From NCBI GenBank assembly GCA_951812505.1, contig CATOSI010000002.1, forward strand, positions 372,001-436,000: a DNA stretch of 64,000 nucleotides, given 5' to 3'. Below are positions 1-64,000 of this stretch, one piece after another (positions within the stretch are counted from its first letter, which is position 1; each line of letters begins with the position of its first letter). Made by a program: the position numbers and the translations under genes. The notes beneath the pieces are model-generated. The model did not search any database. It was not told the origin of the DNA and saw only the letters and a program-made list of their open reading frames with translations. This stretch comes from an uncultured Dehalococcoidia bacterium (lineage in GTDB: Bacteria > Chloroflexota > Dehalococcoidia > Lucifugimonadales > UBA1123).

Positions 1-514
1 GGAACGCCCAGATGCCATCGTTCTCGTCCACTACTATCTCTATGAAGTGGTTGCCGGAGCCGAGCGAGCCCAGCTGCTTGCGCCAGTTCTTGGAGATCTT
101 GTCGTAGAATCCCAGCCTGTCGCCCGCCTTCTTCTCCAGCAGTTCGACTCTCGGACGCGCGGTCTTTCTCACCCGGCCGTTGTAGCGGCCCGCGCTGAGC
201 GGGATGCGGCTCTCTATCGCCACGCGCAGGTCGGAGAGGTCTTCCGGCATATCCGACCTGGTGAGCGACGTCTTTACCGCGATCATGCCGCAGCCGATGT
301 CCACGCCCACGGCGGCTGGGATGATAGCGTCCCTGGTGGGAATGCAGGACCCGACGGTAGCCCCCATGCCGAAGTGGCAGTCCGGCATCACCGCTACGTG
401 GCGAAACACGAACGGCATACCGGAGATATTCCGTATCTGGTCCAGCGCCTGCTCCTCGATCTGCTCCGGCGGAACCCAGGACAGGGCGCGGTCATTGATC
501 TTGTACGGAGCCAT
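1..514 (-). CDS. rtcB: RNA-splicing ligase RtcB, 3'-truncated by window edge
   Basis: RtcB joins 2',3'-cyclic phosphate or 3'-phosphate RNA ends to 5'-OH ends using Mn2+ and GTP, in tRNA splicing or RNA repair in the cytoplasm. On the minus strand the frame stays open to base 1, so only about 171 N-terminal residues are visible. Family signatures seen: VMPDCHFG, the metal and guanylylation region VGVDIGCGM, and LGSGNHFIEI. Two start codons are close together (520 and 514). GGGAGG directly abuts the one at 520 and lies 6 nt before the one at 514, so 514 (MAPYKIND...) is preferred. The active-site His that forms the GMP adduct lies beyond the window. Identification is firm from these motifs. 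Confidence 0.93.
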   Translation of the reverse strand, partial: MAPYKINDRALSWVPPEQIEEQALDQIRNISGMPFVFRHVAVMPDCHFGMGATVGSCIPTRDAIIPAAVGVDIGCGMIAVKTSLTRSDMPEDLSDLRVAIESRIPLSAGRYNGRVRKTARPRVELLEKKAGDRLGFYDKISKNWRKQLGSLGSGNHFIEIVVDENDGIWAF

Positions 515-667
515 TTTCATCCTCCCGTCAACTAAACCTTTCCCATGCTTAATGTTAGCAAGTCGGGTCCCCTCCCGTCGCCCACCAGCGAGGTTTCGCA
601 AGGGTCTCCATTCGCGGGAATGACGAAGAGGTGCATTTGAATAGGGCATTTTCATATGAATATGGGG

Positions 668-847
668 CTAGAGCTCCCATTCCCAGATTTCTTTGAGGTC
701 GAGGGTGAAGGCGGGGAGGTTGAGGCGGCAGAATTCGCCGAATTATCTGTCGGTGAGTTCGATGAGGGGGCTGAGCTTGAGGACTATGGGGAGTATCTCG
801 GTGGCTTCCGCTGCGCGGGCTAGGGGTCTTTGTATTGTCTGGACCAT
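668..847 (-). pseudogene. Relic of Uma2 (DUF820) N-terminus with internal stop
   Basis: Reading the minus strand from ATG at 847 gives 34 codons ending LSPLIELTDR, then TAA, then 24 more in-frame codons starting FGEFCRLN and a TAG at 668. The stretch SPLIELTD-x-xFxEFCRLN is the usual opening of Uma2-family proteins, where the position of the TAA is normally Gln or a similar residue. The nuclease core that should follow is absent. I read it as a decayed fragment. It could instead be a short unrelated ORF, since only about 25 residues match the family pattern. Confidence 0.42.
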
Positions 848-1207
848 GGTACTGGCTCCGGTTGGGGTGGGAAGGGTAGGTACTCAGCCTAATCACCCTC
901 ACCCCAGTTTCTGTTGATATTCGAAATTTGAGCGTTCCAAACAAGCTAAATCGCAGCTAACCAAGCCACAACCCACACGTATAGATTCCCGCCTTCGGAG
1001 ACCTTTGCGAAAGCGTGGTCCACTTCGTCTCCGAGGTCTGAGTGGATGAGCAGATAGGCGAATTCATAGCTGGGTGGACCGACCCTCCACCCCTGGATTC
1101 CCGTTCCCCGTCTTCACGAGGACAGGCTTCACGGGAATGACGGTGGTTATGCAAGGGTCTCCCTTCGCGGGAATGACGTCAGCGAGACGAGAGCGCATCA
1201 GAACCTG
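848..1207. repeat. Repeat-filled intergenic stretch, no gene seen
   Basis: No convincing coding frame. At 1083-1178 lies a copy of the GGATTCCCG...CGGGAATGACG palindromic repeat. Its loop is expanded (CCGTCTTCACGAGGACAGGCTTC) and it is followed by a second half-copy ending CGCGGGAATGACG. A partial copy of the same motif is at about 598-628. These hairpins recur across the window. Confidence 0.6.
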
Positions 1208-1573
1208 TCAGGATATGGGTATGACGGCTCGCTTGTGGACGGCTTTGCCTATCTGGTTGTCTCCCTCGAAGGCTTCTATTTCGTAGGTGAGGCGGTTGCG
1301 GTCTATTTCGGTGAGGACGGACCGGACGCGGACTGTCCGGCCGACGTTGGTGGGGGCGATGTGGCGGAGTCCGTCCACTGCGTATCCGACGCTGGTGTAG
1401 CCGTCGGGCAGGTGTGGGTCGGTGGCCTTGATGCTGGCGTTTTCCATGAGTCCGAGAAGGTGTGGGGTGGAGAGGACGTCGGCGCCCTCTGTGCCCATGC
1501 GGTTGGTGGTGAGGTCGGTGGTTACTTCGACCTCGAGGACAGCTTCCTGTCCGGTGGCGATGTTCTGCATCAT
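1208..1573 (-). CDS. FlK-like hotdog acyl-CoA thioesterase
   Basis: A 121-residue single-domain hotdog protein of the fluoroacetyl-CoA thioesterase (FlK)-like family, expected to hydrolyse a small acyl-CoA in the cytoplasm. The three residues that form the FlK active site are all at their expected places: Thr in LSTPHLLGLMEN, Glu in the same helix (LMEN), and His in LRHIAPTNVG. The family pattern SVGYAVDGLRHIAPTNVG is clear. Start ATG at 1573 is preceded by AAAGGAG. Substrate is unknown. FlK relatives in non-fluorinating bacteria probably act on ordinary short acyl-CoAs, so fluoroacetate resistance should not be assumed. Confidence 0.85.
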   Translation of the reverse strand: MMQNIATGQEAVLEVEVTTDLTTNRMGTEGADVLSTPHLLGLMENASIKATDPHLPDGYTSVGYAVDGLRHIAPTNVGRTVRVRSVLTEIDRNRLTYEIEAFEGDNQIGKAVHKRAVIPIS

Positions 1574-2105
1574 TCTTGGTTTTCTCCTTTTTCAATTGTC
1601 AGTTTCCAATTATCAATTATCAATTGTCGGGTTTCAATTATCAAATTGTCGGGTTTTTTGAGTGGTGATATATGGGAGTTTATATCGCCTCTGGTGGGAA
1701 CAGGTGGCTTGACTGGTGGGCAACAGGTGATTTCTTCACCTGAGTTTGACCTGAGATCGCCTGAGTTTAGCTACATAAAAAATTTTCGGTAGGCTATTCA
1801 TACAGGATTGATAAATGGCTGTTTATGTCCTTGAAGGACATTCTCGTTTCCTCATGTGCATAACTCCGGTAGCTTATAGCGTTGATTATGGGGTCGTAAT
1901 GGATACAGTGATGATAACTTAGAGTTTCCAGGTTCCTCTTGACGCAACTTTGTCATTACCTATATTATCAAAGAGAACTCATATTCGCAATGCTGAATTG
2001 GGGAATTCGTTCCCCGGACGGGAGAACAGGATTCGATGGATACCCGCTTTCGCGGGTATGACGGTAGTTATGCAATGGTCTGAGTTGCAGAGGGAGATGA
2101 TGGGA
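1574..2105. repeat. Intergenic region with AATT-type and GGATAC-type repeats
   Basis: 1592-1650 holds an AATT-rich dispersed repeat (CAATTATCAATTGTCGGG units) directly upstream of the thioesterase start. 1651-1990 is AT-rich with no gene I can support. 2031-2072 is a palindromic repeat variant (GGATACCCGC-TTTCGCGGGTATGACGG). An open frame runs from this repeat into the next gene, but that N-terminal part is only translated repeat. Confidence 0.55.
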
Positions 2106-2489
2106 ATGGAGCGAGAACATATTGCGCGAAAGAGTAAGCCGTGTCCGGCTACGAAGCGTAACGGGGAGGTGTGCGGGTCAATACGAGTTTCGGCTTCGGG
2201 GTATTGCTTCGCGCACGACCCGGAGTCGGCTGAGTGGCGAGCGATGGGTGGACGGGCAAGCAACAAGAGGAAGCGGGCGGTGAAGCAGTTGAAGGAGGCA
2301 GGGATGGGGCATCTTCTGGATGCCCTGGAAGAGACGCTGGAGGAGCTTCGTTCAGGCGAAGGGGATCCAAGCAGCGCAAGAGCGAAAGCGAGAGTTGCAG
2401 AGACGATATGGAGGATAGTGAACGGGGCAGATGATGAAGCTAAAGCGGATTCGGCAGCGCGATGGCCTACGAAGTGGGATCTGTATTAG
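2106..2489 (+). CDS. Small Cys/His-rich protein next to terminase
   Basis: About 127 residues, not a named family I can assign with certainty. The N-terminus has the spacing C-P-A-T-K-R-N-G-x-x-C, then YCFAHDPE, which looks like a CxxxxxxxC...CxxH zinc-binding knuckle. Then come a basic linker (GGRASNKRKRAVKQL) and acidic helices. Start choice: ATGs lie at 2097, 2100 and 2106. AGGGAG (2091-2096) directly abuts the first and is 9 nt before the third, so 2106 is preferred. Upstream in-frame codons are repeat sequence. It sits ~190 bp before a terminase large subunit, so a DNA-binding small-terminase-like role is an attractive inference, not proven. Confidence 0.6.
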   Translation: MEREHIARKSKPCPATKRNGEVCGSIRVSASGYCFAHDPESAEWRAMGGRASNKRKRAVKQLKEAGMGHLLDALEETLEELRSGEGDPSSARAKARVAETIWRIVNGADDEAKADSAARWPTKWDLY

Positions 2490-2540
2490 TCAGAATCAGG
2501 ATTTTCTGGATTTATGGGATGAGCAGGATGGGATTGAAAG
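2490..2540. repeat. Dispersed repeat GTCAGAATCAGGATTTTC type
   Basis: The sequence right after the stop codon (TTAGTCAGAATCAGGATTTTCTGG... GATGAGCAGGATGGG) is one member of a degenerate repeat. Others occur at 4430-4470, 11749-11800 and 13288-13325. Each sits directly at the 3' end of a gene. Confidence 0.5.
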
Positions 2541-2676
2541 GAGACGATAGATCGAAGTTGGAGGCATGATACTTGGAGTGAAGGAATGGGAGGCGGCGTG
2601 TGAGCCATATCAGGGAGTTGTCAGTATTTAGTGATCAGTAATCGTGTAACAGGGGCAGACGCCGGAAAAGCACTTG

Positions 2677-3951
2677 ATGGAGCCGGGTGGCGGAAGATGG
2701 GAGAGGGAGATGCGTGGGGTGAGGGAGCAGGAAGGGAAGCGGGAGATTTGGGAGTCTTACCTATGGGAAGAGAAGGGGTCGGAGAAGCAGCGGGAGCCGG
2801 AGGGGGATTGGGCGGTGTGGTTGTTGATGGCTGGACGCGGGTTTGGGAAGACGCGGGCGGGGGCTGAGTGGGTGCGTGAGCGGATAAGCCGGGGCGAGAG
2901 TGGGAGGGTGGCGCTGGTGGCTCCGACGCCGGACGATGTTCGGAATGTGATGGTGGAGGGTGTGTCGGGGCTGCTGCGGGTGTCGCCTCCGTGGTCCATG
3001 CCGAAGTATGAGCCGTCGAAGCGGAAGTTGACGTGGCCGAATGGGGCAATCGCGCTGGGTTTTTCGAGCTATGAGCCGGACCGCCTGCGGGGGCCGCAGT
3101 TCGATACGGCGTGGTGCGATGAGCTGGCGTCGTGGAAGCATCCCCGGGAGACGTGGGACAATTTGCAGTTCGGTCTGCGGCTGGGGGAGAGTCCGAGGTG
3201 CGCGGTGACGACTACTCCGAAGCCTATCGGTCTGCTGCGTGAGCTGAAGGAGCGGGAGGATGTGATGGTGACGACGGGCTCGACGTATGAGAATCGAGAT
3301 AATCTGGCGACGGAGTACATCGAGCACATAAGGCGTCGGTACGAGGGGACGCGGACGGGCAGGCAGGAGATTTACGCGGAGCTGCTGGACGAGTCGGAGG
3401 ACTCGCTGTGGAGGCGGGACTGGATCGAGGTGTCGCGGGTACGCGAGGCGCCGGAGCTCGCGCGGGTAGTGGTGGCGGTTGATCCGGCGGTGTCGTCGCG
3501 GTCGGCTTCGTCGGAGACGGGGATCGTGGTGGCGGGGGCGGATGAGGATGGGCACGCTTACGTGCTGGCGGACGCTTCGGGGCAGATGTCGCCGGACGGC
3601 TGGGCAAGGCGAGCGATAGCAATGCTGGACAGGTATGGAGCGGACCGGGTAATCGGCGAGTCGAATAACGGGGGCGACCTGGTGGAGCATACTATCAGGA
3701 CGGCCTACGATGACCGAGTGGTGCCGTATAAGTCGGTGCGCGCGAGCCGGGGGAAGTACGCGAGGGCGGAGCCGGTGTCGGCTTTGTACGAGCAGGGAAA
3801 GGTGCATCACGTGGGCGGCCTGGACGCTCTGGAGGACCAGATGTGTACCTGGTCGCCGGGGTCGGAGGGGTCGGCGGACAGGCTGGACGCGCTGGTGTGG
3901 GCGGTTACGGAGCTTTTGTTGAACAGGAGGGGGTTGTGGCTGTGGGTGTAG
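2677..3951 (+). CDS. Terminase large subunit (GTA/phage type)
   Basis: DNA-packaging motor: an N-terminal ATPase translocates DNA into a capsid and a C-terminal RNase-H-like nuclease cuts it. Seen: Walker A LLMAGRGFGKTRAGAEWV (residues ~50-67), Walker B region FDTAWCDELASW (~145), coupling motif CAVTTTPKP (~180), then nuclease acidic residues in VVAVDPAVSS (~270), VIGESNNGGDLV (~330) and DRLDALVWAV (~410). The order and the opening PEGDWAVWLL resemble the gene-transfer-agent gp2 type. No portal, capsid or tail gene follows, so it stands alone beside a small zinc-knuckle protein. It is intact, which argues against a simple prophage relic. The start is uncertain (TTG 2674, ATG 2677 or ATG 2710). 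Confidence 0.88.
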   Translation: MEPGGGRWEREMRGVREQEGKREIWESYLWEEKGSEKQREPEGDWAVWLLMAGRGFGKTRAGAEWVRERISRGESGRVALVAPTPDDVRNVMVEGVSGLLRVSPPWSMPKYEPSKRKLTWPNGAIALGFSSYEPDRLRGPQFDTAWCDELASWKHPRETWDNLQFGLRLGESPRCAVTTTPKPIGLLRELKEREDVMVTTGSTYENRDNLATEYIEHIRRRYEGTRTGRQEIYAELLDESEDSLWRRDWIEVSRVREAPELARVVVAVDPAVSSRSASSETGIVVAGADEDGHAYVLADASGQMSPDGWARRAIAMLDRYGADRVIGESNNGGDLVEHTIRTAYDDRVVPYKSVRASRGKYARAEPVSALYEQGKVHHVGGLDALEDQMCTWSPGSEGSADRLDALVWAVTELLLNRRGLWLWV

Positions 3952-3960
3952 GGGTCAATT

Positions 3961-4407
3961 GACAATTGGGAATTATCAATTAGGAATTGGGAGTTCGGGA
4001 TGGTGGAGAAGCATTCGATATATTGTGATGACTGCGGTCGGGAGAAGATGGCGGAGGTGCGGGATGGGAAGATTGTGATTGTGGACCGGAGGCATGGGAG
4101 GCGTCATGTGACAATTGGGAATTATCAATTAGGAATTGGGAGTTCGGGATGGTGGAGAAGCATTCGATATATTGTGATGACTGCGGTCGGGAGAAGATGG
4201 CGGAGGTGCGGGATGGGAAGATTGTGATTGTGGACCGGAGGCATGGGAGGCGTCATGTGACAATTGGGAATTATCAATTAGGAATTGGGAGTTCGGGATG
4301 GTGGAGAAGCATTCGATATATTGTGATGACTGCGGTCGGGAGAAGATGGCGGAGGTGCGGGACGGGAAGATTGTGATTGTGGACCGGAGGCATGGGAGGA
4401 GACATGT
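3961..4407 (+). repeat. Three tandem 149-bp repeats, each with a mini-gene
   Basis: Three head-to-tail copies start at 3961, 4110 and 4259 with period exactly 149 bp and only scattered differences. Examples are a C for T in copy 3 in the GCGGGAYGGGAAG stretch, and GAGACATG for GCGTCATG at its end. Each unit begins with an AATT-rich dispersed repeat (GACAATTGGGAATTATCAAT) followed by the ATG of a mini-gene at 4000, 4149 and 4298. Because 149 is not a multiple of three, copies 1 and 2 lose frame and run into the next unit. Confidence 0.93.
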
Positions 4408-4483
4408 GGCGGTGATACCGCTGGGGCGGTTGTCAGAATCAGGATTTACAGGATGTGAGGATGGACAGGATAGACACGCTTAG
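4298..4483 (+). CDS. Mini zinc-ribbon protein, third tandem copy
   Basis: The core starting MVEKHSIYCDDCGREKM has a CxxC pair; a following His/Arg-rich tail (RRHGRRHV) could complete a metal site. Copies 1 (from 4000) and 2 (from 4149) encode the same first 37 residues but then shift frame at the repeat junction, so only this copy keeps the likely original continuation (VAVIPLGRL). Even here the last ~17 codons come from a dispersed repeat. Similar tiny zinc proteins (for example Com of Mu-like phages) regulate phage genes, and the terminase upstream suggests a phage/GTA origin. Function is unknown. Confidence 0.5.
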   Translation: MVEKHSIYCDDCGREKMAEVRDGKIVIVDRRHGRRHVAVIPLGRLSESGFTGCEDGQDRHA

Positions 4484-4570
4484 GCGGTGTGTTTGGTTGA
4501 CAGATAATCGAAAGATGGGTGGTCTGGCGGATGAACAGATTGACACAAAGCGGCGATATGACGGATTTCT
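4408..4570. repeat. Spacer with dispersed repeat
   Basis: 4430-4470 is a copy of the TTGTCAGAATCAGGATTT repeat. The rest (to 4570) shows no gene and leads into the promoter region of the CopG-type gene. Confidence 0.45.
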
Positions 4571-4590
4571 TACGTACAGGTACATACGTA
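4571..4590 (+). promoter_or_regulatory. Candidate antitoxin operator TACGTA-N8-TACGTA
   Basis: TACGTACAGGTACATACGTA carries the palindrome TACGTA twice, 8 bp apart, just before the ribosome site (GGGAGG, 4593-4598) of a ribbon-helix-helix gene. RHH antitoxins generally repress their own operon by binding short palindromes at the promoter. That this is the operator is inference. Confidence 0.4.
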
Positions 4591-4604
4591 TAGGGAGGTT
4601 GGAA

Positions 4605-4856
4605 ATGGCACGGCTGTCTGTACGGCTGGATGATGAGCAGAGACGGCGATTGGATGAGCTTGTGGAGGCGAGGGGTGCGCCTATCTCGGAGGTGGTGCGA
4701 CGGCTGATTGATGATGCTTATGAGGAGATCATGCTGGAGCGTCGCAGGGCGGCGGTGGAGCGGATGGCGGCGATGGAGATTGAGGATGTGCCCGACCCGG
4801 AGACGCTGTCGCGGGAGTTGGAGGCGGCGCATGAGCCGGGCGGTATCAGGAATTGA
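4605..4856 (+). CDS. CopG/RHH-type antitoxin
   Basis: 83 residues. N-terminal ribbon-helix-helix pattern: MARLSVRLDDEQRRRLDEL (beta strand then helix 1), then PISEVVRRLIDDAYEE (helix 2). The acidic C-terminal tail (EIEDVPDPETLSREL) would clamp a partner toxin. Start ATG 4605 follows GGGAGG by 6 nt; upstream in-frame codons lack RHH character. The partner should be a PIN ribonuclease, but only its last part remains at 4886-5023. The stop codon and last codons (GGIRN) fall at the edge of an AATT-rich repeat (4850-4886). It is now probably an orphan antitoxin that could buffer a toxin elsewhere. Confidence 0.8.
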   Translation: MARLSVRLDDEQRRRLDELVEARGAPISEVVRRLIDDAYEEIMLERRRAAVERMAAMEIEDVPDPETLSRELEAAHEPGGIRN

Positions 4857-4886
4857 GAATTTTCAATTAAGAATTGGGAATTGGGG
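4857..4886. repeat. AATT-rich dispersed repeat at gene junction
   Basis: GAATTTTCAATTAAGAATTG and following GGAATTGGGGG occupy exactly the junction between the antitoxin stop and the first PIN-like codon. The same motif is at 1592-1650, 3961-3995, 4110-4142, 4259-4291 and 11695-11725. Confidence 0.75.
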
Positions 4887-5023
4887 GTTATGCGGCGCAT
4901 GGGGCGGATATGATCGTATCGGCGGATTCGGATTTCGACCGGATAGCGGATGTGGAGCGGCTGGATCCGGCTGATGTGGGGGAGTGGAGCGGTCTTGTCT
5001 CAAATGGCACGTGGGAGATGTAG
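4886..5023 (+). pseudogene. C-terminal relic of a PIN-domain (VapC-like) toxin
   Basis: In frame from 4886 the sequence reads GYAAHGADMIVSADSDFDRI and then ADVERLDPADVGEW to a TAG at 5021-5023. The block xxAxxxxADxIVSADxDFDxI...LDP is the classic C-terminal part of PIN ribonucleases, including the last metal-binding Asp of the SAD.DFD motif. The N-terminal ~90 residues with the first catalytic Asp and Glu are missing and are replaced by the AATT repeat. An internal ATG (4910) could still start a 37-residue peptide, but it would not be an active nuclease. Best read as a toxin destroyed by deletion at the repeat. Confidence 0.68.
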
Positions 5024-5026
5024 GAC

Positions 5027-5215
5027 ATGATCTTATCCGCGACTCAGAACTCCATCGAGGGGCAGATTGGCGAGTTGCGGGGCGAGGTTGGCGGGTTGAG
5101 AGGGGAGGTAAATGGGCTCAAGAGTCGGATGGATGATGTGCACCGGTTCTTGATGGTGGTGATCGGAGTGGCGGGCGGCAGTCTGATTACGGCGCCGGTC
5201 AGCCTGGTGGTGTAG
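5027..5215 (+). CDS. Small coiled-coil protein with C-terminal TM helix
   Basis: 62 residues. Heptad-like repeats GELRGEVGGLRGEVNGLKSR (residues ~14-33) predict a coiled coil. A hydrophobic segment (FLMVVIGVAGGSLITAPVSLVV) makes a tail anchor at the extreme C-terminus. It begins 3 nt after the PIN relic stop and is followed by an intrinsic terminator at 5270. Phage-associated and toxin-adjacent loci often carry such short coil/TM proteins (holin-like), but no function can be assigned. Confidence 0.5.
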   Translation: MILSATQNSIEGQIGELRGEVGGLRGEVNGLKSRMDDVHRFLMVVIGVAGGSLITAPVSLVV

Positions 5216-5269
5216 TTGGTGAAGTAACAGACGGCGCGCAGCGAGACAGGGCGGACAGCTAATATATGG

Positions 5270-5302
5270 ACCGTCTCCGGATTGCGGGGGCGGTTTTGTT
5301 TC
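5270..5302 (+). terminator. Intrinsic terminator
   Basis: ACCGTCTCCG (5270-5279) pairs with CGGGGGCGGT (5285-5294) over ten base pairs including G-U pairs, with loop GATTG. It is followed by TTTTGTTT. It would end the CopG/coil transcript. Confidence 0.8.
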
Positions 5303-5398
5303 CTTGAATAGACTCTGCCGGAATCTTGGAGTGGACTTATGTTCTCGGTTACAATTTGCAGCAGTGCAAACTTACTTGACGGAACACGGAAATGACCT

Positions 5399-6397
5399 AT
5401 GAATACGATGCCCATCACCACTGCATATGATTCCCCGAGCGGCAAGATCATACGTGTCGGAGACGCTGTTCGGGGTGGACGCTATGACGGCATTCCGGGT
5501 GGCGTGCATGAACGTTGCAAGCTCTACCCGCGTCTCTCGGTCAAGCGTCAACCTTCATTCAGTCATATGCCCGGCAAGAGTTGTCGGCATTCAAGCGGGG
5601 AATCTCCTGAACACCGACAAGCCAAGAAGACATGGGCCCAGTACATCAGAGACCAAATATCTGGATGCCCGATTTGTGTTCATGATGGCAGGAACGCTTC
5701 GCATATAGAATGTCCCGCGCTGACATTAGTTAGCGGCGAACGGATGGAGCCATGGACTGCTCGGAGCCCTGGTATTCTGTGGTTCTGCAAGAAATGTGGA
5801 GAGCCGCACCTTCATGACCTGTATAAGGGCGCGGTTGTGGTGGAGACAGAGTTTTACCTGTCGCGTGAATGTGTCAGAACCCGAGCGGACATTGCAATTC
5901 TGGATGAGTCAGCGCAACCGATTGCCATTATCGAGATTAGGCGGAAACATCTGTCGGATAGGCCGGGACAGTATGCGGAACTGACAGACATCCCACTGTT
6001 CGTCGTGGATGTGTCTCGTGGTGAAGCCGTACAGCCTGAGTTGCACAACATCAAGAATAAAATTAGGGAGCCTTGGCCTGATTTGACAACACAACCACCT
6101 CGGCACTTTGATGCGTTGTCATACCGATTTGGCAGCTCTGACGGCGATTTATACTTCAGGGCCAGATTCGACGGAAAGGGTGAGTTGCACTACGAACTGA
6201 AACATTCCGGCAAGCATGATTATCATGCTCCATCCCCCAGCATCGGGCCGTTTCTCCTAGCTGAGTCTTCCACACTCCGATGCGAGGACATTACCCAAGG
6301 TATATTCGAGAAGGTTTTCCCTGGTGAATCCTTCGACGAAGAAGCATATCTAGAGGGTGACGACTGGGACGGAAATGTGATCCTGACACATTCCTGA
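5399..6397 (+). CDS. CoiA-like nuclease-domain protein
   Basis: 332 residues. SGESPEHRQAKKTWAQYI (~67-84) is the ES..H..AK helix typical of CoiA-type proteins. Cys pairs (CPICVHDG, WFCKKCGEPHLH) suggest a zinc ribbon inserted before the nuclease core. RTRADIAILD...IAIIEIRRKHLSD (~160-185) matches the RxDvA...aiEiq core of CoiA-like PD-(D/E)xK domains. CoiA acts in competence; relatives occur in defence islands. This region (5399-8004) is visibly richer in A+T than its surroundings, consistent with transfer. The first ~60 residues have no recognisable domain, so the start may be later. Substrate is unknown. Confidence 0.6.
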   Translation: MNTMPITTAYDSPSGKIIRVGDAVRGGRYDGIPGGVHERCKLYPRLSVKRQPSFSHMPGKSCRHSSGESPEHRQAKKTWAQYIRDQISGCPICVHDGRNASHIECPALTLVSGERMEPWTARSPGILWFCKKCGEPHLHDLYKGAVVVETEFYLSRECVRTRADIAILDESAQPIAIIEIRRKHLSDRPGQYAELTDIPLFVVDVSRGEAVQPELHNIKNKIREPWPDLTTQPPRHFDALSYRFGSSDGDLYFRARFDGKGELHYELKHSGKHDYHAPSPSIGPFLLAESSTLRCEDITQGIFEKVFPGESFDEEAYLEGDDWDGNVILTHS

Positions 6398-6413
6398 AAC
6401 TAAGGAGCGCTCA

Positions 6414-6845
6414 GTGTATCGTTTAGGTTGGGCCGGATTGGGAATGCTGGTAGGCGTAATCCTCGCAGGAGGATTTGCCATAGTGATTGTCCAGATACTG
6501 ATACCCTGGGAAGCTATATGCGCGACGGTAGCTCCGTCGCAAGAGGTTGTCAGGTTGGGCAGTCTGCTGATTGCGGAGTTGCAGGCATGGCTGCTGAAAG
6601 CCGAGGAGTTCATAGGTTCAGGCGGTTCGCCAGCGCAGGGAACCGAAGTGAGAGAAGGGCTTGGCGGACTCTTAGACAGGGCAAAAGGAGAAGTTCAGGC
6701 GGCTACCAGCGTGGTTGTTGACGTGGTCACCGCTCCTCTCCGCCTACTGATTGATGCCGCGCAGGTCATCTTGGATGCGGTACAGGGCGTAGTGGATGCG
6801 GCGCGTGAGTCGCTTGACAGTATTGACCAGTCGCGTTGCAGCTAA
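6414..6845 (+). CDS. Membrane-anchored amphipathic-helix protein
   Basis: 143 residues from GTG 6414, preceded by AAGGAG. One N-terminal membrane helix (LGWAGLGMLVGVILAGGFAIVIVQ minus ends, residues ~4-27). After it come long Ala/Val/Leu/Asp-rich helices (for example LLIDAAQVILDAVQGVVDAA) with alternating hydrophobic faces, suggesting an oligomerising or membrane-associating region. It starts 16 nt after the CoiA-like gene, so the two are probably co-transcribed. I do not recognise the family. Confidence 0.55.
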   Translation: MYRLGWAGLGMLVGVILAGGFAIVIVQILIPWEAICATVAPSQEVVRLGSLLIAELQAWLLKAEEFIGSGGSPAQGTEVREGLGGLLDRAKGEVQAATSVVVDVVTAPLRLLIDAAQVILDAVQGVVDAARESLDSIDQSRCS

Positions 6846-6955
6846 TGTGAGATTTAGCTGGCGGACAATGGTGGGGCACCATAGCACAAGCACTCCCAGT
6901 CCCCAGCAGGTACTTGGGGATAAGGCCGCCGGGGGCGGCGGTTGGGGGGGGGTGA

Positions 6956-6961
6956 TAGAAT
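6956..6961 (+). promoter_or_regulatory. -10 element (TAGAAT) for the Ntn hydrolase gene
   Basis: GTGATAGAATC lies 30 nt before the ATG at 6991 and shares its form with the Uma2 gene promoters (GTGTTAGAATC at 18124, GTGGTAGAATC at 37473). No clear -35. Confidence 0.4.
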
Positions 6962-6990
6962 CGCGCCATCCAAACATTCAGGAGGACACG

Positions 6991-8004
6991 ATGACCACCC
7001 TTGTAGCATTGAACACGATGAACGGCCTCGTCATGGGTTGCGATAGCTTGGCGACTCATAATCAGAGGCTCGTTGATCCGAGTAAGCTTCTCACAGTTGT
7101 TAATATGGACGATTTTGATCTGGACGAACCTCTAATCTCATTTGGAGAACTCATAGCAGAAAGCACTTTAGTCCCAATCAACCATATAACCCAAGAGGAA
7201 AAAATGGTCTCTCTAGCTCCTATGGATGTAGGTGTAATGTTTACAGGCATCGCCGCCATAGGAAATCGCACTGTTCAGAGTATGGTTGAGGAACTTAAGA
7301 TTAGAGACTCTAACCCAATCAGAGTCTTGGAATATCGTATGAGCGAGGGTGGTGGGCAGTGGACAATTGAGTGGATCGCAAATTGGCTGCGGGACCGCAT
7401 TGGTCAACACTATAGTGAACAATACCAAGATTTGCCCGAATCCATACGTCCCGCACTTGAGATAATGGTCGGTGGATATGATCCTCATGGGACTGTTCCA
7501 TGCGTAGCAAGAGTCGACGTAAGAGAGCAGGAAGTAGAGGTAGATCACGCGTTCACTGTACATCTTGGCGCACAGAGCACGGAAATACAAAGATTACTAT
7601 TCGGCATAGACGATGAAAACGAAGGGGTACTTAATACACAAGCTGAAGAACTACTTAGGGCGTACAGAGCCGATATCGAAACTGCTCTCAAGAGTGCAGG
7701 CATCTCCATAGAAAATGTTGAGCTACCCGATCCTACGAACTATGAAGTGAATCAGGTCTTGTCTGACGGCTGGGGATTGAAGGGACTTCGCGCACCATGG
7801 GGTCAGTTCTCCGTACAGAACGCGATAGATTGTGTGGATTTTCTGGTGAATATCATGATTCGTTCGCATCAGTTCAAGTTGGAAATGCCCACTGTGGGCG
7901 GGCCGGCGCAAATCGGAGTAATCCAAAAGGGTCGGGGGTTCAAATACGTTTCTGAAAGGGTATGGCGGCATGGCGGCACTGTTACACCCATCGAGGAATC
8001 ATGA
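6991..8004 (+). CDS. Proteasome-fold Ntn hydrolase with large insertion
   Basis: 337 residues. After removal of Met1 the protein would begin TTLVALNTMNGLVMGCDSLA, matching HslV and proteasome beta subunits (catalytic Thr1; Asp17 in the CDS position; ADS-like motif). The usual Lys33-containing strand is displaced. About 48 residues are inserted and the likely equivalent is EEKMVSLAPMDVG followed by VMFTGIAAIGNRTVQSMVEEL. The C-terminal ~170 residues have no match I recognise. Start 6991 is fixed by GGAGG (6981-6985) and by the need for Thr at position 2; upstream in-frame codons are unrelated. It is probably a self-compartmentalising peptidase or amidase of an uncommon type (Anbu/BPH-like). 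No ATPase partner is adjacent. Confidence 0.68.
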   Translation: MTTLVALNTMNGLVMGCDSLATHNQRLVDPSKLLTVVNMDDFDLDEPLISFGELIAESTLVPINHITQEEKMVSLAPMDVGVMFTGIAAIGNRTVQSMVEELKIRDSNPIRVLEYRMSEGGGQWTIEWIANWLRDRIGQHYSEQYQDLPESIRPALEIMVGGYDPHGTVPCVARVDVREQEVEVDHAFTVHLGAQSTEIQRLLFGIDDENEGVLNTQAEELLRAYRADIETALKSAGISIENVELPDPTNYEVNQVLSDGWGLKGLRAPWGQFSVQNAIDCVDFLVNIMIRSHQFKLEMPTVGGPAQIGVIQKGRGFKYVSERVWRHGGTVTPIEES

Positions 8005-8488
8005 CAGTCGTAGCCGCTACTGCACCTTCTTAAGAATCGAGCGGTACACAGGGCCTCGGGGGATGGCGGCCTCGATCTCGATAGCCACGGACGCGCCGTT
8101 GTCCAGGACTGACACGGAGACGCGGGCTGTCCGAGGTCGTCGTGGCCAAGCGCCGCCGGTAGTTCACGCACGGCTTGACTAGTGCTGCGTCCAGATATTT
8201 ATGACATTATCGGGTCGCCCCCAACCCCTGGAATCCCGCCTTCGCGGGAATGACGGTTCGCTGTCGGAGTGCGACAAATTCATATGGTTTTGGTACTAGA
8301 GGATGGTTCGGGCATACTTGGTCAGTCGCTCGATGTCTTCCCACGCCGCGCCCTCTCGCTCTTCGTCGGGGCTGATTTCTATTTCGAGGTCAACGCCATT
8401 TCGGCGCCGGCGGACAGCCGGGGTGTCGGGCGGTTATGATAGGGTGAGAGGGCAAGGATTTTTTCGGTGATTGGGTTGGAGGTGAGAT
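8005..8488. repeat. Repeat insertion flanked by two possible gene fragments
   Basis: 8175-8260 carries an IS630-like end variant (CTAGTGCTGCGTCCAG) and a GGAATCCCGCCTTCGCGGGAATGACGG-type core. On the minus strand two short stretches have coding-like composition. One reads VSVLDNGASVAIEIEAAIPR through KKVQ and stops at 8017. The other reads NGVDLEIEISPDEEREGAAW through RTIL and stops at 8296. They could be parts of one or two genes broken by the repeat. I cannot assign a family to either. Confidence 0.35.
8435..8440 (+). promoter_or_regulatory. -10 element (TATGAT) of Uma2 gene
   Basis: GGGCGGTTATGATAGGG lies 49 nt before the Uma2 start. The same 12-mer GGGCGGTTATGA is found before the S9 peptidase gene at 52840, where a TTGACG -35 is also present. 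Confidence 0.4.
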
Positions 8489-9244
8489 ATGGTAACGAAG
8501 TTGACGGTTCATCCGCCGCCGTCGGGGCTGCGTCCGCAGCCGAGCGATAAGTTGGCGAGGTTGCCCGACCCGCCGAGGGAACCGGAAGCCATGCAGCAGA
8601 TACCGTTGATCGCGTTGATTCTCTTCGTCATCAAGGATTTCTTCGAGGGACGGGAGGATGTTCTGGTGGGGTCGGAGGGGTATCTGTGCAGAGAGGCGCG
8701 GACGCGCTCGGACCTGTTCGTTCCGGACATCGTGTTCGCGCAGGGGGTGAACGCGGATGTGATAGTGAATATCCAGAACGGGTATGTGATAGAGGATGTG
8801 GGCAAGCCGCCGGACCTGGTTCTGGAGGTGGCGTCGCCAAGCACGGGCAGGCGGGATTACACGGTGAAGCGGGATGGGTACGCGCGGCTTGGGGTTGGCG
8901 AGTACTGGCGTTTCGATCCGAGCGGCGGGGAGTATCATGACGCTCCGCTGGCGGGGGACCTGCTGGTGGATGGGGCGTATGAGCCAATCGAGCTGAATCA
9001 TGGGGCGGACGGCTCTATCTGGGGAAGGAGCGAGGCGCTAGGGCTGGACTTGCATTGGGTGGAGGGCGGTCTGCGATTTTATGATTACGAGCGGGGCAGG
9101 TTTCTTCTGGACCATGAGGAGCTCAAGGCGCAGATGGCCGAGGCTGAGGCACGCGCGGACAGCGAGGCGAGGCGGGCGGATATCGAGTCCAGGGCGAGGG
9201 CTGAGGCTGAAGTGGAGTTGGCGCGGCTGCGCGAGGAAGGCTGA
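8489..9244 (+). CDS. Uma2-family (DUF820) putative endonuclease
   Basis: 251 residues, PD-(D/E)xK-fold family abundant in Chloroflexota and cyanobacteria; molecular target unknown. Core seen: RSDLFVPDIVFAQG (first acidic residue), DLVLEVASPST (second acidic), then RRDYTVKRDGYARLGVGEYW ending in W-R-F-D-P, the family's Y..aGV.eYW.vD block. A C-terminal coiled coil of Ala/Glu/Arg heptads (EAEARADSEARRADIESRAR) follows, a common Uma2 extension. Start ATG 8489 follows GGAGGTGAG. It is transcribed alone and belongs to a set with 14584 and 18346 but is the most divergent of the three. Confidence 0.85.
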   Translation: MVTKLTVHPPPSGLRPQPSDKLARLPDPPREPEAMQQIPLIALILFVIKDFFEGREDVLVGSEGYLCREARTRSDLFVPDIVFAQGVNADVIVNIQNGYVIEDVGKPPDLVLEVASPSTGRRDYTVKRDGYARLGVGEYWRFDPSGGEYHDAPLAGDLLVDGAYEPIELNHGADGSIWGRSEALGLDLHWVEGGLRFYDYERGRFLLDHEELKAQMAEAEARADSEARRADIESRARAEAEVELARLREEG

Positions 9245-9295
9245 GCCTTCACCCTTGTTCTGGGCGGTCGGTCAGTGGGGCATCTAGGCGTATTG

Positions 9296-10219
9296 TCAAG
9301 CGGTTAGTTCGGCTGTCAATCTGCGGGCGGTCTCGATCAGGCTTGTTATCATTTCGTCGCTCAGGGTGTCGTGGGTGAAGCCGTGGATGATGGCGTCTCC
9401 CTGTTTGCGCAGGTCGGCCAGGTTGAGGCAGTCGTCCCATGAGATGATTCTGCGGTTGAGGGCCTGGTTGAGGGCGTAGCTCGTGTTGGAGCTTGAGCGC
9501 TGTTCGTCGGCCATGGAGGCTCTGAGGGCGGCCTCGCAAGCGGACAGGGCAAGCATGAGGGCGGCTTCGGAGAGGCCGGATTCGAGGGCTTTTTCGGCGT
9601 GTTGGGTTAGTTTGAGGATTTTCTGTCGGTCAGGAGGCGTTTCCGCGGTCGGGGCGTTGCGGCTCTGCGGCTCGCCGACGAGGATTAGCTCGAAAGTCCA
9701 GCCGGGCTTGGATTTTATGATGTAGGCCAACTGGGAGATTCTGCGGTCGGCGGCGATCGAGGAGCGGGTCTTGACCTCGATTACTCTTGTCTTGCCGTCT
9801 TCGCGGACGATGAGGTCGGCGCGGAAGCCAGGGAAGAAGTCGAGGGGAACTTGTGTTGAGACGTCGAGGCCCTCGCTCCGAAGTTTTTTGGCTGTTTTGT
9901 GCGCGACGTGTCTTTCTACGAATTCGGGGTTGACTTCTACAACGGGGCGGGCGCGGGCGAACCAGTCGGCGTCGAGTTCGAAGGCGTCGGGGTCACGGGC
10001 GATGCCGGCGTTGATGGCGGTTTCCTCACCGTACTGGGCTTCGATTTCGGTGAAGGTCAAGTCGGTCGCGGCGAGTTGGGCGAATGAGAGGCGTTGGGCG
10101 GCGGCAAGGCCGCGCTCTTTGGCTCCCCATTCGGCCATGATGTCGGCGTATTTCTCGAAGGGCAGGCTATCTAGGTAGTCTGTATCGTTTATGTCAATAT
10201 GAGCGTATTTCTCTCTCAT
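9296..10219 (-). CDS. BrnA-like segment fused to REase_AHJR-like nuclease domain
   Basis: 307 residues from ATG 10219 (GGAGGGAG upstream). Residues ~1-100: helical region ending ETAINAGIARDPDAFELDAD then WFARARP, the DUF4415/BrnA pattern EaxInaaIaxDPDxxELtdexFaRARP. The usual C-terminal RHH of BrnA is missing. Instead, residues ~110-190 form a PD-(D/E)xK domain: FFPGFRADLIVREDGKTRV then IEVKTRSS, and KPGWTFELILV, as in REase_AHJR-like proteins. Residues ~205-307 are helical (ALMLALSACEAALRASM; LRKQGDAIIHGF), resembling a HEPN/DUF4145-like bundle whose Arg is lost. It overlaps brnT by 26 nt, as antitoxin genes do. Probably a composite antitoxin or effector; the fusion itself is directly readable. 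Confidence 0.66.
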   Translation of the reverse strand: MREKYAHIDINDTDYLDSLPFEKYADIMAEWGAKERGLAAAQRLSFAQLAATDLTFTEIEAQYGEETAINAGIARDPDAFELDADWFARARPVVEVNPEFVERHVAHKTAKKLRSEGLDVSTQVPLDFFPGFRADLIVREDGKTRVIEVKTRSSIAADRRISQLAYIIKSKPGWTFELILVGEPQSRNAPTAETPPDRQKILKLTQHAEKALESGLSEAALMLALSACEAALRASMADEQRSSSNTSYALNQALNRRIISWDDCLNLADLRKQGDAIIHGFTHDTLSDEMITSLIETARRLTAELTA

Positions 10220-10466
10220 AATGTCTTCTCTCCCTCCGGGAGGGTTTGCGTAGGCTGATGATTCTGCGCCTGTTGCCACGTTCGGTGTAGATTACGGTGT
10301 AGAGCTGGTTTCCGATATAGCTGACGGCAATATAGCGCAACTCGTTATCACGCGGACTTTTCTCGGTTACCGCATTATCCCAGTCGAAATCTAAAATAGC
10401 CTCGAAGTCAATTTCGTGCTTGTCCAGGTTGGATCGCCGCTTGGATTCGTCCCACTCGTATGGCAT
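10194..10466 (-). CDS. brnT: BrnT-type ribonuclease toxin (DUF497)
   Basis: 90 residues. Starts MPYEWDESKRRSNLDKHEID, the hallmark F.WDe.K...N..KHgi.F of BrnT, followed by RYIAVSYIGNQLYTVIYTER and RRIISLRKPSRRERRHYE, where conserved Arg/His/Tyr build the RelE-like active site. BrnT cleaves RNA and is neutralised by BrnA. Its 3' end overlaps the hybrid BrnA/REase gene by 26 nt, so the two are translationally coupled. A -10 lies only 6 nt upstream of the ATG, suggesting a leaderless mRNA. Confidence 0.86.
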   Translation of the reverse strand: MPYEWDESKRRSNLDKHEIDFEAILDFDWDNAVTEKSPRDNELRYIAVSYIGNQLYTVIYTERGNRRRIISLRKPSRRERRHYEREIRSY

Positions 10467-10483
10467 GGGTATATTGTATAGTG
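10467..10483 (-). promoter_or_regulatory. brnT promoter with TACAAT -10 and TATA dyad
   Basis: On the minus strand CACTATACAATATACCC immediately precedes ATG. TACAAT (10478-10473) is separated from ATG by six bases, so transcription should begin at or next to the start codon. The TATA-TTG-TATA near-palindrome overlaps the -10 and is a plausible site for autorepression. Confidence 0.45.
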
Positions 10484-10544
10484 AATCGGGGATCGGATGA
10501 AGGATTTGTTTTCAAAAGAGGGGGTTGCAGCAGTTTCGAATCCG

Positions 10545-10585
10545 CCGCTTCCTGGATTCCCACTTTCGTGGGAATGACGAGTGTC
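10545..10585. repeat. Palindromic repeat core
   Basis: TTCCTGGATTCCCACTTTCG then TGGGAATGACGAG: a copy of the window-wide core hairpin between the divergent brnT and enolase genes. Confidence 0.6.
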
Positions 10586-10625
10586 AGGATTTTGCAATTG
10601 TCTCTTACCAAGGAGGGTGAGCGGA

Positions 10626-11711
10626 ATGAAGATTACGGGTGTGGAGTGTTTGGTACTGGATGGGGATTATCCGTTTGTGAAGGTGCGGACGGATGAGGGG
10701 ATTACGGGAATCGGGGAGTGTTTCAGGCGGCAGCCGGGGGTGACGAAGGCGCTTATCGAGGACCACCTGGCTCCGGCTATCGTTGGGAAGGACCCGCTGG
10801 ACACGGGTCTGCGGTTCAGGGACATGATGGGCGCGGGGTCTGCGGTGGAGATGGGCGGGGCGGTGTTCTGCGCGATCGCGGGGCTGGATATCGCGCTGTG
10901 GGATATCAAGGGGAAGGCGTTCGGGGCGCCTATCTACAAGCTGCTTGGCGGCAAGGTAAGGGACAAGGTGAAGGTTTACGCGAGTTCGATGCGGCGGGAC
11001 CTGACTCCGCTGGAGGAGGGCAGGCGGGCGGCTTCGTTCGTGGAACAGGGGTACAGTGGGTACAAGCTGCACAGCGCGGTGCCGGGGGAGATTGACGATC
11101 CGGCGGACGAGACTATCAAGACGGTGACGGAGGTCCGGGCGGCGGTCGGGGATGATATTGACATTCTGGTGGACGTGAATGGGGCGTACTCGGTACACCA
11201 GTCCATGTACATCGGGGCGGCGCTGGAGGATCTGGGGGTGTTCCATTTCGAGGAGCCGCGTCCGGCGCAGGACCTGGAGGGTCTGGCGCGGATCGCGGAC
11301 GCGCTGACGATTCCGATAGCTTCGGGGGAGATGATCTACACTCATCACGAGTACCGGGACCTGATTACTAAGGGCAGGGTGGATATCATCCAGCCGGATA
11401 TCGTGAAGGTGCCGGGGTTCACGGAGTTCGTGAAGATAGAGGCGCTGGCGTCGGCGTTCAATATACCGATCACGGTGCATAATACTCAGCCGATACTCAG
11501 CACTGTGGCGCACCTGCATTTCTGCGCGGCGAGTTCGATGGCGCCGTATTCGCAGGAGTACAATATCGAGCCGATTTCGATACGGGACGAGTGGCCGATT
11601 CTGAAGGAGCCGCTGGAGGTGGTTGACGGGTATATCGCGGTGCCTGAGGGCCCGGGGTTGGGGGTGGAGCTGGATGAGGAGATGGTGGGGAAATTAGCAA
11701 TTGGGAATTAA
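10626..11711 (+). CDS. Mandelate racemase/muconate lactonizing (enolase superfamily) enzyme
   Basis: 361 residues. An N-terminal capping domain is followed by a TIM barrel with the three metal ligands in ILVDVNGAY (Asp), FHFEEPRP (Glu) and IASGEMIY (Glu). A His-Asp dyad is seen as IIQPDIVK and ITVHNTQP, placing it in the mandelate racemase subgroup (racemase or sugar-acid dehydratase; cytoplasmic). The Kx[K/H] base motif reads GYKLHS. Start ATG 10626 is preceded by AGGAGGGTG. The last four codons (AIGN) and the stop come from an inserted AATT repeat. Substrate cannot be predicted. Expansions of this superfamily are known in SAR202. Confidence 0.88.
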   Translation: MKITGVECLVLDGDYPFVKVRTDEGITGIGECFRRQPGVTKALIEDHLAPAIVGKDPLDTGLRFRDMMGAGSAVEMGGAVFCAIAGLDIALWDIKGKAFGAPIYKLLGGKVRDKVKVYASSMRRDLTPLEEGRRAASFVEQGYSGYKLHSAVPGEIDDPADETIKTVTEVRAAVGDDIDILVDVNGAYSVHQSMYIGAALEDLGVFHFEEPRPAQDLEGLARIADALTIPIASGEMIYTHHEYRDLITKGRVDIIQPDIVKVPGFTEFVKIEALASAFNIPITVHNTQPILSTVAHLHFCAASSMAPYSQEYNIEPISIRDEWPILKEPLEVVDGYIAVPEGPGLGVELDEEMVGKLAIGN

Positions 11712-11820
11712 CAATTAAGAACTGGGAGTTTTGGATGGTGGTTCAGCGGTTGTCCGAACCGTGATTTGGGGGATGGGCAGGATTGGGGCGTGAGGATGGG
11801 AGAATGAGGGTCCGGGGTCT
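11695..11820. repeat. AATT repeat plus GTCAGAATC-type repeat
   Basis: AATTAGCAATTGGGAATTAA and following bases overlap the enolase stop codon. 11749-11800 resembles the GTCAGAATCAGGATTT...GATGAGCAGG repeat in degenerate form. No gene seen. Confidence 0.55.
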
Positions 11821-12003
11821 GGCGCTTGGGATGGGCGCGGTGTGCGGGGTTCGCACATGATATTCGTCAAAGAGGGTGTTACTAATCATGTCACTATCCC
11901 TGAATCAAGGCGGGAGATGGATAGAAAGACTTTTGGCAATGTGCTGAGGCAGGCGGGTCTGACACGCCGAGAATTTGGCAGGGTGGCCGATGAGGTTCTC
12001 TAG
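11821..12003 (+). pseudogene. C-terminal relic of a HicA toxin
   Basis: Open frame reading GVRGSHMIFVKEG then VTNHVTIPESRREMDRKTFG, VLRQAGLTRREF and stop at 12001-12003. The pattern rGSHhhf....v.IPxH...l..gt...IL.qAGl is HicA (mRNA interferase with catalytic His in GSH). The N-terminal strand/helix (about 25 residues) is absent or unrecognisable, and no HicB partner is present. An ATG at 11857 lies after the catalytic His, so any product would lack it. Read as a dead toxin fragment. Confidence 0.6.
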
Positions 12004-12027
12004 ACTGAAGACGCGGGCGGTTGGTCG

Positions 12028-12057
12028 TTGTACTGAATTTTTGCTATGTGATATTCT
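12028..12057 (+). promoter_or_regulatory. rpsU promoter
   Basis: TTGTAC (12028-12033), 18-nt spacer, TATTCT (12052-12057). This predicts a transcript start near 12064 and a leader of about 100 nt before the rpsU start. Confidence 0.5.
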
Positions 12058-12063
12058 ATGAAT

Positions 12064-12124
12064 GCCGTTGGAGACGTGTCTCCGGCTGTGGCACGTACCG
12101 CTGAGTGTGGCGGTCGGGCACGTG
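12064..12124 (+). promoter_or_regulatory. Structured rpsU leader with two hairpins
   Basis: Hairpin 1 (12064-12086): GGAGAC/GTCTCC stem with a GT loop, extended by GCC/GGC. Hairpin 2 (12092-12124): inner stem ACCGC/GCGGT (loop TGAGTGTG) and outer stem CACGT/ACGTG with a 5-nt bulge CGGGC on the 3' side. They end about 26 nt before the ribosome-binding site. A bulged two-tier hairpin ahead of a ribosomal-protein gene is the sort of element used for autoregulation. No known leader family is claimed. Confidence 0.45.
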
Positions 12125-12161
12125 GCTTTTGCCAGAGATTTCAGCGTTTAGGAGGATGTAT

Positions 12162-12350
12162 TTGGCATTTGTAAATTTGAGAGACGGCGAAGATCCGGAA
12201 GCTCTTCTGAAGCGCTTCCAGACGTCTATGCAGCGTTCGGGCATACTGAGAGAGCTCCGCAACCGGCGCTTCTTCCGGTCGAAAGGGGAGCAGTCGAGGC
12301 TGGATAAGCAGCGCAGCCTTCGACGCATCCGACGCCGACGCCGACGCTAG
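12162..12350 (+). CDS. rpsU: 30S ribosomal protein S21
   Basis: 62 residues with the standard S21 layout: AFVNLRDGEDPEALLKRFQ, then RSGILRELRNRRFFRSKGEQ and a very basic tail (RRIRRRRRR). S21 binds the small subunit near the anti-SD end of 16S rRNA and supports initiation. Start choice: AGGAGG (12150-12155) abuts an ATG at 12156 but is exactly 6 nt before TTG 12162, and (L/M)AFVNLR is the family N-terminus, so TTG is the start. An upstream structured leader and a strong downstream terminator make it a single-gene unit. Confidence 0.93.
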   Translation: MAFVNLRDGEDPEALLKRFQTSMQRSGILRELRNRRFFRSKGEQSRLDKQRSLRRIRRRRRR

Positions 12351-12355
12351 TACAG

Positions 12356-12480
12356 CGACTATATATTTCTGATGTATAGCAACCAGCCCTCTCTCTGAGG
12401 GGGAGGGGGCCTGTTGGCTGAAGTTCATAGCTGACAGCGCATTTACCTACCCTTATGGGATTTGGGGGATGGGGATTTTT
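12356..12480. repeat. CCCTCTCCC-type repeat remnant
   Basis: CAACCAGCCCTCTCTCTGAG then GGGGAGGGGGCCTGTTGGCTGAA and GCGCATTTACCTACCC. It matches the longer copy at 17950-18030 in both the hairpin and the flanking GCGCATTTAC part. No gene here. Confidence 0.55.
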
Positions 12481-12496
12481 GACGCTTGAATATGAG

Positions 12497-12528
12497 CCCC
12501 GTACCGAGGGTACGGGGTTATGTTGTTT
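12497..12528 (+). terminator. Strong intrinsic terminator after rpsU
   Basis: CCCCGTACC-GAG-GGTACGGGG, a perfect 9-bp stem with a 3-nt loop, followed by TTATGTTGTTTGT. Confidence 0.88.
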
Positions 12529-12562
12529 GTGACGATAGAGGTCGGACGGAGGCGTGTGTGAG

Positions 12563-13294
12563 ATGAATCTGGAACGCAGGCTAAGGACGCAGTGGACGGA
12601 GGCGGCGCAGGACTGGGTCGGCCAGGACCAGGTGCTCCGCACGGGCCTGCTGGATTCGTGGATGCTGGATGAACTCGGGGACGTGCGTGGGAAGCGTGTC
12701 CTGGATATCGGGTGTGGCGAGGGCCGGTTTTCGCGTCTGCTGGCAGGACTGGGCGCTGAGGTGACGGGCGTTGATCTGACGGAGCCTCTGATCGAGAGGG
12801 CGCGAGGCATGGCTGTCGGGGGCGACCGCTATGTGGTGGGTGATGCGGAGAGCCTGGCGGGGATCGAGGACGAGAGTTTCGATCTGGCGGTCTCGTATAT
12901 CGTGCTGGTGGACGTTCTGGACTATCGCGCGGCCGTCGAGGCGGCGTACCGGATTCTGAAGCCGGGCGGCAGGTTCGTGGTGTGCAATGTTCATCCGATG
13001 CGGTCGGCGGTGCCGTATGGGTGGATCAATCAGGGGAACAGGAAGCTGTTCTACGCGGTGGACAATTACTGGAACGAAGGCCCGCGGGAGTTCCCGTGGT
13101 TGGGCCGGAATTTCGTGAATATGCACAGGACGCTTTCGAGCTATGTGAATGTATTCGTGGCGTCGGGGTTCGCGCTGGAGGGTATGCAGGAGCCGACGCC
13201 TTCGGAGGAGCAGCTTGTGGAGGATCCGGCTCTCGACGATGAGTTCCGGGCTCCGAATTTTGTGGTGTATATGTTGAGGAAGCCTGAACTGTGA
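12563..13294 (+). CDS. Class I SAM-dependent methyltransferase
   Basis: 243 residues. Motif I VLDIGCGEGRFSRLLAGLGA with acidic post-I residue in VTGVDLTEP binds SAM; DESFDLAVSYIVLVDV is motif IV and YRILKPGGRFVVCNV is motif VI. The C-terminal half (MHRTLSSYVNVFVASGFAL) is the small-molecule/substrate part of the Methyltransf_11 type. Start ATG 12563 follows ACGGAGG. Substrate unknown. The next gene overlaps its stop codon by 4 nt. Confidence 0.85.
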   Translation: MNLERRLRTQWTEAAQDWVGQDQVLRTGLLDSWMLDELGDVRGKRVLDIGCGEGRFSRLLAGLGAEVTGVDLTEPLIERARGMAVGGDRYVVGDAESLAGIEDESFDLAVSYIVLVDVLDYRAAVEAAYRILKPGGRFVVCNVHPMRSAVPYGWINQGNRKLFYAVDNYWNEGPREFPWLGRNFVNMHRTLSSYVNVFVASGFALEGMQEPTPSEEQLVEDPALDDEFRAPNFVVYMLRKPEL

Positions 13295-14508
13295 TTTGTG
13301 GGGTTTTCGTGATGGGCGGGATGTGGGGGCCGCGCGTGTGGATGCCCACTTTCGTGAGCATAACGATGATGGTAGTAGTTGGATGTACGCTCGAAGCGAG
13401 CGAGCCTTCGATGTCCCCAATATCGGCGCCAGAACCCTCGCCTGATTCGCTGGATGTGCTCATCGCCGTTCTGAGGGAAGCGGGATCCGTGGGGGTTCTG
13501 TCCGATGAAACGGCGGACCTGCTGTCGGACTTGTTCATAGAGTATCTAATTACGCCGGAGACGGGGGAGGCCGAGGAGCGGGTAAAGGAACGCCTGTCTG
13601 TCGATCAGCCGCTGGACGCGGTTATTGGGGTTCTGGAGGAAGCGACGGTCATCGGGGCTCTTTCCGACGCAATGTCCGACCTGCTGTCGGACTTGTTCAT
13701 AGAGTATCTGATTGCGCCGGCCACGGGGGAGGCGCCGGAAGAGGTGAGGGGGAGATTGTCCGCCGGTTGGGGGACAATGACAATCACGAACCCCGATGGG
13801 AGTGAGATAACGACGATGGAGCAGTGGTCGGAGCGCGTGAATAGCAGCCATTGGAAGCGGGGGCGCAGCGCTTACAGCTTGGCGGATTTCGTCATGAACC
13901 GGGGCGGCGCCAAGGTTCTGCGGGAGAGGGTATCGTCGGTCTTATCTCGGCCGGTTACGCTGGATAGGGCGACGCCTGAGTATGGGGCTAAGTTCGATTC
14001 GCACGGAGGGAGTCCGAGCAAGCTGGATCTTGGGATATTTGGACGAGTCGGCTCGGAATCGGGCTTGTTTGTGGGCGTGGAGGCGAAGGTGGATGAGTGG
14101 TTTGGAGAAACCGTTTGCAAACGGTATCAGAGAGCGGTGAGTTATTTGGAAGAAAACCCGCGGTCGAAAGCCGCCGCGAGGGTCAGGGACCTACTGTCGG
14201 AATACTTTGGGGAGACGGCTGAGCCATGCGATTCGAGGTTTTCGGATGTACGCTATCAGCTGTTGACCTCCACCGCGGGGACTGTGGCGGTGGGGAAGGA
14301 TTTCTCGGTGTTCTACGTATTGGTTTTCGAGACGGACTCGTATGACGAGCGGAGGGGGCGGGAGAATCGGTTGGCTTATGAGAGGTTCATCGAGGCGGCG
14401 GGAGGCAGGGTTATAGCATTGGGTGAGGGCGGTTTCGATGCGTATGAAATCATGGTGGCGGGGAAGCGGCTGGTTTGCGTATATGATTATTTTGACGAGT
14501 GGGACTAG
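13291..14508 (+). CDS. Putative lipoprotein with two novel repeats and DUF6946-type nuclease domain
   Basis: 405 residues. N-term: hydrophobic stretch ending VVVGC (lipobox-like), residues ~18-32. Then two ~48-residue repeats ending SDLLSDLFIEYLITPETGEA and SDLLSDLFIEYLIAPATGEA with ...ERL/GRL; the same unit occurs twice in the 19110-23021 protein. Then residues ~170-330: HWKRGRSAYSLADFVM, PEYGAKFDSHGGSPSKLDLG and VGVEAKVDEWFGETV, which fit the DUF6946 PD-(D/E)xK-like fold (D in KLDLG, ExK in VEAK). The first ~30 codons coincide with a decayed GGATTCCCG-type repeat (WMPTFVSITMM versus repeat-encoded WIPAFAGMTVV), so export is uncertain; an internal ATG near 13411 is the alternative start. Confidence 0.62.
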   Translation: MICGVFVMGGMWGPRVWMPTFVSITMMVVVGCTLEASEPSMSPISAPEPSPDSLDVLIAVLREAGSVGVLSDETADLLSDLFIEYLITPETGEAEERVKERLSVDQPLDAVIGVLEEATVIGALSDAMSDLLSDLFIEYLIAPATGEAPEEVRGRLSAGWGTMTITNPDGSEITTMEQWSERVNSSHWKRGRSAYSLADFVMNRGGAKVLRERVSSVLSRPVTLDRATPEYGAKFDSHGGSPSKLDLGIFGRVGSESGLFVGVEAKVDEWFGETVCKRYQRAVSYLEENPRSKAAARVRDLLSEYFGETAEPCDSRFSDVRYQLLTSTAGTVAVGKDFSVFYVLVFETDSYDERRGRENRLAYERFIEAAGGRVIALGEGGFDAYEIMVAGKRLVCVYDYFDEWD

Positions 14509-14541
14509 GGTATTTGGGATTGGACCGGTGTGGCGGTGTGG

Positions 14542-14547
14542 TAGGAT
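14542..14547 (+). promoter_or_regulatory. -10 element (TAGGAT) of Uma2 gene
   Basis: TGTGGTAGGATTGGGGTGAG then GCAATCGAG. The same 5' region occurs at 18118-18148 (TGTTAGAATCGGGGCAG then GCAATCGAG), showing a shared promoter inherited by duplication. Confidence 0.45.
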
Positions 14548-14583
14548 TGGGGTGAGGCAATCGAGGGTGTGGGAGATTTCGAG

Positions 14584-15360
14584 ATGACGAGTATGCGCTC
14601 AGAGGCTTCGGCGGTGGTCGAGGCGGGGCAGGTTCCGTGGTATGACCTGATTGACGAGATACCGGAGCCGCTAGAGGACGGAATGCAGCAGGATGATACG
14701 ATACTGCGGATACTATCTATAATCTGGGCGATGTACGCGGATGATCCATACACGCTGGTGGTGGGGCAGGCGACTCAGCTAGTGTACGACTCGGCGCGGC
14801 CCGGCTCTTATCTTTCGCCGGATGGCTATGTGGTGTTCGGGGTTCCGGCGCGCATGATCAAGCGGGACCGGCGCATCTACCGGATAGATGAGTGGGGGCC
14901 TCCACCGGCGTTCGTGATGGAGGTGGGGTCGGACAGCACTGCATCCAGAGACATGAGGGAGAAGCGGGAGATATACGCCCGGATGGGGGCGCGGGAGTAT
15001 TGGCGTTTCGACCCATCGGGCGGGGAGCGTTATGGTGAGCCGCTGATTGGGGAGCGGCTGGTGGATGGTGAGTATGAGCGGTTTGAGACGCGGGTGGAGG
15101 CGAATGGGGATGTGTGGGCGCGGAGCGAGGCGCTGGGCGTGGATTTCTACTGGCGGGTCGGCGAGGACGGGTACGGTGAGTTCCTGGTCCGGGACGGCGA
15201 GACGGGCGAGTGGCTGGGGGATCTGAGCGAGGAGCGGGCGGCGAGGCTGGCGGCTGAGGCGGCGACGCTGGCTGAATCGGCGGCGAGGCTGGCGGCTGAG
15301 GCGCGCGCGCAAGAGCTCGAGGCGGAGTTGGAGCGTCTGCGGGGGTTGGGCGGGGAGTGA
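14584..15360 (+). CDS. Uma2-family (DUF820) protein, paralogue A
   Basis: 258 residues. Signature blocks: VPWYDLIDEIPEPLEDGMQQ, GSYLSPDGYVVFG (first acidic), PPAFVMEVGSDST (second acidic), KREIYARMGAREYWRFDP. C-terminal Ala/Glu/Arg coiled coil (ARLAAEARAQELEAELERLR). Start ATG 14584 (MTSMRSE) matches the MTS start of the paralogue at 18346; GGGAG lies 7 nt upstream. About 75% identical by eye to the 18346 gene, so a fairly recent duplication. Target unknown. Ends 7 bp from the convergent CBS gene. Confidence 0.85.
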   Translation: MTSMRSEASAVVEAGQVPWYDLIDEIPEPLEDGMQQDDTILRILSIIWAMYADDPYTLVVGQATQLVYDSARPGSYLSPDGYVVFGVPARMIKRDRRIYRIDEWGPPPAFVMEVGSDSTASRDMREKREIYARMGAREYWRFDPSGGERYGEPLIGERLVDGEYERFETRVEANGDVWARSEALGVDFYWRVGEDGYGEFLVRDGETGEWLGDLSEERAARLAAEAATLAESAARLAAEARAQELEAELERLRGLGGE

Positions 15361-15366
15361 CGAGCG

Positions 15367-15759
15367 CTATTCTCCGAGGGTCAGGTCGCGCAGGGTGACT
15401 ATTCCGATGGGGTTGCGGTCGTGGTCCACGACGACGGCACGGGAGACTTCGAAGCGCGCCAGCAGGCGCACGGCGTAGCGCGCCAGCATATCCGGCGGCA
15501 CCGTCCAGACGGGCTTGGACATGATTTCATAGATGTTGACCCGGTCGGGGGACCGATTGTGGGCGATCACCTGGCGGGCTATGTCGGAAACCAAGACCAA
15601 TCCGATCTCGTCATCCTCGTCACGCCTGTTGACCACCAGCGAATTGACGTTGTGCCGGCGCATCAACGCCATGGCGTCGGATACGGTGGCCAGTCCGTTG
15701 ATGCTGATAATTTCGGTGACCATCACGTCGCCGACCCGGAGTTCTGGTTTCGCGCTCAT
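15367..15759 (-). CDS. CBS-domain pair protein
   Basis: 130 residues forming one Bateman module: CBS1 VGDVMVTEIISINGLATVSD with NVNSLVVN and GLVLVSDIARQV; CBS2 EIMSKPVWTVPPDMLARYAV with VSRAVVVD and PIGIVTLRDL. Such modules sense adenine nucleotides. Its ATG overlaps the stop of the PII-like gene by 4 nt, so it is the last gene of the DUF1538-DUF1538-PII-CBS operon and probably conveys energy state to the transporter. The nucleotide specificity is not predictable here. Confidence 0.87.
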   Translation of the reverse strand: MSAKPELRVGDVMVTEIISINGLATVSDAMALMRRHNVNSLVVNRRDEDDEIGLVLVSDIARQVIAHNRSPDRVNIYEIMSKPVWTVPPDMLARYAVRLLARFEVSRAVVVDHDRNPIGIVTLRDLTLGE

Positions 15760-16106
15760 ATTTCTGGGGTCAATTCCTCGTAAATGGTGGGCAGTTGGGT
15801 AATCATGCCAACGGCGTCTTCTACGTCAATCTGGAAGGCGATGCCGGACCCGCGCTCGGAGTCGAAATTCGCGGCGTCGCCGATGCGCTCCAGTATTTCG
15901 CGCGCGCGGGGCTCGACGACCAGGAACATGACGATGTCTCGGCTGGATTCCAGTTCCAGTCCCAAGAAGGTCTTTCCGGGTGTCAGGCCTTCGCCTCTTA
16001 CGCTGGTTACGATGGTCGCTCCGGTAGCGCCCGCGTCCCTCGCCGCGTGGACTACAGTATCGGTTTTTTGGTCGCTAACGAGCGCGACTATCAACTTGAG
16101 TCTCAT
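15756..16106 (-). CDS. PII-like signalling protein
   Basis: 116 residues from ATG 16106: MRLKLIVALVSDQKTDTVVH starts like GlnB-type proteins. ARDAGATGATIVTSVRGEGL covers the beginning of the T-loop, and ELESSRDIVMFLVVEPRARE then ILERI matches the second half of the PII fold. The conserved uridylylation Tyr is not obvious, so control is probably by effector binding only. It overlaps the DUF1538 gene upstream by 32 nt and the CBS gene downstream by 4 nt. PII-like proteins often gate the membrane protein encoded beside them, here most likely the DUF1538 pair. Confidence 0.8.
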   Translation of the reverse strand: MRLKLIVALVSDQKTDTVVHAARDAGATGATIVTSVRGEGLTPGKTFLGLELESSRDIVMFLVVEPRAREILERIGDAANFDSERGSGIAFQIDVEDAVGMITQLPTIYEELTPEI

Positions 16107-16905
16107 GCCCGGACTCTTCCTCCGTTTCGGTCGAGCGGGTGTGGCGCCCGCGCTTGCGCCAGGATGAGACAATGGCGTATCCCAGCACTGTCATTATAGG
16201 AAATACGCTGGCGAAAGCAATAAGTCCGAACCCGTCAATCAGCGGGCTTCGGCCCGGTATGCCGGCCGCGAGTCCCAATCCGAGGGCGGCGACCACGGGG
16301 ACGGTGACCGTCGAGGTGGTAACCCCGCCGGAGTCGTAGGCCAGGGGCACGATTGTCCGGGCGGAGCGGAAGGTCAGCACTATCACTATGAGGTAGGCGG
16401 CCACGATGTACCAGGGCAACGGGGTTCCGGTAACTATGCGGAAGCATCCCAGGGCCACGCCGACCGCCACGCCGACCGCCACGGCGATTCTCAATCCCCA
16501 GGCGCGGACGGCTCCACCGGAAACCGTCTCGGCTTTGAGCGCCACGGCTATGAGTGAGGGTTCGGCCACCGTGGTGGCAAAGCCGATGGCCGCGGCGAAG
16601 GCGTACACGAGCCAGTAGTCTCGCCAGTCCGGGGCGCCTTCGGTCGCTGCGTCTCCCAGGGTATCGGGCGAGGTCAACTGGCTGGCCATGGTCTCTCCGA
16701 TGGGAAACAGCGCTTGTTCCAAGCCGACCAGAAACAGCGCAAGGCCGGCGAGGACGCAGATAAATCCGGCGATCAGCTTTCGCAGGTTGGGGAGCGGGCG
16801 GCGCAGGACGGCGAGCTGGAACAGGAGCAATACCCCGGCGATGGGCGCCACGTCCAACACGGTTGATTTCAGGGAAGTCAGGAAGGCTTGGAACAGTAAC
16901 TCCAA
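16075..16905 (-). CDS. DUF1538 membrane protein, second half
   Basis: 276 residues, about seven membrane helices. Family signatures: [51 protein letters not shown] and [22 protein letters not shown]1538 proteins are uncharacterised polytopic proteins presumed to be transporters; many are long with two such halves, and here the halves are separate adjacent genes 2 bp apart. The C-terminal tail after the last helix is charged (KRGRHTRSTETEEE) and overlaps the start of the PII-like gene. Confidence 0.84.
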   Translation of the reverse strand: MELLFQAFLTSLKSTVLDVAPIAGVLLLFQLAVLRRPLPNLRKLIAGFICVLAGLALFLVGLEQALFPIGETMASQLTSPDTLGDAATEGAPDWRDYWLVYAFAAAIGFATTVAEPSLIAVALKAETVSGGAVRAWGLRIAVAVGVAVGVALGCFRIVTGTPLPWYIVAAYLIVIVLTFRSARTIVPLAYDSGGVTTSTVTVPVVAALGLGLAAGIPGRSPLIDGFGLIAFASVFPIMTVLGYAIVSSWRKRGRHTRSTETEEESGHETQVDSRAR

Positions 16906-16907
16906 CG

Positions 16908-17651
16908 TTAGACCACCATCCCGTAGCCCATGACGCAGATCATAGGTGTCAGGCTAGCGAAGGCGATGAGGCCAAAGCCGTCAACCATTGGGCTGCGTCC
17001 GCGGATAGACGATGCCAGGCCGACGCCCAGCGCGGTCACGAGCGGCACGGTGATGGTGCTGGTGGTGACCCCTCCCGAATCGTAGGCGATGCCCACGATT
17101 TCAGGGGGAGCGAAAACGGTCATGACGGTCACGAGCACGTAGCCCCCGATTATGAGGTAATGGATGGGCCATCCCTTCAGGATACGGAATACGCCCAACA
17201 CTATGGCGACGCCCACGGAGAAGGCCACTACCATCCGCAAGCGCAGAGCGTAGGAGTCCCGCGCGGTGTCGCTGTCCTGGATTACCCCGGCTTCGGAGGC
17301 GACCGAGGCAGCCTCGCCCGCTACGGCGATGAGCGCAGGCTCGGCGACGGTGGTACCGAATCCCAGGCAAAAGGCAAAGGCCAGCAGAGCGACTACGCTC
17401 CCCTTGCGGGCGAATCCCTGAGCCAGGGCCTCTCCAATGGGAAAGAGGCCGCTTTCGAGCCCCTGGATGAAAAGGGCCAACCCGACAACGACACAGGCCA
17501 GCCCCGCCACCACGTTCCAGAGGTTGGGAAACGGCTGCTGGATCACCACTATCTGGAAGAAGGCGATGACCAGTATGATGGGAGCGAGGTCCTGCACCGA
17601 GCCGACGAGGCGACGGAATATCGTGGGTAACAGGTAGGCGGAATCCTTCAT
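16908..17651 (-). CDS. DUF1538 membrane protein, first half
   Basis: 247 residues with the same signatures as its neighbour: [54 protein letters not shown] and [19 protein letters not shown]. The parallel conserved GGVTTST loop in both genes suggests a heterodimer whose subunits arose by duplication. First gene of the four-gene operon. Upstream, TGGTATAAT (extended -10) on the minus strand at 17674-17682 gives a short leader. Substrate not known. Confidence 0.84.
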
Positions 17652-17673
17652 TCTGTTCCTGTGGATCGGCGGA

Positions 17674-17682
17674 ATTATACCA
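17674..17682 (-). promoter_or_regulatory. Extended -10 promoter of the DUF1538 operon
   Basis: Minus strand reads TGGTATAATTCC, a perfect TATAAT with the TGn extension, 23 nt before the ATG at 17651. No good -35, as expected for extended -10 promoters. Confidence 0.6.
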
Positions 17683-17688
17683 CGACCG

Positions 17689-17839
17689 GGTGGGCTAGCA
17701 GGGTCTTTTCATTATCCTGTTTGGCATAATCGCAGTACGGTGTCCAGCTAGTTTTTCATGTAGCCGCTTACCCCCACCCCTAGATTCCCGCCTTCGCGGG
17801 AATGACGAGACGAAAACGAAAAGACTCTGGGTGGGCTAG
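17689..17839. mobile_element. MITE-1 copy with 10-bp target duplication
   Basis: Element 17699-17829 has terminal inverted repeats CAGGGTCTTTTC and GAAAAGACTCTG. It is flanked on both sides by the direct repeat GGTGGGCTAG (17689-17698 and 17830-17839). Inside it are an IS630-like end (AGTACGGTGTCCAGCTAG) and the core hairpin TTCCCGCCTTCGCGGGAATG. No coding capacity. Confidence 0.85.
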
Positions 17840-17865
17840 AACACGTCACCAGTGTACCGTAGATG

Positions 17866-18345
17866 CTGTATCAGTTTGGTCGGTGTAAGGAATCACCCTA
17901 ACCCTAACCTACCTCTATCAAGGGGTGAGAGTGGTAGGCATTCACCCTCACCCCAGCCCTCTCCCTTGAGGGAGAGGGGGCCTGTTGATCGAAATTCGCG
18001 GTTGACTGCGCATTTACATACCCCTGTGAGCCCATCAAGGGGGAAGGGACTTGCATACTCTTGTCAGCCCGTCGAGGGAGAGGTGATTGTCGCGCAGGCG
18101 GCGGATATGAGGCGGGGGTGTGTTAGAATCGGGGCAGGGCAATCGAGTGTAGTACGGCGTCCAGCTAGTTTTGACATTTATGGGGCCTGCCCGACCCCTG
18201 GATTGCCGCCTTCGCGGGAATGACTGAATTGTCGTTCACCCTCACCCTAGCCCTCTCCCTGAGGGAGAGGGGATTTTCTGACGGTTAGCAGTTGGAGCAT
18301 GGCATATTCATGTGGACGCTGTAGCAGGTAATCGGAGAATGCAAG
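17866..18345. repeat. Repeat cluster between DUF1538 operon and Uma2 gene
   Basis: 17866-17874 CTGTATCAG is the left end of MITE-2, with no right end found. 17889-18060 holds two or three CCCTAACCC/CCCTCTCCC hairpins and the GCGCATTTACATACCC segment also at 12440. 18124-18129 (TAGAAT) and the GCAATCGAG box are the original Uma2 promoter. 18150-18230 is an IS630-like end (TAGTACGGCGTCCAGCTAG) with a core hairpin. 18236-18275 is another CCCTCTCCC hairpin. No gene. Confidence 0.7.
18124..18129 (+). promoter_or_regulatory. Displaced Uma2 promoter (-10 TAGAAT)
   Basis: Homologous to the promoter of the 14584 gene, but here the repeat block 18150-18300 separates it from the coding start at 18346, giving a leader of over 200 nt that contains two hairpins. 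Confidence 0.4.
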
Positions 18346-19113
18346 ATGACGAGCATATGCGCGAACGTTCCAGCTGTCGCCGACGCCGACGAAGTTCCCT
18401 GGTACGATCTGATAGACGATGTGCCGGAGCCGCCAGAGGACGGAATGCAGCAGTACGACACTATCATATACATACTGGCCATACTCGGTGCGCGGTACGC
18501 GCATGATCCCAATGTTCTGGTGGCGGGGAGCGCTGTGTTCATCGTGTACGACTCCGCTACCCCTGGCTCGGTGATCGCGCCGGACGGTTTCGTGGTGTTC
18601 GGGGTACCTGAGCGGCTTATCAAGAGGATCAGACGGCTGTACCGGATAGAAGAGTGGGGACCGCCGCCCGCGTTCGTACTGGAGGTGGCGTCCGAGAGTA
18701 CGGCGGGCAGGGACATAGGCGTAAAGCGTGAGATATACGCTCGGATGGGGGCGCGGGAGTACTGGCGCATGGATCCGTCGGGCGGGGAATACTACGGGGA
18801 ACCACTGGTGGGCGAGAGGTTGGTGGATGCGGATTATGAGCGGTTTGAGACGCAGGTGGAAGCAGGCGGGGACGTGTGGGCTCGGAGCGAGGTATTGGGG
18901 GTGGATTTCTACTGGCGGGTTGGGAGCGACGGGTACGGGGAGTTCCTGGTCCGGGACAGCGAGACGGGCGAGTGGCTGGGGGACCTGAGCGAGGAGCGGG
19001 CGGCGAGGCTGGCGGAAACGGAAGCGAGGCTGGCGGCAGAGGCGCGGGCGCGGGAGCTCGAGGCGGAGCTGGAGCGTCTGAGGCGGGGCGGCGGAAATGG
19101 TGACGGTGGTTAG
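18346..19113 (+). CDS. Uma2-family (DUF820) protein, paralogue B
   Basis: 255 residues, close paralogue of the 14584 gene: VPWYDLIDDVPEPPEDGMQQ, GSVIAPDGFVVFG, PPAFVLEVASESTAGRD, KREIYARMGAREYWRMDP and a C-terminal Glu/Ala/Arg coiled coil ending ERLRRGGGNGDGG. PD-(D/E)xK acidic residues and Lys are retained, so the enzyme is probably active if expressed. GGAG lies about 10 nt upstream of ATG 18346. Its natural promoter was pushed away by a repeat insertion. The 3' end overlaps the convergent 19110-23021 gene by 4 nt. Confidence 0.85.
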   Translation: MTSICANVPAVADADEVPWYDLIDDVPEPPEDGMQQYDTIIYILAILGARYAHDPNVLVAGSAVFIVYDSATPGSVIAPDGFVVFGVPERLIKRIRRLYRIEEWGPPPAFVLEVASESTAGRDIGVKREIYARMGAREYWRMDPSGGEYYGEPLVGERLVDADYERFETQVEAGGDVWARSEVLGVDFYWRVGSDGYGEFLVRDSETGEWLGDLSEERAARLAETEARLAAEARARELEAELERLRRGGGNGDGG

Positions 19114-22100
19114 CGGTCTGGTGGGGCGCTGTTCGGGGATTGCGTCCTCTGGAGATAGTCTTCGAGTAGAGAGGGACGGGGCTGGTAGGGCGTGAAGTCA
19201 TTGAGTTGGGTGTCGGACGGCGTATGGCCGTAGGACGGCGACTCGGCCTCGCAGTTCGCCTGATCTCCGGCCAGGATAAATGCGGGGGACCAGTTCGAGA
19301 TAGGGGCTTCTTCGTTATCCATGATTTGCAGTGTGAGGATGGCCTTTCCGCGGGATAGCCAGTGACCGGCACTGACTGCGCTCATGTCTATGCTGATGTG
19401 TGTCGCGTCCACTTGAACTGCGTTGCCGTCCGGGTATAGACGTTCACGGTGGGCGCCTGTGACTCTGCGGAACTGAATCATGAAACCCGTATCCCGGATT
19501 TCTGAAATGCCGTCTACTTCCAAACGGAGCGTTGCCTCGGCAGGTCGAGGGGATGTTGGTATGACGCACTGTGGCGGTTCCGGGTCAGCCGAGTGTATGG
19601 TGGCGGTGTAATCAGGGCTGGGAGGGACCGCTTCGGTGGTAGTGGAGGTCTTCGGTCGGGGCGGGTTGTCGAAGGGGTTGTGGTACACGAGCACTCTGCC
19701 GCGATTGATGTCGCCGACGTAGAGGTTGTCCCGGTCGTCGAAGGTAGCGGTGTAGGGCATGGAGCTGAAGTCGTAGAGGTATGTGTCCGGGAGGGTTTCT
19801 TCTCCGAGCGGGTCGTCATAGACTCCGACGAATCTACCGGCTACGTAGCTGTTGTAGCCCACGACCATGCGGTTGGAGCTGTCGAAGGCGGGTTCCCAGA
19901 TGGCGGCGGACATTCGCACGTTGCGGTAAGGGACTCTGACATTGGTTTCCCATCTGTCAGCCCACAGGTTGGAGACACCTTCAGCAGAATGCGTAAATAT
20001 CTTGTCGGCGGCGGGGCCGTAGATGGTGGTGGAGTTGGTGAGAGGCAGTATCTCAGCGGTGAAGATCAGAAAGCGGTGATTCCCCTCTACTTCGAGGCTG
20101 TGATCTGAAACGTACAGGTTTCCCAATCGGTCAATGGACAGGGCACCCGGGAAGCAGAGGGTGTCCGGCTTCGGGTCCAGCAAGGCACCTTCCGGATCGC
20201 CTCCCGCGTGAGGCTTCAAGGGCGCGATGCGATTGCACAAGACTCCTTCATGGCGGCCCTGGCCCAGGATGAGGTCAACGACAGGGTTGGTGGTCAATGG
20301 ATCGCGGATTCGGAGGACCCTATGGTTGTCGGTGTCGCTCAGCCAGAGGAATTCGCCATGGCCCGACGGGGCGATTCCGAATACCCTATCTTCAATGAAG
20401 ACTTCCGCATGTTCGCCCAGAACCGGGAAGGTCTGACCGTCCAGCCATATTGTATGCAGGGGAACCGAGTACTCCGTCAGGGGGAGTTGATAGACATCAA
20501 TGAACCTTCTTCCCTCGAAACCCAGGACCCACAGTCTTCCCGCTTCGTCCACTTTGATTCTGCCGCAGCAGTCCGTCCAGTAACCCTCCTCGAACTTCGA
20601 GCCGACTACACCGTCGGGGGGCCGACCGTTGTCAAGAGTGTCGAGGCCGTTCCAGAACATAAGACGCTCGATGTCGGAGACTACGAGCTGGTCATTCCAT
20701 ATAACGACGCCTCGACTTGAGTGTATGTTGACAGGGCTGGTGAAGTTGGCTCCGGCAGGTGGATAGAAGAGACGCATATCCGGTCGAGCCGGGGTATTGT
20801 TCTCGAGATTGAATGTATTCGACGGATAACGAAATATATCTGAGGTGACCAGAAAGGCCGGAACCAGGACATTCCCCTGGGCATCGACCGCAATACTGCC
20901 CGCGCTATTGCATATCCCCCCGCCACCACGCCAAGAGGTCAGGTGGGTCTCACCGCACTGTCTGTCGGGCTGGTACGACTCTTTGCCCAATACTTTGAGC
21001 ACCCGGGTTCCCTGGTGGTCCCAGAGTTCGATCATGTGGTTGCCGGAGTCGTTGACCCAGATTCCTCGATTATATGGGTCTGTTTCGATTGAGGTTGGTT
21101 CGTGGAAACGAGAGCCGAAAGTGGAGCTTGCAGACATGCCAGACTGGAAGGGAGGACCAAAGACCAGGATTCTGTCGTTAACGGTATCAGCGACGTAAAG
21201 CCTTCCCTGGGAGTCGAATGTGACGGCGGACGGGGCGTGAAGCCTGTCGAGTGAAGCGCCCGGCCGGTTGCTGTAGAGGTCGGGCTGGCCGAGCACAAGG
21301 TCGGCTACTTTCAGTATCTCTCCATTTTCTGAATCGTATGGGTACCTGAGGACACGGTTATTACCCCCGTCCGCTACCCACAGGCTGCCTTCGGTGTCGA
21401 GCTCCGCTCCGTTGCCATAGCGGTTCAATGTGAGTCTGTTGGACCACGAATGGAAGCAGAGAGTCTCCGGGCCGGGGGACGGGCGCCCCATATTGCACAA
21501 GTTCCCAGTGAAGTCGGCCTGCCCCCATACTTCGTCGGCCACTGAGTCGTTTTCAAATGGGCTGTCATACCTGAGCAGCCGACTGTTGTGAGAGTCTGGG
21601 ATGAAAATATCTCCCTGACCGTTTACCGCCATCGTTATAAACGTGTGTTCTTCGCCCGGACTTATGGCCGTACTGGATATTCCACACAGAGTATCGGCGC
21701 GGGCCTTCGGGCGGAGCGGATAGTTTTGAAGTCCGCTGTCTCCATTGCAGGCGGAACGGTCGAACAGGGACGGCTGTCCGATGACCAGTTCGGCGGAGCA
21801 GGGGCCCGGTCCTTCATAACACCCGGCCAAGTCCATGCCCAGGACGCGGCTGTTGCCGGAGTCCCAGATGTAGGCTTTGCCGGGGTTGGTGGAGCGGTCT
21901 ATGAGGACTCCGCCCGGGTTGAAGAGTTTGAACGGGACGACCCGGTTGGTGGCGATTTCCGAAAAGTCGGTCTTGCCCAGTATCGTGTCCGCCCAGAGGT
22001 CTCCGGCGATGCCGCGAATGGGACCCGAAGGCGGAAACGGCTCTGAGGGAGGCCTGTTCTGACGCAGCCAGTCGTTGTCGGGGTCGAGTTCGATGGCTTT

Positions 22101-23021
22101 GTCGGAGTCGGCTACCGCGAGTTGGAGGTCACCAGATTCAAGGTAGGCCCACATCCTGTCAATGTACAATCCCGTGTTATCGGGTTCTAATTCAATTGCC
22201 CTGGTGTAGTCCTCTATCGCCTTTTCGTAGTTATCCAGAAGGAAGTGCAGACTCGCTCTGTCGCGGTAGAAAGGCATATAGCCAGGCTGGAGTTCGATGG
22301 CTTTGTCGTTGTCCTCGAGCGCCCTGTCGTAACGTCCGAGGTGGCGGTATGCGGTTGCCCTGTCGATGTAGAAGGCGGCAACGGATGGGTCCAGTTCGAT
22401 GGCCTTAGTAAAGTCATCTATCGCCTTTTCGTATTCGCCTATGTGTCGAAGCATCCAGCCGCGGTATTGATAATACTCAGCAACGTGCGGCTGAAGGTAG
22501 ATGGCCACCGTGAAACTTTCGATGGACGGTCTCCGATTCTCACGGTTAGAGTATTCGAATCCTCTATCTACGAAAAAGTCCCCATCGAGCCTTTCCGTAA
22601 TGCCCTGGTGTGTCTCGCCAGTCGCGGGAGCGATCAGATAGTCAATGAACAGATCGGCGAGAAGGGCGCTTACTTCGTCGGGGAGAGCTTCTCTTTCGTA
22701 TGCATCAATAAGAATAGCAACCAGAAATTCGGACGAGGATAGACCATCGGTGTCGAGTCTTTCCCTGATTTGCCGAGGTGTCTCGCCAGTCGCGGGGACT
22801 GTCAGATAGTCAATGAACCGATCAGCGAGAAGGTCGCTTACGTCGTCCTGAAGTACTCCCATGTCTCTTGCGTCAACCAGGACAGCGAGCAGGAGGCCGA
22901 AGGACGCAGGTCCTGTTGATGTCTGGCGACTTGGGGAGGCGGACACCGGATACAGGGAGCCGGCTGAAAGCAACAGCGCCATGAGAACCATAGCTATCAG
23001 TGTTCCCTTAATGGCGCGCAA
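19110..23021 (-). CDS. Large secreted TPR and beta-propeller protein with novel N-terminal repeats
   Basis: 1303 residues. Signal peptide ~1-30 (GTLIAMVLMALLLSAGS). Residues ~43-150: two copies of a repeat ending DLLADRFIDYLTVPATGE and ALLADLFIDYLIAPATGE plus ...ERL, the same unit as in the 13291 gene. Residues ~165-320: four TPRs (for example GEYEKAIDDFTKAIELDP). The remaining ~950 residues hold many NHL-like units (LWVADGGNNRVLRYP, LYVADTVNDRILVF, LYVSDHSLE, NLYVGDINRGRVLVYHNP), enough for two propellers. The C-terminus is Pro-rich with no anchor. Probably an extracytoplasmic scaffold or binding protein. No catalytic motif seen. Confidence 0.8.
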   Translation of the reverse strand: MRAIKGTLIAMVLMALLLSAGSLYPVSASPSRQTSTGPASFGLLLAVLVDARDMGVLQDDVSDLLADRFIDYLTVPATGETPRQIRERLDTDGLSSSEFLVAILIDAYEREALPDEVSALLADLFIDYLIAPATGETHQGITERLDGDFFVDRGFEYSNRENRRPSIESFTVAIYLQPHVAEYYQYRGWMLRHIGEYEKAIDDFTKAIELDPSVAAFYIDRATAYRHLGRYDRALEDNDKAIELQPGYMPFYRDRASLHFLLDNYEKAIEDYTRAIELEPDNTGLYIDRMWAYLESGDLQLAVADSDKAIELDPDNDWLRQNRPPSEPFPPSGPIRGIAGDLWADTILGKTDFSEIATNRVVPFKLFNPGGVLIDRSTNPGKAYIWDSGNSRVLGMDLAGCYEGPGPCSAELVIGQPSLFDRSACNGDSGLQNYPLRPKARADTLCGISSTAISPGEEHTFITMAVNGQGDIFIPDSHNSRLLRYDSPFENDSVADEVWGQADFTGNLCNMGRPSPGPETLCFHSWSNRLTLNRYGNGAELDTEGSLWVADGGNNRVLRYPYDSENGEILKVADLVLGQPDLYSNRPGASLDRLHAPSAVTFDSQGRLYVADTVNDRILVFGPPFQSGMSASSTFGSRFHEPTSIETDPYNRGIWVNDSGNHMIELWDHQGTRVLKVLGKESYQPDRQCGETHLTSWRGGGGICNSAGSIAVDAQGNVLVPAFLVTSDIFRYPSNTFNLENNTPARPDMRLFYPPAGANFTSPVNIHSSRGVVIWNDQLVVSDIERLMFWNGLDTLDNGRPPDGVVGSKFEEGYWTDCCGRIKVDEAGRLWVLGFEGRRFIDVYQLPLTEYSVPLHTIWLDGQTFPVLGEHAEVFIEDRVFGIAPSGHGEFLWLSDTDNHRVLRIRDPLTTNPVVDLILGQGRHEGVLCNRIAPLKPHAGGDPEGALLDPKPDTLCFPGALSIDRLGNLYVSDHSLEVEGNHRFLIFTAEILPLTNSTTIYGPAADKIFTHSAEGVSNLWADRWETNVRVPYRNVRMSAAIWEPAFDSSNRMVVGYNSYVAGRFVGVYDDPLGEETLPDTYLYDFSSMPYTATFDDRDNLYVGDINRGRVLVYHNPFDNPPRPKTSTTTEAVPPSPDYTATIHSADPEPPQCVIPTSPRPAEATLRLEVDGISEIRDTGFMIQFRRVTGAHRERLYPDGNAVQVDATHISIDMSAVSAGHWLSRGKAILTLQIMDNEEAPISNWSPAFILAGDQANCEAESPSYGHTPSDTQLNDFTPYQPRPSLLEDYLQRTQSPNSAPPDR

Positions 23022-23244
23022 TAGTTACTCGTCTCCATATCAGTATGGTGGGGGCTGATGCGCTGTTCGCGAGAGTCCTCGGACGTCGGGGGTCCCAAAT
23101 CATGTATCTGAAAGCGCAGGACAACGTTGTTCTGTCCGTTAATCTGTAAAGCACATCACCTGAGGTGTCAAGTGCAGGTACTCAGAAGAGTTCGGGTAAA
23201 CTGTCACCTGGGCCAGCGCCCACAGATTCCGGTTCGGACAGCCC

Positions 23245-25164
23245 ATGCCATCACCTGAAGACAGCGTCATCTGCAACTCCTGCGGCGCATCAAACCTGCC
23301 GCAGAACAATTTCTGCCACGCTTGCGGAGCTAATATCAACAGCGGCCAGGTGTGCCCGCACTGCGACACGTCCAACTCCGCAGAGTACAGATTCTGCGTG
23401 AACTGCGGCGAGGAGCTTTCCGTCATCGGCGCCGGAGACACACCATCCGATCTTCAGAGTCCGAAAGCGGTAGTCGCCGCGGGAGCGCTGGAATCCGAAC
23501 CCGTATCCAGCATTTCGCGCGCGCTCACGGGGATGCAATCTTCGCTAGGGACCCTGTTGGACCGATATGATACGGGGCCGCCGCGTGTCGTTGAAATCGC
23601 GCTTGTAGCGACGCTCACAATCATCGCATTGGCGGTCCGGGTGTGGAATCTGGGCGAAATCCCATACGGAATGCATGGGGACGAGCTTGTACTGGCGGGG
23701 GACGCCCAGAGGTTTCTGGACGGGGACCGGCTGGATACGTGGGTGTGGGCCAAGGCGATGATCTATGTGGGATGGATGGCTCTCATACTCCGCATAGGCG
23801 ACACGGACATTGGCACAATTCGACTAGCCTCGGCGACGCTGGGCACGGCGATAGTCCCGGCAGGATACCTGCTGGTGAGGAGCCTGTTCTCTTTCAGAGT
23901 GGCGATACTGTCCGCCGCGATGCTGACTGTTTCGCTCTGGTTCGTCATGCAGAGCCGGATAGCCTTTCCCATGGTGTCCGCTATGCTCTTCGGGATGCTC
24001 GCCATGTACCTTGCGGTATCGGCGGTCCGGCACAGGCGCTGGTGGCTGGCGGCCCTGGCCGGTACAGTCCTCGGCCTAGGACTTTACACATACAAGCTGT
24101 TCCTGATCTACCTGGTCGGTTTCTGGGGTGTATCCGTACTTGCACTTCTGATCAGTCCCGAATTGAGAAAGCAGAAATACGTCTGGATCATTCTGGGTGT
24201 ATCTGCGCTGGTCAGCTTACGTCTGCTGACGCACTATGTCGCCGACTTCGACAGGGTGGTGCTGGAGAACCTGGAGGTAGAGTATGGGCGCGGGTCGGCG
24301 CTGTCACCAGAAGGCTGGCTGGAAGTCCCAAGGCTTGTACTGCACGCAGTCCTGCTGGTCAATAATCCGGTGTCCGGTGGAAGTATAGACGCGGCGCCAA
24401 GAGTGCCCATCGTGTCTCTCGTTCCGGCGATGTTCTTCTGGCTGGGTCTGGGCGTATCGCTCCTATTCATAAAGCAGGCCAGATACCAACTGCTGCTGTC
24501 GGGCTGGCTGATCGGGATGCTTCCCATACTGGTGGTACCCGGCTCGGAGGGAAGGCGGTACTTGTTCGGTATCTTCTTCGTACTGGTGATAGTCTCAATC
24601 GGATTCAATGCCGTTCTTTCGCTGCTTATAGACACGGTACGGAAGGAATCGTCTCCAAGGATCAAGCCCGAGATCGCAAGAAAAGTCGGATACGGGACGG
24701 CGGCGGCAACTGCGGCAATCTTCGTAACGCTTTTCAGCCTAACCAGTTTCCTGGATTTCAACTACTGGCGTAACAGCGGGGAGCTGAGGTGGTTCTTCAG
24801 CCATGACAGCATAAGGGCGTTCGAGTTTATAGAGACAGTGGGGGACGAGAGCGAGATACGTTACTATTCAGTAAGGCTGCCATTCGACAGCAGGGAGCGT
24901 CGGCTCGTCGCGCCCGACGCCGTGGGGATTGACGGGGCGGAACAGCACGGGGGAGACGGGACAATCCGGTCGGGCGGCGCTCTGAGGGGAGACACGGTGT
25001 TCGTATTCCTGGACGAGTACCTGTACCTGGGCGCCGAACTGGAAGCCGCTTACCCAAGCGCGCGGAAGGTGGCCCAGCATATTCAGGACGACGAAACGAC
25101 GTATCTGGCCTACCTGATTCAACTCCACGCCACCGGGGACGCCAGCGTTCCCGGCGCACCCTGA
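23245..25164 (+). CDS. Double-zinc-ribbon GT39-type membrane glycosyltransferase
   Basis: 639 residues. Residues 1-65 hold four CxxC knuckles (CNSC, CHAC, CPHC, CVNC), a double zinc ribbon. Then a linker and about 11 membrane helices. The first extracytoplasmic loop IPYGMHGDELVLAGDAQRFL carries the acidic pair expected of GT39/ArnT-like (dolichyl/polyprenyl-phosphate sugar) transferases. The C-terminal ~120 residues form a soluble domain. Zinc ribbons fused to such transferases occur in Chloroflexota and Archaea but their role is unclear. Transcribed divergently from the propeller gene (223 bp apart). Sugar donor and acceptor unknown. Confidence 0.78.
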   Translation: MPSPEDSVICNSCGASNLPQNNFCHACGANINSGQVCPHCDTSNSAEYRFCVNCGEELSVIGAGDTPSDLQSPKAVVAAGALESEPVSSISRALTGMQSSLGTLLDRYDTGPPRVVEIALVATLTIIALAVRVWNLGEIPYGMHGDELVLAGDAQRFLDGDRLDTWVWAKAMIYVGWMALILRIGDTDIGTIRLASATLGTAIVPAGYLLVRSLFSFRVAILSAAMLTVSLWFVMQSRIAFPMVSAMLFGMLAMYLAVSAVRHRRWWLAALAGTVLGLGLYTYKLFLIYLVGFWGVSVLALLISPELRKQKYVWIILGVSALVSLRLLTHYVADFDRVVLENLEVEYGRGSALSPEGWLEVPRLVLHAVLLVNNPVSGGSIDAAPRVPIVSLVPAMFFWLGLGVSLLFIKQARYQLLLSGWLIGMLPILVVPGSEGRRYLFGIFFVLVIVSIGFNAVLSLLIDTVRKESSPRIKPEIARKVGYGTAAATAAIFVTLFSLTSFLDFNYWRNSGELRWFFSHDSIRAFEFIETVGDESEIRYYSVRLPFDSRERRLVAPDAVGIDGAEQHGGDGTIRSGGALRGDTVFVFLDEYLYLGAELEAAYPSARKVAQHIQDDETTYLAYLIQLHATGDASVPGAP

Positions 25165-25178
25165 AACCGGCTGCCGCG

Positions 25179-26459
25179 TCAGTCCCATTGCCATTCTACT
25201 TCGCCGATGCGGACGGTGTCGCCGGGGGATATGCCGGCTTCTTCGAGGGCGCGGACGACGCCGGAGCGTATGAGGCGCTGGTAGAACTGGATGTTGGCGG
25301 TCCAGTCGTCGGGGTTAACCATGGCGGCCATTCGCTCGGCGGAGGGCCAGTCCACCACGAAGACGCCGTCGTCCTCGACGGAAACGGCGGGCCTGCGCCG
25401 GCGGGGAGCGGGTCTCAGTACGGGCAGGTCGCCGGGGCCGACGCCGGGAGGGGAGGCGAAGGGGTCGGGGGCATCCTGCAGCGCGTGGAGGACGGAGTCG
25501 AGCAGTCGGTCAACTCCCTCGCGGGTTACGGCGGATATGAAGTGGATCTGGTCGGTGTCGGCGGCTTCGCTGAAGGCGTCGTGGAGGTCGTCCCGCAGTA
25601 CGGATACGTCGGTGAGGTCGAGCTTGTTTACGGCGAGGACCTGGGGCTTGAGGCCGAGGTCTTCGGCATACTGGGACAGCTCGGAGTTTATCTGGCGGTA
25701 CTGTGCAATGGGATCGTCGAGGGAGCCGTCAACCAGGTGTACGAGGACGCGGGTCCTCTCGACGTGCCGGAGGAACTCGTGTCCGAGTCCGACGCCCTCG
25801 TGGGCGCCCTCGATGAGTCCGGGGATGTCAACCATGACGAATGTCTCGCCGCGGTGCTCGATCATTCCGAGCGAGGGTTCGAGGGTGGTGAAGGGGTAGT
25901 TGGCGACCTTGGGCCTGGCCGCGGACACGACGGATATGAGGCTGGACTTTCCGGCATTCGGCGCGCCTATTATTCCGACGTCGGCGAGCAACTTGAGTTC
26001 AAGGCGCAGGGAGAGTTCTTCGCCGGGTTCTCCGGCCTGAGCAAGCAGGGGGAAGCGGTTGGTCGGGGTGGCGTAGTGGTTGTTGCCGGCTCCACCACGC
26101 CCTCCGGTGGCGGCGAGGAATAGCTGCCCGGGTTCGTCTAGGTCAACGAGGAGTCGCGGATGTGAGTCGTCTGTCCAGACCTGGGTGCCGACGGGTACGG
26201 GGAGGGTAATGTCTTTGCCGTCTTTGCCGTGCCTGAGTCTGCGCTCACCGCGGCGTCCGTCGGGGGCGGTGAAGTGTCGCCTGTACCTATATGCGAGCAG
26301 CGTGTTGACGTTGGGGTCGGCTTCAAGATAGATATTGCCGCCGCGACCGCCGTCTCCGCCGTCGGGTCCGCCCTTGGGGACGTACTTCTCCCGGCGTCCG
26401 CTTATCGCTCCGTTTCCGCCTGTACCGCTTTTTATGTGGATAATTACTTCGTCAATCAT
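25179..26459 (-). CDS. obg: Obg/CgtA GTPase
   Basis: 426 residues. Obg fold 1-160 with Gly-rich loops (IKSGTGGNGAISGRREKYVP, GGRGGAGNNHYATPTNRFP). GTPase: G1 IIGAPNAGKSSLI, G2 TTLEPSLG, G3 MVDIPGLIEGA, G4 VNKLDL, G5 SAVTREG. The C-terminal OCT domain covers the last ~80 residues (FVVDWPSAERMAAMVNPDDW; RSGVVRALEEAGISPGD). Essential factor in 50S assembly and stress response. Start is ATG 26459 (MIDEVIIHI), the universal Obg N-terminus; upstream in-frame codons belong to MITE sequence. A -10 (TATACT) six bases upstream points to a leaderless mRNA. Confidence 0.95.
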   Translation of the reverse strand: MIDEVIIHIKSGTGGNGAISGRREKYVPKGGPDGGDGGRGGNIYLEADPNVNTLLAYRYRRHFTAPDGRRGERRLRHGKDGKDITLPVPVGTQVWTDDSHPRLLVDLDEPGQLFLAATGGRGGAGNNHYATPTNRFPLLAQAGEPGEELSLRLELKLLADVGIIGAPNAGKSSLISVVSAARPKVANYPFTTLEPSLGMIEHRGETFVMVDIPGLIEGAHEGVGLGHEFLRHVERTRVLVHLVDGSLDDPIAQYRQINSELSQYAEDLGLKPQVLAVNKLDLTDVSVLRDDLHDAFSEAADTDQIHFISAVTREGVDRLLDSVLHALQDAPDPFASPPGVGPGDLPVLRPAPRRRRPAVSVEDDGVFVVDWPSAERMAAMVNPDDWTANIQFYQRLIRSGVVRALEEAGISPGDTVRIGEVEWQWD

Positions 26460-26471
26460 TCTGTCAGTATA
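26460..26471 (-). promoter_or_regulatory. obg -10 element (TATACT), leaderless geometry
   Basis: Minus-strand TATACT (26471-26466) is followed by GACAGA and then ATG. No Shine-Dalgarno is present. Confidence 0.45.
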
Positions 26472-26501
26472 TCTAATAACAGTAATAATATGGTGGATAG
26501 T

Positions 26502-26675
26502 GGGGATAAGCGAGGGTCTTTTCATTATCCTGTTTGATGTAATCGTAGTACAGCGCCCAGCTAGTTTTAGCATGTAGCAGCCTACCCCCGCCCCTGGATT
26601 CCCGCTCCCCGTCTCCACGAGGACAGGCTTCGCTGGAATGACGAGACGAAAACGAAAAGGCCCTGAGGGATAAGC
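26502..26675. mobile_element. MITE-1 copy beside oriC, 9-10 bp target duplication
   Basis: Element about 26512-26665. Left end AGGGTCTTTTCATTATCC; right end GAAAAGGCCCTG. Flanking direct repeats GGGATAAGC (26503-26511 and 26667-26675). The duplicated target includes a DnaA-box-like GGGGATAA. The internal core hairpin has the enlarged loop also seen at 1083. Non-coding. Confidence 0.82.
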
Positions 26676-26742
26676 GAGTGAGTTATCAGTTATCAGTGGT
26701 TAGTTTTCAGTGTGGATGTGGCCGCACGTAAGGTATGGGGTG

Positions 26743-26874
26743 TGTGGATAGGGTGGGGATAAGGGTGGAATGTCTGAGCGTGATGATGTTTATACAGAGT
26801 CTAGTAAGAGACTTAAGGCTTAGGTTATCCACATGGGGATGCTGTTATCCCCATAATTTGGGGAGTTGTCCACA
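26743..26874. other. Likely replication origin (oriC) with DnaA-box cluster
   Basis: Between obg and dnaA lie a perfect DnaA box TTATCCACA (26825-26833) and close variants TTATCCCCA (26845-26853) and TTGTCCACA (26866-26874). On the opposite strand are TGTGGATAG (26743-26751) and TGGGGATAA (26754-26762; another at 26501-26509). Five boxes in 132 bp next to dnaA is the standard bacterial origin layout. The stretch 26763-26824 between the two groups is less GC-rich (GATGATGTTTATACAGAG) and could be the unwinding site. Confidence 0.75.
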
Positions 26875-27014
26875 ATGTTATGTCAAGTAGGTTGATTTCG
26901 GGTATTGTTTGTTGTCGGAAAAGAAGTTAGGCGGTGGCTGGAACGGGCGGTTCAAATCGTTGATATGAACTGGGTGGGGAAGAGGTTCACCGCAGCAGTT
27001 CCATAAATTCTCTC

Positions 27015-27086
27015 TCGGAGGCCGAGTTGGAGCGGCTGCGTGAACAGGTACGCCGCCCGGATGACCGGAGTCCAAGCACTCCATAG
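27015..27086 (+). pseudogene. Possible relic of a Uma2-type coiled-coil tail
   Basis: Reads SEAELERLREQVRRPDD and stops at 27084-27086. EAELERLRE is the end of the Uma2 paralogues in this window. Only ~24 codons, so weak. The rest of 26880-27100 shows no gene. Confidence 0.25.
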
Positions 27087-27100
27087 CCCCGACCGCGGCT

Positions 27101-27216
27101 AGTGGTTCAACATTTTTGAATTGACGGTTTATCTACCCTCACCCTAACCCTCTCCCAGAGGGAGAGGGGACAATTCGGAATCTGGGTATCCATCATAACT
27201 GAGTTGTTGAACCACT
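27101..27216. mobile_element. MITE-like element with AGTGGTTCAAC ends
   Basis: 11-bp perfect inverted repeats AGTGGTTCAAC (27101-27111) and GTTGAACCACT (27206-27216) enclose a CCCTCTCCCAGAGGGAGAGGG hairpin (27141-27168 region). 116 bp, non-coding. Confidence 0.68.
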
Positions 27217-27494
27217 AAGTGACTATCTCAAAACCCAATCGGAAGGGACTTCACCCCCATCCTAACCTTCCCCCGTCAAGGGGGAAGGGACTTTGCCTAC
27301 CCAATCGGAAGGGATTTCACCCCCATCCTAACCTTCCCCCGTCAAGGGGGAAGGGACTTTGGGACTCGTCCTTCGACAAGCTCAGGACGAACGGTTCATT
27401 GACTTACATACTCTTTTCAGCCCATCAAGGGGGAAGGGACTTTGCCTACCCTTGTCGCTCGTTTCCGGCGATAGTTTTGAGATAGTTTCTTAGT
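27214..27494. mobile_element. MITE-like element with CTATCTCAAAAC ends, abutting dnaA
   Basis: Inverted repeats CTATCTCAAAAC (27223-27234) and GTTTTGAGATAG (27474-27485) extend outward with mismatches to ACTAAG (27214-27219) and CTTAGT (27489-27494). The outer part overlaps the dnaA stop codon. Inside are two near-identical ~78-bp units (AATCGGAAGGGA...CCGTCAAGGGGGAAGGGACTTT), a third half unit, and CTTCGACAAGCTCAGGACG, another common dispersed motif. Confidence 0.7.
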
Positions 27495-28869
27495 ACGCGG
27501 CGAGGGCTTCGCGGATGTTTATGAGGTGGCGTCGGAGCTGGGCGTCCACGTTTAGCTGGTTGGCAATGCGGTCGCAGCCGTGGCTGACGGTGGTGTGATC
27601 CTTACCGCCGAGCATCTTGCCTATGGTGGATAGGCCGAGTTGGGACTCCTCGCGGAGGAGGTACATGGTGACCTGCCTGGCCTGGGCCGTCCTCTTGTCG
27701 CGCTTGCGGCCCTTTATGGCCTCGACCGATACGCCGAAGTGCTCCGAGACTGCCTCGACGATTGCGCCTTCGGGTATCTTGCGTTCGGCGGCCGTTTCGA
27801 CAACGTCGGCGACGGCCTGCCGGGTGAGTTCGATGGAGACGGGGGCGCCGGTGAGGTCGGCGAGAGCGACCACTTTGTTCAGGCTGCCTTCGAGTTCGCG
27901 GATGTTCTTGTGGATGCGCTCGGCGAGCAACTGGAGTACGGCGTCGGGGACGTCCTGGCGCATCTCCTCGGCCTTGGCGCGGAGTATGGCGATGCGGGTC
28001 TCGACGTCGGGCGGCTGTATATCTACTACGAGGCCGCCAGCGAGCCTGGACTGTATGCGGTCTTCGAGGAGCGTGAGCGCCGAGACGGGCCTGTCGGAGG
28101 TGAGGACTATCTGGCGGTTGGTCATGTGTAGGGCGTTGAAGGTGTGGAAGAAGCCCTCCTGGGTCTGCTCTTTGCCGATGAGGAACTGGACGTCGTCGAG
28201 GAGGAGGAGGTCGGCGCTGCGGTAGCGTTCTCTGAAGTCGTCTGTGGTGCCCTCGCGTATTGCCTTGATATACGAGTTGGTGAATTCCTCGGTGGTGGAG
28301 TAGATGAGAGACATGCCGAGCGAGATCGCGCGGTGTCCGATGGCGTGCATGAGGTGGGTCTTGCCGAGTCCGACGTCGGAGTACAAGACGAGGGGGTTGT
28401 AGAGTTCTCCGGGCCTGCCGGATACGGCGGTGGCGGCCGCATGGGCGAGTTCGTTGGACTTTCCGACGACGAAACGCTCGAATACGTATCTGGGGTTTAG
28501 GGGCGCGGGCCTGTGAATGGAGGGCTGGGCGGCGACCTGTGGAATCGGGGCTTCTTCGGTCCCTGCAGGGTCGGCTCCCGTGGAGTGCAGGGCGGGCGAT
28601 TCACCCTCTGTGGTTGTGACCTGGAAGCGTATTTCGACCTCGGACTTGACGACGCTTTCGAGGGTGCGGGAGATGAGGGAGTACATGCGCTGTTCAAGCA
28701 TTTCGGCGACGAAGGCGTTGGGCGCTCCGACGACGAATTCGCCGTCGCGGTAGGCCACGCCAATGGTGTTCTTGAGCCATGTTTCGAAGTTGGGCCTAGT
28801 AACGTGCAACTGAAGCTGGCCCAGGGCGGCGTCCCATATTTGCCCGGGGTGTTCGGCGGTTGTGGTCAT
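27490..28869 (-). CDS. dnaA: Chromosomal replication initiator DnaA
   Basis: 459 residues. Domain I 1-85 (QIWDAALGQLQLHVTRPNFE, TWLKNTI); variable linker to ~130; AAA+ domain: Walker A LYSDVGLGKTHLMHAIGH, Walker B LLLLDDVQFLIGKEQTQEGF, sensor I IVLTSDRP, box VII LEDRIQSRLAGGLVVDI. Domain IV signature KDHTTVSHGCDRI near the C-terminus binds DnaA boxes. One substitution: Walker A normally reads GxxGxGKTHL with Gly where DVGLGK has Asp-Val, common in Chloroflexota. Start ATG 28869 (MTTTAEHPG) follows GAGGAC by 6 nt. It ends inside an inverted-repeat element and faces away from oriC. Confidence 0.96.
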   Translation of the reverse strand: MTTTAEHPGQIWDAALGQLQLHVTRPNFETWLKNTIGVAYRDGEFVVGAPNAFVAEMLEQRMYSLISRTLESVVKSEVEIRFQVTTTEGESPALHSTGADPAGTEEAPIPQVAAQPSIHRPAPLNPRYVFERFVVGKSNELAHAAATAVSGRPGELYNPLVLYSDVGLGKTHLMHAIGHRAISLGMSLIYSTTEEFTNSYIKAIREGTTDDFRERYRSADLLLLDDVQFLIGKEQTQEGFFHTFNALHMTNRQIVLTSDRPVSALTLLEDRIQSRLAGGLVVDIQPPDVETRIAILRAKAEEMRQDVPDAVLQLLAERIHKNIRELEGSLNKVVALADLTGAPVSIELTRQAVADVVETAAERKIPEGAIVEAVSEHFGVSVEAIKGRKRDKRTAQARQVTMYLLREESQLGLSTIGKMLGGKDHTTVSHGCDRIANQLNVDAQLRRHLINIREALAAY

Positions 28870-29108
28870 GTCAAAGTCCTCGATTCTGAAAAAGGGTTTT
28901 GATAATAGCACATGGGTGGGCTTCGCTCGCAAGGTTGCGGGTGGGCAGTGATGTGTCAGTTTGGATCGGTTTGCGGGTAGTGGTGTTTTCGTTCTGTTGG
29001 TTGCTGATGGGCGGCGGGATATGAGAGGGTTGCCGGAGCGGCGCTTGCTACGGTGATTTCTGGAAGACGGACAGGGAATCCGAGCCGTTTCCGGGATACC
29101 GCCCACAC
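28870..29108. other. Intergenic region upstream of dnaA
   Basis: About 240 bp between dnaA and the HtrA-type protease gene. No coding frame and no member of the main repeat families was recognised. It should hold the dnaA promoter; minus-strand GTGCTATTATC (~28911-28901) is a possible -10 region. Confidence 0.35.
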
Positions 29109-30356
29109 TTAGTTGGTGGGGCGTTCGCCGAGGGTGAAGGATGTGGTGAATTGTTCGTCGCCGCGGAGGGCGAGCACTTCCATTGATTCTCCGGGCGGGT
29201 GCATCATGAGGAACTTGAGCAGTTCTCCGGTGGAGGGCATTGGCTCGCCGTTTGCGGAGAGAATAACGTCTCCCGGGCGGAGTCCGGCGTCCCATGAGGG
29301 GCTTCCGGGTACGACGTGGGTGAGGAGGACGCCCTCGGTGTTCCTGTCGAGGCCAAGTTGGGTTATGTAGGCGGGGGTGAGGTCTGAGAAGAGGACTCCC
29401 ATGTAGCCGCGTCGCACGGCCCCGCTTTCGACGAGCTGGTCGGCCACCATTTTGGCGTCGTTGATGTTCACGGCGAAGCCGATGCCGTATCCCAGACGCA
29501 GTATGGATGTGTTGATTCCCACGACTTCCGCCTGGACGCTGACCAGCGGGCCGCCGCTGTTGCCCATGTTGATGGAGGCGTCGGTCTGTATGAGGTCCAC
29601 GAGTGTGATGCCGCTCTCAGCGCCGATGGTGCGGCCGAGGGCGCTGACGACTCCCTTGCTGACGGTGGGCGCGCCCCGGAGTCCGAGGGCGTGGCCGATG
29701 GCTATGACGTCCTGTCCGACGAGAAGGGCGGAGGAGTCGCCGAGCAGCGCGGGGTGGAGACCTTCGGCGGGGATCCTGAGGACCGCGAGGTCGGTGTGTC
29801 GGTCACGCCCTATGACCTCCGCGTCCAGTGCGCTGCCGTCGTAGAGGGTTACGGTGATGTCCTCGATACCCTCTATGACATGGTTGTTGGTGAGCACGTG
29901 CCCGTCGGCGTCAATTATGACTCCGGTGCCGAGCCCGACCGGGGAGGCGGCCTGGCGTCCCGTGTCTATTTCGGTGACTATCTTCACGACGGACGGCGCG
30001 ATCATCCTGACGACCTCGGTTGCGGGCAGGTCGGCTTCGGGCTGTGTGTGAGTATGCGGTGGCGTGGGAGCGGGGACGGGTGTCGCGGTCGGCTCAGGCG
30101 TGGGAGTGGGCAGGGGCGTATGCGTGGGAACAGGCGTGGCGGTCGGAACGGGTGTCGCGGTTGGCGCAGGCGTCATGGTTGGGACCGGCGTCGGAGATGG
30201 GAGCGGGGTATGCGTCGGCGGGGGTTCTGTCCGTGAGACGGCGAGGGGTATGGCGGTCGGCGCCGGGGCGGGCGCGGGCTCGGGCTCGCTGCCGCAGGAT
30301 GCTACCAGTATGACGGTTGTCAGTACTGCTGCCAGTGTCGCGATGTGAATTTTCAT
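29109..30356 (-). CDS. HtrA/DegP-type serine protease lipoprotein
   Basis: 415 residues. Lipoprotein signal ATLAAVLTTVILVASCGSEP, then a ~90-residue Pro/Thr spacer (PTPVPTMTPAPTATPVPTAT) typical of Chloroflexota surface proteins. Trypsin-like domain with His in LTNNHVIEG, Asp in RHTDLAVLRI and Ser in NMGNSGGPLV; one C-terminal PDZ (GYMGVLFSDL ... PGSPSWDAGLRPGDVILSAN). Handles misfolded or damaged proteins outside the membrane. ATG 30356 is chosen because the signal peptide begins there (MKIHIATLAAV); GGGAG precedes it by 7 nt. Divergent from the next gene. Confidence 0.9.
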   Translation of the reverse strand: MKIHIATLAAVLTTVILVASCGSEPEPAPAPAPTAIPLAVSRTEPPPTHTPLPSPTPVPTMTPAPTATPVPTATPVPTHTPLPTPTPEPTATPVPAPTPPHTHTQPEADLPATEVVRMIAPSVVKIVTEIDTGRQAASPVGLGTGVIIDADGHVLTNNHVIEGIEDITVTLYDGSALDAEVIGRDRHTDLAVLRIPAEGLHPALLGDSSALLVGQDVIAIGHALGLRGAPTVSKGVVSALGRTIGAESGITLVDLIQTDASINMGNSGGPLVSVQAEVVGINTSILRLGYGIGFAVNINDAKMVADQLVESGAVRRGYMGVLFSDLTPAYITQLGLDRNTEGVLLTHVVPGSPSWDAGLRPGDVILSANGEPMPSTGELLKFLMMHPPGESMEVLALRGDEQFTTSFTLGERPTN

Positions 30357-30497
30357 TGGGCCGCTCCCAGTTGGGAGTTGTAATGAATGATAGTACAAAG
30401 TTCCCCTGCGTGTGGGTTTCGTGCTCGCCATCCATGTATTATCTATAACGTTCTGACGGACTTCCGGTTATGCAACGAGTATATCAAGGCAGGCGAA

Positions 30498-31307
30498 ATG
30501 ACTTTAGACGATCTGGCGCGGTTCAATCAGGAGCGGTGGGACGAGTTGGCGCGGTCGGGCGTGGAGTACGCGAGGCCGTATCTGGATATGGATGAGGATT
30601 CGGCGCGGGAGCTGGTTGATCCTGAGGGGTTCATCGGGGACACGCGCAGGCTGAACGTGCTGTGCCTGGCGGCGGGCGGAGGCCAACAGACGGCGGCTTT
30701 CGGTCTGCTTGGGGCGAATGTCACTTGCATAGACTTGTCGGGGGAGCAGCTAGAGAGAGACCGCATCGCGGCGGAGCGCTATGGCCTGGACATAAGGACT
30801 GTGCAGGGGGATATGCGCGACCTGTCGGAGTTCGGGGTGTCGGAGTTCGATGTCGTGTATCACGGGCATTCGCTGAACTTCGTGCCGGACGCGCGGGTGG
30901 TGTTCGGGCAGGTGAGGCGCGTACTCAGAGAGGGCGGCCTCTACCGCCTTTCGTGCGTCAATCCATATTTCCACGGCATCAGCGAAGAGGACTGGAACGG
31001 CGATGGCTATTCGCTTCGGAACAGGTATGAGGAGGTCGAGGTCTTCTATTCGGACGGAGACGAGTGGACGTTCAGCGCGCCGGACGGCTCGCCGCGCCGC
31101 GTTCAGGGGCCCAGGGAGTTCAGGCACAGTATGGAGACGCTCCTGAACGGGCCTATCGAACTGGGTTTCACACTGCTGCAGATGAGCGAGGAGGCGCATT
31201 TCGACCCGGAGGCGGAGCTTGTGCCGGGGACGTGGAAGCACCTGCAGTCGGTCGCACCGCCTTACCTGGGGTTCTGGTGGAGGTATGGGCTGGGAAGCTC
31301 CGTCTAG
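30498..31307 (+). CDS. Class I SAM-dependent methyltransferase
   Basis: 269 residues: MTLDDLARFNQERWDELARS, SAM motif VLCLAAGGGQQTAAFGLLGA with VTCIDLSGEQL, FDVVYHGHSLNFVPDA, RVLREGGLYRLSCVNPY. The AAGGGQQ variant of motif I with an N-terminal W-(D/N) segment is common in ubiE/COQ5-like small-molecule methyltransferases. Start ATG 30498; upstream in-frame codons cross the promoter region of the divergent protease gene. Substrate unknown. Its 3' end overlaps the convergent aldo/keto reductase by 4 nt. Confidence 0.82.
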   Translation: MTLDDLARFNQERWDELARSGVEYARPYLDMDEDSARELVDPEGFIGDTRRLNVLCLAAGGGQQTAAFGLLGANVTCIDLSGEQLERDRIAAERYGLDIRTVQGDMRDLSEFGVSEFDVVYHGHSLNFVPDARVVFGQVRRVLREGGLYRLSCVNPYFHGISEEDWNGDGYSLRNRYEEVEVFYSDGDEWTFSAPDGSPRRVQGPREFRHSMETLLNGPIELGFTLLQMSEEAHFDPEAELVPGTWKHLQSVAPPYLGFWWRYGLGSSV

Positions 31308-32230
31308 GGGTCGTCCTTAATCCAGGACATCCTGAAGCCGTCCATGATGGTCTCGATCTCGTCCAGGTCGGATTGGGTCAGGCGCCAGTCGGCAGCGCTG
31401 GCGTTGTGTCGAACCTGCTCGGGGGACTTGGCTCCGACGAGGGCGGACGAGACGGCGGGGTTGGCGAGCACCCAAGCTATCGCAAGCTGAACTATGTCTC
31501 TGTCACGGTCTCTTGCCCAGGCGTCCAGACGCTGGGCGATGTCGTGAGCCTGTTCGAAGAGTTCGCCCCTGAAGAAGTTGAAGAGTCTGCGTTCGTCGTC
31601 GGAGGCGAAGCGATGTCCGGGCTTGTGCTTGCCTGCCAGCACGCCCTTGGACAGCACGGAGTGGGGAATTACTCCTATGCCGTTCTGGAGACAGTGTGGT
31701 AGTACGTCGTCCTCGAGGTCGCGCCACATCATGTTGTAGCGGGGCTGAGAGCTGTGGATGGTGGCGTACCGCATGGCCTCCCTGGTCTGTTCGGGAGAGA
31801 AGTTGGACACGCCGATGTAGCGTATCTTACCCGAGTCCCTGAGGCGGACGAGGTTTTCCATCGTGCCGGCGATGGGCCATTCGGGCGACGGGCTGTGCAG
31901 CTGGTAGAGGTCTATGTAGTCGGCGCCGAGAGTGCGGAGGCTGTTTTCGACGGCGCGGTCTATGTGTTCGGCGGAGTGGTCGCTGCCGGAAAGCTTGGTG
32001 GCCAGAAAGACTTCGTCCCGCCTTCCTTTTATGGCCTTGCCGACGACGGTCTCGCTGGTCTGGTAGCCCTCGGCGGTGTCTATGAATGTCATGCCGACTT
32101 CGAGTGCGGCTCGGACGGCGGCGATGCCCTGTTCTTCGGGTACGTTGCCGAGTCCGCCTCCGACCGGCCAGGCTCCGAAGGCTACGACGGATACCAAGGG
32201 GCCGTTCCTGCCGAGTTCACGATTTTGCAT
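31304..32230 (-). CDS. Aldo/keto reductase
   Basis: 308 residues, NADPH-dependent reductase fold. Catalytic tetrad visible: Asp and Tyr in FIDTAEGYQTSE, Lys in FLATKLSG, His in IDLYQLHSPSP. Cofactor region near the C-terminus: AIAWVLANPAVSSALVGAKS then PEQVRHN. It resembles the AKR11/AKR12-like soluble reductases that handle aldehydes and sugar-derived ketones. Single-gene unit on the minus strand. A variant TATAAT promoter for the divergent gene lies just upstream. Confidence 0.9.
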   Translation of the reverse strand: MQNRELGRNGPLVSVVAFGAWPVGGGLGNVPEEQGIAAVRAALEVGMTFIDTAEGYQTSETVVGKAIKGRRDEVFLATKLSGSDHSAEHIDRAVENSLRTLGADYIDLYQLHSPSPEWPIAGTMENLVRLRDSGKIRYIGVSNFSPEQTREAMRYATIHSSQPRYNMMWRDLEDDVLPHCLQNGIGVIPHSVLSKGVLAGKHKPGHRFASDDERRLFNFFRGELFEQAHDIAQRLDAWARDRDRDIVQLAIAWVLANPAVSSALVGAKSPEQVRHNASAADWRLTQSDLDEIETIMDGFRMSWIKDDP

Positions 32231-32296
32231 GGATGCTGATGCTCCTTAAGTCTGGATGCGATTTACCGGATATAGGCATTATCCTGGCGGCATGGG

Positions 32297-32304
32297 TTAT
32301 AATC
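32297..32304 (+). promoter_or_regulatory. -10 element (TATAAT) of the coiled-coil nuclease-like gene
   Basis: GGGTTATAATCAAGCGG, a perfect -10 roughly 20 nt before ATG 32322; GAGGAAAG serves as ribosome site. Confidence 0.5.
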
Positions 32305-32321
32305 AAGCGGTAGAGGAAAGC

Positions 32322-33110
32322 ATGACGACCATCAATACCATACACGACCTGCATCGCATCCTGGTGGAACACCCGGAGTGGCGGGACGAACTGAGGCGAA
32401 TCCTTTTGACCGAGGAGTTGCTGGAGTTGCCTCAGCGCTTCGCGGAATACGCGAAATCCACGGATGAGAAGCTCGACGCGCTGTTCAGAGAGACTCGTCA
32501 GAACACGAGCGACATTTCGGAGTTGAAGGACCTCACCCGTCAGAACACGAGCGACATTTCGGAGTTGAAGGACCTCACCCGCCAGAACACGAGCGACATT
32601 TCGGAGTTGAAGGACCTCACCCGTCAGAACACGAACCATATCGGAGAAGTCAAGGGCATGTTCATGGAGAGGATATCCCGCGAGGACGGGGGTATCATCG
32701 CCAACGACATGGGACTTCAGTGGCGCAAGACGTTAGACCGGAATGAGGTTGCTCAGATCGCCGACAGGGCTAGGCTTAGCGGCGCTGCCGAGGATATATC
32801 GAGAGACCACATGCGGGCGTTCGTCCGCGCCGACTTGGTTTTCGAAGCGACGGACCGCAGCGGGAATGAGATTCACGTTGCCGTCGAGATTTCCTACACC
32901 GCCGATGAGAGGGATGTAGTCCGGGCGATGCGCCATGCAGAATACCTCACTCGATTCACCGGAACGCCCGCCTATGCCGCCATTGCCAGCGTTCACACAG
33001 ATAACCGGGTCGCGGACATCATGACTGAGGACTCTCCCCGGCCTCACGGCTCGGCCCCGGAGACAAAGGTGTTCTGGTCGAGGCTTCCAGAGCTGGAACC
33101 GGCAAACTAG
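32322..33110 (+). CDS. Coiled-coil protein with 14-residue tandem repeats and PD-(D/E)xK-like C-terminus
   Basis: 262 residues. N-term 1-45: TINTIHDLHRILVEHPEWRD then ELRRILLTEELLELPQRF. Then a coiled coil built from three identical 42-bp units (TRQNTSDISELKDL) plus partial ones. The C-terminal ~150 residues read HMRAFVRADLVFEATDRSGN, IHVAVEISYTADERDVVRAM, RHAEYLTRFTGTPAYAAIAS; spacing suggests a PD-(D/E)xK-type fold with E-x-S in place of ExK. The 47877-48824 gene has the same three-part design. No family name known to me. Start ATG 32322 (MTTINTI) matches the paralogue start MNTLNTI. Perfect DNA repeats make length changes likely. Confidence 0.68.
   Translation: MTTINTIHDLHRILVEHPEWRDELRRILLTEELLELPQRFAEYAKSTDEKLDALFRETRQNTSDISELKDLTRQNTSDISELKDLTRQNTSDISELKDLTRQNTNHIGEVKGMFMERISREDGGIIANDMGLQWRKTLDRNEVAQIADRARLSGAAEDISRDHMRAFVRADLVFEATDRSGNEIHVAVEISYTADERDVVRAMRHAEYLTRFTGTPAYAAIASVHTDNRVADIMTEDSPRPHGSAPETKVFWSRLPELEPAN
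32495..32635 (+). repeat. In-frame 42-bp tandem repeats
   Basis: Unit (AC)TCGTCAGAACACGAGCGACATT..., three full copies (starting about 32495, 32537, 32579) and a fourth partial, nearly identical at DNA level (one T/C change, CGTCAG/CGCCAG). They keep the reading frame and extend a heptad-like coil by 14 residues per unit. Confidence 0.9.
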
Positions 33111-33231
33111 TTACGGGCAACCCAATAGCCTTGCGCACTCTCGTACGTGTCCGCTATTCCAAACGACTCAAATAGGTTCAGAATATCGCTGGCAGACACA
33201 CCGGTGGTGACGAGCTTGGAGGTGGTTCACG

Positions 33232-34245
33232 ATGACACACAGAATTATCGCAGCGGCTACTCTCGTTCCCATCGTGGTGGTTGTTGTCGCCGTCGCATTG
33301 TACTTCGCCATGGACTGGGGTAACTCCAAGACCGGCGGCCCTCTTGAGGGGCGTATCACAGTCTGGTCAGACCGTGACGGGGACGGTGATATAGACGAGA
33401 AATACGTAATGACCCTCGACGAATCTGGCGTAACGCTGTTGACCCATTACAACGAGGCATTGGGCGGGGATGCGGAGCGATCTCCGGGAGATCTGTTCAC
33501 TCTGTCGATCAATACAGAGCAGGTAACAGAGCAGGTACAACTGGTGGGCGGGGACGCAAGCCGGGCTCCGGGCGGACTGCGCATCTTCACTTCAAACCTT
33601 GACGGTGACTATGAGATATACGTGATGAACCCTGATGAATCGGGCGTGACGTTGTTGACCCATAACCAGGCATGGGGCGAGTATGTATTTCAGACTCCGA
33701 AAGAGACCGTCTCGTTCAGGTCAGACGGAGGCGTAGGTTTTGAGGAATACTTGGCAACCAAGTATGGTTCCGTGACGCAGTTGACATATAACGAGGCAGA
33801 GGACAGTATGGCAAGCTGGGCTCCGGATGGACGCATCTGGTTCATTTCAGACCGCGACGGAGACCCCGAGATATACGTGATGAACTTCGACGGATCGGGC
33901 GTCACCCAACTCACACATAACGAGGCAGGGGACGGTAGTCCAAGCTGGTCGCCGGACGGACAGCGCATCGCCTTCACGTCACACCAAGATGGAGACGCTG
34001 AGATATACGTCATGAACTCCGATGGAACAGAGGTAAGGCAACTGACCCATAACCAGGCACTGGACGGCAGGCCAATCTGGTCGCCGAATGGACGACACAT
34101 CGCGTTCACGTCGGATCGCGATGGAGACGCTGAGATATACGTCATGAACTCCGATGGAACAGAGGTAAGGCAACTGACCCATAATGAGGCAGAGGACTTC
34201 GTCCAAAACTGGCTGCCCGTGCCGGACTCCCCGTCCTCAAGCTGA
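33232..34245 (+). CDS. Membrane-anchored PD40 beta-propeller protein
   Basis: 337 residues. N-terminal membrane anchor ATLVPIVVVVVAVALYFAMD (8-28), then TolB-like WD40/PD40 repeats, each with SDRDGDPEIYVMNFDGSGV and QLTHNEAGDGSPSWSPDGQR patterns. At least five units; the first ones are degenerate (FQTPKETVSFRSDGGVG). Probably extracytoplasmic binding or scaffold. The last two units share 62 identical nt spaced 132 bp apart, a very recent unit duplication. Start ATG 33232 follows GGAGG with a 10-nt gap (GGAGGTGGTTCACG). Confidence 0.75.
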   Translation: MTHRIIAAATLVPIVVVVVAVALYFAMDWGNSKTGGPLEGRITVWSDRDGDGDIDEKYVMTLDESGVTLLTHYNEALGGDAERSPGDLFTLSINTEQVTEQVQLVGGDASRAPGGLRIFTSNLDGDYEIYVMNPDESGVTLLTHNQAWGEYVFQTPKETVSFRSDGGVGFEEYLATKYGSVTQLTYNEAEDSMASWAPDGRIWFISDRDGDPEIYVMNFDGSGVTQLTHNEAGDGSPSWSPDGQRIAFTSHQDGDAEIYVMNSDGTEVRQLTHNQALDGRPIWSPNGRHIAFTSDRDGDAEIYVMNSDGTEVRQLTHNEAEDFVQNWLPVPDSPSSS

Positions 34246-34389
34246 TGTCCGTACAGGGATAGGCCGTCCCGTTTGCGGTCCGACCCGCGCCGTTCAACTT
34301 CCGCGGATTTGCGCGACCTTTCCAGCGGTCTGCTTCCGTGCTCTCCCGACTACACTCGGCACCCCTGGCATTGCAGTAATGGGGCGGCG

Positions 34390-35805
34390 CTATGCCGAGC
34401 GTTCCGGCCAAGCGGGTTGGTGGTAGCCGAGGGGCACGGAGGGGCGCGACCAGCGGGGTTTGGTCTCGGAGAGCTGCACCACGGGGGCGAGATGCCCCAG
34501 CTTGCCGTCGGGGACTTCGCTGGAGGTTGACCAGCGTTGTATCTCTTCGGGGGTGAAGTCCTGCGGTACGTTCTGAAGCTCGGATTCGGGGACCTGCCCG
34601 CGGTCCAAGAGCCAGCGTCCGGTCTGGGCGAGCGAGAGTCTGACAAGCCAGCTTCCGCCCTCTCGGACTCGCCGCGCCAGCGCGACCATGGACCCGAAAG
34701 CCATGAGATAGCCGGTGATGTAGTCTATGGCTGAGACGGGATAGAACTGAGGCCCCGGCTCGGCGCCCGGGAACAGCTCTCCCTGGCGGTCGGTTATGCC
34801 GCTTACGGTCTGTACGACGGTGTCGAAGCCGCGACGGGATGCCCACGGTCCCTTGCGTCCGAAGGCGGACAGTGAGATGTAGATGATGCCCGGTCGCAGC
34901 GCGGCCAGATCCTCCGGCGACAGCCCACGCCTGGCGAGTGTCCCGGGCCGGTATCCCTGGGAGAAAATATCTGCTTCGCGTACCAGTTCGCGCATGGTCT
35001 CCAGATCGCTCTCCTGGCGCAGGTCGAGGTGTGCGGAGAGCTTGCCGTGCCCGGTGTCGTACTCCTGCGCGGGGATGCTTGGGAGGTGTGGGGCGGTTAT
35101 CTTCATCACGTCGGCGCCGTGTTCGGCCAGAGTGCGGGCGCAGGTGGGGCCCGCGAGCACACGCGTGAGGTCGAGGACTCTTATGCCGGACAGCGGCCTG
35201 GAGCCTTCGGGCAGCGGTTCGGGCGGACTGTCGCCGATCTTCTCGATCTCCAGCAGGGGCAGCGAGGCTATGGCGGCGGACTGCGGGTGTCGCGCCCACT
35301 CTGCGATGGAGCGCACCATTCCGCCCGCGCCGTTCGCGGCGATGATGGCCTCCTCCAGTTCGAGGGCGTCCCACCTGGCTACCGCGCGGCGCACGGCCTC
35401 TCCGTCTTCTTCTTCGACGCCAAGCACGGCCAGAGCGGCGTCGCGGTGGTTGGGGAAGTTGCAGTGGAGGTAGCTCCAGCGTCCGTTCATGGCAGGATAC
35501 ACGCCCATAATCGGGTGTCGTTCGGCGCCGGCGGGCTTGCCGTCCATCGTCATGTACTTGCTGCTGCGCAGGGAGGCTGTGGCGTGACGGGTGTTGATGC
35601 CAACCTTTTGGCCGCGTCCAGCGCGGAGCTTCCACAGGTCGGAGGCTGCGAGTCCTACGGCGGCAAGGCTGGCAGCGGCGGTCTCACCAATCCTGAAGGG
35701 GGTGGGCAGAATAGGGTCCGCGCCGCCGCAGAACTCGACATCGGCGGCGCGTTTGGGGTCCCAGCCCGCTATCGGAAGCAGTGTGGATAGGGTGTTTTCG
35801 CTCAC
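34390..35805 (-). CDS. CaiB/BaiF (family III) CoA transferase
   Basis: 471 residues. Family III CoA transferases move CoA between acyl groups through an aspartyl-CoA intermediate. C-terminal half shows LSGIRVLDLTRVLAGPTCAR, TLAEHGADVMKI, HLDLRQESDLETMRELVREAD, FSQGYRPGTLARRG and YISLSAFGRKGPWASRRGFD. The N-terminal ~190 residues are an extra lid-like part with PIMGVYPAMNGRWSYLHC; this long N-domain form is common among actinobacterial and Chloroflexota members. Likely start GTG 35805 with AAGGAG 11 nt upstream. A TTG farther up (35835) lacks a ribosome site. Substrate is unknown. Confidence 0.82.
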   Translation of the reverse strand: MSENTLSTLLPIAGWDPKRAADVEFCGGADPILPTPFRIGETAAASLAAVGLAASDLWKLRAGRGQKVGINTRHATASLRSSKYMTMDGKPAGAERHPIMGVYPAMNGRWSYLHCNFPNHRDAALAVLGVEEEDGEAVRRAVARWDALELEEAIIAANGAGGMVRSIAEWARHPQSAAIASLPLLEIEKIGDSPPEPLPEGSRPLSGIRVLDLTRVLAGPTCARTLAEHGADVMKITAPHLPSIPAQEYDTGHGKLSAHLDLRQESDLETMRELVREADIFSQGYRPGTLARRGLSPEDLAALRPGIIYISLSAFGRKGPWASRRGFDTVVQTVSGITDRQGELFPGAEPGPQFYPVSAIDYITGYLMAFGSMVALARRVREGGSWLVRLSLAQTGRWLLDRGQVPESELQNVPQDFTPEEIQRWSTSSEVPDGKLGHLAPVVQLSETKPRWSRPSVPLGYHQPAWPERSA

Positions 35806-35877
35806 TGTCGCTGTTTCTCCTTGCAAATGTGTCAAGAGTCGCTTGTCGCTTAATGCCTAGCTGCATTCATCGCTTCC

Positions 35878-35990
35878 CCGCCCCTAGATTCCCGCCTTCG
35901 CGGGAATGACTGAATTGTAGTTGAGGTTTCACCCCCATCCTAGCCTTCCCCCGTCAAGGGGGAAGGGATTTTCAACATACAAGTGATGTA
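35878..35990. repeat. Core hairpin plus CCTTCCCCC hairpin
   Basis: CCCCTAGATTCCCGCCTTCG...GGGAATGACTGAATTG (35880-35918), then CCTTCCCCCGTCAAGGGGGA with AGGGATTTT. The second hairpin plus its T-run could act as a terminator. No gene between 35806 and 36043. Confidence 0.65.
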
Positions 35991-36043
35991 GAGCAGTATT
36001 GTACGTCATGTTCGTGTGGATGCAGTCTCAGGGGTGTTCAGGC

Positions 36044-37264
36044 TTATGCCCGCTGTTTGGCTTCGGCTTCTTTCGCTGCCTGTTCCTTTGCCTCGTCTAT
36101 GGCGAGCGCCTCGGCGGCGCGCTCGTTCTCCAGAATCTTGGTCCTGACGGCCTGTGTGGCGCGGGTCCAGGTCTCGCGGTTGTCGGTCACGAACCTGTGG
36201 GACTCGTGGTAGTCGTCCAGCAGGCCGTTGACCTGCGGAATGACGTAGCGGGCGACCATGTCCCAGCTCCGGCGGGTGTTCTCTCGGTTTGCCCAGTCGT
36301 GCACGAATCCTATGACGCATCCGAAGCCTCCGGTGATCTCCATCATTTCGCGTATCCTGGTGACGAGGTCGTCGGGCGTGCCAATGACGGCGGTGCTGAG
36401 TTCGGCGAATGCCACGCCGTCCACGGCTTCGTCCGGGGTGTCGTAGATCGGGCCCACGCCTCCCGCGAGGGTGCCGATGGAGTACTCGTTGTTGTGTCTC
36501 ATCAGGCCGGCACCCGCCTGCTGTCGCGCTTCCTTACGGGTTTCTGCGATGTGCCAGTTCAGGACGATGCGCCAGTTCTTGCGGTCAACGGTGTTGCCGT
36601 GAAGCGCGGCGGACTCTTCGGCGAAGCTCCACTGGAGGGGCAAGGCCCTGATTCCCTCCTGGGTGAGCGAACCTATGGAAAGCACTCCCGCGCGGTGCTT
36701 TCCGGCGAGCGTCATGCCCGACGGGCTAGAGATCGAGGCGACCGCGAACTCCATGTCTTTCTGCAGGGGCTTCAGCTGGAGCTTGGCATCGCGGAGCGTG
36801 AACCACTCGGATTCGTAGGTGAAGCGCTCGTCGGACTCGAACAGGCGTCGGATGATGCCCATCGCTTCGTCCTGGCGGTCGCGCAGCACCATCGGGTCTA
36901 TGCCGAGCGTGTGGGCATCGGACGGCAGCGCACCCGGGCCCGAGCCGAATATCACGCGACCGTGTGACTGGTGGTCGAGCTGGACCATTCGCTGGGCGAC
37001 CATGAAGGGATGGTGGTAGGGCAGAGACACGACGCCCGTGCCGAGCTTGATGCGGTGCGTGCGCTCGGCGGCCGCGGCGAGGAACACTTCGGGGGAGGCA
37101 ATTATCTCCCAGCCCGTGGAGTGGTGTTCGCCGCACCAGAATTCGTCGTAGCCAAGCCTGTCCATGAGTTCGACCAGTTCCAGGTCGCTCTGCAACTGCA
37201 GGGTGGGGTTTTCGCCAATCGGATGGTGTGGCGCGAGGAATGCGCCGAATCGCAGGTCTGCCAA
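36044..37264 (-). CDS. LLM-class (luciferase-like) flavin monooxygenase
   Basis: 406 residues, F420- or FMN-dependent barrel enzyme: RFGAFLAPHHPIGENPTLQL, LVELMDRLGYDEFWCGEHHS, HRIKLGTGVVSLPYHHPFMV, QRMVQLDHQSHGRVIFGSGP; C-terminal helical part GFGCVIGFVHDWANR. EHHSTGWE around residue 47 is the usual flavin-side motif. These enzymes oxidise hydrocarbons, sulfonates or Baeyer-Villiger substrates; a flavin reductase partner is not adjacent. Expansions of this family are a feature of SAR202 genomes. C-terminal tail is charged and Ala-rich (AKEQAAKEAEAKQRA). Confidence 0.88.
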   Translation of the reverse strand: MADLRFGAFLAPHHPIGENPTLQLQSDLELVELMDRLGYDEFWCGEHHSTGWEIIASPEVFLAAAAERTHRIKLGTGVVSLPYHHPFMVAQRMVQLDHQSHGRVIFGSGPGALPSDAHTLGIDPMVLRDRQDEAMGIIRRLFESDERFTYESEWFTLRDAKLQLKPLQKDMEFAVASISSPSGMTLAGKHRAGVLSIGSLTQEGIRALPLQWSFAEESAALHGNTVDRKNWRIVLNWHIAETRKEARQQAGAGLMRHNNEYSIGTLAGGVGPIYDTPDEAVDGVAFAELSTAVIGTPDDLVTRIREMMEITGGFGCVIGFVHDWANRENTRRSWDMVARYVIPQVNGLLDDYHESHRFVTDNRETWTRATQAVRTKILENERAAEALAIDEAKEQAAKEAEAKQRA

Positions 37265-37404
37265 AGTTATTTCTCCTGTGTACGTGGTGCGTTATTTAGG
37301 AATCCAAGCCCATCAGAACCGGATTGTCAATGCCCGGGCTGTGGTAGATACGAATTCAAAAAGCCCTTTAGGACTATGCCCGCTGTTGTGAAGTGGCAGA
37401 CGCC

Positions 37405-37465
37405 CAAGCTGATCACCCTCACCCTAGCCCTCTCCCATCGAGGGAGAGGGAACTTCTGAAATCTT
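37405..37465. repeat. CCCTCTCCC-type hairpin
   Basis: TCACCCTCACCCTAGCCCTC then TCCCATCGAGGGAGAGGGAA; one of about a dozen copies. Confidence 0.65.
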
Positions 37466-37500
37466 CGCTGTGGTAGAATCCGGTGAGCAAGGAGGAGTCC

Positions 37501-37632
37501 ATGACCACCGGGGCCGCCGCTGCCATAGTATATCCAGAAACGGACGGTATGCCATTGCCCGACGGAGAATATCAGGCGCCGCTGTATGTCAGGATAGTAA
37601 GCATCCTGCTCAGACGTTTGCGGGGTGAGTAG
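37501..37632 (+). pseudogene. N-terminal Uma2 remnant with intact promoter
   Basis: 43 codons: AAAAIVYPETDGMPLPDGEY then QAPLYVRIVSILLRRLRGE and TAG at 37630-37632. xxVYPExDGxPxPDGExQ is the family N-terminus, after which the nuclease core should follow but does not. The upstream signals are intact (TGTGGTAGAATCC at 37470-37482 and AAGGAGGAGTCC before ATG), so a short peptide may still be made. 37633-37997 contains no other gene I can support. Confidence 0.5.
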
Positions 37633-37997
37633 TCTGTCCCGGACCCAACCCCCGACGTAATTTGAAGACACGACGACCGCCAGACCTCTCTTAACTAACC
37701 TTCTCCACCGCATTCGTACCTTCGCAGGCTTCGCCATTTCAGACACGATGCCGTTTCACGGGTTGCAGGAAGCAGACTGCTGCCCTGCATTGGCGCGCCA
37801 TGTTTTGCTCCAGTACCTCTACGGCGTATTTTGTGCGTCTGCACGTATGAAACACGCCGAATGTTACAGATGTGACTCACGATTTTCACCGAATGCGCCA
37901 ATGTTGATGTTCGGTTTGTACACGCTCCGGCCCCACACTATCGCCATGCGTCCGGCCAGGACGAACGATTCAGCGATAGGAGCAAGGAGGTCGCAAG

Positions 37998-39878
37998 ATG
38001 TTCGTGAAGTTTCTCAAGTTATTGCCCGTATTGGTTATTATCGGCGCCGTTGCACTGGCGTGCTCCAGCGAGTCTGAGCCCGCTGCGCCCGCGGCCGAGG
38101 CCGTCCAGTATTTGCCGGCTCCGGCCCAGCCGTCCGCGCCCGAAGTAATAGAAGTTGAAAGAGTTGTAGAAGTAATAAAGGAAGTTCAAGTCCCCGGCGA
38201 AACTATCGTCGTGGAGAAAGAGGTAGTAAGAGAAGTTCAGGTTCCCGGTGAAACTGTGGTGGTCGAGAAAGAAGTAATAAGAGAAGTGGCGGTAGAAGCG
38301 GTGAGGGAAGTCCAGGCGGTTCAGCCTTATTCGCCTGCGCAAGCGGCTCCGGTGGCTCCCGCGCCCGCACAGGCTGCGCAGGCCGCTCCCCAGGCTGCCC
38401 CTCAGTACTCGCCTCCGCAGCCACAGTCGGGGCAGAAGCGCCAGGGCTCACAGCCAGGTGCGACGACGTTCAGGGACTACGAACGCTCTCCCGTCGTGCG
38501 GACTTCGGTGGACAACGTTTCCACGTTCAGCCTCGATACGGACCGCACCTCGTTCCAGCTTGCGCTGAACTGGGCGCGCGCCGGATACGACGTGGAGCCA
38601 GACTCGGTCAGGTCCGAGGAGTGGGTGAACGCCTTCGACTACCGTTACGAGCAGCCCCGCAGAGACGACAGTTTCGCCATACGCTCGGACGTCATGCCGC
38701 ACCCGCTGGACAGCGATCTGTTACTCGCGCGTATCGCGTTCCAGGCGCCCGAACTGCGAGACGACGGCAGGCCGCTCAACGTAACTCTGGTACTGGACTC
38801 GTCCGGCTCGATGAGAGAAGGCAACAGGGTGGAGATAGCGCGGGCCGCCGCGGACAGCATTCGCAGAAGCCTGCGTGATGAGGACCGAATCTCGGTTGTC
38901 CATTTCCGCAGCGAGGTCATTCACGATCTCACGGTGGAGAATCACGACCCGGACTCCAGAAAAATCAGAGACTCCATAAACCGGCTGTCGCCAAGCGGCT
39001 CGACGAATGTGCAGGCGGGACTCGATCTGGGCGTAGAGATCGCGGACTATATGCGTCGGCAGAATCCAAGCGCCTACAACTACGTGATCCTGATGTCGGA
39101 CGGCGTGGCCAACGTGGACGCCACCAATCCGTTCGCCATACTGGAGTCTGCCGAGGACCGCGACAGCAGCAATCCGCTGCGTCTGATTACCATCGGCGTG
39201 GGCATACAGAACTACAACGACCTGCTGCTGGAGCAGCTCGCGCAGCATGGCAACGGCTGGTATCGCTACCTGAACGATCCCGGACAGGCGAAGGCGCTCT
39301 TCAGTCGTGAGAGCTGGCTCGCACTTTCGATTCCGTTCGCGGACCAGACTCGCGCGCAGGTCACGTGGAATCCCGACGTTGTGGAGTCGTGGCGCATAGT
39401 TGGATACGAGAACCGCATTACCGCGGACAGGAATTTCACACAGGCGCGCAAGGAGTTCGCGGAGATTCCGTCGGGCGCGGCCACCACAGTGTTCTTCGAG
39501 CTGCGCCCGACACAGTATCTGCACCAAGGCGACATGGTGAACCTGGGAGACGTGGAACTGCGCTGGGTGACGCCGGTAAGCAACGACTCCAACCGTCAGC
39601 ATGCCGAAATAGCGGCGCGTTACGACAGGCCGTCCAGCGACACCGACGGCGCGCTGCTCCAATTCGGGGCCGTGGTCGCGCTTACCGCCGACAGGTACAG
39701 CAGTCTGCCGTATCCCGACGCTCCATACGATGTGCAGTACGACCTGTCCGTCCTGCAGGACGAACTGCGGACGCTGGACGGCAACATCGGAGGGCTCGCC
39801 TCATACCAGGACTTCGCATTCGTGATGGACCGCATCGCCGCGGAAATGCCCCGGGTTTCGTCGGGATACAGTCGCTAG
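37998..39878 (+). CDS. VWA-domain lipoprotein (YfbK-like)
   Basis: 626 residues. Lipoprotein signal LPVLVIIGAVALACSSES; spacer with repeats EVQVPGETIVVEKEVVREV and a Pro/Ala/Gln stretch. Then the YfbK-type N-terminal domain (TTFRDYERSPVVRTSVDNVS, TFSLDTDRTSFQLA), the VWA domain with MIDAS residues in VLDSSGSMREGN, PSGSTNVQAGL and LMSDGVANVD, and a DUF3520-like C-terminal part (WNPDVVESWRIVGYENR; LQFGAVVALTADRY). Acts outside the cytoplasm, binding metal-dependent ligands. AGCAAGGAGG precedes ATG 37998. Followed by a terminator. Confidence 0.88.
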   Translation: MFVKFLKLLPVLVIIGAVALACSSESEPAAPAAEAVQYLPAPAQPSAPEVIEVERVVEVIKEVQVPGETIVVEKEVVREVQVPGETVVVEKEVIREVAVEAVREVQAVQPYSPAQAAPVAPAPAQAAQAAPQAAPQYSPPQPQSGQKRQGSQPGATTFRDYERSPVVRTSVDNVSTFSLDTDRTSFQLALNWARAGYDVEPDSVRSEEWVNAFDYRYEQPRRDDSFAIRSDVMPHPLDSDLLLARIAFQAPELRDDGRPLNVTLVLDSSGSMREGNRVEIARAAADSIRRSLRDEDRISVVHFRSEVIHDLTVENHDPDSRKIRDSINRLSPSGSTNVQAGLDLGVEIADYMRRQNPSAYNYVILMSDGVANVDATNPFAILESAEDRDSSNPLRLITIGVGIQNYNDLLLEQLAQHGNGWYRYLNDPGQAKALFSRESWLALSIPFADQTRAQVTWNPDVVESWRIVGYENRITADRNFTQARKEFAEIPSGAATTVFFELRPTQYLHQGDMVNLGDVELRWVTPVSNDSNRQHAEIAARYDRPSSDTDGALLQFGAVVALTADRYSSLPYPDAPYDVQYDLSVLQDELRTLDGNIGGLASYQDFAFVMDRIAAEMPRVSSGYSR

Positions 39879-39898
39879 GGTAAGGTAACATCGCATTT

Positions 39899-39942
39899 GC
39901 GCGGCTTCCGGGTCCGGCAGGTCCCGGGGGCCGCGCTTTACT
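39899..39942 (+). terminator. Intrinsic terminator after VWA gene
   Basis: GCGCGGC (39899-39905) pairs with GCCGCGC (39930-39936); inside, CCGGG/CCCGG can extend it. Only a short T-run (TTTA) follows, so efficiency may be moderate. Confidence 0.6.
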
Positions 39943-40003
39943 GAGTAATCTATTGGTGCTACGCTTGGGCCGCCTCGATGTATTCCACAGGGAGTAGCCC
40001 CCA

Positions 40004-41452
40004 ATGGCCCACCAGCATCATCACCACGTTCCGCCCCCGGTGACCGAGGGTCGTACCGGATTCAGGAGAGGGGCAGCCTTCATAATCGGCGGGCTGACCA
40101 GCGGGCACGGCGTGTTTCACTGGATTGCGCAGAGCTTCATCGTCGTCCTGCCCGAGGTGCGTGACCTGCTGCTGGGTGGGAGCGTAATCGCGGTGACCAG
40201 CATCCAGACGACCAGAGAGATAATGTCCGGTGTGGTCTCACTGCCGGGAGGCGTGCTCACCGACACGCTTCGACGCTACTGGGGCTGGGTGATGGCGGTG
40301 TGCATGGCGCTGTTCGGAGTCGGGTGGCTGCTGATGGCCGCCGCGGGCTGGCAGGTGCCGGGCAGCGCATGGCTGACCAGCCAGGAAACCGTCGCCGTAA
40401 GCGAGTCGTCTTCGCTGAATCCGGCCGGTTACGCACTTCTGATTGTAGGCATGGCTATCGTGGCGGTGGCGGCTTCGGTCTGGCACCTTCCGGCTATGGC
40501 CGCGCTTTCGTCTCATTTCAGCCACCGGCGCGGTTCGGTCCTCTCGTTCCACGGCGTAGGGGGGAATGTGGGCGACGTGCTTGGGCCGGTCCTCACCGGA
40601 CTACTGCTCGCCACGCTGACCTGGCAGGCGATCATCACCATCTACGCGGCGGTGCCGATATTCCTGGCGTTCCTGGTGTTCTGGGCTTTCAGAGACATCG
40701 GAGAGCGTGCGCAGGCCGCCGCCGATGAACAGCCCGCCAACACGATGAGGATGCAGATCGAGGAGACGAAGATACTCGTTCGCAATCCGAGGATGTGGGG
40801 CATAACGCTGGTCGCCGGACTGAGGGGCATGGCGTACATCGGGTTCATCACGGTGCTGCCGCTCTACCTTGCGGACGTGCTGGGACTAACGTCGGGAGGC
40901 GAAAGCGGAAACTTCGCGAACCTGTTCATCCGGGGTTCCCTAATAGGACTGCTGGTGCTGGTGGGCATTCCCGCGAGCCCGATTACCGGCTACTTATCCG
41001 ACCGCCTGGGCCGCAAGCTGGTGCTGGTACCGGCGATGATCGCGCTGGCGGTAATCACGCTTCTCATGGCCCCATTCGGAGACAGCCTGGCGGTGATGTT
41101 CGGGCTGCTGGCGGCACTGGGGCTGTTCCTATACAGCGACCAGCCGATACTCACGGCGGCGGCGATGGACATCGTTCGGGAGGGGACCGCGGCGACCACG
41201 CTGGGTCTCATGTCCACATCCAGGTTCATCTTCAGCGCGGCGTCGCCGCTGATAGCCGGGTGGCTGTACGAGTTCGACCCGGACAACCTCTTCTACTACA
41301 CGGCCGCGCTCTATGTGGCGGCTATCGTCATACTTATCTTCATTCCGCTGCCGCGCCCGGAGTTCTCGGAAGAGGACCATCATGAGCATCATCACGATCA
41401 CGGCGATGAACACGGGCACGGGCATGAAGACGAGGGGCACGGCGGACGTTAG
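40004..41452 (+). CDS. MFS transporter with His-rich N- and C-termini
   Basis: 482 residues, 12 membrane helices. N-terminal half carries FHWIAQSFIVVLPEV and the inter-helix loop LPGGVLTDTLRRYWGW (motif A variant); second half has ASPITGYLSDRLGRKLVLVP (motif A again). Extremes are metal-binding-like: MAHQHHHHV at the start and EDHHEHHHDHGDEHGHGHED near the end. Possible export or uptake of a metal or metal-chelate, inferred only from the His clusters. The stop codon is followed at once by an IS630-like repeat end (TAGTACAGCGTCCAGCTAG), which overlaps the TAG. Confidence 0.84.
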   Translation: MAHQHHHHVPPPVTEGRTGFRRGAAFIIGGLTSGHGVFHWIAQSFIVVLPEVRDLLLGGSVIAVTSIQTTREIMSGVVSLPGGVLTDTLRRYWGWVMAVCMALFGVGWLLMAAAGWQVPGSAWLTSQETVAVSESSSLNPAGYALLIVGMAIVAVAASVWHLPAMAALSSHFSHRRGSVLSFHGVGGNVGDVLGPVLTGLLLATLTWQAIITIYAAVPIFLAFLVFWAFRDIGERAQAAADEQPANTMRMQIEETKILVRNPRMWGITLVAGLRGMAYIGFITVLPLYLADVLGLTSGGESGNFANLFIRGSLIGLLVLVGIPASPITGYLSDRLGRKLVLVPAMIALAVITLLMAPFGDSLAVMFGLLAALGLFLYSDQPILTAAAMDIVREGTAATTLGLMSTSRFIFSAASPLIAGWLYEFDPDNLFYYTAALYVAAIVILIFIPLPRPEFSEEDHHEHHHDHGDEHGHGHEDEGHGGR

Positions 41453-41612
41453 TACAGCGTCCAGCTAGTTTGGTCGTTAATCAGCCGACCACCCCGCCCC
41501 TGGATTGCCTAGCGGCGAGCCCTTCGGGGTTCCCGTTTTCACGGGAATGACGGAGTTGTGGTTCACCCTCACCCCAGCCCTCACCCTCGAGGGAGAGGGG
41601 GTTGTTGCTTGG
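41450..41612. repeat. IS630-like end, core hairpin and CCCTCACCC hairpin
   Basis: TAGTACAGCGTCCAGCTAG (41450-41468), CCCCTGGATTGCC...TTCACGGGAATGACGG with enlarged loop (41497-41553), then CACCCTCACCCCAGCCCTCA and GAGGGAGAGGGGG (41562-41604). Lies between convergent genes. No coding frame. Confidence 0.68.
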
Positions 41613-41638
41613 GATATGGTGTTTTGTTGCGTATGGCG

Positions 41639-42127
41639 CTAGCCCAGGCGTTTTTCGTAGAAGTAGCTCAGAGGGTCTTCGCGGTATTCGCCGAAGGGCG
41701 GGATTCTGCGGAAGCCGCTGTTCTCGTACAGGCCGATGGCTTCCGGCTGGAGGATGCCGGCCTCCAGACGCAGATTGACGACGCCCCTGGCGACAGCGAC
41801 CTGTTCGATGTGCTGGAGCAGTCTCCTGCCCAGACCGAGTCCGCGGAATTCGTCGCGGACGTACATCCGCTTCAGTTCGCCGTATATGCCTGAGGGCTCC
41901 GCCGGGTCGGCGAAGAACTGGATGCCGGCGCAGCCCGCCGGTCTTTCGTCGTGATACAGCACGAAGAACTCGACCTTCTGCTCTACCAGCTTTTCGATGC
42001 TGTATCCGTGCTGGCTTTCCTCGGGATACAGGGGGGACAGAAAGGCATCGAGCTCCCTGATGAGATGGGACGCCGTTTCGGTTGTGGGCAGTTCCTTGCG
42101 GATTGAGATTGTCTGGTTAGTATTCAT
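41639..42127 (-). CDS. GNAT-family N-acetyltransferase
   Basis: 162 residues. Acetyl-CoA site RDEFRGLGLGRRLLQHIEQV (Q/RxxGxG/A motif, ~95-114) preceded by GIYGELKRMYVRDEF and GVVNLRLEAGILQPEAIGLY downstream; ends YFYEKRLG. The arrangement (FYEKxL tail, AIxLYENSGFRRIPPFGEY) is that of small-molecule acetyltransferases in the YhbS/RimI-like group. Acceptor unknown. 40 bp downstream of the histidine kinase gene on the same strand, so possibly co-transcribed. Confidence 0.86.
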   Translation of the reverse strand: MNTNQTISIRKELPTTETASHLIRELDAFLSPLYPEESQHGYSIEKLVEQKVEFFVLYHDERPAGCAGIQFFADPAEPSGIYGELKRMYVRDEFRGLGLGRRLLQHIEQVAVARGVVNLRLEAGILQPEAIGLYENSGFRRIPPFGEYREDPLSYFYEKRLG

Positions 42128-42166
42128 GCACCAGAGTGTAGCGCATCGGAGTGGGTGCCCGCTCCC

Positions 42167-44317
42167 TCAGACCGTCGTGGGCGTGGGCAGCGGCAGTTCG
42201 ACTATCATCTCCGTAAACTCGCCCGGTTCGGACTCGACGCGGATGGAGCCTCCGTGCTCTCGCACTATGTCATTCGACATAGCAAGTCCCAAGCCCGTGC
42301 CCTTGCCGGTGGGTTTGGTGGTGAAGAACGGGTTGAAGATGCGGTCAGCTATCTCATCGGGTATCCCGTTTCCATTGTCCTTAACACGCACTTCAATCGC
42401 ACTCTCGACGCGCCGGGTTGAGAGCAGAAGGGTCGGCATGTACGAGTCTCCGTCTCCGGCCGCCAACGCCGCCTGGCGCTTCTCGTCAGTGGCGTCGCAC
42501 GCATTGCTCACCATATTCAGGAAGACACGGCCAAGATCCTGCGGCAGTACGTCCAGTTCCCCCACGTCTTCGTCGAAATCCCGTTCGATCTGCAGCTGGA
42601 ATTCCGGGTCCACTGCCCGCGCGCTGTGGTACGCGAGTCCGGCGTACTGGTCGAACAGTGTGTTTATGTCGGTCGGTTCACTTTCGTTGGACTCTCTTCC
42701 CATCATGAGCATATCGTGGACGATCCGGTTGGCGCGTTCGCCGTGAGACTGGATCCGGCCGAGGTTGGCGGTCAGGTCGCCCGCGACCTCTTCTATGTAC
42801 TCGCGCTGGCCCTCTTCGATATCCTCCCCCACCTCTTCGAGGAGTTCTCGCATCTCCTCCAGAAGCTCTTCCGAGGCCTCGGCGAAGTTCTTTATGAAGT
42901 TGAGGGGGTTTCTTATTTCGTGGGCGACCCCGGCGGTCAACTCGCCCAGCGCGGCCAACTTCTCTCGCATTACGATCTGGTCCTGCGCCTCGCCAAGTTC
43001 TTTCAGGACATTCTCCAGCTCCGTGTTCTTCTGCTGGAGTTCCTGGGCCATTTTCTCCACGAGATTGAGGCGCTGCGCTTCGAGGGAGTTCTGCCGGAAG
43101 ACCTCCAGGGCGGCGCCCATATCCGCGACCTCGTCGCGTCCGCCTATTTCGACCGTCGCCTCCAGGTCGCCGTCGGCCATTCGGCGCATCCATCCGAGCA
43201 TCAGCCCAAGGCGACGGAGCAGGACCCTGCCAATCAGAAGCCACACGATGAGAATCGCTCCGCAGACACTGGCCGCGCTGATGATAAGCAGAAGCAGTCG
43301 CCCTGTGTTCACCGCGTCTCCCACTTCCAGTACGGACTGCTCAACGCTCAAGTTGGCTTCCTGGACGAATCCTTCCACGTCAGCAATGAGGCTGGTCGCG
43401 ATTCCGCGGTTCTGCGCTATGAGTTCCTGCTGGAACACGAGGAACCTGGCCTCCGCTTCCAGCGTCTCGAGACTTCCATTTGGCCCGACGCCGAGGTCGA
43501 ACATCTTTACGACCAGCGACTCGACCCTCTCTCTCACGTCGGGGTCGTCGAACTCTTCCAGATTGTTCAGGATGCGCCACTTTGCCTCTAGCAGCGGCTC
43601 CCGCAGCGGTTCGATGGCGTCGGCGTCGGTGATGCCGAACGAGCTCGTTAGAATCTGGTTGGCAACGACGAGGTCTCTCTGTACGTCCGACACGAGGTGA
43701 TACTGGGTAAATTCTGCCTCCGAAAATCCCTTTCTTCCCCTGGATGTGAGATCGTCCAGAACCGGAACCAGAATCTCGTCCAGCTGGACGCTCAGGCCCA
43801 GTATCTGCTCTTCCAGCGCCGTCAGTTCCGCCTGGCGTTGGAACGACCCCACCATACCGTTCTGGATGGTATAGAGATTCTCGGTCAGTGCATCCACGTC
43901 CTGGCGCATCGTGTCAAAGGTGTCATCGTCCGCGTGACGCCCCTGCAGCACAGCCAGCTGCTGCACCAGTTCCCTGTTGGCGCCGCTGATCTCCTGGGTG
44001 GCGGTATTGTAATCGTCGGTATCGGTGGTGGCGGCCAGACGAGGGCCAGCGGACATAAGCGTGTTTGTGTTGTGCGCTATTCCGAACGAGGCGAGCATTT
44101 CGGGTACGCTGACCTCGTTCACGCGACCCTGATGTATCCCCACACTGTCGAAGGAGAACCACCCCACAAGGCTGGCGGCCAGGGTGAGCGCGACGGCCGC
44201 TCCAAATGCCAGGTATATCTGGGTTGAAACAAGGTAGCGCCTCTCGTAGAGACGCCTGAGCCAACCGAGTATGCCGGTCCCAACTGCCATGGAATCATCG
44301 CCGCCGGTCAAGTCCAC
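42167..44317 (-). CDS. Membrane sensor histidine kinase
   Basis: 716 residues. Helix 1 IYLAFGAAVALTLAASLVGW, a large ~300-residue extracytoplasmic helical sensor, helix 2 LLLLIISAASVCGAILIVWL, HAMP (GRVLLRRLGLMLGWMRRMAD, GDLEATVEIGGRDEVADMG), coiled coil, then dimerisation/phosphoacceptor ALGELTAGVAHEIRNPLNFI (His) with a long acidic-helix insertion (EELLEEMRELLEEVGEDIEE). ATPase boxes: N LNMVSNACDAT, G1 VKDNGNGIPDE, F NPFFTTKPTG, G2 GKGTGLGLAMS. No response regulator is adjacent, so it is an orphan. Start GTG 44317 or ATG 44290. Confidence 0.9.
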   Translation of the reverse strand: MDLTGGDDSMAVGTGILGWLRRLYERRYLVSTQIYLAFGAAVALTLAASLVGWFSFDSVGIHQGRVNEVSVPEMLASFGIAHNTNTLMSAGPRLAATTDTDDYNTATQEISGANRELVQQLAVLQGRHADDDTFDTMRQDVDALTENLYTIQNGMVGSFQRQAELTALEEQILGLSVQLDEILVPVLDDLTSRGRKGFSEAEFTQYHLVSDVQRDLVVANQILTSSFGITDADAIEPLREPLLEAKWRILNNLEEFDDPDVRERVESLVVKMFDLGVGPNGSLETLEAEARFLVFQQELIAQNRGIATSLIADVEGFVQEANLSVEQSVLEVGDAVNTGRLLLLIISAASVCGAILIVWLLIGRVLLRRLGLMLGWMRRMADGDLEATVEIGGRDEVADMGAALEVFRQNSLEAQRLNLVEKMAQELQQKNTELENVLKELGEAQDQIVMREKLAALGELTAGVAHEIRNPLNFIKNFAEASEELLEEMRELLEEVGEDIEEGQREYIEEVAGDLTANLGRIQSHGERANRIVHDMLMMGRESNESEPTDINTLFDQYAGLAYHSARAVDPEFQLQIERDFDEDVGELDVLPQDLGRVFLNMVSNACDATDEKRQAALAAGDGDSYMPTLLLSTRRVESAIEVRVKDNGNGIPDEIADRIFNPFFTTKPTGKGTGLGLAMSNDIVREHGGSIRVESEPGEFTEMIVELPLPTPTTV

Positions 44318-44401
44318 ACCTCGGTTCCAACTCTGCCATTAGTCCGATCTTACGCTTCTGGACAGTCTAATTGTAACAGTACGAGATAGCTCACAGTGAT
44401 G

Positions 44402-44506
44402 CTGTATCAGCTTGGTCGGTATAAGGAATCACCCTCACCCCAGCCATCTCCGGTCAAAGGAGGGGGGATTTTCGCGCTGCAGGGAGCACCTACTAACTTG
44501 ATACAG
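44402..44506. mobile_element. MITE-2 copy (105 bp)
   Basis: Ends CTGTATCAG (44402-44410) and CTTGATACAG (44497-44506) are inverted repeats. Interior: TTGGTCGGTATAAGGAATCA, CCCTCACCCC hairpin, TTTTCGCGCTGCAGGGAGCA. The 57397-57501 copy has the same length and order. Confidence 0.75.
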
Positions 44507-44657
44507 GTTCATGCCGGCACCCATCTATTATCGGGTATCCTGTCAAATAAGGTCCTCGTTTTCTAGGCGTTTCCAGTACAACAACGCCTCTGAAGCAGGG
44601 ATCTGACCAGGTATCGCTCGCGGTCCGACTTCATGCACAGTCAATCCGACGCTGTGC

Positions 44658-44663
44658 TACAAT
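44658..44663 (+). promoter_or_regulatory. Extended -10 promoter (TGCTACAAT) before DUF1800 gene
   Basis: GTGCTACAATGCGCC, with the TGn extension, about 108 nt before ATG 44771. The rest of 44507-44770 has no gene. Confidence 0.4.
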
Positions 44664-44770
44664 GCGCCTGTCGCCGGGCGCATTGCTCAGCGCTGATCCG
44701 GCGCAACTCTACCGGCGCGCTTGCTCTTACTGAAAGCTAAAGACTGAGAACCCAGACCAGAGGTGAGCGA

Positions 44771-46189
44771 ATGGTTGTCCAGACGGAAACAAGAAAAGAC
44801 ATAGAACTGATTGCCCACCTGATGCGTCGGGCGGGATTCGGTGCGACGCGCGATGAGATACGGGAATACGCAGAGTCCGGCTATGAGAGCACGGTGGACA
44901 GCCTGATAAACCCACCCGACACAAGCTGGGCCGGAAACTACCTTGTCCGCCGGTTCCACTACGAACAGTCCGGCATGTTGACTCCGCAGGGCGGGCCCTC
45001 TTACTGGCTCTACCGCCTGATAACCACCAACGCCCCCCTGTATGAAAAGATTGCCCTGTTCTGGCACGGGATATTCGCCACCGGATACCCGAAGGTCATA
45101 CACGGGAAGGCGCTCTCCGACCAGATTCGCACCTTCAGGCGAAACGGCATGGGCAGGTTCGACGACCTTCTGCTTCAGCTCTCCAAAGACCCCGCGATGA
45201 TCGTGTGGCTGGACAATCAAGAGAACCACAAGGGTTCTATAAACGAGAACTGGGGCCGCGAACTGCTGGAACTTTTCTCCATGGGCGTCGGCAACTACTC
45301 GGAGGAGGACATCAAGGAGTGCGCGCGCGCCTTCACCGGATGGACCCTGGGCAATACGGAGTACATGGTGCTCCGCTCGATGCGCGACTCGGACTGGCCC
45401 TATGGCCGCATATCCTGGCACTTCGAGTACAAGCCGGAGGACCACGACGACGGCGAGAAGACATTCCTGGGGCAAACGGGCAACTTCGATGGCGAGGACA
45501 TAATCCGCATCATCTGCCAGCAGGAAGCCACCGCCCGGTTCATTGCGCGGCATATGTATCACTTCTTCGTCGCCGACGAACCTCCCGTACCCTCGTGGCC
45601 GTACACTCCTCCCAGGGACCCCGAGGCCATAGACGTTCTCACACAGGCGTACTTCGACAGCGACCACGACATCCGCGCGATGCTCACAACGCTGTTCAAC
45701 TCCGACTTCTTCAAGACGGAAGACATCCGATACGAGAAGGTCAAAGGCCCGGCCGAGTTCGTGACCGGAGTCCTGCGACTCACCGGCGAGTTTGACAGGC
45801 CGCGACGGGAGATTCTGGAAAGGTATTTCCAGATGAACTTCATGGGCCAGATGCTCACCAACCCGCCCAGCGTAGAGGGCTGGCACCAGGGAGTCGAGTG
45901 GATAGACACCGGCACGCTGATAGAGCGCATCAACTTCGCCTCAGAGCAGTTCGGCGACACTGGCAAGCCGGGCGTCAGGTCCATAGTGCGGGACATCATG
46001 GCGCAAGATCCCGATCCGTCGCCCGAAGAACTGTTGGACATGTGCCTTGAACATCTCGGGGTTGTCTCCGTATCCGACGATACGCGCGAGATTCTGCTTC
46101 AGATCGCCGACGAAGGTCGCCACTCCGAGGAGAAGGTGGCAAACATGCTCCGCCTGACCGCGGCCACCCACGAATTCCAGCGGGCGTAG
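44771..46189 (+). CDS. DUF1800-family protein
   Basis: 472 residues. Signatures: IAHLMRRAGFGATRDEIREY near the start, KIALFWHGIFATGYPKV, NENWGRELLELFSMGVGNYS and ECARAFTGWTLGN, PPSVEGWHQGVEWI. DUF1800 proteins are usually encoded directly before a DUF1501 (secreted, sulfatase-like) partner; here the next gene is a sulfatase on the opposite strand and no DUF1501 is present. Unlike many members no signal peptide is seen, so it may be cytoplasmic. Biochemical role unknown. Start ATG 44771 follows AGAGGTGAGCGA. Confidence 0.86.
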   Translation: MVVQTETRKDIELIAHLMRRAGFGATRDEIREYAESGYESTVDSLINPPDTSWAGNYLVRRFHYEQSGMLTPQGGPSYWLYRLITTNAPLYEKIALFWHGIFATGYPKVIHGKALSDQIRTFRRNGMGRFDDLLLQLSKDPAMIVWLDNQENHKGSINENWGRELLELFSMGVGNYSEEDIKECARAFTGWTLGNTEYMVLRSMRDSDWPYGRISWHFEYKPEDHDDGEKTFLGQTGNFDGEDIIRIICQQEATARFIARHMYHFFVADEPPVPSWPYTPPRDPEAIDVLTQAYFDSDHDIRAMLTTLFNSDFFKTEDIRYEKVKGPAEFVTGVLRLTGEFDRPRREILERYFQMNFMGQMLTNPPSVEGWHQGVEWIDTGTLIERINFASEQFGDTGKPGVRSIVRDIMAQDPDPSPEELLDMCLEHLGVVSVSDDTREILLQIADEGRHSEEKVANMLRLTAATHEFQRA

Positions 46190-46262
46190 GGTATAAGCTC
46201 AGGTATCCGCGCTCCGGCAGCGGCCTTGAAGGACGCTTCGGAGCGCGAGGAGTCCAGGGTGG

Positions 46263-47798
46263 CTACGGCCCATCCACGTAGTCCATTTCGGGACGGAGGT
46301 CCCAGCGGTACGTATCGGGCGGGTCCACGGTCTCTGCCCACTCCCTCATAACCTGTTCGTCGCGCTGCACCATCGCCATCTTGCGCGTAACCTCGTCGGG
46401 GTCCCAGCCGTCCAGGACACGGGCGGTAAGCTCATCTCTTATCGAACTGTAGCCCGGGTCCTCCGCCAGGTCATTCAGTTCCTGAGGGTCCTCGTCGAGG
46501 TTGAACAGTTGTGGCCTCATCCCGTGGTAATAGTTGAGCTTCCACTCCTCGTAGCGGACCATCCTCTGCACCGATCCGTCGGGCGGTGAGTGTACATCGA
46601 ACGGCAGACCGTCTCGCTGGGCGTACATGACGAACTCGGAGAAGGCCACGTCCTCCCACGGCGTTCCGTTGGGGTCCCTCAGAAGCTCGATCATGCTCCG
46701 GCCGTGAGAGCGCGGAAGCGGCGGCGAGCCGGTTGCCTCCAGCATCGTCGCATTCAGGTCGAACTGGTTGATGACACGGTCGCACCTTCCTCCCTGCGGC
46801 AGACCCGCCGGCCAGGAGATGATGGCCGGGACGCGGGCCGAGTCCTCATAGAAAGTCTGCTTCCACCAGAGGTCGTGCTCGCCCACCTGTTCGCCGTGGT
46901 CGGTCGTGTAGATGACCAGCGTGTTGTCCTCGAAGCCGTTGCGCCTGAGAGCGTCCAGCATCTCGCCGATCAGCGCGTCGGTGCGGGTAACGAGAGCCCA
47001 GTACGCCGTGCGGCAGCGCATGATCTCCTCGTCGGAAACCTCCTCTATGCCCGTCCTGCTCCGCCACCACTGGAAGTACGGGTGGAGTTTGTCGGAGAAG
47101 GGCTCACGGATCCGGGGCATAGGCACCTTACCGACATATTCGTCGTAGTCTTCCTTGCGCGCCACGAACGGCTGGTGCGGGAGCATCATCCCAACCGACA
47201 GCGAGAATGGTTCGACATTGAAACCGGAACGCTTCCTGATGCCGAGCCTGTTGATGTAGTCCACCGTCTCCGCGGCGACGTACTCGTCGTGTACCTCATA
47301 TGCGCTCTGGCCGTAGCCGGACTTCTCCAGCGCGACACGCTGCGGACCGGCTGTGCCCTCGAGCGCTCCATGATCGACGGGGTGAAGACTGCCCATGTGG
47401 TTCGGACTATGGTCTCCGACGTAACGCTCTGCGAACCCGTGAAGCTGGTCGGACCCGATGAAGTGGAGCCGTCCGATCTGCACGGGGCGATAGCCCGCCG
47501 CACCCATAGCGTGGGCATAGGTCGGGATCGCGGAACTCAGTATCTGCGTGTTGCACCAGACCTCGTTTTCGTAAGGATACTGTCCGGTCAGCATTGACAT
47601 CCGTGAGGGCACGCAGATGGGCGAGGCGCAATAGGCGTTGGTGAGGACCGTCCCGCGGGCAGCGAGCGCGTCCAGGTTCGGCGTCCTGACCGTCTCCTCG
47701 CCGTAGCAGCCGGATATGTTGGGATTGTGCTGGTCGGACTGGATGTAGAGGATGTTGGGTCGTTGGGCTCCGTTCGGTAGGCTGCTGTCGTTGGTCAT
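46263..47798 (-). CDS. Sulfatase (type I, formylglycine)
   Basis: 511 residues. Active-site CxPSR in NAYCASPICVPSRMSMLTG, in which Cys becomes formylglycine; calcium-site residues in NILYIQSDQHNPN near the N-terminus and NTLVIYTTDHGEQVGEHDLW in the middle. VRTPNLDALAARGTVLTNAY is standard. Hydrolyses sulfate esters (or related phosphonates, by homology to phosphonate monoester hydrolases). No signal peptide, so the substrate would be imported or the enzyme is exported otherwise. A maturase is not in this window. C-terminal subdomain ends DTYRWDLRPEMDYVDGP. Confidence 0.9.
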   Translation of the reverse strand: MTNDSSLPNGAQRPNILYIQSDQHNPNISGCYGEETVRTPNLDALAARGTVLTNAYCASPICVPSRMSMLTGQYPYENEVWCNTQILSSAIPTYAHAMGAAGYRPVQIGRLHFIGSDQLHGFAERYVGDHSPNHMGSLHPVDHGALEGTAGPQRVALEKSGYGQSAYEVHDEYVAAETVDYINRLGIRKRSGFNVEPFSLSVGMMLPHQPFVARKEDYDEYVGKVPMPRIREPFSDKLHPYFQWWRSRTGIEEVSDEEIMRCRTAYWALVTRTDALIGEMLDALRRNGFEDNTLVIYTTDHGEQVGEHDLWWKQTFYEDSARVPAIISWPAGLPQGGRCDRVINQFDLNATMLEATGSPPLPRSHGRSMIELLRDPNGTPWEDVAFSEFVMYAQRDGLPFDVHSPPDGSVQRMVRYEEWKLNYYHGMRPQLFNLDEDPQELNDLAEDPGYSSIRDELTARVLDGWDPDEVTRKMAMVQRDEQVMREWAETVDPPDTYRWDLRPEMDYVDGP

Positions 47799-47876
47799 GA
47801 GAGAAAGTCCTCCGGGTTAGTCGAGGCCGCCACGTTCGAGCATTGGAACCACATGCCGAAGTCGTCTCATGTCTGT

Positions 47877-48824
47877 CTAGCAGGGGTCCGGCGGCTCCAG
47901 ATCGTCTTCATTGATCTGATACCAGAATGCCGTATCCTCGTCGTCTTCCGCGGCGAACCGCTCGATGTCGTCGAAGGCTCCGTCCTCGACGCTCGGCCCC
48001 ATCCTCACCCCCGCGACAACGGCGTAAGCATCCTGCCCCGTAACGCGTCGCAGTATCCTGGCGTGATTGGTCGCGCGCAGAACATCCTCGATGCCCACGG
48101 TGTAAGACGCTTCTACCGCGATATAGAAACCCGGCCCGGGATTTCGCCTATCCATGACCTCCGCGATGATGTCGGCCCTCGGGAACCCAAGCCACACGCT
48201 GTCCCTGAGAGCCAGCGATTCCACCGCGTCCAGGTTGTCGTTCAGCATGGCGTCCCGTTCCTCTTTGCCCAATCGTCTAACCTGTAGCATTCGCCCCATA
48301 CCGCGCAGCCGCGCGAAGAGTCCGGCTATTTCCCCATCGCTATTCCGCGCGGCGGAAATAGCGTAATTTCCTCTGAATCTGCCCAGGTCATCGTGCTGCC
48401 GTCTGTACATGTCATGTTGTCTGTCCAGACGGTTTACGACGATGCCGAACTGCCGGTCAGTGTCTTCCTTCTGGGTGTCCAGACGGTTTATGACGATGTC
48501 GAATCGCCGGTCGGTGTCTTCCTTCTGGGTGTCCAGACGGTTTATGACGATGTCGAATCGCCGGTCGGTATCTTCCTTGTGCTGTCTGAGAGTTTCGTCT
48601 TGCCCGTCCAGACGGTTTATGACGATGTCGAATCGCCGGTCGGTATCTTCCTTGTGCTGATTCGTAATTTCTCTGTGCGCCTCGAAACTCTTCATCAGCG
48701 CGCTGACACGCTCCGGCAGAGCCAGAAGTTCGTCGGTCAGCAACTCGCGCCTCACGGCGGCGCGAATCTCCGCGTCCTCGCGCACAACCCGAAGGAAATC
48801 CTCTATGGTATTGAGGGTATTCAT
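47877..48824 (-). CDS. Coiled-coil protein with 18-residue tandem repeats, paralogue of the 32322 gene
   Basis: 315 residues. N-term NTLNTIEDFLRVVREDAEIR with AVRRELLTDELLALPERV aligns with the 32322 gene. Coil of four repeats of the form HKEDTDRRFDIVINRLDTQ (54 bp each, some with extra residues). Then LGRFRGNYAISAARNSDGEI, GLFARLRGMGRMLQVRRLGK, and the nuclease-like part VWLGFPRADIIAEVMDRRNP, GFYIAVEASYTVGIEDVLRA, TNHARILRRVTGQDAYAVVA, with Asp and Glu but E-A-S instead of ExK. No name known; not in an obvious operon. The two paralogues keep the ends and exchange the coil repeat, suggesting the repeat is a variable spacer. Confidence 0.68.
   Translation of the reverse strand: MNTLNTIEDFLRVVREDAEIRAAVRRELLTDELLALPERVSALMKSFEAHREITNQHKEDTDRRFDIVINRLDGQDETLRQHKEDTDRRFDIVINRLDTQKEDTDRRFDIVINRLDTQKEDTDRQFGIVVNRLDRQHDMYRRQHDDLGRFRGNYAISAARNSDGEIAGLFARLRGMGRMLQVRRLGKEERDAMLNDNLDAVESLALRDSVWLGFPRADIIAEVMDRRNPGPGFYIAVEASYTVGIEDVLRATNHARILRRVTGQDAYAVVAGVRMGPSVEDGAFDDIERFAAEDDEDTAFWYQINEDDLEPPDPC
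48425..48660 (-). repeat. In-frame 54-bp tandem repeats
   Basis: Units containing CCAGACGGTTTATGACGATG then TCGAATCGCCGGTCGGT (plus strand) recur at about 48427, 48481, 48535 and 48610, with an extra ~21 bp in one spacer. Near-identical copies indicate ongoing expansion or contraction. Confidence 0.88.
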
Positions 48825-48976
48825 ATATTTCCTCTCTTCGTCGTTTCTGATTCTAGCCCATTGCCCGCTATTTGTGTATGGCGCCGTCGTCGGGCTGGTA
48901 ATCGTGGATTCTTTATGCTACATAAGAGACAGCGAAAAACTCATAGATGGCTTGAGAATAGACGGAGGTTCGCAGG

Positions 48977-50005
48977 ATGACCACCGCCACCGGAATAAAA
49001 CCCCTGAGGCTCGAATATGACCTGACTGTCGGCATGTCGGTCATGGAAGGGCGTGGATTCTACTACCCGTCCGACACGGCGGTCGCGAGCAATGGACGGC
49101 TGTATGTCGCCAACCGCTCCGTAGATGGCGTCGAAAGAGGCGTCCGCGTTACGATGTGCGACATCGAAAGCGAGTACTACGGCACATTCGGATCGTCCGG
49201 TGAGGGCGAGGGGCAGTTCATATGGGTCTCCGGCATAGCTGAAGACACCCAGGGCCGCCTGTTCATCACCGACGAATACTCCAGCCGCGTATCCGTGTTC
49301 GACCTGGACGGCAACTTCGTCTCCCGGTGGGGCGCTGCGGGTAGCGGTGACGGCGACCTGGACGGTCCGTCCGGTATAGCGATTGATTCCGCGGACGCGG
49401 TTTATGTCTCGGACACTCACAACAACCGTGTGCAGAAGTTCACCGCCAGCGGGATTCACCTGCTCACCATCGGAGACGGGGAATCGGACGAGGGCAGCCT
49501 GACCTTGCCCTGGGGCCTGACTGTCGCGCCCGGCGGCGACCTGTATGTCGCGGACTGGGGCAACGACCGCATCCAGCGATTCACGTCCGACGGCGGATTC
49601 GTGGCAGCATACGGCTCCCCTGGCTCAGGCGAAGGACAGCTGCGCAGGCCGTCCAGCGTTGCCGTGGACGAGAATGGGCTCATGTACATAGCCGACTGGG
49701 GTAACGAGCGGGTGCAGGTACTCGATACCGACGGACGCTTCATCCAGCAGCTCAGGGGTCAGGCGACTGAATCCGAGTGGGCGGTAAATTTCCTGAATAT
49801 CAACAGGGAAGAGGGGGCCGCTCGTGCCAAGGCCGACCTGGAACCTGAGATAGCGACTCTCGACCGCAGCGACCCGCACGAGGTGTCGTCGCACATCGAG
49901 AAGCTGTTCTGGTCCCCGGTATCCATCGAGCTCGACGCTGAGGGCAGGATATACGTCACCGAAAGCAACCGGCACCGCATACAGATCTACCGTCAGGCGT
50001 CTTAG
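48977..50005 (+). CDS. NHL-repeat beta-propeller protein
   Basis: 342 residues, no signal peptide. NHL repeats include GIAEDTQGRLFITDEYSSRV, GIAIDSADAVYVSDTHNNRV, GLTVAPGGDLYVADWGNDRI and SVAVDENGLMYIADWGNERV, each ending VQ/IQRF-like; a last blade near the C-terminus IELDAEGRIYVTESNRHRIQ, six blades in all. Between blades 5 and 6 a 60-residue helical insert (FLNINREEGAARAKADLEPE). Propellers of this type bind ligands or bear lyase/lactonase activity; no catalytic residues are recognisable. GGAGG precedes ATG 48977 (ACGGAGGTTCGCAGG). Confidence 0.8.
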   Translation: MTTATGIKPLRLEYDLTVGMSVMEGRGFYYPSDTAVASNGRLYVANRSVDGVERGVRVTMCDIESEYYGTFGSSGEGEGQFIWVSGIAEDTQGRLFITDEYSSRVSVFDLDGNFVSRWGAAGSGDGDLDGPSGIAIDSADAVYVSDTHNNRVQKFTASGIHLLTIGDGESDEGSLTLPWGLTVAPGGDLYVADWGNDRIQRFTSDGGFVAAYGSPGSGEGQLRRPSSVAVDENGLMYIADWGNERVQVLDTDGRFIQQLRGQATESEWAVNFLNINREEGAARAKADLEPEIATLDRSDPHEVSSHIEKLFWSPVSIELDAEGRIYVTESNRHRIQIYRQAS

Positions 50006-50029
50006 CGTCCGGCCCGGAATCCCCGGATG

Positions 50030-50233
50030 TCAACGACCGCTAAGGCTGCTATACCAGTGCGGATCGTGCCTATGCTGTTCTTTCCGGCATCGCCTGACGT
50101 GCAGCATGTAGTAAAGCGGCGGTATGGCCGTGACCCCGATGAGAGCGAGGGCGAGTAACTTTAGCCTGAGCCCCAATGATCCGAAACGGACCACCCATTG
50201 GAAAATTCGTCGCATCGCACTGAAAAAATTCAT
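50030..50233 (-). CDS. Possible small single-TM protein
   Basis: 67 residues: basic N-terminus (MRRIFQWVVRFGSLGLRLK), membrane helix LLALALIGVTAIPPLYYMLH, basic cytosolic tail. No homology recognised. It could be a real small membrane protein or chance. The flanks give no clear ribosome site, so confidence is low. Confidence 0.35.
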   Translation of the reverse strand: MNFFSAMRRIFQWVVRFGSLGLRLKLLALALIGVTAIPPLYYMLHVRRCRKEQHRHDPHWYSSLSGR

Positions 50234-50515
50234 CTAATCACCACTGCCGACTCGCTATGACGAAAGGGACAGGCCCACTCTGTATATATGATAGCAATTT
50301 TCCCGGAGGCGCGTCGGTACTCTAAGGCGGCGCGGAACTTGTATTAAATTTGCTGGTGTTCCCTGTGGCGCGAAAGTTTTCCAGCCTGCTAAGAGGACTG
50401 GGGTGATACGCTCTGTTCGCCAAACCAATCAGCTAGTCATAGACAATGTAATGCAATGAATGGTCCAAGTAAGATATTAACGAGATCGAATCAACTGCAA
50501 CGCGGAGAGTCCTCG
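50234..50515. other. Intergenic, nothing recognised
   Basis: No repeat family member, promoter or RNA gene is apparent in this ~280-bp stretch. It must contain the promoter for the kelch gene. Confidence 0.3.
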
Positions 50516-52654
50516 GTGAAAGGCACAACTTGCATACGAATCGCCGTCGCGACTCTAGCGTTGGCCTGCCTCCTCGCCTGTGGCTCGGAACCCTCTGATC
50601 CGGTATCGTCCACAGTCAAGACGGATGAGTCAACCGAGACGCCGGGCCTCAGTCAAATCGTTGAAACGGTCGTGCCGACCGCGGAGCCTGAGGACACGCC
50701 TGCGCCGCAAGACGGCCGCATATCAGGCCCCGTATCTGCGGCCACCATCCCATTCCCAACCCCTGCTCCACAGACGACTCGCGTACCCGTGACGCCGGGG
50801 CCGCGTTCTATATCACCACAAGTGCCCCGCACAACGACTCCAACCCCACTTCCTACTATCACGGCCGCACAGCGGAACGTGTTCCACCTGCTCAGGTCGG
50901 CTAGGGGAGCCATGAAAGTACAGATGACCTACGCCTTCGGCATGGAGGGCGAGATCTCGGACCAGACCGCCAGTGGCGCCAGTGTTCAGATTCCCACCAG
51001 CTACGCCGGCGATTCATTCATCGGCTATAACTCGGCCTCTTTAATGGTGGGCGACCCGCAGGAAACGACAGCCCTACGGACAGCATCAGTCCATCGAAAT
51101 ATGGTACTCGGATATGACCCGCCGTCCCGGGACACCGACTACATCTTCGATGCCGAAGAGCGGCGCTGGGGCCAGACCGGCGAACTGATCGCGCTCTCCG
51201 CACTGACCAATCCCCAATTCCTATTCGGAAAGGAAAATGAGTTAAAGGCCTTCGCGGCCCGCAGCGACATGAAGATGCTGCCTCCCCAGACTCTTAACGG
51301 CGACGAAGCGCTGGTCATGTCCGGCCGAATCTCCGTCGGCGACCCCGATAACGAGCGAGTCATGGACGTCACCTACTGGATTACCGAGAAGGACGGCCTC
51401 CTCAGAAAACTGACGGCTTCGGGACCATTCGATCCGACCCTGCTCAGCATCCAGCCTGAGAACACGCCGCCCCTGAGCAACCCGCAGGTCGAACTTACCG
51501 CGACTTTCTCGGACTACGGCAAGATAATAGACTACCGAAGCCCGGTCATATCGTTCCAGCGCTTCAGCCACGACGCCGTTCTCCTTGAGGACGGGCGCGT
51601 ACTGATATATGGGGGGATGTCAGGAGCGCTCAGCGACAACTTCAACCCGGCATTTCCCATGTTCTTATCCGAGACGTATGACCCCGAGGACAAAACCTGG
51701 ACATTCGTCGAACGAATATTGGAAGCATCGTCCGCGGACGTCATATCCGGCGCACTTGATCTGTTCATATCCAGCCGGGGCGTCGTACTGGACGACGGCT
51801 CCATCGCCGCGCCCTCGGTGGCGCTTGAGAGAGTGGGCGACGCAGCTCTGGCCACGCTGAATGACGAAAAAACGTCGTGGATGAAGATGTCGGACATGCC
51901 AAGCCCCAGGACATTCGCAAGCGCCGCCCTACTCGGCGACGGCCGCATACTCGTAACCGGCGGCGCCAACGCAGTGATGGAGCTCGGACTGAGCCAAGTA
52001 CCTACCACAGTCGCCGAGGCATACGACCCACAGGCCGGCGCCTGGCAGTCCCTCACGCCTATGAATGTCGCCACTTTCAATCATGCGCACGTCAGCCTTG
52101 AAGACGGTCGAGTGCTCGCCATCGGGGGTACCCTCGACGACTTCATAAACGGCCCGGGAACCGCGCGAGTCGAGGTATACGACCTACATGCGGATACATG
52201 GGAACTCGCCGCGGAGATGAATGTCCCGCGAGCGCGGCCCAGGGTGGTAACCCTGCCGGATAGCCGCATCCTCGTCGCAGGAACGTCCCGGTTCTCCTAC
52301 GACAACCCACAGGTCGCCCTCAGCAGCGAGGTGCTCGATCCCGAAACCGGCGCATGGACGCTCACGTCACCGATGACGGAGCCCAGAACCAACCATACCC
52401 TCACGCTGCTGCCGGACGGCACGGTTCTCGCGGCAGGCGGCAACGACCCGCGCGAGGCCATGCACGTCCCGCTCGCGAGCACCGAGATTTTCGACCCGGC
52501 CACCGATACATGGACAGCCGGACCGGACCTCGCGCACGCGCGTTCCGAGCACACCGCGACTCTCATGCCCGACGGGAGTGTCCTGTTTATCGGCGGAGTC
52601 ATGCAGCAGGAGAGCGACGACCCACTCGCCTCGGTCGAGACCCTGACGCCGTAA
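50516..52654 (+). CDS. Kelch-repeat lipoprotein
   Basis: 712 residues. Start GTG 50516, six nt after GGAGAG, gives a clean lipoprotein signal (CIRIAVATLALACLLACGSE); upstream codons would spoil it. Pro/Thr linker to ~110, then a ~200-residue LppX/LolA-like beta domain (ALRTASVHRNMVLGYDPPSR; GQTGELIALSALTNPQF), and a C-terminal kelch propeller with LLEDGRVLIYGGMSG, LLGDGRILVTGGANA, LEDGRVLAIGGTLDD, LPDGTVLAAGGNDP and LMPDGSVLFIGGVM, each with an E.YDP...W block. Extracytoplasmic; probably binds a polymer or lipid. No catalytic residues identified. Confidence 0.82.
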   Translation: MKGTTCIRIAVATLALACLLACGSEPSDPVSSTVKTDESTETPGLSQIVETVVPTAEPEDTPAPQDGRISGPVSAATIPFPTPAPQTTRVPVTPGPRSISPQVPRTTTPTPLPTITAAQRNVFHLLRSARGAMKVQMTYAFGMEGEISDQTASGASVQIPTSYAGDSFIGYNSASLMVGDPQETTALRTASVHRNMVLGYDPPSRDTDYIFDAEERRWGQTGELIALSALTNPQFLFGKENELKAFAARSDMKMLPPQTLNGDEALVMSGRISVGDPDNERVMDVTYWITEKDGLLRKLTASGPFDPTLLSIQPENTPPLSNPQVELTATFSDYGKIIDYRSPVISFQRFSHDAVLLEDGRVLIYGGMSGALSDNFNPAFPMFLSETYDPEDKTWTFVERILEASSADVISGALDLFISSRGVVLDDGSIAAPSVALERVGDAALATLNDEKTSWMKMSDMPSPRTFASAALLGDGRILVTGGANAVMELGLSQVPTTVAEAYDPQAGAWQSLTPMNVATFNHAHVSLEDGRVLAIGGTLDDFINGPGTARVEVYDLHADTWELAAEMNVPRARPRVVTLPDSRILVAGTSRFSYDNPQVALSSEVLDPETGAWTLTSPMTEPRTNHTLTLLPDGTVLAAGGNDPREAMHVPLASTEIFDPATDTWTAGPDLAHARSEHTATLMPDGSVLFIGGVMQQESDDPLASVETLTP

Positions 52655-52711
52655 CGCAGCGCTTCTTGAGCTAAGCAACCTGTCCGACGGCCCAAGGTAT
52701 GTGGTGTAAAT

Positions 52712-52756
52712 CACCCTCACCCTAGCCCTCTCCCTGAGGGAGAGGGGACGATTGTC
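52712..52756. repeat. CCCTCTCCC-type hairpin
   Basis: ATCACCCTCACCCTAGCCCT then CTCCCTGAGGGAGAGGGGAC. It lies just after the kelch gene and may terminate it. Confidence 0.65.
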
Positions 52757-52814
52757 TGGTTGACTGACATGATTTTCATATAATCGGAAGGCCCTGCCTG
52801 GCTGACCGGCCGAC

Positions 52815-52845
52815 TTGACGGCCTGAGTCTGCGGGCGGTTATGAT
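52815..52845 (+). promoter_or_regulatory. S9 peptidase promoter
   Basis: TTGACG (52815-52820), 19-nt spacer, TATGAT (52840-52845), about 33 nt before ATG 52878. Confidence 0.55.
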
Positions 52846-52877
52846 AGCTTCAGCATCTAGCGAAAGGACACGCAGCT

Positions 52878-54857
52878 ATGCCCTCCCCGATCTCTCCCGA
52901 CCTGGTGTACAAACTGGTGAACGTCGCTTCTCCGTCACTTTCTCCCGACGGTTCCAGGCTGGCCTTCACGCGATCTCATGTGGACACTGAGAGCATGGAG
53001 ACACGGTCGCAGATCATGCTCATGGACATGGCATCGGGTGGGAGCGCTCCGTTCACCAGCGGTGAAAGCGATTCCAGTCCGAGGTTTTCTCCCGACGGCC
53101 GGCATCTCGCGTTCGTTCGTCCGGACAGCGACGGGAAGTCGCAGATATGGATCATGCCCACCGGAGGCGGCGAGGCACGCAAGCTGACCGATGTTGCCGG
53201 AGGAATAACCGACATCGCATGGTCTCCCGACTCCGGCGCGCTTGCATTCGTGTCGGACGTGGACCCGGACCGCGCGCCGGATGACCACGATCCAAAGAAG
53301 GACCCGCGCGTGAGTGTGGTCAGGCGGATCAGGTACAGGTCGGACGGTCTCGGGTGGAGGGGAGAGGCGTTCAGACATGTATTCGTGGTGGACCGCGAGT
53401 CGGGCGAGACTCGGCAGTTGACCGGCGGTGAAGGCGACGACAGCGCGCCGTCGTGGTCGCCCGACGGCACGTCAATCGCGTTTGTCGCTGATCGGAGAAC
53501 CGATCGTGAGACGGCGACCCACTCGGATGTGTACGTGGTCCCGGCTGGTGGTGGCGACCCCGTATCGGAGTGCGGGGCAGGCATAGAACTGAGGTCTCAA
53601 GGACTCTCCAGCGTTGCCTCGCTGTGCTGGTCGCCGGACGGCGACTCGATTGCGGTGGTGGGTTCGGACGACGACATAGTAGGGGCGGGATGGCAGTCCT
53701 GGCTGTTCGTGATCGAGCCCGGACGCGCTCCGCGCAAGTTGACCGACGACTCAATCAGTCCCGCCGGAGGATACGCTCCGCTTGTGCCCGCGCCCGAAAT
53801 GCGCTGGACGAACGACGGCTGCATATCGTTCATCGCGGACGCCAGGGGTGAGTCGGCCATATACCAGGCCGATGCCGGTACGGGCGACCTTCGCAAGATA
53901 GCGGGTGGCGGCCTGATGTCACAGGTTTCCTTCGATGCCGCTGCAAATACTGCCGTCGCGCTGACCGTCGCCCCGGACTCGGCGGGCGACCTGAACTCTG
54001 TTGACATGAGGTCAGGGGCGGCAGCCCAGTTGACCGACTTCAACCGGGAATACTTCAAGGAGCATCCCCCGGCCAGGCTGGAGAAATTCTCTCACAGCAG
54101 AGGCGGATTCGAGATCGAGTCCAGGGTCTTGCTCCCTCCCGACTTCGATCCTCAGTTGCGCTACCCGTTAGTGCTGGACATTCACGGTGGGCCGCACGGT
54201 GTCTTCTCCGACAGCTTCAGCCCCCAGCAGCAGGTACTGGCAACAGCGGGGTATATCGTTCTGGCGGTCAACCCTCGCGGATCATCCACATATGGCACGG
54301 ATTTCATGACGGCCGTGCTCGGCGACTGGGGAGGCGAGGACTATCTGGACATAATGTCGGCGGTCGATCTGGTATGCGAGCGCGACTACGTGGACGAGTC
54401 CAGGCTGGGAATCACCGGATACAGCTACGGTGGGTTCATGAGTTCCTGGATCATTGGGCACGATACACGCTTCAAGGCCGCCGTGGTTGGCGCTCCGTGC
54501 ATCAACCTGTCCAGCATGTATGGGACGTCGGACATAGGCGTGCGGTTCGGGGAAGTGCAGTGGGGCGGCAAGCGCTGGGACGCGCTGGATGCCTTCCTGG
54601 AACATTCCCCGCTCACGTACGTGCCCAACGTCGAAACGCCGGCGCTCCTCATGCACGGCGAGGCGGACCATCGCTGCCCGATAGAGCAGTCCGAACAGTA
54701 CTTCGTGACGCTCAAGCGGCTGGGCAAGGAGGTTGAGTTCGTTCGGTTCCCGGGCAGTTCCCACGGCTTCGTCAGGACAGGCCATCCAAAGCTCAGGGAG
54801 GAGTACCTGGCACGGCTGCTCGGCTGGATGAACAAGCACATCGCCGACGCTGGGTAG
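52878..54857 (+). CDS. S9 family peptidase (prolyl oligopeptidase/acylaminoacyl type)
   Basis: 659 residues. N-terminal PD40 propeller of seven blades (PSLSPDGSRLAFTRSHVDTE, PRFSPDGRHLAFVRPDSDG, APSWSPDGTSIAFVADRRTD). C-terminal alpha/beta hydrolase: LVLDIHGGPHGVFSDSFSP (oxyanion), nucleophile GITGYSYGGFMSSWIIG, Asp in MHGEADHRCPIEQS, His in GSSHGFVRTGHP. Cleaves oligopeptides or acylated N-termini in the cytoplasm (no signal). AAAGGA precedes ATG. A VOC-fold gene follows 35 bp later and is likely co-transcribed. Confidence 0.94.
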   Translation: MPSPISPDLVYKLVNVASPSLSPDGSRLAFTRSHVDTESMETRSQIMLMDMASGGSAPFTSGESDSSPRFSPDGRHLAFVRPDSDGKSQIWIMPTGGGEARKLTDVAGGITDIAWSPDSGALAFVSDVDPDRAPDDHDPKKDPRVSVVRRIRYRSDGLGWRGEAFRHVFVVDRESGETRQLTGGEGDDSAPSWSPDGTSIAFVADRRTDRETATHSDVYVVPAGGGDPVSECGAGIELRSQGLSSVASLCWSPDGDSIAVVGSDDDIVGAGWQSWLFVIEPGRAPRKLTDDSISPAGGYAPLVPAPEMRWTNDGCISFIADARGESAIYQADAGTGDLRKIAGGGLMSQVSFDAAANTAVALTVAPDSAGDLNSVDMRSGAAAQLTDFNREYFKEHPPARLEKFSHSRGGFEIESRVLLPPDFDPQLRYPLVLDIHGGPHGVFSDSFSPQQQVLATAGYIVLAVNPRGSSTYGTDFMTAVLGDWGGEDYLDIMSAVDLVCERDYVDESRLGITGYSYGGFMSSWIIGHDTRFKAAVVGAPCINLSSMYGTSDIGVRFGEVQWGGKRWDALDAFLEHSPLTYVPNVETPALLMHGEADHRCPIEQSEQYFVTLKRLGKEVEFVRFPGSSHGFVRTGHPKLREEYLARLLGWMNKHIADAG

Positions 54858-54892
54858 CTTGCTTCTCTCAGAGTCCCAGGAAAGGAAATTCT

Positions 54893-55294
54893 GTGGATCC
54901 GCGCATCAGCATTATCACTTTGGGCGTTACCGACCTGCCTCGCTCTGTGGAGTTTTATCGGGACGGTCTGGGGCTAACGCTCTTTGACGAAAACACCGAG
55001 TCCATCGCCTTTTTCCAGAATCGGGGAACATGGCTCTCGCTGTATCCACGCCAGTCTCTGGCTGACGACGTCGGTGTATCCGTGGAGGGCAGTGGGTTTT
55101 CAGGTGTGACGCTGGCTCACAACGTCCGCACCCGTGAGGATGTGGACGAACTGCTCGATGTCGCCGTAGTTGCAGGTGCCACCCTAGTCAAATCGGCGCA
55201 GGACACCTTCTGGGGCGGTTACTCCGGCTACTTTGCCGACCCCGATGGCTACCTGTGGGAGATTGCCTGGAATCCGCACTTCTGGATTGAGTGA
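54893..55294 (+). CDS. VOC/glyoxalase-fold protein
   Basis: 133 residues from GTG 54893 (AGGAAAGGAAATTCT upstream). Two beta-alpha-beta-beta-beta modules: ISIITLGVTDLPRSVEFYRD with GLGLTLFDENTESIAFFQNR, and AHNVRTREDVDELLDVAVVA with GGYSGYFADPDGYLWEIAWN. The C-terminal Glu of YLWEIAWN is a typical metal ligand, while the first-module His is not evident (Thr in IITLGV), so activity as glyoxalase I is doubtful. Function unknown. It follows the S9 peptidase. Confidence 0.78.
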   Translation: MDPRISIITLGVTDLPRSVEFYRDGLGLTLFDENTESIAFFQNRGTWLSLYPRQSLADDVGVSVEGSGFSGVTLAHNVRTREDVDELLDVAVVAGATLVKSAQDTFWGGYSGYFADPDGYLWEIAWNPHFWIE

Positions 55295-55298
55295 CCGC

Positions 55299-56499
55299 TT
55301 AGAAACCCGGGATACGCGGCTCCTGGCCCAGCAGCAGCGCTCCGCCGTCGGCCACGCTCGAAGGCCGCATGGCGACGTGCGCGGCCACTGTATGCGCATC
55401 GCGGAAGAATCGCTCCACAGGGGACGATGTGTATATGGAGTCAGTTCCTCCGGCCCTGTAAGCAAGGTCCGCCGCGGAGACTGAGGCTGTTGCCGCATTG
55501 GTGCAGGCCAGGCGAAAACGGGCTCGCAACTCCGAGGTCAGCGGTTCGCCGGCGGTGATCTTCGCCCATACCTGGGCCAGAATGTCATATAGATATGCCC
55601 GTGCGCTGCCGACAAGGGCCTCGGCTGCTCCCAGGTCGGCCTGCTTGTCAATTATGGATGCCGCCGGCCGGCTGCTGGCAGTTCCAGCTTCCTCTCCAGG
55701 ACTTCCATCAGGCTATCTACGGATCCCCGCGCCGCGCCCAGGGCTACGGACGCCATCACCGCGATTACCATTGCGCTGTAGGTGTAGTGACGGCTTGGCC
55801 GAAGACTCGGCGCCCGCAGAGGATGCCGGGTTACGAGCCTGTTGGGGACGAAGACATCGTCCATCGTGTAATCGTGGCTGCCTGTACCCCGCAGGCCCGT
55901 CGAATGCCATGTATCCAGAATGTGGCAGTCGCCAATCGGGGTGTAGAACACGCGCCAGGCGGGGGCGTCCGCCTTCCATGATCGGCCCATGCTCGTCGTG
56001 GAGCCAGCCGCCACTCGCCATCCAGTCAGACAGCCAGCCGCCACTGCCCAAGAGGCCACTGCCCGGATACCCTCCAACCGCCTTCAGCCTTTACAGCCTG
56101 TCCGTGAGGAACGAGGTTACCGCCCACGTTGACCGGAGCGCCCGGCGTAAAGACTTCCCTGACCGCGTCATCTGGCAGCGTCCGGGCGGCCCAGAAGTTC
56201 GTGGAGGCAATGATCATCACCACCCAACCCACGGAGGGGCTGGCCTTGGACAGCGTTTCCACCACCTGTGCCGCGGTGAGTGGATCGGTCTCGAAGCCGC
56301 CCAACTCCCTGTCCACCATCATGCGGAAGAACCCGGCGTCGGACAGCTTGTCCACCAAGCGATCCGGCAGTTGGCGCGCATCGTCAATCTCCTCTACCAT
56401 GCTCCGGATTTCGGGGAGCAGGGAGAGTGCCGAGTCTATGAGGGCTTCTCGCAGATCGTCATTCGACGCATCAATCGCATTATCGTGAGTGTCATTCAT
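55299..56499 (-). pseudogene. Acyl-CoA dehydrogenase-like flavoprotein broken by three frameshifts
   Basis: Homology runs through three frames. 56499-~56055: RQLPDRLVDKLSDAGFFRMM, DRELGGFETDPLTAAQVVET, SKASPSVGWVVMIIASTNFW. Then ~56051-55985: MGSGGWLSDWMASGGWLHDE. Next frame to ~55670: APAWRVFYTPIGDCHILDTW, TGLRGTGSHDYTMDDVFVP. Last frame to 55299: IDKQADLGAAEALVGSARAY, RLACTNAATASVSAADLAYR. The order and RGTGSHDY motif match HsaA/acyl-CoA_dh_2-type flavin monooxygenases (indole, dibenzothiophene or steroid degradation). The middle contains a near tandem duplication (GAGTGGCGGCTGGC). Its start overlaps the stop of the hydrolase upstream (ATGA), so the two formed an operon. Confidence 0.78.
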
Positions 56500-57365
56500 T
56501 GTCCGTTGTCGAAGAACCCTCTGATGATTCGGACCGTGGCGTCCATGTCCTCGTTATGCAGTCCGTGGCCGACTCCCGGCACCTCTCCGAAAGAGCCGTT
56601 GCCGTTCGGAATCGTTGCCGCCATCTTGCGCGCCTGTGGTTCATCTAGCACCGAACTGATCTCTCCTCTGAGCACCAGCGTCCGGCAGCTGATCTTCCCG
56701 ACGCAGTCCCACAGGAAGGGTCCCTCTTTGAGGGCCGTCCGGCCCAGAAGCCACCTGATCTCAGTATCGGTCTTCGGCACGAGAATACCGTCCCAGTTGG
56801 TGCGGTAAGTGTGCCTCACAGTGGCCCATATCTCGTCGTCGCTGGCTTCCGGGTCGTCCTCCCTGTGCCAGTCGAACGCCATCCGGTCGCTGAAGAAGCC
56901 CCTGGGACGCTCGCGATTCCCGGTCTGCATACGAGACGCCGCCGTTTGCCTGCCCGACGGAGATGGGTCGGGCATCGGTCCGTAATCCCCAAGAACAAGG
57001 TTGGCGACGAGGTGGCCGAAGTAGGCCCCCAGGGGCATCCCGACCCTGGATCCCTGGGAGTGGCCGTAGTAGTCGAACGGATAGAGTCCGGTGGCCAACG
57101 CGAACTGTCCGATGTCGGACGCGAACGACTGCGCCGAGTAGCCCTCTGTACTCCAGTCGCTGTCTCCGCAGCCCCTGGCGTCGAGCGCGACCACATGCCA
57201 TTTGTCCGTCATATGTGGGGCCAGCTTATCGAATTGGTGGGCGTGGCCGCCAATGCCGTGCATGAGGATCAGGGGTTTCTTGGTCCTGTCTCCTCCCCAG
57301 TCCAGGTAGTGCAGCGACAGCCCGTTTACCGAAACCCACTTATCTTCAGGATACACACCCGACAT
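56496..57365 (-). CDS. Alpha/beta hydrolase
   Basis: 289 residues: KPLILMHGIGGHAHQFDKLA (oxyanion), WHVVALDARGCGDSDWSTEG, nucleophile in DYYGHSQGSRVGMPLGAYFG, His in EVPGVGHGLHNEDMDATVRI. It overlaps the start of the frameshifted flavoprotein by 4 nt. Hydrolases of this group beside HsaA-type monooxygenases often act as ring-cleavage (C-C bond) hydrolases or esterases, which fits an aromatic or steroid degradation remnant. The flavoprotein loss probably leaves it without its pathway. Start ATG 57365. Confidence 0.86.
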   Translation of the reverse strand: MSGVYPEDKWVSVNGLSLHYLDWGGDRTKKPLILMHGIGGHAHQFDKLAPHMTDKWHVVALDARGCGDSDWSTEGYSAQSFASDIGQFALATGLYPFDYYGHSQGSRVGMPLGAYFGHLVANLVLGDYGPMPDPSPSGRQTAASRMQTGNRERPRGFFSDRMAFDWHREDDPEASDDEIWATVRHTYRTNWDGILVPKTDTEIRWLLGRTALKEGPFLWDCVGKISCRTLVLRGEISSVLDEPQARKMAATIPNGNGSFGEVPGVGHGLHNEDMDATVRIIRGFFDNGQ

Positions 57366-57396
57366 CGCTTACTCCTCTCAGTGTCAGCCTTCGATA

Positions 57397-57501
57397 CTGT
57401 ATCAGTTTGGTCGGTGGTGGGAATCACCCTCACCCTAGCCCTCTCCCGTCAAGGGAGAGGGGATTTTCACGCCGCAGGGAACGCCTGCCAACCTGATACG
57501 G
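57397..57501. mobile_element. MITE-2 copy (105 bp)
   Basis: CTGTATCAGTTTGG...CCAACCTGATACGG inverted ends, interior CCCTCACCC-type hairpin and TTTTCACGCCGCAGGGAACG, as in 44402-44506. Confidence 0.75.
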
Positions 57502-57513
57502 GTTCTCAGCGCT

Positions 57514-58455
57514 CTACGGTCCTGCGGCCCGACTACCCTGTATCAGACCCTGTCGCGCCGCCGCAAACATATACGTAACCAGGTAGCTTCTGTACGGACG
57601 CCACCGAGCCGACAGCTCGACAGCCTCGTTCTCGGTCAGACGCTTGCCCCCATTGTATAGGGCCCCGAGGGATCTCTGTATGGCAAGATCGCCTCCAGGG
57701 AAGCCGTCGGGACGGTCGAATGCGCGAATGAGCAGCCAGTGCGCCGTCCACGGGCCTACGCCTCTCAAACTGACGAGTTCCTCCACTATGGACTCGTCCA
57801 GCATGTCTGCCAGCGCGTCCAGGTCCAGCGATCCCGAAGCAATGCTCTCGGCAATGTCGCTTATGTACTCGGCCTTTCGGGCGCTGAGTTTCATGTCTCT
57901 CAGATCGTCTATACCAGCGTCCGCTATCGCGGCGGGAGACGGGAACGTCCTGTAGTCCACCCCATTGACGGAGACCACGTTTCCCAGCGTATCAACCAAC
58001 AGGTCCCTGAGCACACGAGCGACCTCATTGCTGATCTGCTGACCGAGGATCGAAAGCACCAGCCCCTCGAACGGAGACGCCGACTGCGCGATGCCGAGCC
58101 CTCGAAACCGATCCGTGAACTCGGCCATAGGGTCGTCGTCCTCGACCGAGTCGTAGAACTCGGTAAGGCTGTTCTGGGCGCCGACCAGCCGCGTCGCGAC
58201 TTCTACGACCTTCGACTCATACTCGGAACTCAGCCGGTCTCCCTCCAGACGCACCTCGATGCGCGGCCTCTCGACCTCTCCCACCGAACGGACACTCAGG
58301 GCGACCGTCTTGCCGCCGACCTCCAAAGCCCTGGAGAACACGCCGTCCACCAGCGAGTCGGCGGCATACCTGTCGCGGCCATACACCGCGAAGCTGGCTG
58401 ACGCCTCAAAGTCGTAGGGCGGCTCCGGTTCAAAAATGTGGGTAGCGGTAAACAT
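57514..58455 (-). CDS. DNA-3-methyladenine glycosylase II (AlkA-like)
   Basis: 313 residues. N-terminal ~120 residues are the AlkA_N-type beta domain (FTATHIFEPEPPYDFEASAS). Helix-hairpin-helix LVSLRGVGPWTAHWLLIRAF and catalytic Asp in GFPGGDLAIQRSLGALYN. ISNEVARVLRDLLVDTLGNV and SARKAEYISDIAESIASGSL belong to the HhH-GPD fold. Removes alkylated bases (3-meA, others) to start base excision repair. Stand-alone gene, not next to ada. The start at 58455 (MFTATHIF) has no strong ribosome site. Confidence 0.9.
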   Translation of the reverse strand: MFTATHIFEPEPPYDFEASASFAVYGRDRYAADSLVDGVFSRALEVGGKTVALSVRSVGEVERPRIEVRLEGDRLSSEYESKVVEVATRLVGAQNSLTEFYDSVEDDDPMAEFTDRFRGLGIAQSASPFEGLVLSILGQQISNEVARVLRDLLVDTLGNVVSVNGVDYRTFPSPAAIADAGIDDLRDMKLSARKAEYISDIAESIASGSLDLDALADMLDESIVEELVSLRGVGPWTAHWLLIRAFDRPDGFPGGDLAIQRSLGALYNGGKRLTENEAVELSARWRPYRSYLVTYMFAAARQGLIQGSRAAGP

Positions 58456-58516
58456 TTACGTCCTCAATGTGTAAACATCATACAGGCATCGCGTCGCGAA
58501 TGCCCTGGAATCAAGG

Positions 58517-58625
58517 CAGGGTCTTTTCATTATGCTGTCTGGAGTGATTTTAATGACTTATGTTCCATGGTTAGGGATGGATTCCCGCCTTCGCGGGAAT
58601 GGCGAGACGAAAACGAAAAGACCAT
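58517..58625. mobile_element. MITE-1 copy (109 bp)
   Basis: CAGGGTCTTTTCATTATGCT at the left, GAAAAGACCATG at the right. It contains the GGATTCCCGCCTTCGCGGGAATGG hairpin. No clear target duplication. Confidence 0.72.
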
Positions 58626-58644
58626 GGGAACTGAAGCCATTTCT

Positions 58645-58679
58645 TTGACAGAGGTCGCGCGCGTCAATAGTATGGCTAC
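58645..58679 (+). promoter_or_regulatory. Consensus promoter with leaderless geometry
   Basis: TTGACA (58645-58650), 17-nt spacer, TAGTAT (58668-58673), then GGCTAC and ATG at 58680. The predicted transcript start falls on or next to the start codon. No Shine-Dalgarno exists. Confidence 0.72.
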
Positions 58680-59498
58680 ATGAGTAAGTTGAAGAAGATC
58701 ATCGGAATAGCGGGCTGCGGAACCATTGGGCGTAGGGTTGCGTCGGGGTTGGACGCCGGGGCCGCGCCCAGCGCCGTCCTCGGAGGCATAACCAGCCGGA
58801 ACCTCGACCGCGCCGAGCGGTTCGCGGCAACGTTGGACTGCCGTCCTCCGGTAGTCCAACTGGATCGGCTCGTGGAGATAGTTGACCTGGTTGTCGAGGC
58901 CGCGCCAGCGAACGCGATGGAGTCAATTGCGGTAGCGACGCTGTCTGCAGGCAAGGATCTGATGGCACTCAGCGGAGGCGTACTTCTGGAACGAGAAGAC
59001 CTGTTCGACCTGGCAGACAGGAACGGAGCCACGATATACGTGCCGTCCGGCGCGATAGCCGGACTCGACGGCATAGCGGGCGCGTCTGTCGGACGCATAG
59101 ACTCGCTGACGATGACCACGCGCAAGCCGCCCGAAGGTCTGAAGGGCGCTCCCGGTATCGAGGATTCAGGCGTAGATCTCGACGCAGTCTCAGAGCCGAC
59201 CGTCGTTTATGAAGGCCCGGCTCTCGAAGCGTGCAGGCTGTTTCCGGCCAATGTAAATGTGTCCGCCGCTCTCAGCATGGCCGGGATAGGGCCGCGCAAG
59301 ACGCGCATCCGCATCTACGCCGACCCGACCGTGGACAAGAACACGCACGACATCGTTGTCGAGGGCGAGTTCGGCAGGTTGAGCATACTTATCGAGAACA
59401 CGCCCTCGGAGTCCAATCCCAGAACCGGAAAACTGTCTGCGTTGTCTGCGCTTGCGACGCTGCGTCGAATAACGTCGCACCTCCAGGTGGGGACTTAG
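58680..59498 (+). CDS. L-aspartate dehydrogenase-like protein (NadX/DUF108)
   Basis: 272 residues. N-terminal Rossmann GIAGCGTIGRRVASGLDAGA, then LVEAAPANAMESIAVATLSA, LMALSGGVLLEREDL, GATIYVPSGAIAGLDGIAGA and the catalytic-domain part FPANVNVSAALSMAGIG with the conserved His in DKNTHDIVVEGEFG. AspDH converts aspartate to oxaloacetate (iminoaspartate) with NAD(P). First gene of a four-gene operon with non-NAD-biosynthesis partners, so a catabolic role on another amino or imino acid is likely. The MITE-1 copy lies immediately upstream. Confidence 0.85.
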   Translation: MSKLKKIIGIAGCGTIGRRVASGLDAGAAPSAVLGGITSRNLDRAERFAATLDCRPPVVQLDRLVEIVDLVVEAAPANAMESIAVATLSAGKDLMALSGGVLLEREDLFDLADRNGATIYVPSGAIAGLDGIAGASVGRIDSLTMTTRKPPEGLKGAPGIEDSGVDLDAVSEPTVVYEGPALEACRLFPANVNVSAALSMAGIGPRKTRIRIYADPTVDKNTHDIVVEGEFGRLSILIENTPSESNPRTGKLSALSALATLRRITSHLQVGT

Positions 59499-59514
59499 GA
59501 AAGGAGAAACTACA

Positions 59515-60261
59515 ATGCCGTTTTACACCAAGGGCGATGTCCGTATCCAGTATGAGGAGGTTGGGTCCGGGTTCCCGCTGCTGGTAACACCGGGCGGCGG
59601 CCTGAACTCCGTTATAAGCGGTTGGCCCGGCCAGGTATTCAACGCGATGGAGGTGTTCAAGGACGACTTCCGCTGCATCACGATGGACCAGCGAAACGCT
59701 GTTGGCGGGCAGTCCAGCGGGCCGGTGCAGGTCGAAGACCCGTGGGGAGCCTTCGCCGACGACCAACTGGGGCTGATGGACCATCTCGGTATAGACAGGT
59801 TCTTCTTCATGGGGTACTGCATCGGTGGCCCGTTCGCTCTCAAGCTGATCGAGCGAGCGCCGGAGCGCGTCGCGGCGGCGGTCCTCTGCCAGCCAGTTGG
59901 ACACGCCAGCAAGACCCCGGATGCCATGTACGACTCAGGCCGCGATATCTGGGCCCCCGGTCTGATGGAGCAGCGTCCCGACGTGACGATGGAGATCGTG
60001 GAACAGTACCTGCACAATCTCTACCGAGTCCAGCCGGACTTCATGTACAGCGTATCGCGTGACTTCGCGCGCTCGTGCCAGACTCCGATGCTGGTCATGC
60101 CGGACGACACGCCGGCGCACTCCTACGAGGCCGCTATTGATCTGATAGAACTGGCGCCCAAAGCGGAGGCGACGGCGTATCCCTGGAAAGAGTCGGAGGA
60201 CGTGTTGGCCGCGACCATAAACCAGACACGCGAGTTCCTCAAGGTGCATCAGTCCGCGTAA
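59515..60261 (+). CDS. Alpha/beta hydrolase with Cys in the nucleophile elbow
   Basis: 248 residues. PLLVTPGGGLNSVISGWPGQ (oxyanion region), ITMDQRNAVGGQSSGP, nucleophile elbow FFMGYCIGGPFALKLIERAP, where the normal GxSxG is G-Y-C-I-G; Asp in LVMPDDTPAHSYEAA with a His (PAHSY) beside it. A Cys nucleophile is known in dienelactone hydrolases, so it could be active on lactones or thioesters. It starts 17 nt after the AspDH-like gene, and GGAAAGGAG precedes it. Confidence 0.85.
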   Translation: MPFYTKGDVRIQYEEVGSGFPLLVTPGGGLNSVISGWPGQVFNAMEVFKDDFRCITMDQRNAVGGQSSGPVQVEDPWGAFADDQLGLMDHLGIDRFFFMGYCIGGPFALKLIERAPERVAAAVLCQPVGHASKTPDAMYDSGRDIWAPGLMEQRPDVTMEIVEQYLHNLYRVQPDFMYSVSRDFARSCQTPMLVMPDDTPAHSYEAAIDLIELAPKAEATAYPWKESEDVLAATINQTREFLKVHQSA

Positions 60262-60295
60262 CCCGACCGCTGAACAAGAACCAAGAGGCGAAGAT

Positions 60296-62776
60296 ATGCC
60301 CGATTACGAACCCCTGGACATTGCCGAACATCTCAATGCCGGCCTGGACGCTCTCGGCGTGGATGCCACAGCCGAAATAGGCCCGAGCCACTTCAGGGGC
60401 CTGACGTTCGACATTGGCGACGACCCTTCCAAGTGCTTTATCTCGCTGGACGGCGACAGCGAGCCGGTCAGCGTACCAGTGGGCAGATCCGCTAATAGGA
60501 TAATCTTCGCACACAGGCTTCTCGCGTCCGAAATAGATGAGGGCGGGCCTGTGGGTAATCATGTCGCCGACTACGTCTTTTCGCTGACGAACGGACAACA
60601 GTATGTAGTCCCCATCAGAGAGCGATTCGAGACAGGCTTCGTCCCAACCGACTCGTTCCGGGGCGCGTCAGGCCTGCCGTTCCTCGCGGTCACCGACGGC
60701 AAGCACCAACTGATGCCGAGAAAGGAGGGGGAGTGGCAGGAGGTCGGCCGTCGGCAGACCGAGTACCTTCAGGCCACCGCCCGGAGTTACTTCCTGTGGA
60801 GCTGGACCAACCCGGAATCGGACGTTCCTGTGGAATCAATTGAGATCGTGCCAAGGGGCCCCGCGTTCGTGATTGCCGGAGTGACGTTGGGCCACATGGA
60901 GGAACACCCCTTCGCCCGCCAGGGACGCAGGGAGGCGAAGATTACCATTACCGACCCGGCGCTGGCATCCGGCCCGTTCGATCTCGAAGTGGAGGTGGAC
61001 AGAGGCGACTCCACCTATGCCTTCCCGCTGCCCAAAGACCCTGACGACGGCTTCCAGTCGGCGTATCACCGTGGGTTCGGCGAACGGCAGAACGATGAAG
61101 CCAGCCCTTCATACGCGGAAATCTCGGCGGTGCCCTCGGCAACCGTTTCTATCAAGCAGAAGGGTGAATCCATCGGTCAATTGCCGTGGAGCGAAGTCGA
61201 GGAGAAGGGAAAGGCCGAGACTCCCAAGGTACGCATGGAACTGGCGGACCGCGGACGCAACTGGGTGAAGGTGACGGTCAGCGATGTCGACACCGGCAGG
61301 CCCGTCCCGTGCCGGATTCACTTCAGGTCCCCGGAGGGAATCCCTTACCAGCCGCACGGACATCACAACCAGGTCAACTCCAACCTCGACTCCTGGCACA
61401 TAGATGTGGGCGGCGACGTGCGCATGGGTCAGATCACCTACGCGTACATTGACGGCCGATGCGAGGGCTGGCTGCCGCGGGGAGACGTGATCGTTGACGT
61501 GGCGCGGGGGTTCGAGTACGAGCCTCTGCGGACTAAAGTGCGAATCGAGCCGGGCCAGCAGACGCTGGAACTCCGCATCAAGCGCTGGATAGACATGAAT
61601 GCCCGTCGCTGGTACAGCGGCGACTCCCACGTCCACTTCCTTTCGACGCAGGGCGCACACCTGGAATCGAGCGGGGAAGACCTCAACGTAGTCAACCTGC
61701 TTCAGTCGCAGTGGGGCAGCCTGTTCACGAACACCGAGGACTTCACCGGCAGGGCGAGCGTCTTGCAGAATGGCAGCAACATCGTTTACGTCTCCCAGGA
61801 GAACCGCCAGCACTTCATGGGACACATGATTCTGTGGGGATTGAAGGAGCCGGTGATGCCCTGGTGTTCGGACGGCCCGGGAGAGGCCGAGATAGGCGGC
61901 CACATGGAGACCACGCTGGCGCACTGGGCGGACGAGGCTCACGCGCAGGGTGCATGGGTCATCAATCCCCACTTCCCGAACCCGAACGGAGAGCCCGCCG
62001 CGCTGGTCGCAACGGGCCGCCTGGACGGTGTGGAGATGCTGCGACAGACCCGCCCCAATCACATGGAATACTACCGCTACCTGAACTGCGGCTACCGTCT
62101 TCCGCTCGTCGGAGGCACCGACAAGATGAGCAGCGACGTGCCGGTCGGACTGTATCGCACCTACGCTCTGCTGCCGGACGACCAGGACTTCACATACGAG
62201 AGCTGGTGTCGCTCGGTCGCGGCGGGTCGGACTTTCCTGAGCGGTGGGCCGATCATAAATCTCGCGGTCGAGGGCAGGGAAGTTGGCGATACGCTGGCCA
62301 TATCGGGCGCGGGAAGCGTGGAAGTCGAGGCGTGGGCCGAGAGCGTCCTGCCCGTATTCTCGCTTGAGATAGTCCAGAACGGCCGGGTGGTTGCCCGCAC
62401 GGAGAGTCGCAATGGAAGTCGCAGACTCGAACTGAAGGAGAAGATAAGGGTGGACGGCCACTCCTGGATCGCGGCGCGTACGGGGGCGTTCGACTACTTC
62501 GACATCGTCCCACATCACGATGTGTGGAACCGGGGCGTGTTCGCGCATACGTCTCCGATCTACGTAGCCTGCGGCGGCGAGTGGGATATGTTCGATCCGG
62601 CGACTGCACAGTACATGCTCACGCTCATAGACGGTGACCTGTCATATATCAGGGAGACCGCGGGAGTACGTCCTCCCGGATCGGTCACGCACCGGCATGG
62701 CGAAGAGGACCACCTGGCTTACCTCCAGAGGCCGTTCCTGGAGGCGAGGGACGCTATTCTGAGTAGGATGCGCTGA
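60296..62776 (+). CDS. CehA/McbA-family metallohydrolase (PHP-type)
   Basis: 826 residues. N-terminal ~400 residues are beta-rich modules (FDLEVEVDRGDSTYAFPLPK, VTVSDVDTGRPVPCRIHFRS, carboxypeptidase-regulatory-like). The PHP-like domain starts at RRWYSGDSHVHFLSTQGAHL (HxH metal motif), continues with NPHFPNPNGEPAALVATGRL, YLNCGYRLPLVGGTDKMSSD and RSVAAGRTFLSGGPIINLAV. CehA and McbA hydrolyse carbamate pesticides such as carbaryl; most relatives cleave unknown esters or amides. No signal peptide visible. It lies between a hydrolase and a cupin in the operon. Confidence 0.87.
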   Translation: MPDYEPLDIAEHLNAGLDALGVDATAEIGPSHFRGLTFDIGDDPSKCFISLDGDSEPVSVPVGRSANRIIFAHRLLASEIDEGGPVGNHVADYVFSLTNGQQYVVPIRERFETGFVPTDSFRGASGLPFLAVTDGKHQLMPRKEGEWQEVGRRQTEYLQATARSYFLWSWTNPESDVPVESIEIVPRGPAFVIAGVTLGHMEEHPFARQGRREAKITITDPALASGPFDLEVEVDRGDSTYAFPLPKDPDDGFQSAYHRGFGERQNDEASPSYAEISAVPSATVSIKQKGESIGQLPWSEVEEKGKAETPKVRMELADRGRNWVKVTVSDVDTGRPVPCRIHFRSPEGIPYQPHGHHNQVNSNLDSWHIDVGGDVRMGQITYAYIDGRCEGWLPRGDVIVDVARGFEYEPLRTKVRIEPGQQTLELRIKRWIDMNARRWYSGDSHVHFLSTQGAHLESSGEDLNVVNLLQSQWGSLFTNTEDFTGRASVLQNGSNIVYVSQENRQHFMGHMILWGLKEPVMPWCSDGPGEAEIGGHMETTLAHWADEAHAQGAWVINPHFPNPNGEPAALVATGRLDGVEMLRQTRPNHMEYYRYLNCGYRLPLVGGTDKMSSDVPVGLYRTYALLPDDQDFTYESWCRSVAAGRTFLSGGPIINLAVEGREVGDTLAISGAGSVEVEAWAESVLPVFSLEIVQNGRVVARTESRNGSRRLELKEKIRVDGHSWIAARTGAFDYFDIVPHHDVWNRGVFAHTSPIYVACGGEWDMFDPATAQYMLTLIDGDLSYIRETAGVRPPGSVTHRHGEEDHLAYLQRPFLEARDAILSRMR

Positions 62777-62795
62777 ACGGCTAGGAGTACCTACA

Positions 62796-63155
62796 ATGGA
62801 CTGGAAGCAAAACGAGTCGGAAGATGTCATCGGGACGCACGCGATGCACGACGGAGAAGGCGTAATCACGCGCCGGAGATTCTTTCGAGATGCAACCCGC
62901 CTGCCGGTGACCATAGAGGTGTGGGAACTGCCGCCCGGCGCGAGCGAGGGCAGCCATATCCACGACGGGGATAACACCCTGGAGGAGTTCTACTACTTCC
63001 TTTCGGGCGAAGGGGTCATGTGGATGGACGACGAAGAGGTTGCGGTCGGCCCCGGGGACTCGGTCATGGCGCCTCCCGGCGTAGATCACGGCTTCCGAAA
63101 CACCGGGGACGACACGCTGAAGCTGGTGATCGCCTGGGGCGCCCCGCGGACGTAA
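62796..63155 (+). CDS. Single-domain cupin
   Basis: 119 residues. Cupin motif 1 GASEGSHIHDGDNTLEEFYY (two His and a Glu as metal ligands) and motif 2 VGPGDSVMAPPGVDHGFRNT (His). ELPPGASEGSHIH and DNTLEEFYYFLSGEGVMWMD match small dioxygenase- or isomerase-type cupins, which usually bind Fe, Mn or Ni. Last gene of the 58680-63155 operon, 20 bp after CehA. Role unassigned. Confidence 0.84.
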   Translation: MDWKQNESEDVIGTHAMHDGEGVITRRRFFRDATRLPVTIEVWELPPGASEGSHIHDGDNTLEEFYYFLSGEGVMWMDDEEVAVGPGDSVMAPPGVDHGFRNTGDDTLKLVIAWGAPRT

Positions 63156-63214
63156 GACGTCGCGGCAGGGAAAATAGCTACATCCCGCAATTCTGGATTG
63201 CAGTCGAGGTTTTA

Positions 63215-63256
63215 CGCCGATCCTGACCTTCCCCGGTCAAGGGCTAAGGGACTTTC
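63215..63256. repeat. Degenerate CCTTCCCC hairpin
   Basis: CCTGACCTTCCCCGGTCAAG then GGCTAAGGGACTTTCAACAT, the same form as at 35940-35975, between convergent operons. Confidence 0.5.
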
Positions 63257-63288
63257 AACATGCAAATGACGAGAAATGTCAATACTGC

Positions 63289-64000
63289 CTAGTTGGGTGC
63301 GCTGGTGAGCAGGAATCCTCCGTCAACCGGGAGGGTTACGCCCGTTATGAAGCGCGCCTCGTCGCTTGCGAGGAATAAGGCGGCGTTGCCGATGTCCCAA
63401 CTCTGGCCCTCGATGGGAAGTGGGGTGGAATTGCTGCGCATCTCGCGCGCTTCCGCTGAACTGTGCTCCAGGCGTGGCGTCCACATCAGGCCGGGCATGA
63501 TGCAGTTCACGCGGATGTTGTCTTTGGCATGGTCCAGAGCCATCGCGCGCGTCAGTCCGACTACGGCGGACTTGTTTACGGTGTATTGCGCGGACGACCT
63601 TCCCGGCTTCGGCCTCAGCGCGGTTACTGAGGAGATATTGACGATTGACCCGCCGCCCGCCGTCTTCATGTGGGGTACGGCATAGCGACACATATTGACC
63701 ATGCTCATGAGGTTGACCGACGCACTGCGAAACCAGTCTTCATCGGTGGCTTCGACAACGTTGCCGCCTCCGCCTCCACCGCCAACGTTGTTGTGAAGGA
63801 TGTGCAGGTTGCCGAAACGCTCCACTGCGGCGTCAACGGCCCGCTGGCAATCATCGGGGTTGGTTGCGTCGGCTGCCAGGGCAACCGCCTCTCCGCGCTC
63901 TTCTTCGATGATTCGAGCGGTGGCCTCCGCCCACTCGCCGACGGCGTCAATCAGCGCGACCCTGGCGCCGTTGCGCGCGAAGAGAATTGCGGCGGCCGCC
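63289..64000 (-). CDS. Short-chain dehydrogenase/reductase, 5'-truncated by window edge
   Basis: The frame stays open to base 64000, so the TGxxxGIG cofactor loop is outside the window. Visible: ARNGARVALIDAVGEWAEAT (second Rossmann strand), LAADATNPDDCQRAVDAAVE, HILHNNVGGGG (NNxG motif), SIVNISSVTAL (catalytic Ser) and AQYTVNKSAVVGLTRAMALD (Tyr and Lys of YxxxK). The tail VTLPVDGGFLLTSAP is normal. It would oxidise or reduce an alcohol or ketone with NAD(P). The inserted Gly run after HNN is longer than usual. Confidence 0.9.
   Translation of the reverse strand, partial: AAAAILFARNGARVALIDAVGEWAEATARIIEEERGEAVALAADATNPDDCQRAVDAAVERFGNLHILHNNVGGGGGGGNVVEATDEDWFRSASVNLMSMVNMCRYAVPHMKTAGGGSIVNISSVTALRPKPGRSSAQYTVNKSAVVGLTRAMALDHAKDNIRVNCIMPGLMWTPRLEHSSAEAREMRSNSTPLPIEGQSWDIGNAALFLASDEARFITGVTLPVDGGFLLTSAPN

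Follow-up and report, generated by a model that had tools for sequence, protein, structure and literature searches.

A predicted proteasome-like hydrolase with two insertions, encoded on an accessory island of an uncultured Dehalococcoidia bacterium, has relatives in phages, phage satellites and plasmids

Proteasome relatives are usually regarded as housekeeping barrels. In 2021, Fuchs, Alva and Lupas described 22 new proteasome homologs, and in their PMI group the core carries insertions (PMC8665760). There, PMI-5 and PMI-6 have an insertion at S3/S4, unstructured in the first and made of two helices in the second, PMI-2 to PMI-6 have one at H3/H4, and PMI-3 and PMI-4 have one after H1/H2; PMI-5 is reported from Proteobacteria only and PMI-4 in phages too, and a telling gene context is given for none of the new homologs (PMC8665760). 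A 156-aa phage ‘proteasome subunit beta’ that appears in an excerpt of another article (PMC4936722) is too short for the long form of the family that we describe below. We found no functional study of the protein analyzed here, or of its phage relatives, in the open-access PMC literature, preprints not included. This protein (hereafter the window protein) is encoded in a stretch of 64,000 nucleotides, the whole of which we call the window. The reading that we favor, and to which we give an even chance of being right, is that it is a PMI-type (closest to PMI-5) stand-alone Ntn hydrolase, carried as cargo of a phage-related mobile island.

Concerning the start of the gene (Table 1), a Shine-Dalgarno-like motif stands five bases upstream of the ATG, and Thr2 therefore comes directly after the start Met. 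A longer in-frame ORF of the same gene begins at 6796, an unlikely start because the matches of relatives begin at the Met-Thr of 6991. Met before Thr is a usual substrate of methionine aminopeptidase, which would here remove Met1; the window protein has no predicted propeptide.

Table 1. Features of the window discussed in the text (position 1 is the first nucleotide of the window).
Feature	Position	Strand	Basis
Accessory island, ~9 kb	1572..10611	.	Comparison with two same-genus genomes
Phage terminase large subunit	2674..3951	+	Pfam Terminase_6N 5e-27, Terminase_6C 4e-17
Neighbouring ORF, weak HSDR_N_2 only	5399..6397	+	Pfam E 0.016, below cut-off
Small ORF, 143 aa, no Pfam match	6414..6845	+	Pfam
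AGGAGG, Shine-Dalgarno-like	6980..6985	+	Read in sequence; ATG 5 bases downstream
Gene for proteasome-like (PMI-type) Ntn hydrolase, 337 aa	6991..8004	+	ORF, relatives, predicted fold
Thr2 codon (proteasome Thr1), predicted nucleophile once Met1 is removed	6994..6996	+	Alignment, model register
Asp18 codon (proteasome Asp17)	7042..7044	+	Alignment A5
Residues 29-58, low-confidence part of ~37-residue S3/S4 insertion	7075..7164	+	Spacing; pLDDT < 50
Lys71 codon (proteasome Lys33)	7201..7203	+	Alignment A5
Gly86 codon, equivalent of Gly47 (oxyanion hole)	7246..7248	+	Alignment A5, spacing
Helical insertion, residues ~208-265, separating H3 from H4 of the core	7612..7785	+	Model helices
T301-V302-G303-G304 family signature	7891..7902	+	By eye, at Ser-Gly-Gly turn of proteasome subunits
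Uma2-type putative nuclease	8489..9244	+	Pfam 7.5e-14
AHJR-like REase-fold protein	9296..10279	-	Pfam 2e-13
BrnT-type RNase toxin	10194..10466	-	Pfam 8.7e-22

With the window protein alone as query, no Pfam family is found at E <= 1, PF00227 included, NCBIfam and PHROG give chance-level matches only, and no proteasome is retrieved by sequence from the PDB. Low-scoring PDB matches to NDUEG3, an acyl carrier protein, Cas9, DsbA, VpsO and cholera toxin B were rejected as due to chance, their folds being wrong with respect to the predicted model. PADLOC gives no family for the window protein at E <= 10, nor for eight relatives at E <= 1, and membership in a catalogued defence system was rejected on this ground. 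Peptide patterns derived from the window protein alone recover no close relatives in genome contigs or viral contigs, the protein by itself matches only its own genome among 98, and plasmid searches with it, with the LESphi2 protein, with P0006 or with P0010 gave no match. A profile of the 30-row wider-family alignment (A5) finds proteasome beta chains of the PDB at E = 4e-5; the 17-row profile of the long form alone reaches proteasome beta4 only at E = 0.27.

The fold was predicted with AlphaFold2 from 17 sequences (the window protein and database loci) and no templates. The resulting model has a mean pLDDT of 69.7 and a pTM of 0.68, with pLDDT < 50 at residues 29-58, 105-115, 295-301 and 322-337; a second model, of a Pseudomonas phage relative and built from the same 17 sequences, reaches a pLDDT of 79.9 and a pTM of 0.76. 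The window protein is modelled as a proteasome beta-type sandwich: 525 PDB chains match at E <= 0.001 in Foldseek, and the 50 matches listed out of these 525 are all proteasome entries. In VIA-align, where matches within 1 Z unit count as tied, the best among the matches listed is yeast beta5 (Z 18.5, rmsd 3.8, 201 aligned), with model residue 2 placed on residue 1 of the yeast chain, and Anbu (5nyw) scores Z 18.2. For the phage relative, the best among the matches listed is Anbu (Z 19.6, rmsd 2.8, 205 aligned), again with residue 2 on chain residue 1, and an archaeal 20S subunit has Z 19.1 (rmsd 2.9, 195 aligned). HslV and BPH are absent from the VIA-align matches listed for both models, an absence that excludes nothing. 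In a search of viral models, the best match (E 3.8e-8) is a siphovirus protein named ‘proteasome beta type-2 subunit’. A model lacking the Ntn sandwich would have spoken against the preliminary description of this gene as a proteasome-like Ntn hydrolase; both models are of proteasome type, and fold, register and catalytic places, as modelled and aligned, support that description.

Of the 30 rows of A5, 25 have Thr and five have Ser at position 2, 28 have Asp and two have Glu at position 18, the lysine equivalent to Lys71 is kept in all 30, and the position of Gly86 is Gly in 25. Lys71 and Gly86 are separated by 15 residues, and Lys33 and Gly47 of the proteasome by 14. By alignment and model, Thr2, Asp18, Lys71 and Gly86 are thus predicted to occupy the places of Thr1, Asp17, Lys33 and Gly47. 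The preliminary description had already set a Thr1 after Met, an Asp17 and an (A/C)DS motif, here CDS, in the proteasome frame, which start site, alignment and model bear out, and had left K71 and K32 as candidates for the Lys33 place, for which A5 (30/30) and the model point to K71. The TVGG signature has Val in 28 of the 30 rows and each Gly in all of them; as judged by eye against the yeast beta5 sequence, proteasome Ser169 presumably corresponds to Val302, and Asp166 is presumably missing. Because the rows of A5 were recruited by similarity, the conservation of these motifs is partly circular, and the structural comparison tests the assignment more independently. Once freed, Thr2 would attack a peptide or amide bond.

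Two insertions distinguish the protein. Asp18 and Lys71 lie 53 residues apart, against 16 for Asp17 and Lys33 of the proteasome, and an insertion of ~37 residues therefore precedes the lysine. For the 12 rows of A5 with the long form this distance is 52-58 residues (an insertion of 36-42), for a further nine (eight other short ones and P0007) it is 21-28, and for the remaining nine, of phrog_5990 type, 16-21. An insertion before Lys33 had been proposed from the start and is real, whereas the size of 48 residues then given to it gives way to ~37 by spacing count. It is disordered in the model of the window protein and forms short strands in that of the phage relative. The second insertion measures ~50-60 residues in the model of the window protein, whose helices after Lys71 span residues 197-204, 208-235 (an extended H3), 252-259 and 275-294 (H4), followed by final strands at 306-312 and 316-320; the loop after H2 is short. 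What had been taken for a long C-terminus of unknown nature thus holds, in the model, the remaining strands, H3, H4 and the final strands together with the H3/H4 insertion, so that the last ~170 residues are predicted to be the second half of the core fold plus this insertion, with no added domain.

Because of the H3/H4 insertion, an HslV-like double ring is unlikely, following an argument made by Fuchs et al. (PMC8665760). The enzyme would then work by itself or within a small complex, with no unfoldase and on a single protein or a few, and the ~37-residue loop beside the active site would restrict substrate entry, as in connectase. The latter likeness raises the alternative of a protein ligase resembling connectase, or of an enzyme dedicated to processing one partner, perhaps that encoded by the small ORF at 6414-6845. 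Its first insertion indeed sits at the S3/S4 site, which holds the specificity element of connectase (PMC8665760); however, in neither model does the insert take the form of two helices, leaving a connectase-type insert unsupported, and no neighbour is conserved across the bearers that we read, which makes this alternative very unlikely.

The gene for the putative stand-alone hydrolase lies in a stretch that interrupts an otherwise compact arrangement. In two genomes of the same genus (G001 and G003), only 233 and 466 bp separate the matches of the flanking genes 1208-1573 and 10581-11711, and the same intervals in the window are 9,117 and 9,050 bp; the intervening ~9 kb therefore represent an accessory island. 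In a third sister genome (G002) the flanks are on different contigs, and the empty site is therefore seen in two of three. The gene itself has 47.5% GC and a GC3 of 46%, against 59.7% GC for the window and a GC3 of 78% for a neighbouring chromosomal gene; together with the absence of the island from G001 and G003, this agrees with the A+T-richer accessory island of the preliminary description. In line with its statement that no HslU or other ATPase is near, we found no AAA+ unfoldase among the seven proteins scanned with Pfam (window protein included) and no HslU among the neighbouring ones. Its label of CoiA-like for the ORF at 5399-6397 finds no confirmation, Pfam giving only a sub-threshold HSDR_N_2 match. 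No att-like repeat was found within either edge stretch of the island, each searched alone.

Another contig of G002 bears a terminase, the N-terminal part of the AHJR-like gene and BrnT, with other ORFs in the place of the enzyme; we take the genes that this island adjoins to be ATP-synthase-like. The AHJR-like gene there (L075 1822-2286, on G002:C28) matches the window gene over its N-terminal part and continues into a different C-terminus, which by sequence suggests a domain swap or truncation. Dozens of copies related to part of the Uma2 gene (8777-9085) are spread over the genus, and some of them form tandem-like series (e.g. G003 C1:708806-711690 and C1:1518733-1521575). Short dispersed MITE-like repeats, with many copies of 70-95% identity in the window genome and in G002, occur at 984-1178, 1668-1790 and 8178-8302 of the window, one at the island's left edge and one just behind the enzyme gene.

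Relatives of the long form were found by tblastn in 16 of 50,697 phage records, all of Pseudomonas (24% identity over residues 1-330, E 3e-11); these records are near-identical and therefore not independent, and that of LESphi2 labels its copy ‘proteasome subunit beta’. The long form also occurs on 14 distinct viral contigs and at 12 genome-contig loci among 45 pattern matches, of which two (L024 and L025) match the C-terminal 55-71 residues only. Its bearers include Salinicola, Vreelandella, Pseudomonas, Stenotrophomonas and Luteibacter, and the record that holds one copy (L022) bears the title Candidatus Poribacteria. The profile matches 15 of 301 genomes in the phylum of the window genome and 21 of 393 in its class, with full-length proteins in two each (its own and G213; its own and G402). 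The G402 orthologue is the nearest relative found, with 39.1% identity over 322 positions and Thr2, Asp18 and Lys78, so that the Thr is next to the start Met in this orthologue as well. A third branch of the family is phrog_5990 (L050 matches it at 9.6e-114), annotated as of unknown function. The window genome encodes a second, shorter member of the family (L056, C3:340720-341118), of 245 aa with Ser at position 2 and a GTG start, which gives the only PF00227 signal of this genome, below threshold.

In a tree of 30 rows made by a quick method and leaving out the G402 orthologue, the window protein has the longest end branch (2.97 changes per column), and its grouping with 11 long-form rows has a support of 65, so that its exact placement is unsure. 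Such a branch, together with the lack of any close second copy in the genome, would suit an inactive or decaying copy. This we regard as extremely unlikely, since all four catalytic positions are kept, the ribosome site is good, the frame is open, and the G402 orthologue has the same residues at 39% identity.

A general protein-quality hydrolase acting with no ATPase, similar to the uncapped 20S activity discussed by Fuchs et al. (PMC8665760), is a further alternative. No PF00227 match above cut-off is present in the genome, which nonetheless has the shorter member on C3, and the lineage therefore carries such a protein outside the island. However, the distribution is patchy, with a full-length long form in two of 301 and two of 393 genomes, and the low GC of the gene and the absence of the island from two sister genomes also argue against a general role, which appears distinctly unlikely.

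Concerning the genomic context of relatives, we read three of the 16 Pseudomonas phage records, all P. aeruginosa phages, and in each of them the enzyme gene is oriented against the tail genes; in BR233a an annotated integrase lies immediately upstream. An integrase (phrog_1, 3e-64) is also found just upstream of the Vreelandella gene (L015), and tail-fibre genes are near the loci of Stenotrophomonas and Pseudomonas M47T1 (L017, L021). Among ten neighbours scanned at five loci, six match a phage family and four match none. On viral contig L013, which matches the Salinicola copy, a 1,819-aa phage-type ORF (1415-6874) adjoins the enzyme gene on the opposite strand, and a 1,456-aa ORF (phrog_616) lies downstream of the Vreelandella gene. 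No phage gene was seen near the G402 orthologue, whose neighbour we take to be a glycogen-debranching-like gene.

Members of phrog_5990 occur in 13 of the 50,697 phage records, namely seven Streptococcus satellites, two Streptococcus phages, two Stenotrophomonas phages, one Providencia phage and one Porphyromonas phage. Six of these contexts were read: the gene is the last but one in Javan468, the last, after the lysin, in Javan85, followed by a HAD-type hydrolase and a RelBE pair in Javan421, alone and oriented against the lysis genes in BUCT708, between methylase and lysis in the Providencia phage, and inside the head-tail module of the Porphyromonas phage. Single-gene cargo is mostly the common theme of these six, the Porphyromonas phage fitting less simply. 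The gene is common to Streptococcus satellites (L062 8517-9707, L065 9297-10502 and five more), where in L062 and L065 its place is towards the 3' end, after a small regulator gene. The same branch is found on 10 of 72,556 plasmids, of which nine contexts were read, eight with annotation. In four of these eight, all rhizobial (L082, NZ_CP149876.1; L083; L084; L069; ~11 kb each), it adjoins genes for multiubiquitin and a ThiF E1, with a ClpP-like protease also present in three; in the other four, multiubiquitin and ThiF genes do not adjoin it.

These contexts bear on the possibility that the enzyme serves the phage cycle, in takeover, anti-defence or maturation, and is merely stranded in the island. 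The terminase large subunit of the same island, the relative within the Porphyromonas head-tail module and those next to lysis genes in phages of Providencia and Stenotrophomonas are consistent with it. However, the gene opposes the tail genes in the three P. aeruginosa phages and the lysis genes in BUCT708, and many carriers are plasmids or ordinary genomes with no phage genes in view; we therefore hold a phage-cycle enzyme to be unlikely.

The carriage of this family suggests instead, for the PMI-type hydrolase as cargo of a mobile island, that its most likely role would be to give the element an advantage in conflicts between phages or between phage and host, where it might cut or modify one specific phage or host protein. 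The occurrence of relatives in phages and phage satellites makes such a putative role in defence or conflict more plausible. A bolder proposal, which we put forward as tentative and rather doubtful, is that PMI-type homologs on prophages, satellites, plasmids and islands may be unrecognised stand-alone conflict proteases or protein ligases: infection would make or expose a target, the Thr enzyme would cut it, and the lysogen or satellite would be protected. If true, the rhizobial neighbourhood of multiubiquitin, ThiF and ClpP would form a bacterial tagging-and-cutting arrangement. As two insertion-bearing branches are found on temperate phages, Streptococcus satellites and islands, orphan proteasome relatives gain a testable role, for which LESphi2 (gene P21_63) offers a ready laboratory handle.

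Compared by the published description of Fuchs et al. only (PMC8665760), the two-insertion pattern fits PMI-5 best, or else PMI-6. Shared features are the proteasome core, the Thr1/Asp17/Lys33/Gly47 set, the lack of a propeptide, and insertions at S3/S4 and H3/H4; spacing and models give an S3/S4 insertion that is not two-helical, as in PMI-5, and one at H3/H4. However, PMI-5 is listed there with no phages and from Proteobacteria only, whereas the relatives found here are in phages, in the record with the title Candidatus Poribacteria and in the window genome. From insertion patterns, we infer that phrog_5990 may be PMI-4-like and the short form PMI-2-like. phrog_5990 resembles the window protein in belonging to the same superfamily by alignment, and in being carried by phages, satellites and plasmids, and differs from it by an Asp-Lys spacing of only 16-22 residues and a large insertion after the first helices.

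Connectase, as described in the same source, is likewise a single subunit with an insertion at the same S3/S4 site, but it is archaeal, a protein ligase, and has a two-helical insert, whereas the window protein is known through sequence and models alone. PPH and AAH are proteasome-like and phage-carried, but belong to the compact group I that lacks such insertions, PPH having ~140 residues (PMC8665760). With Anbu and HslV the window protein shares the fold, and Anbu is among the best structural matches of both models; unlike them, it has two insertions, no PF00227 match and an Asp-Lys spacing of 53 rather than 16, and membership in HslV or the 20S proteasome was rejected for the latter two reasons. 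By predicted fold, the window protein belongs to an already known superfamily, and probably to a known subfamily within it; what is new here is its carriage on a ~9-kb island that has low GC and is absent from two genomes of the same genus.
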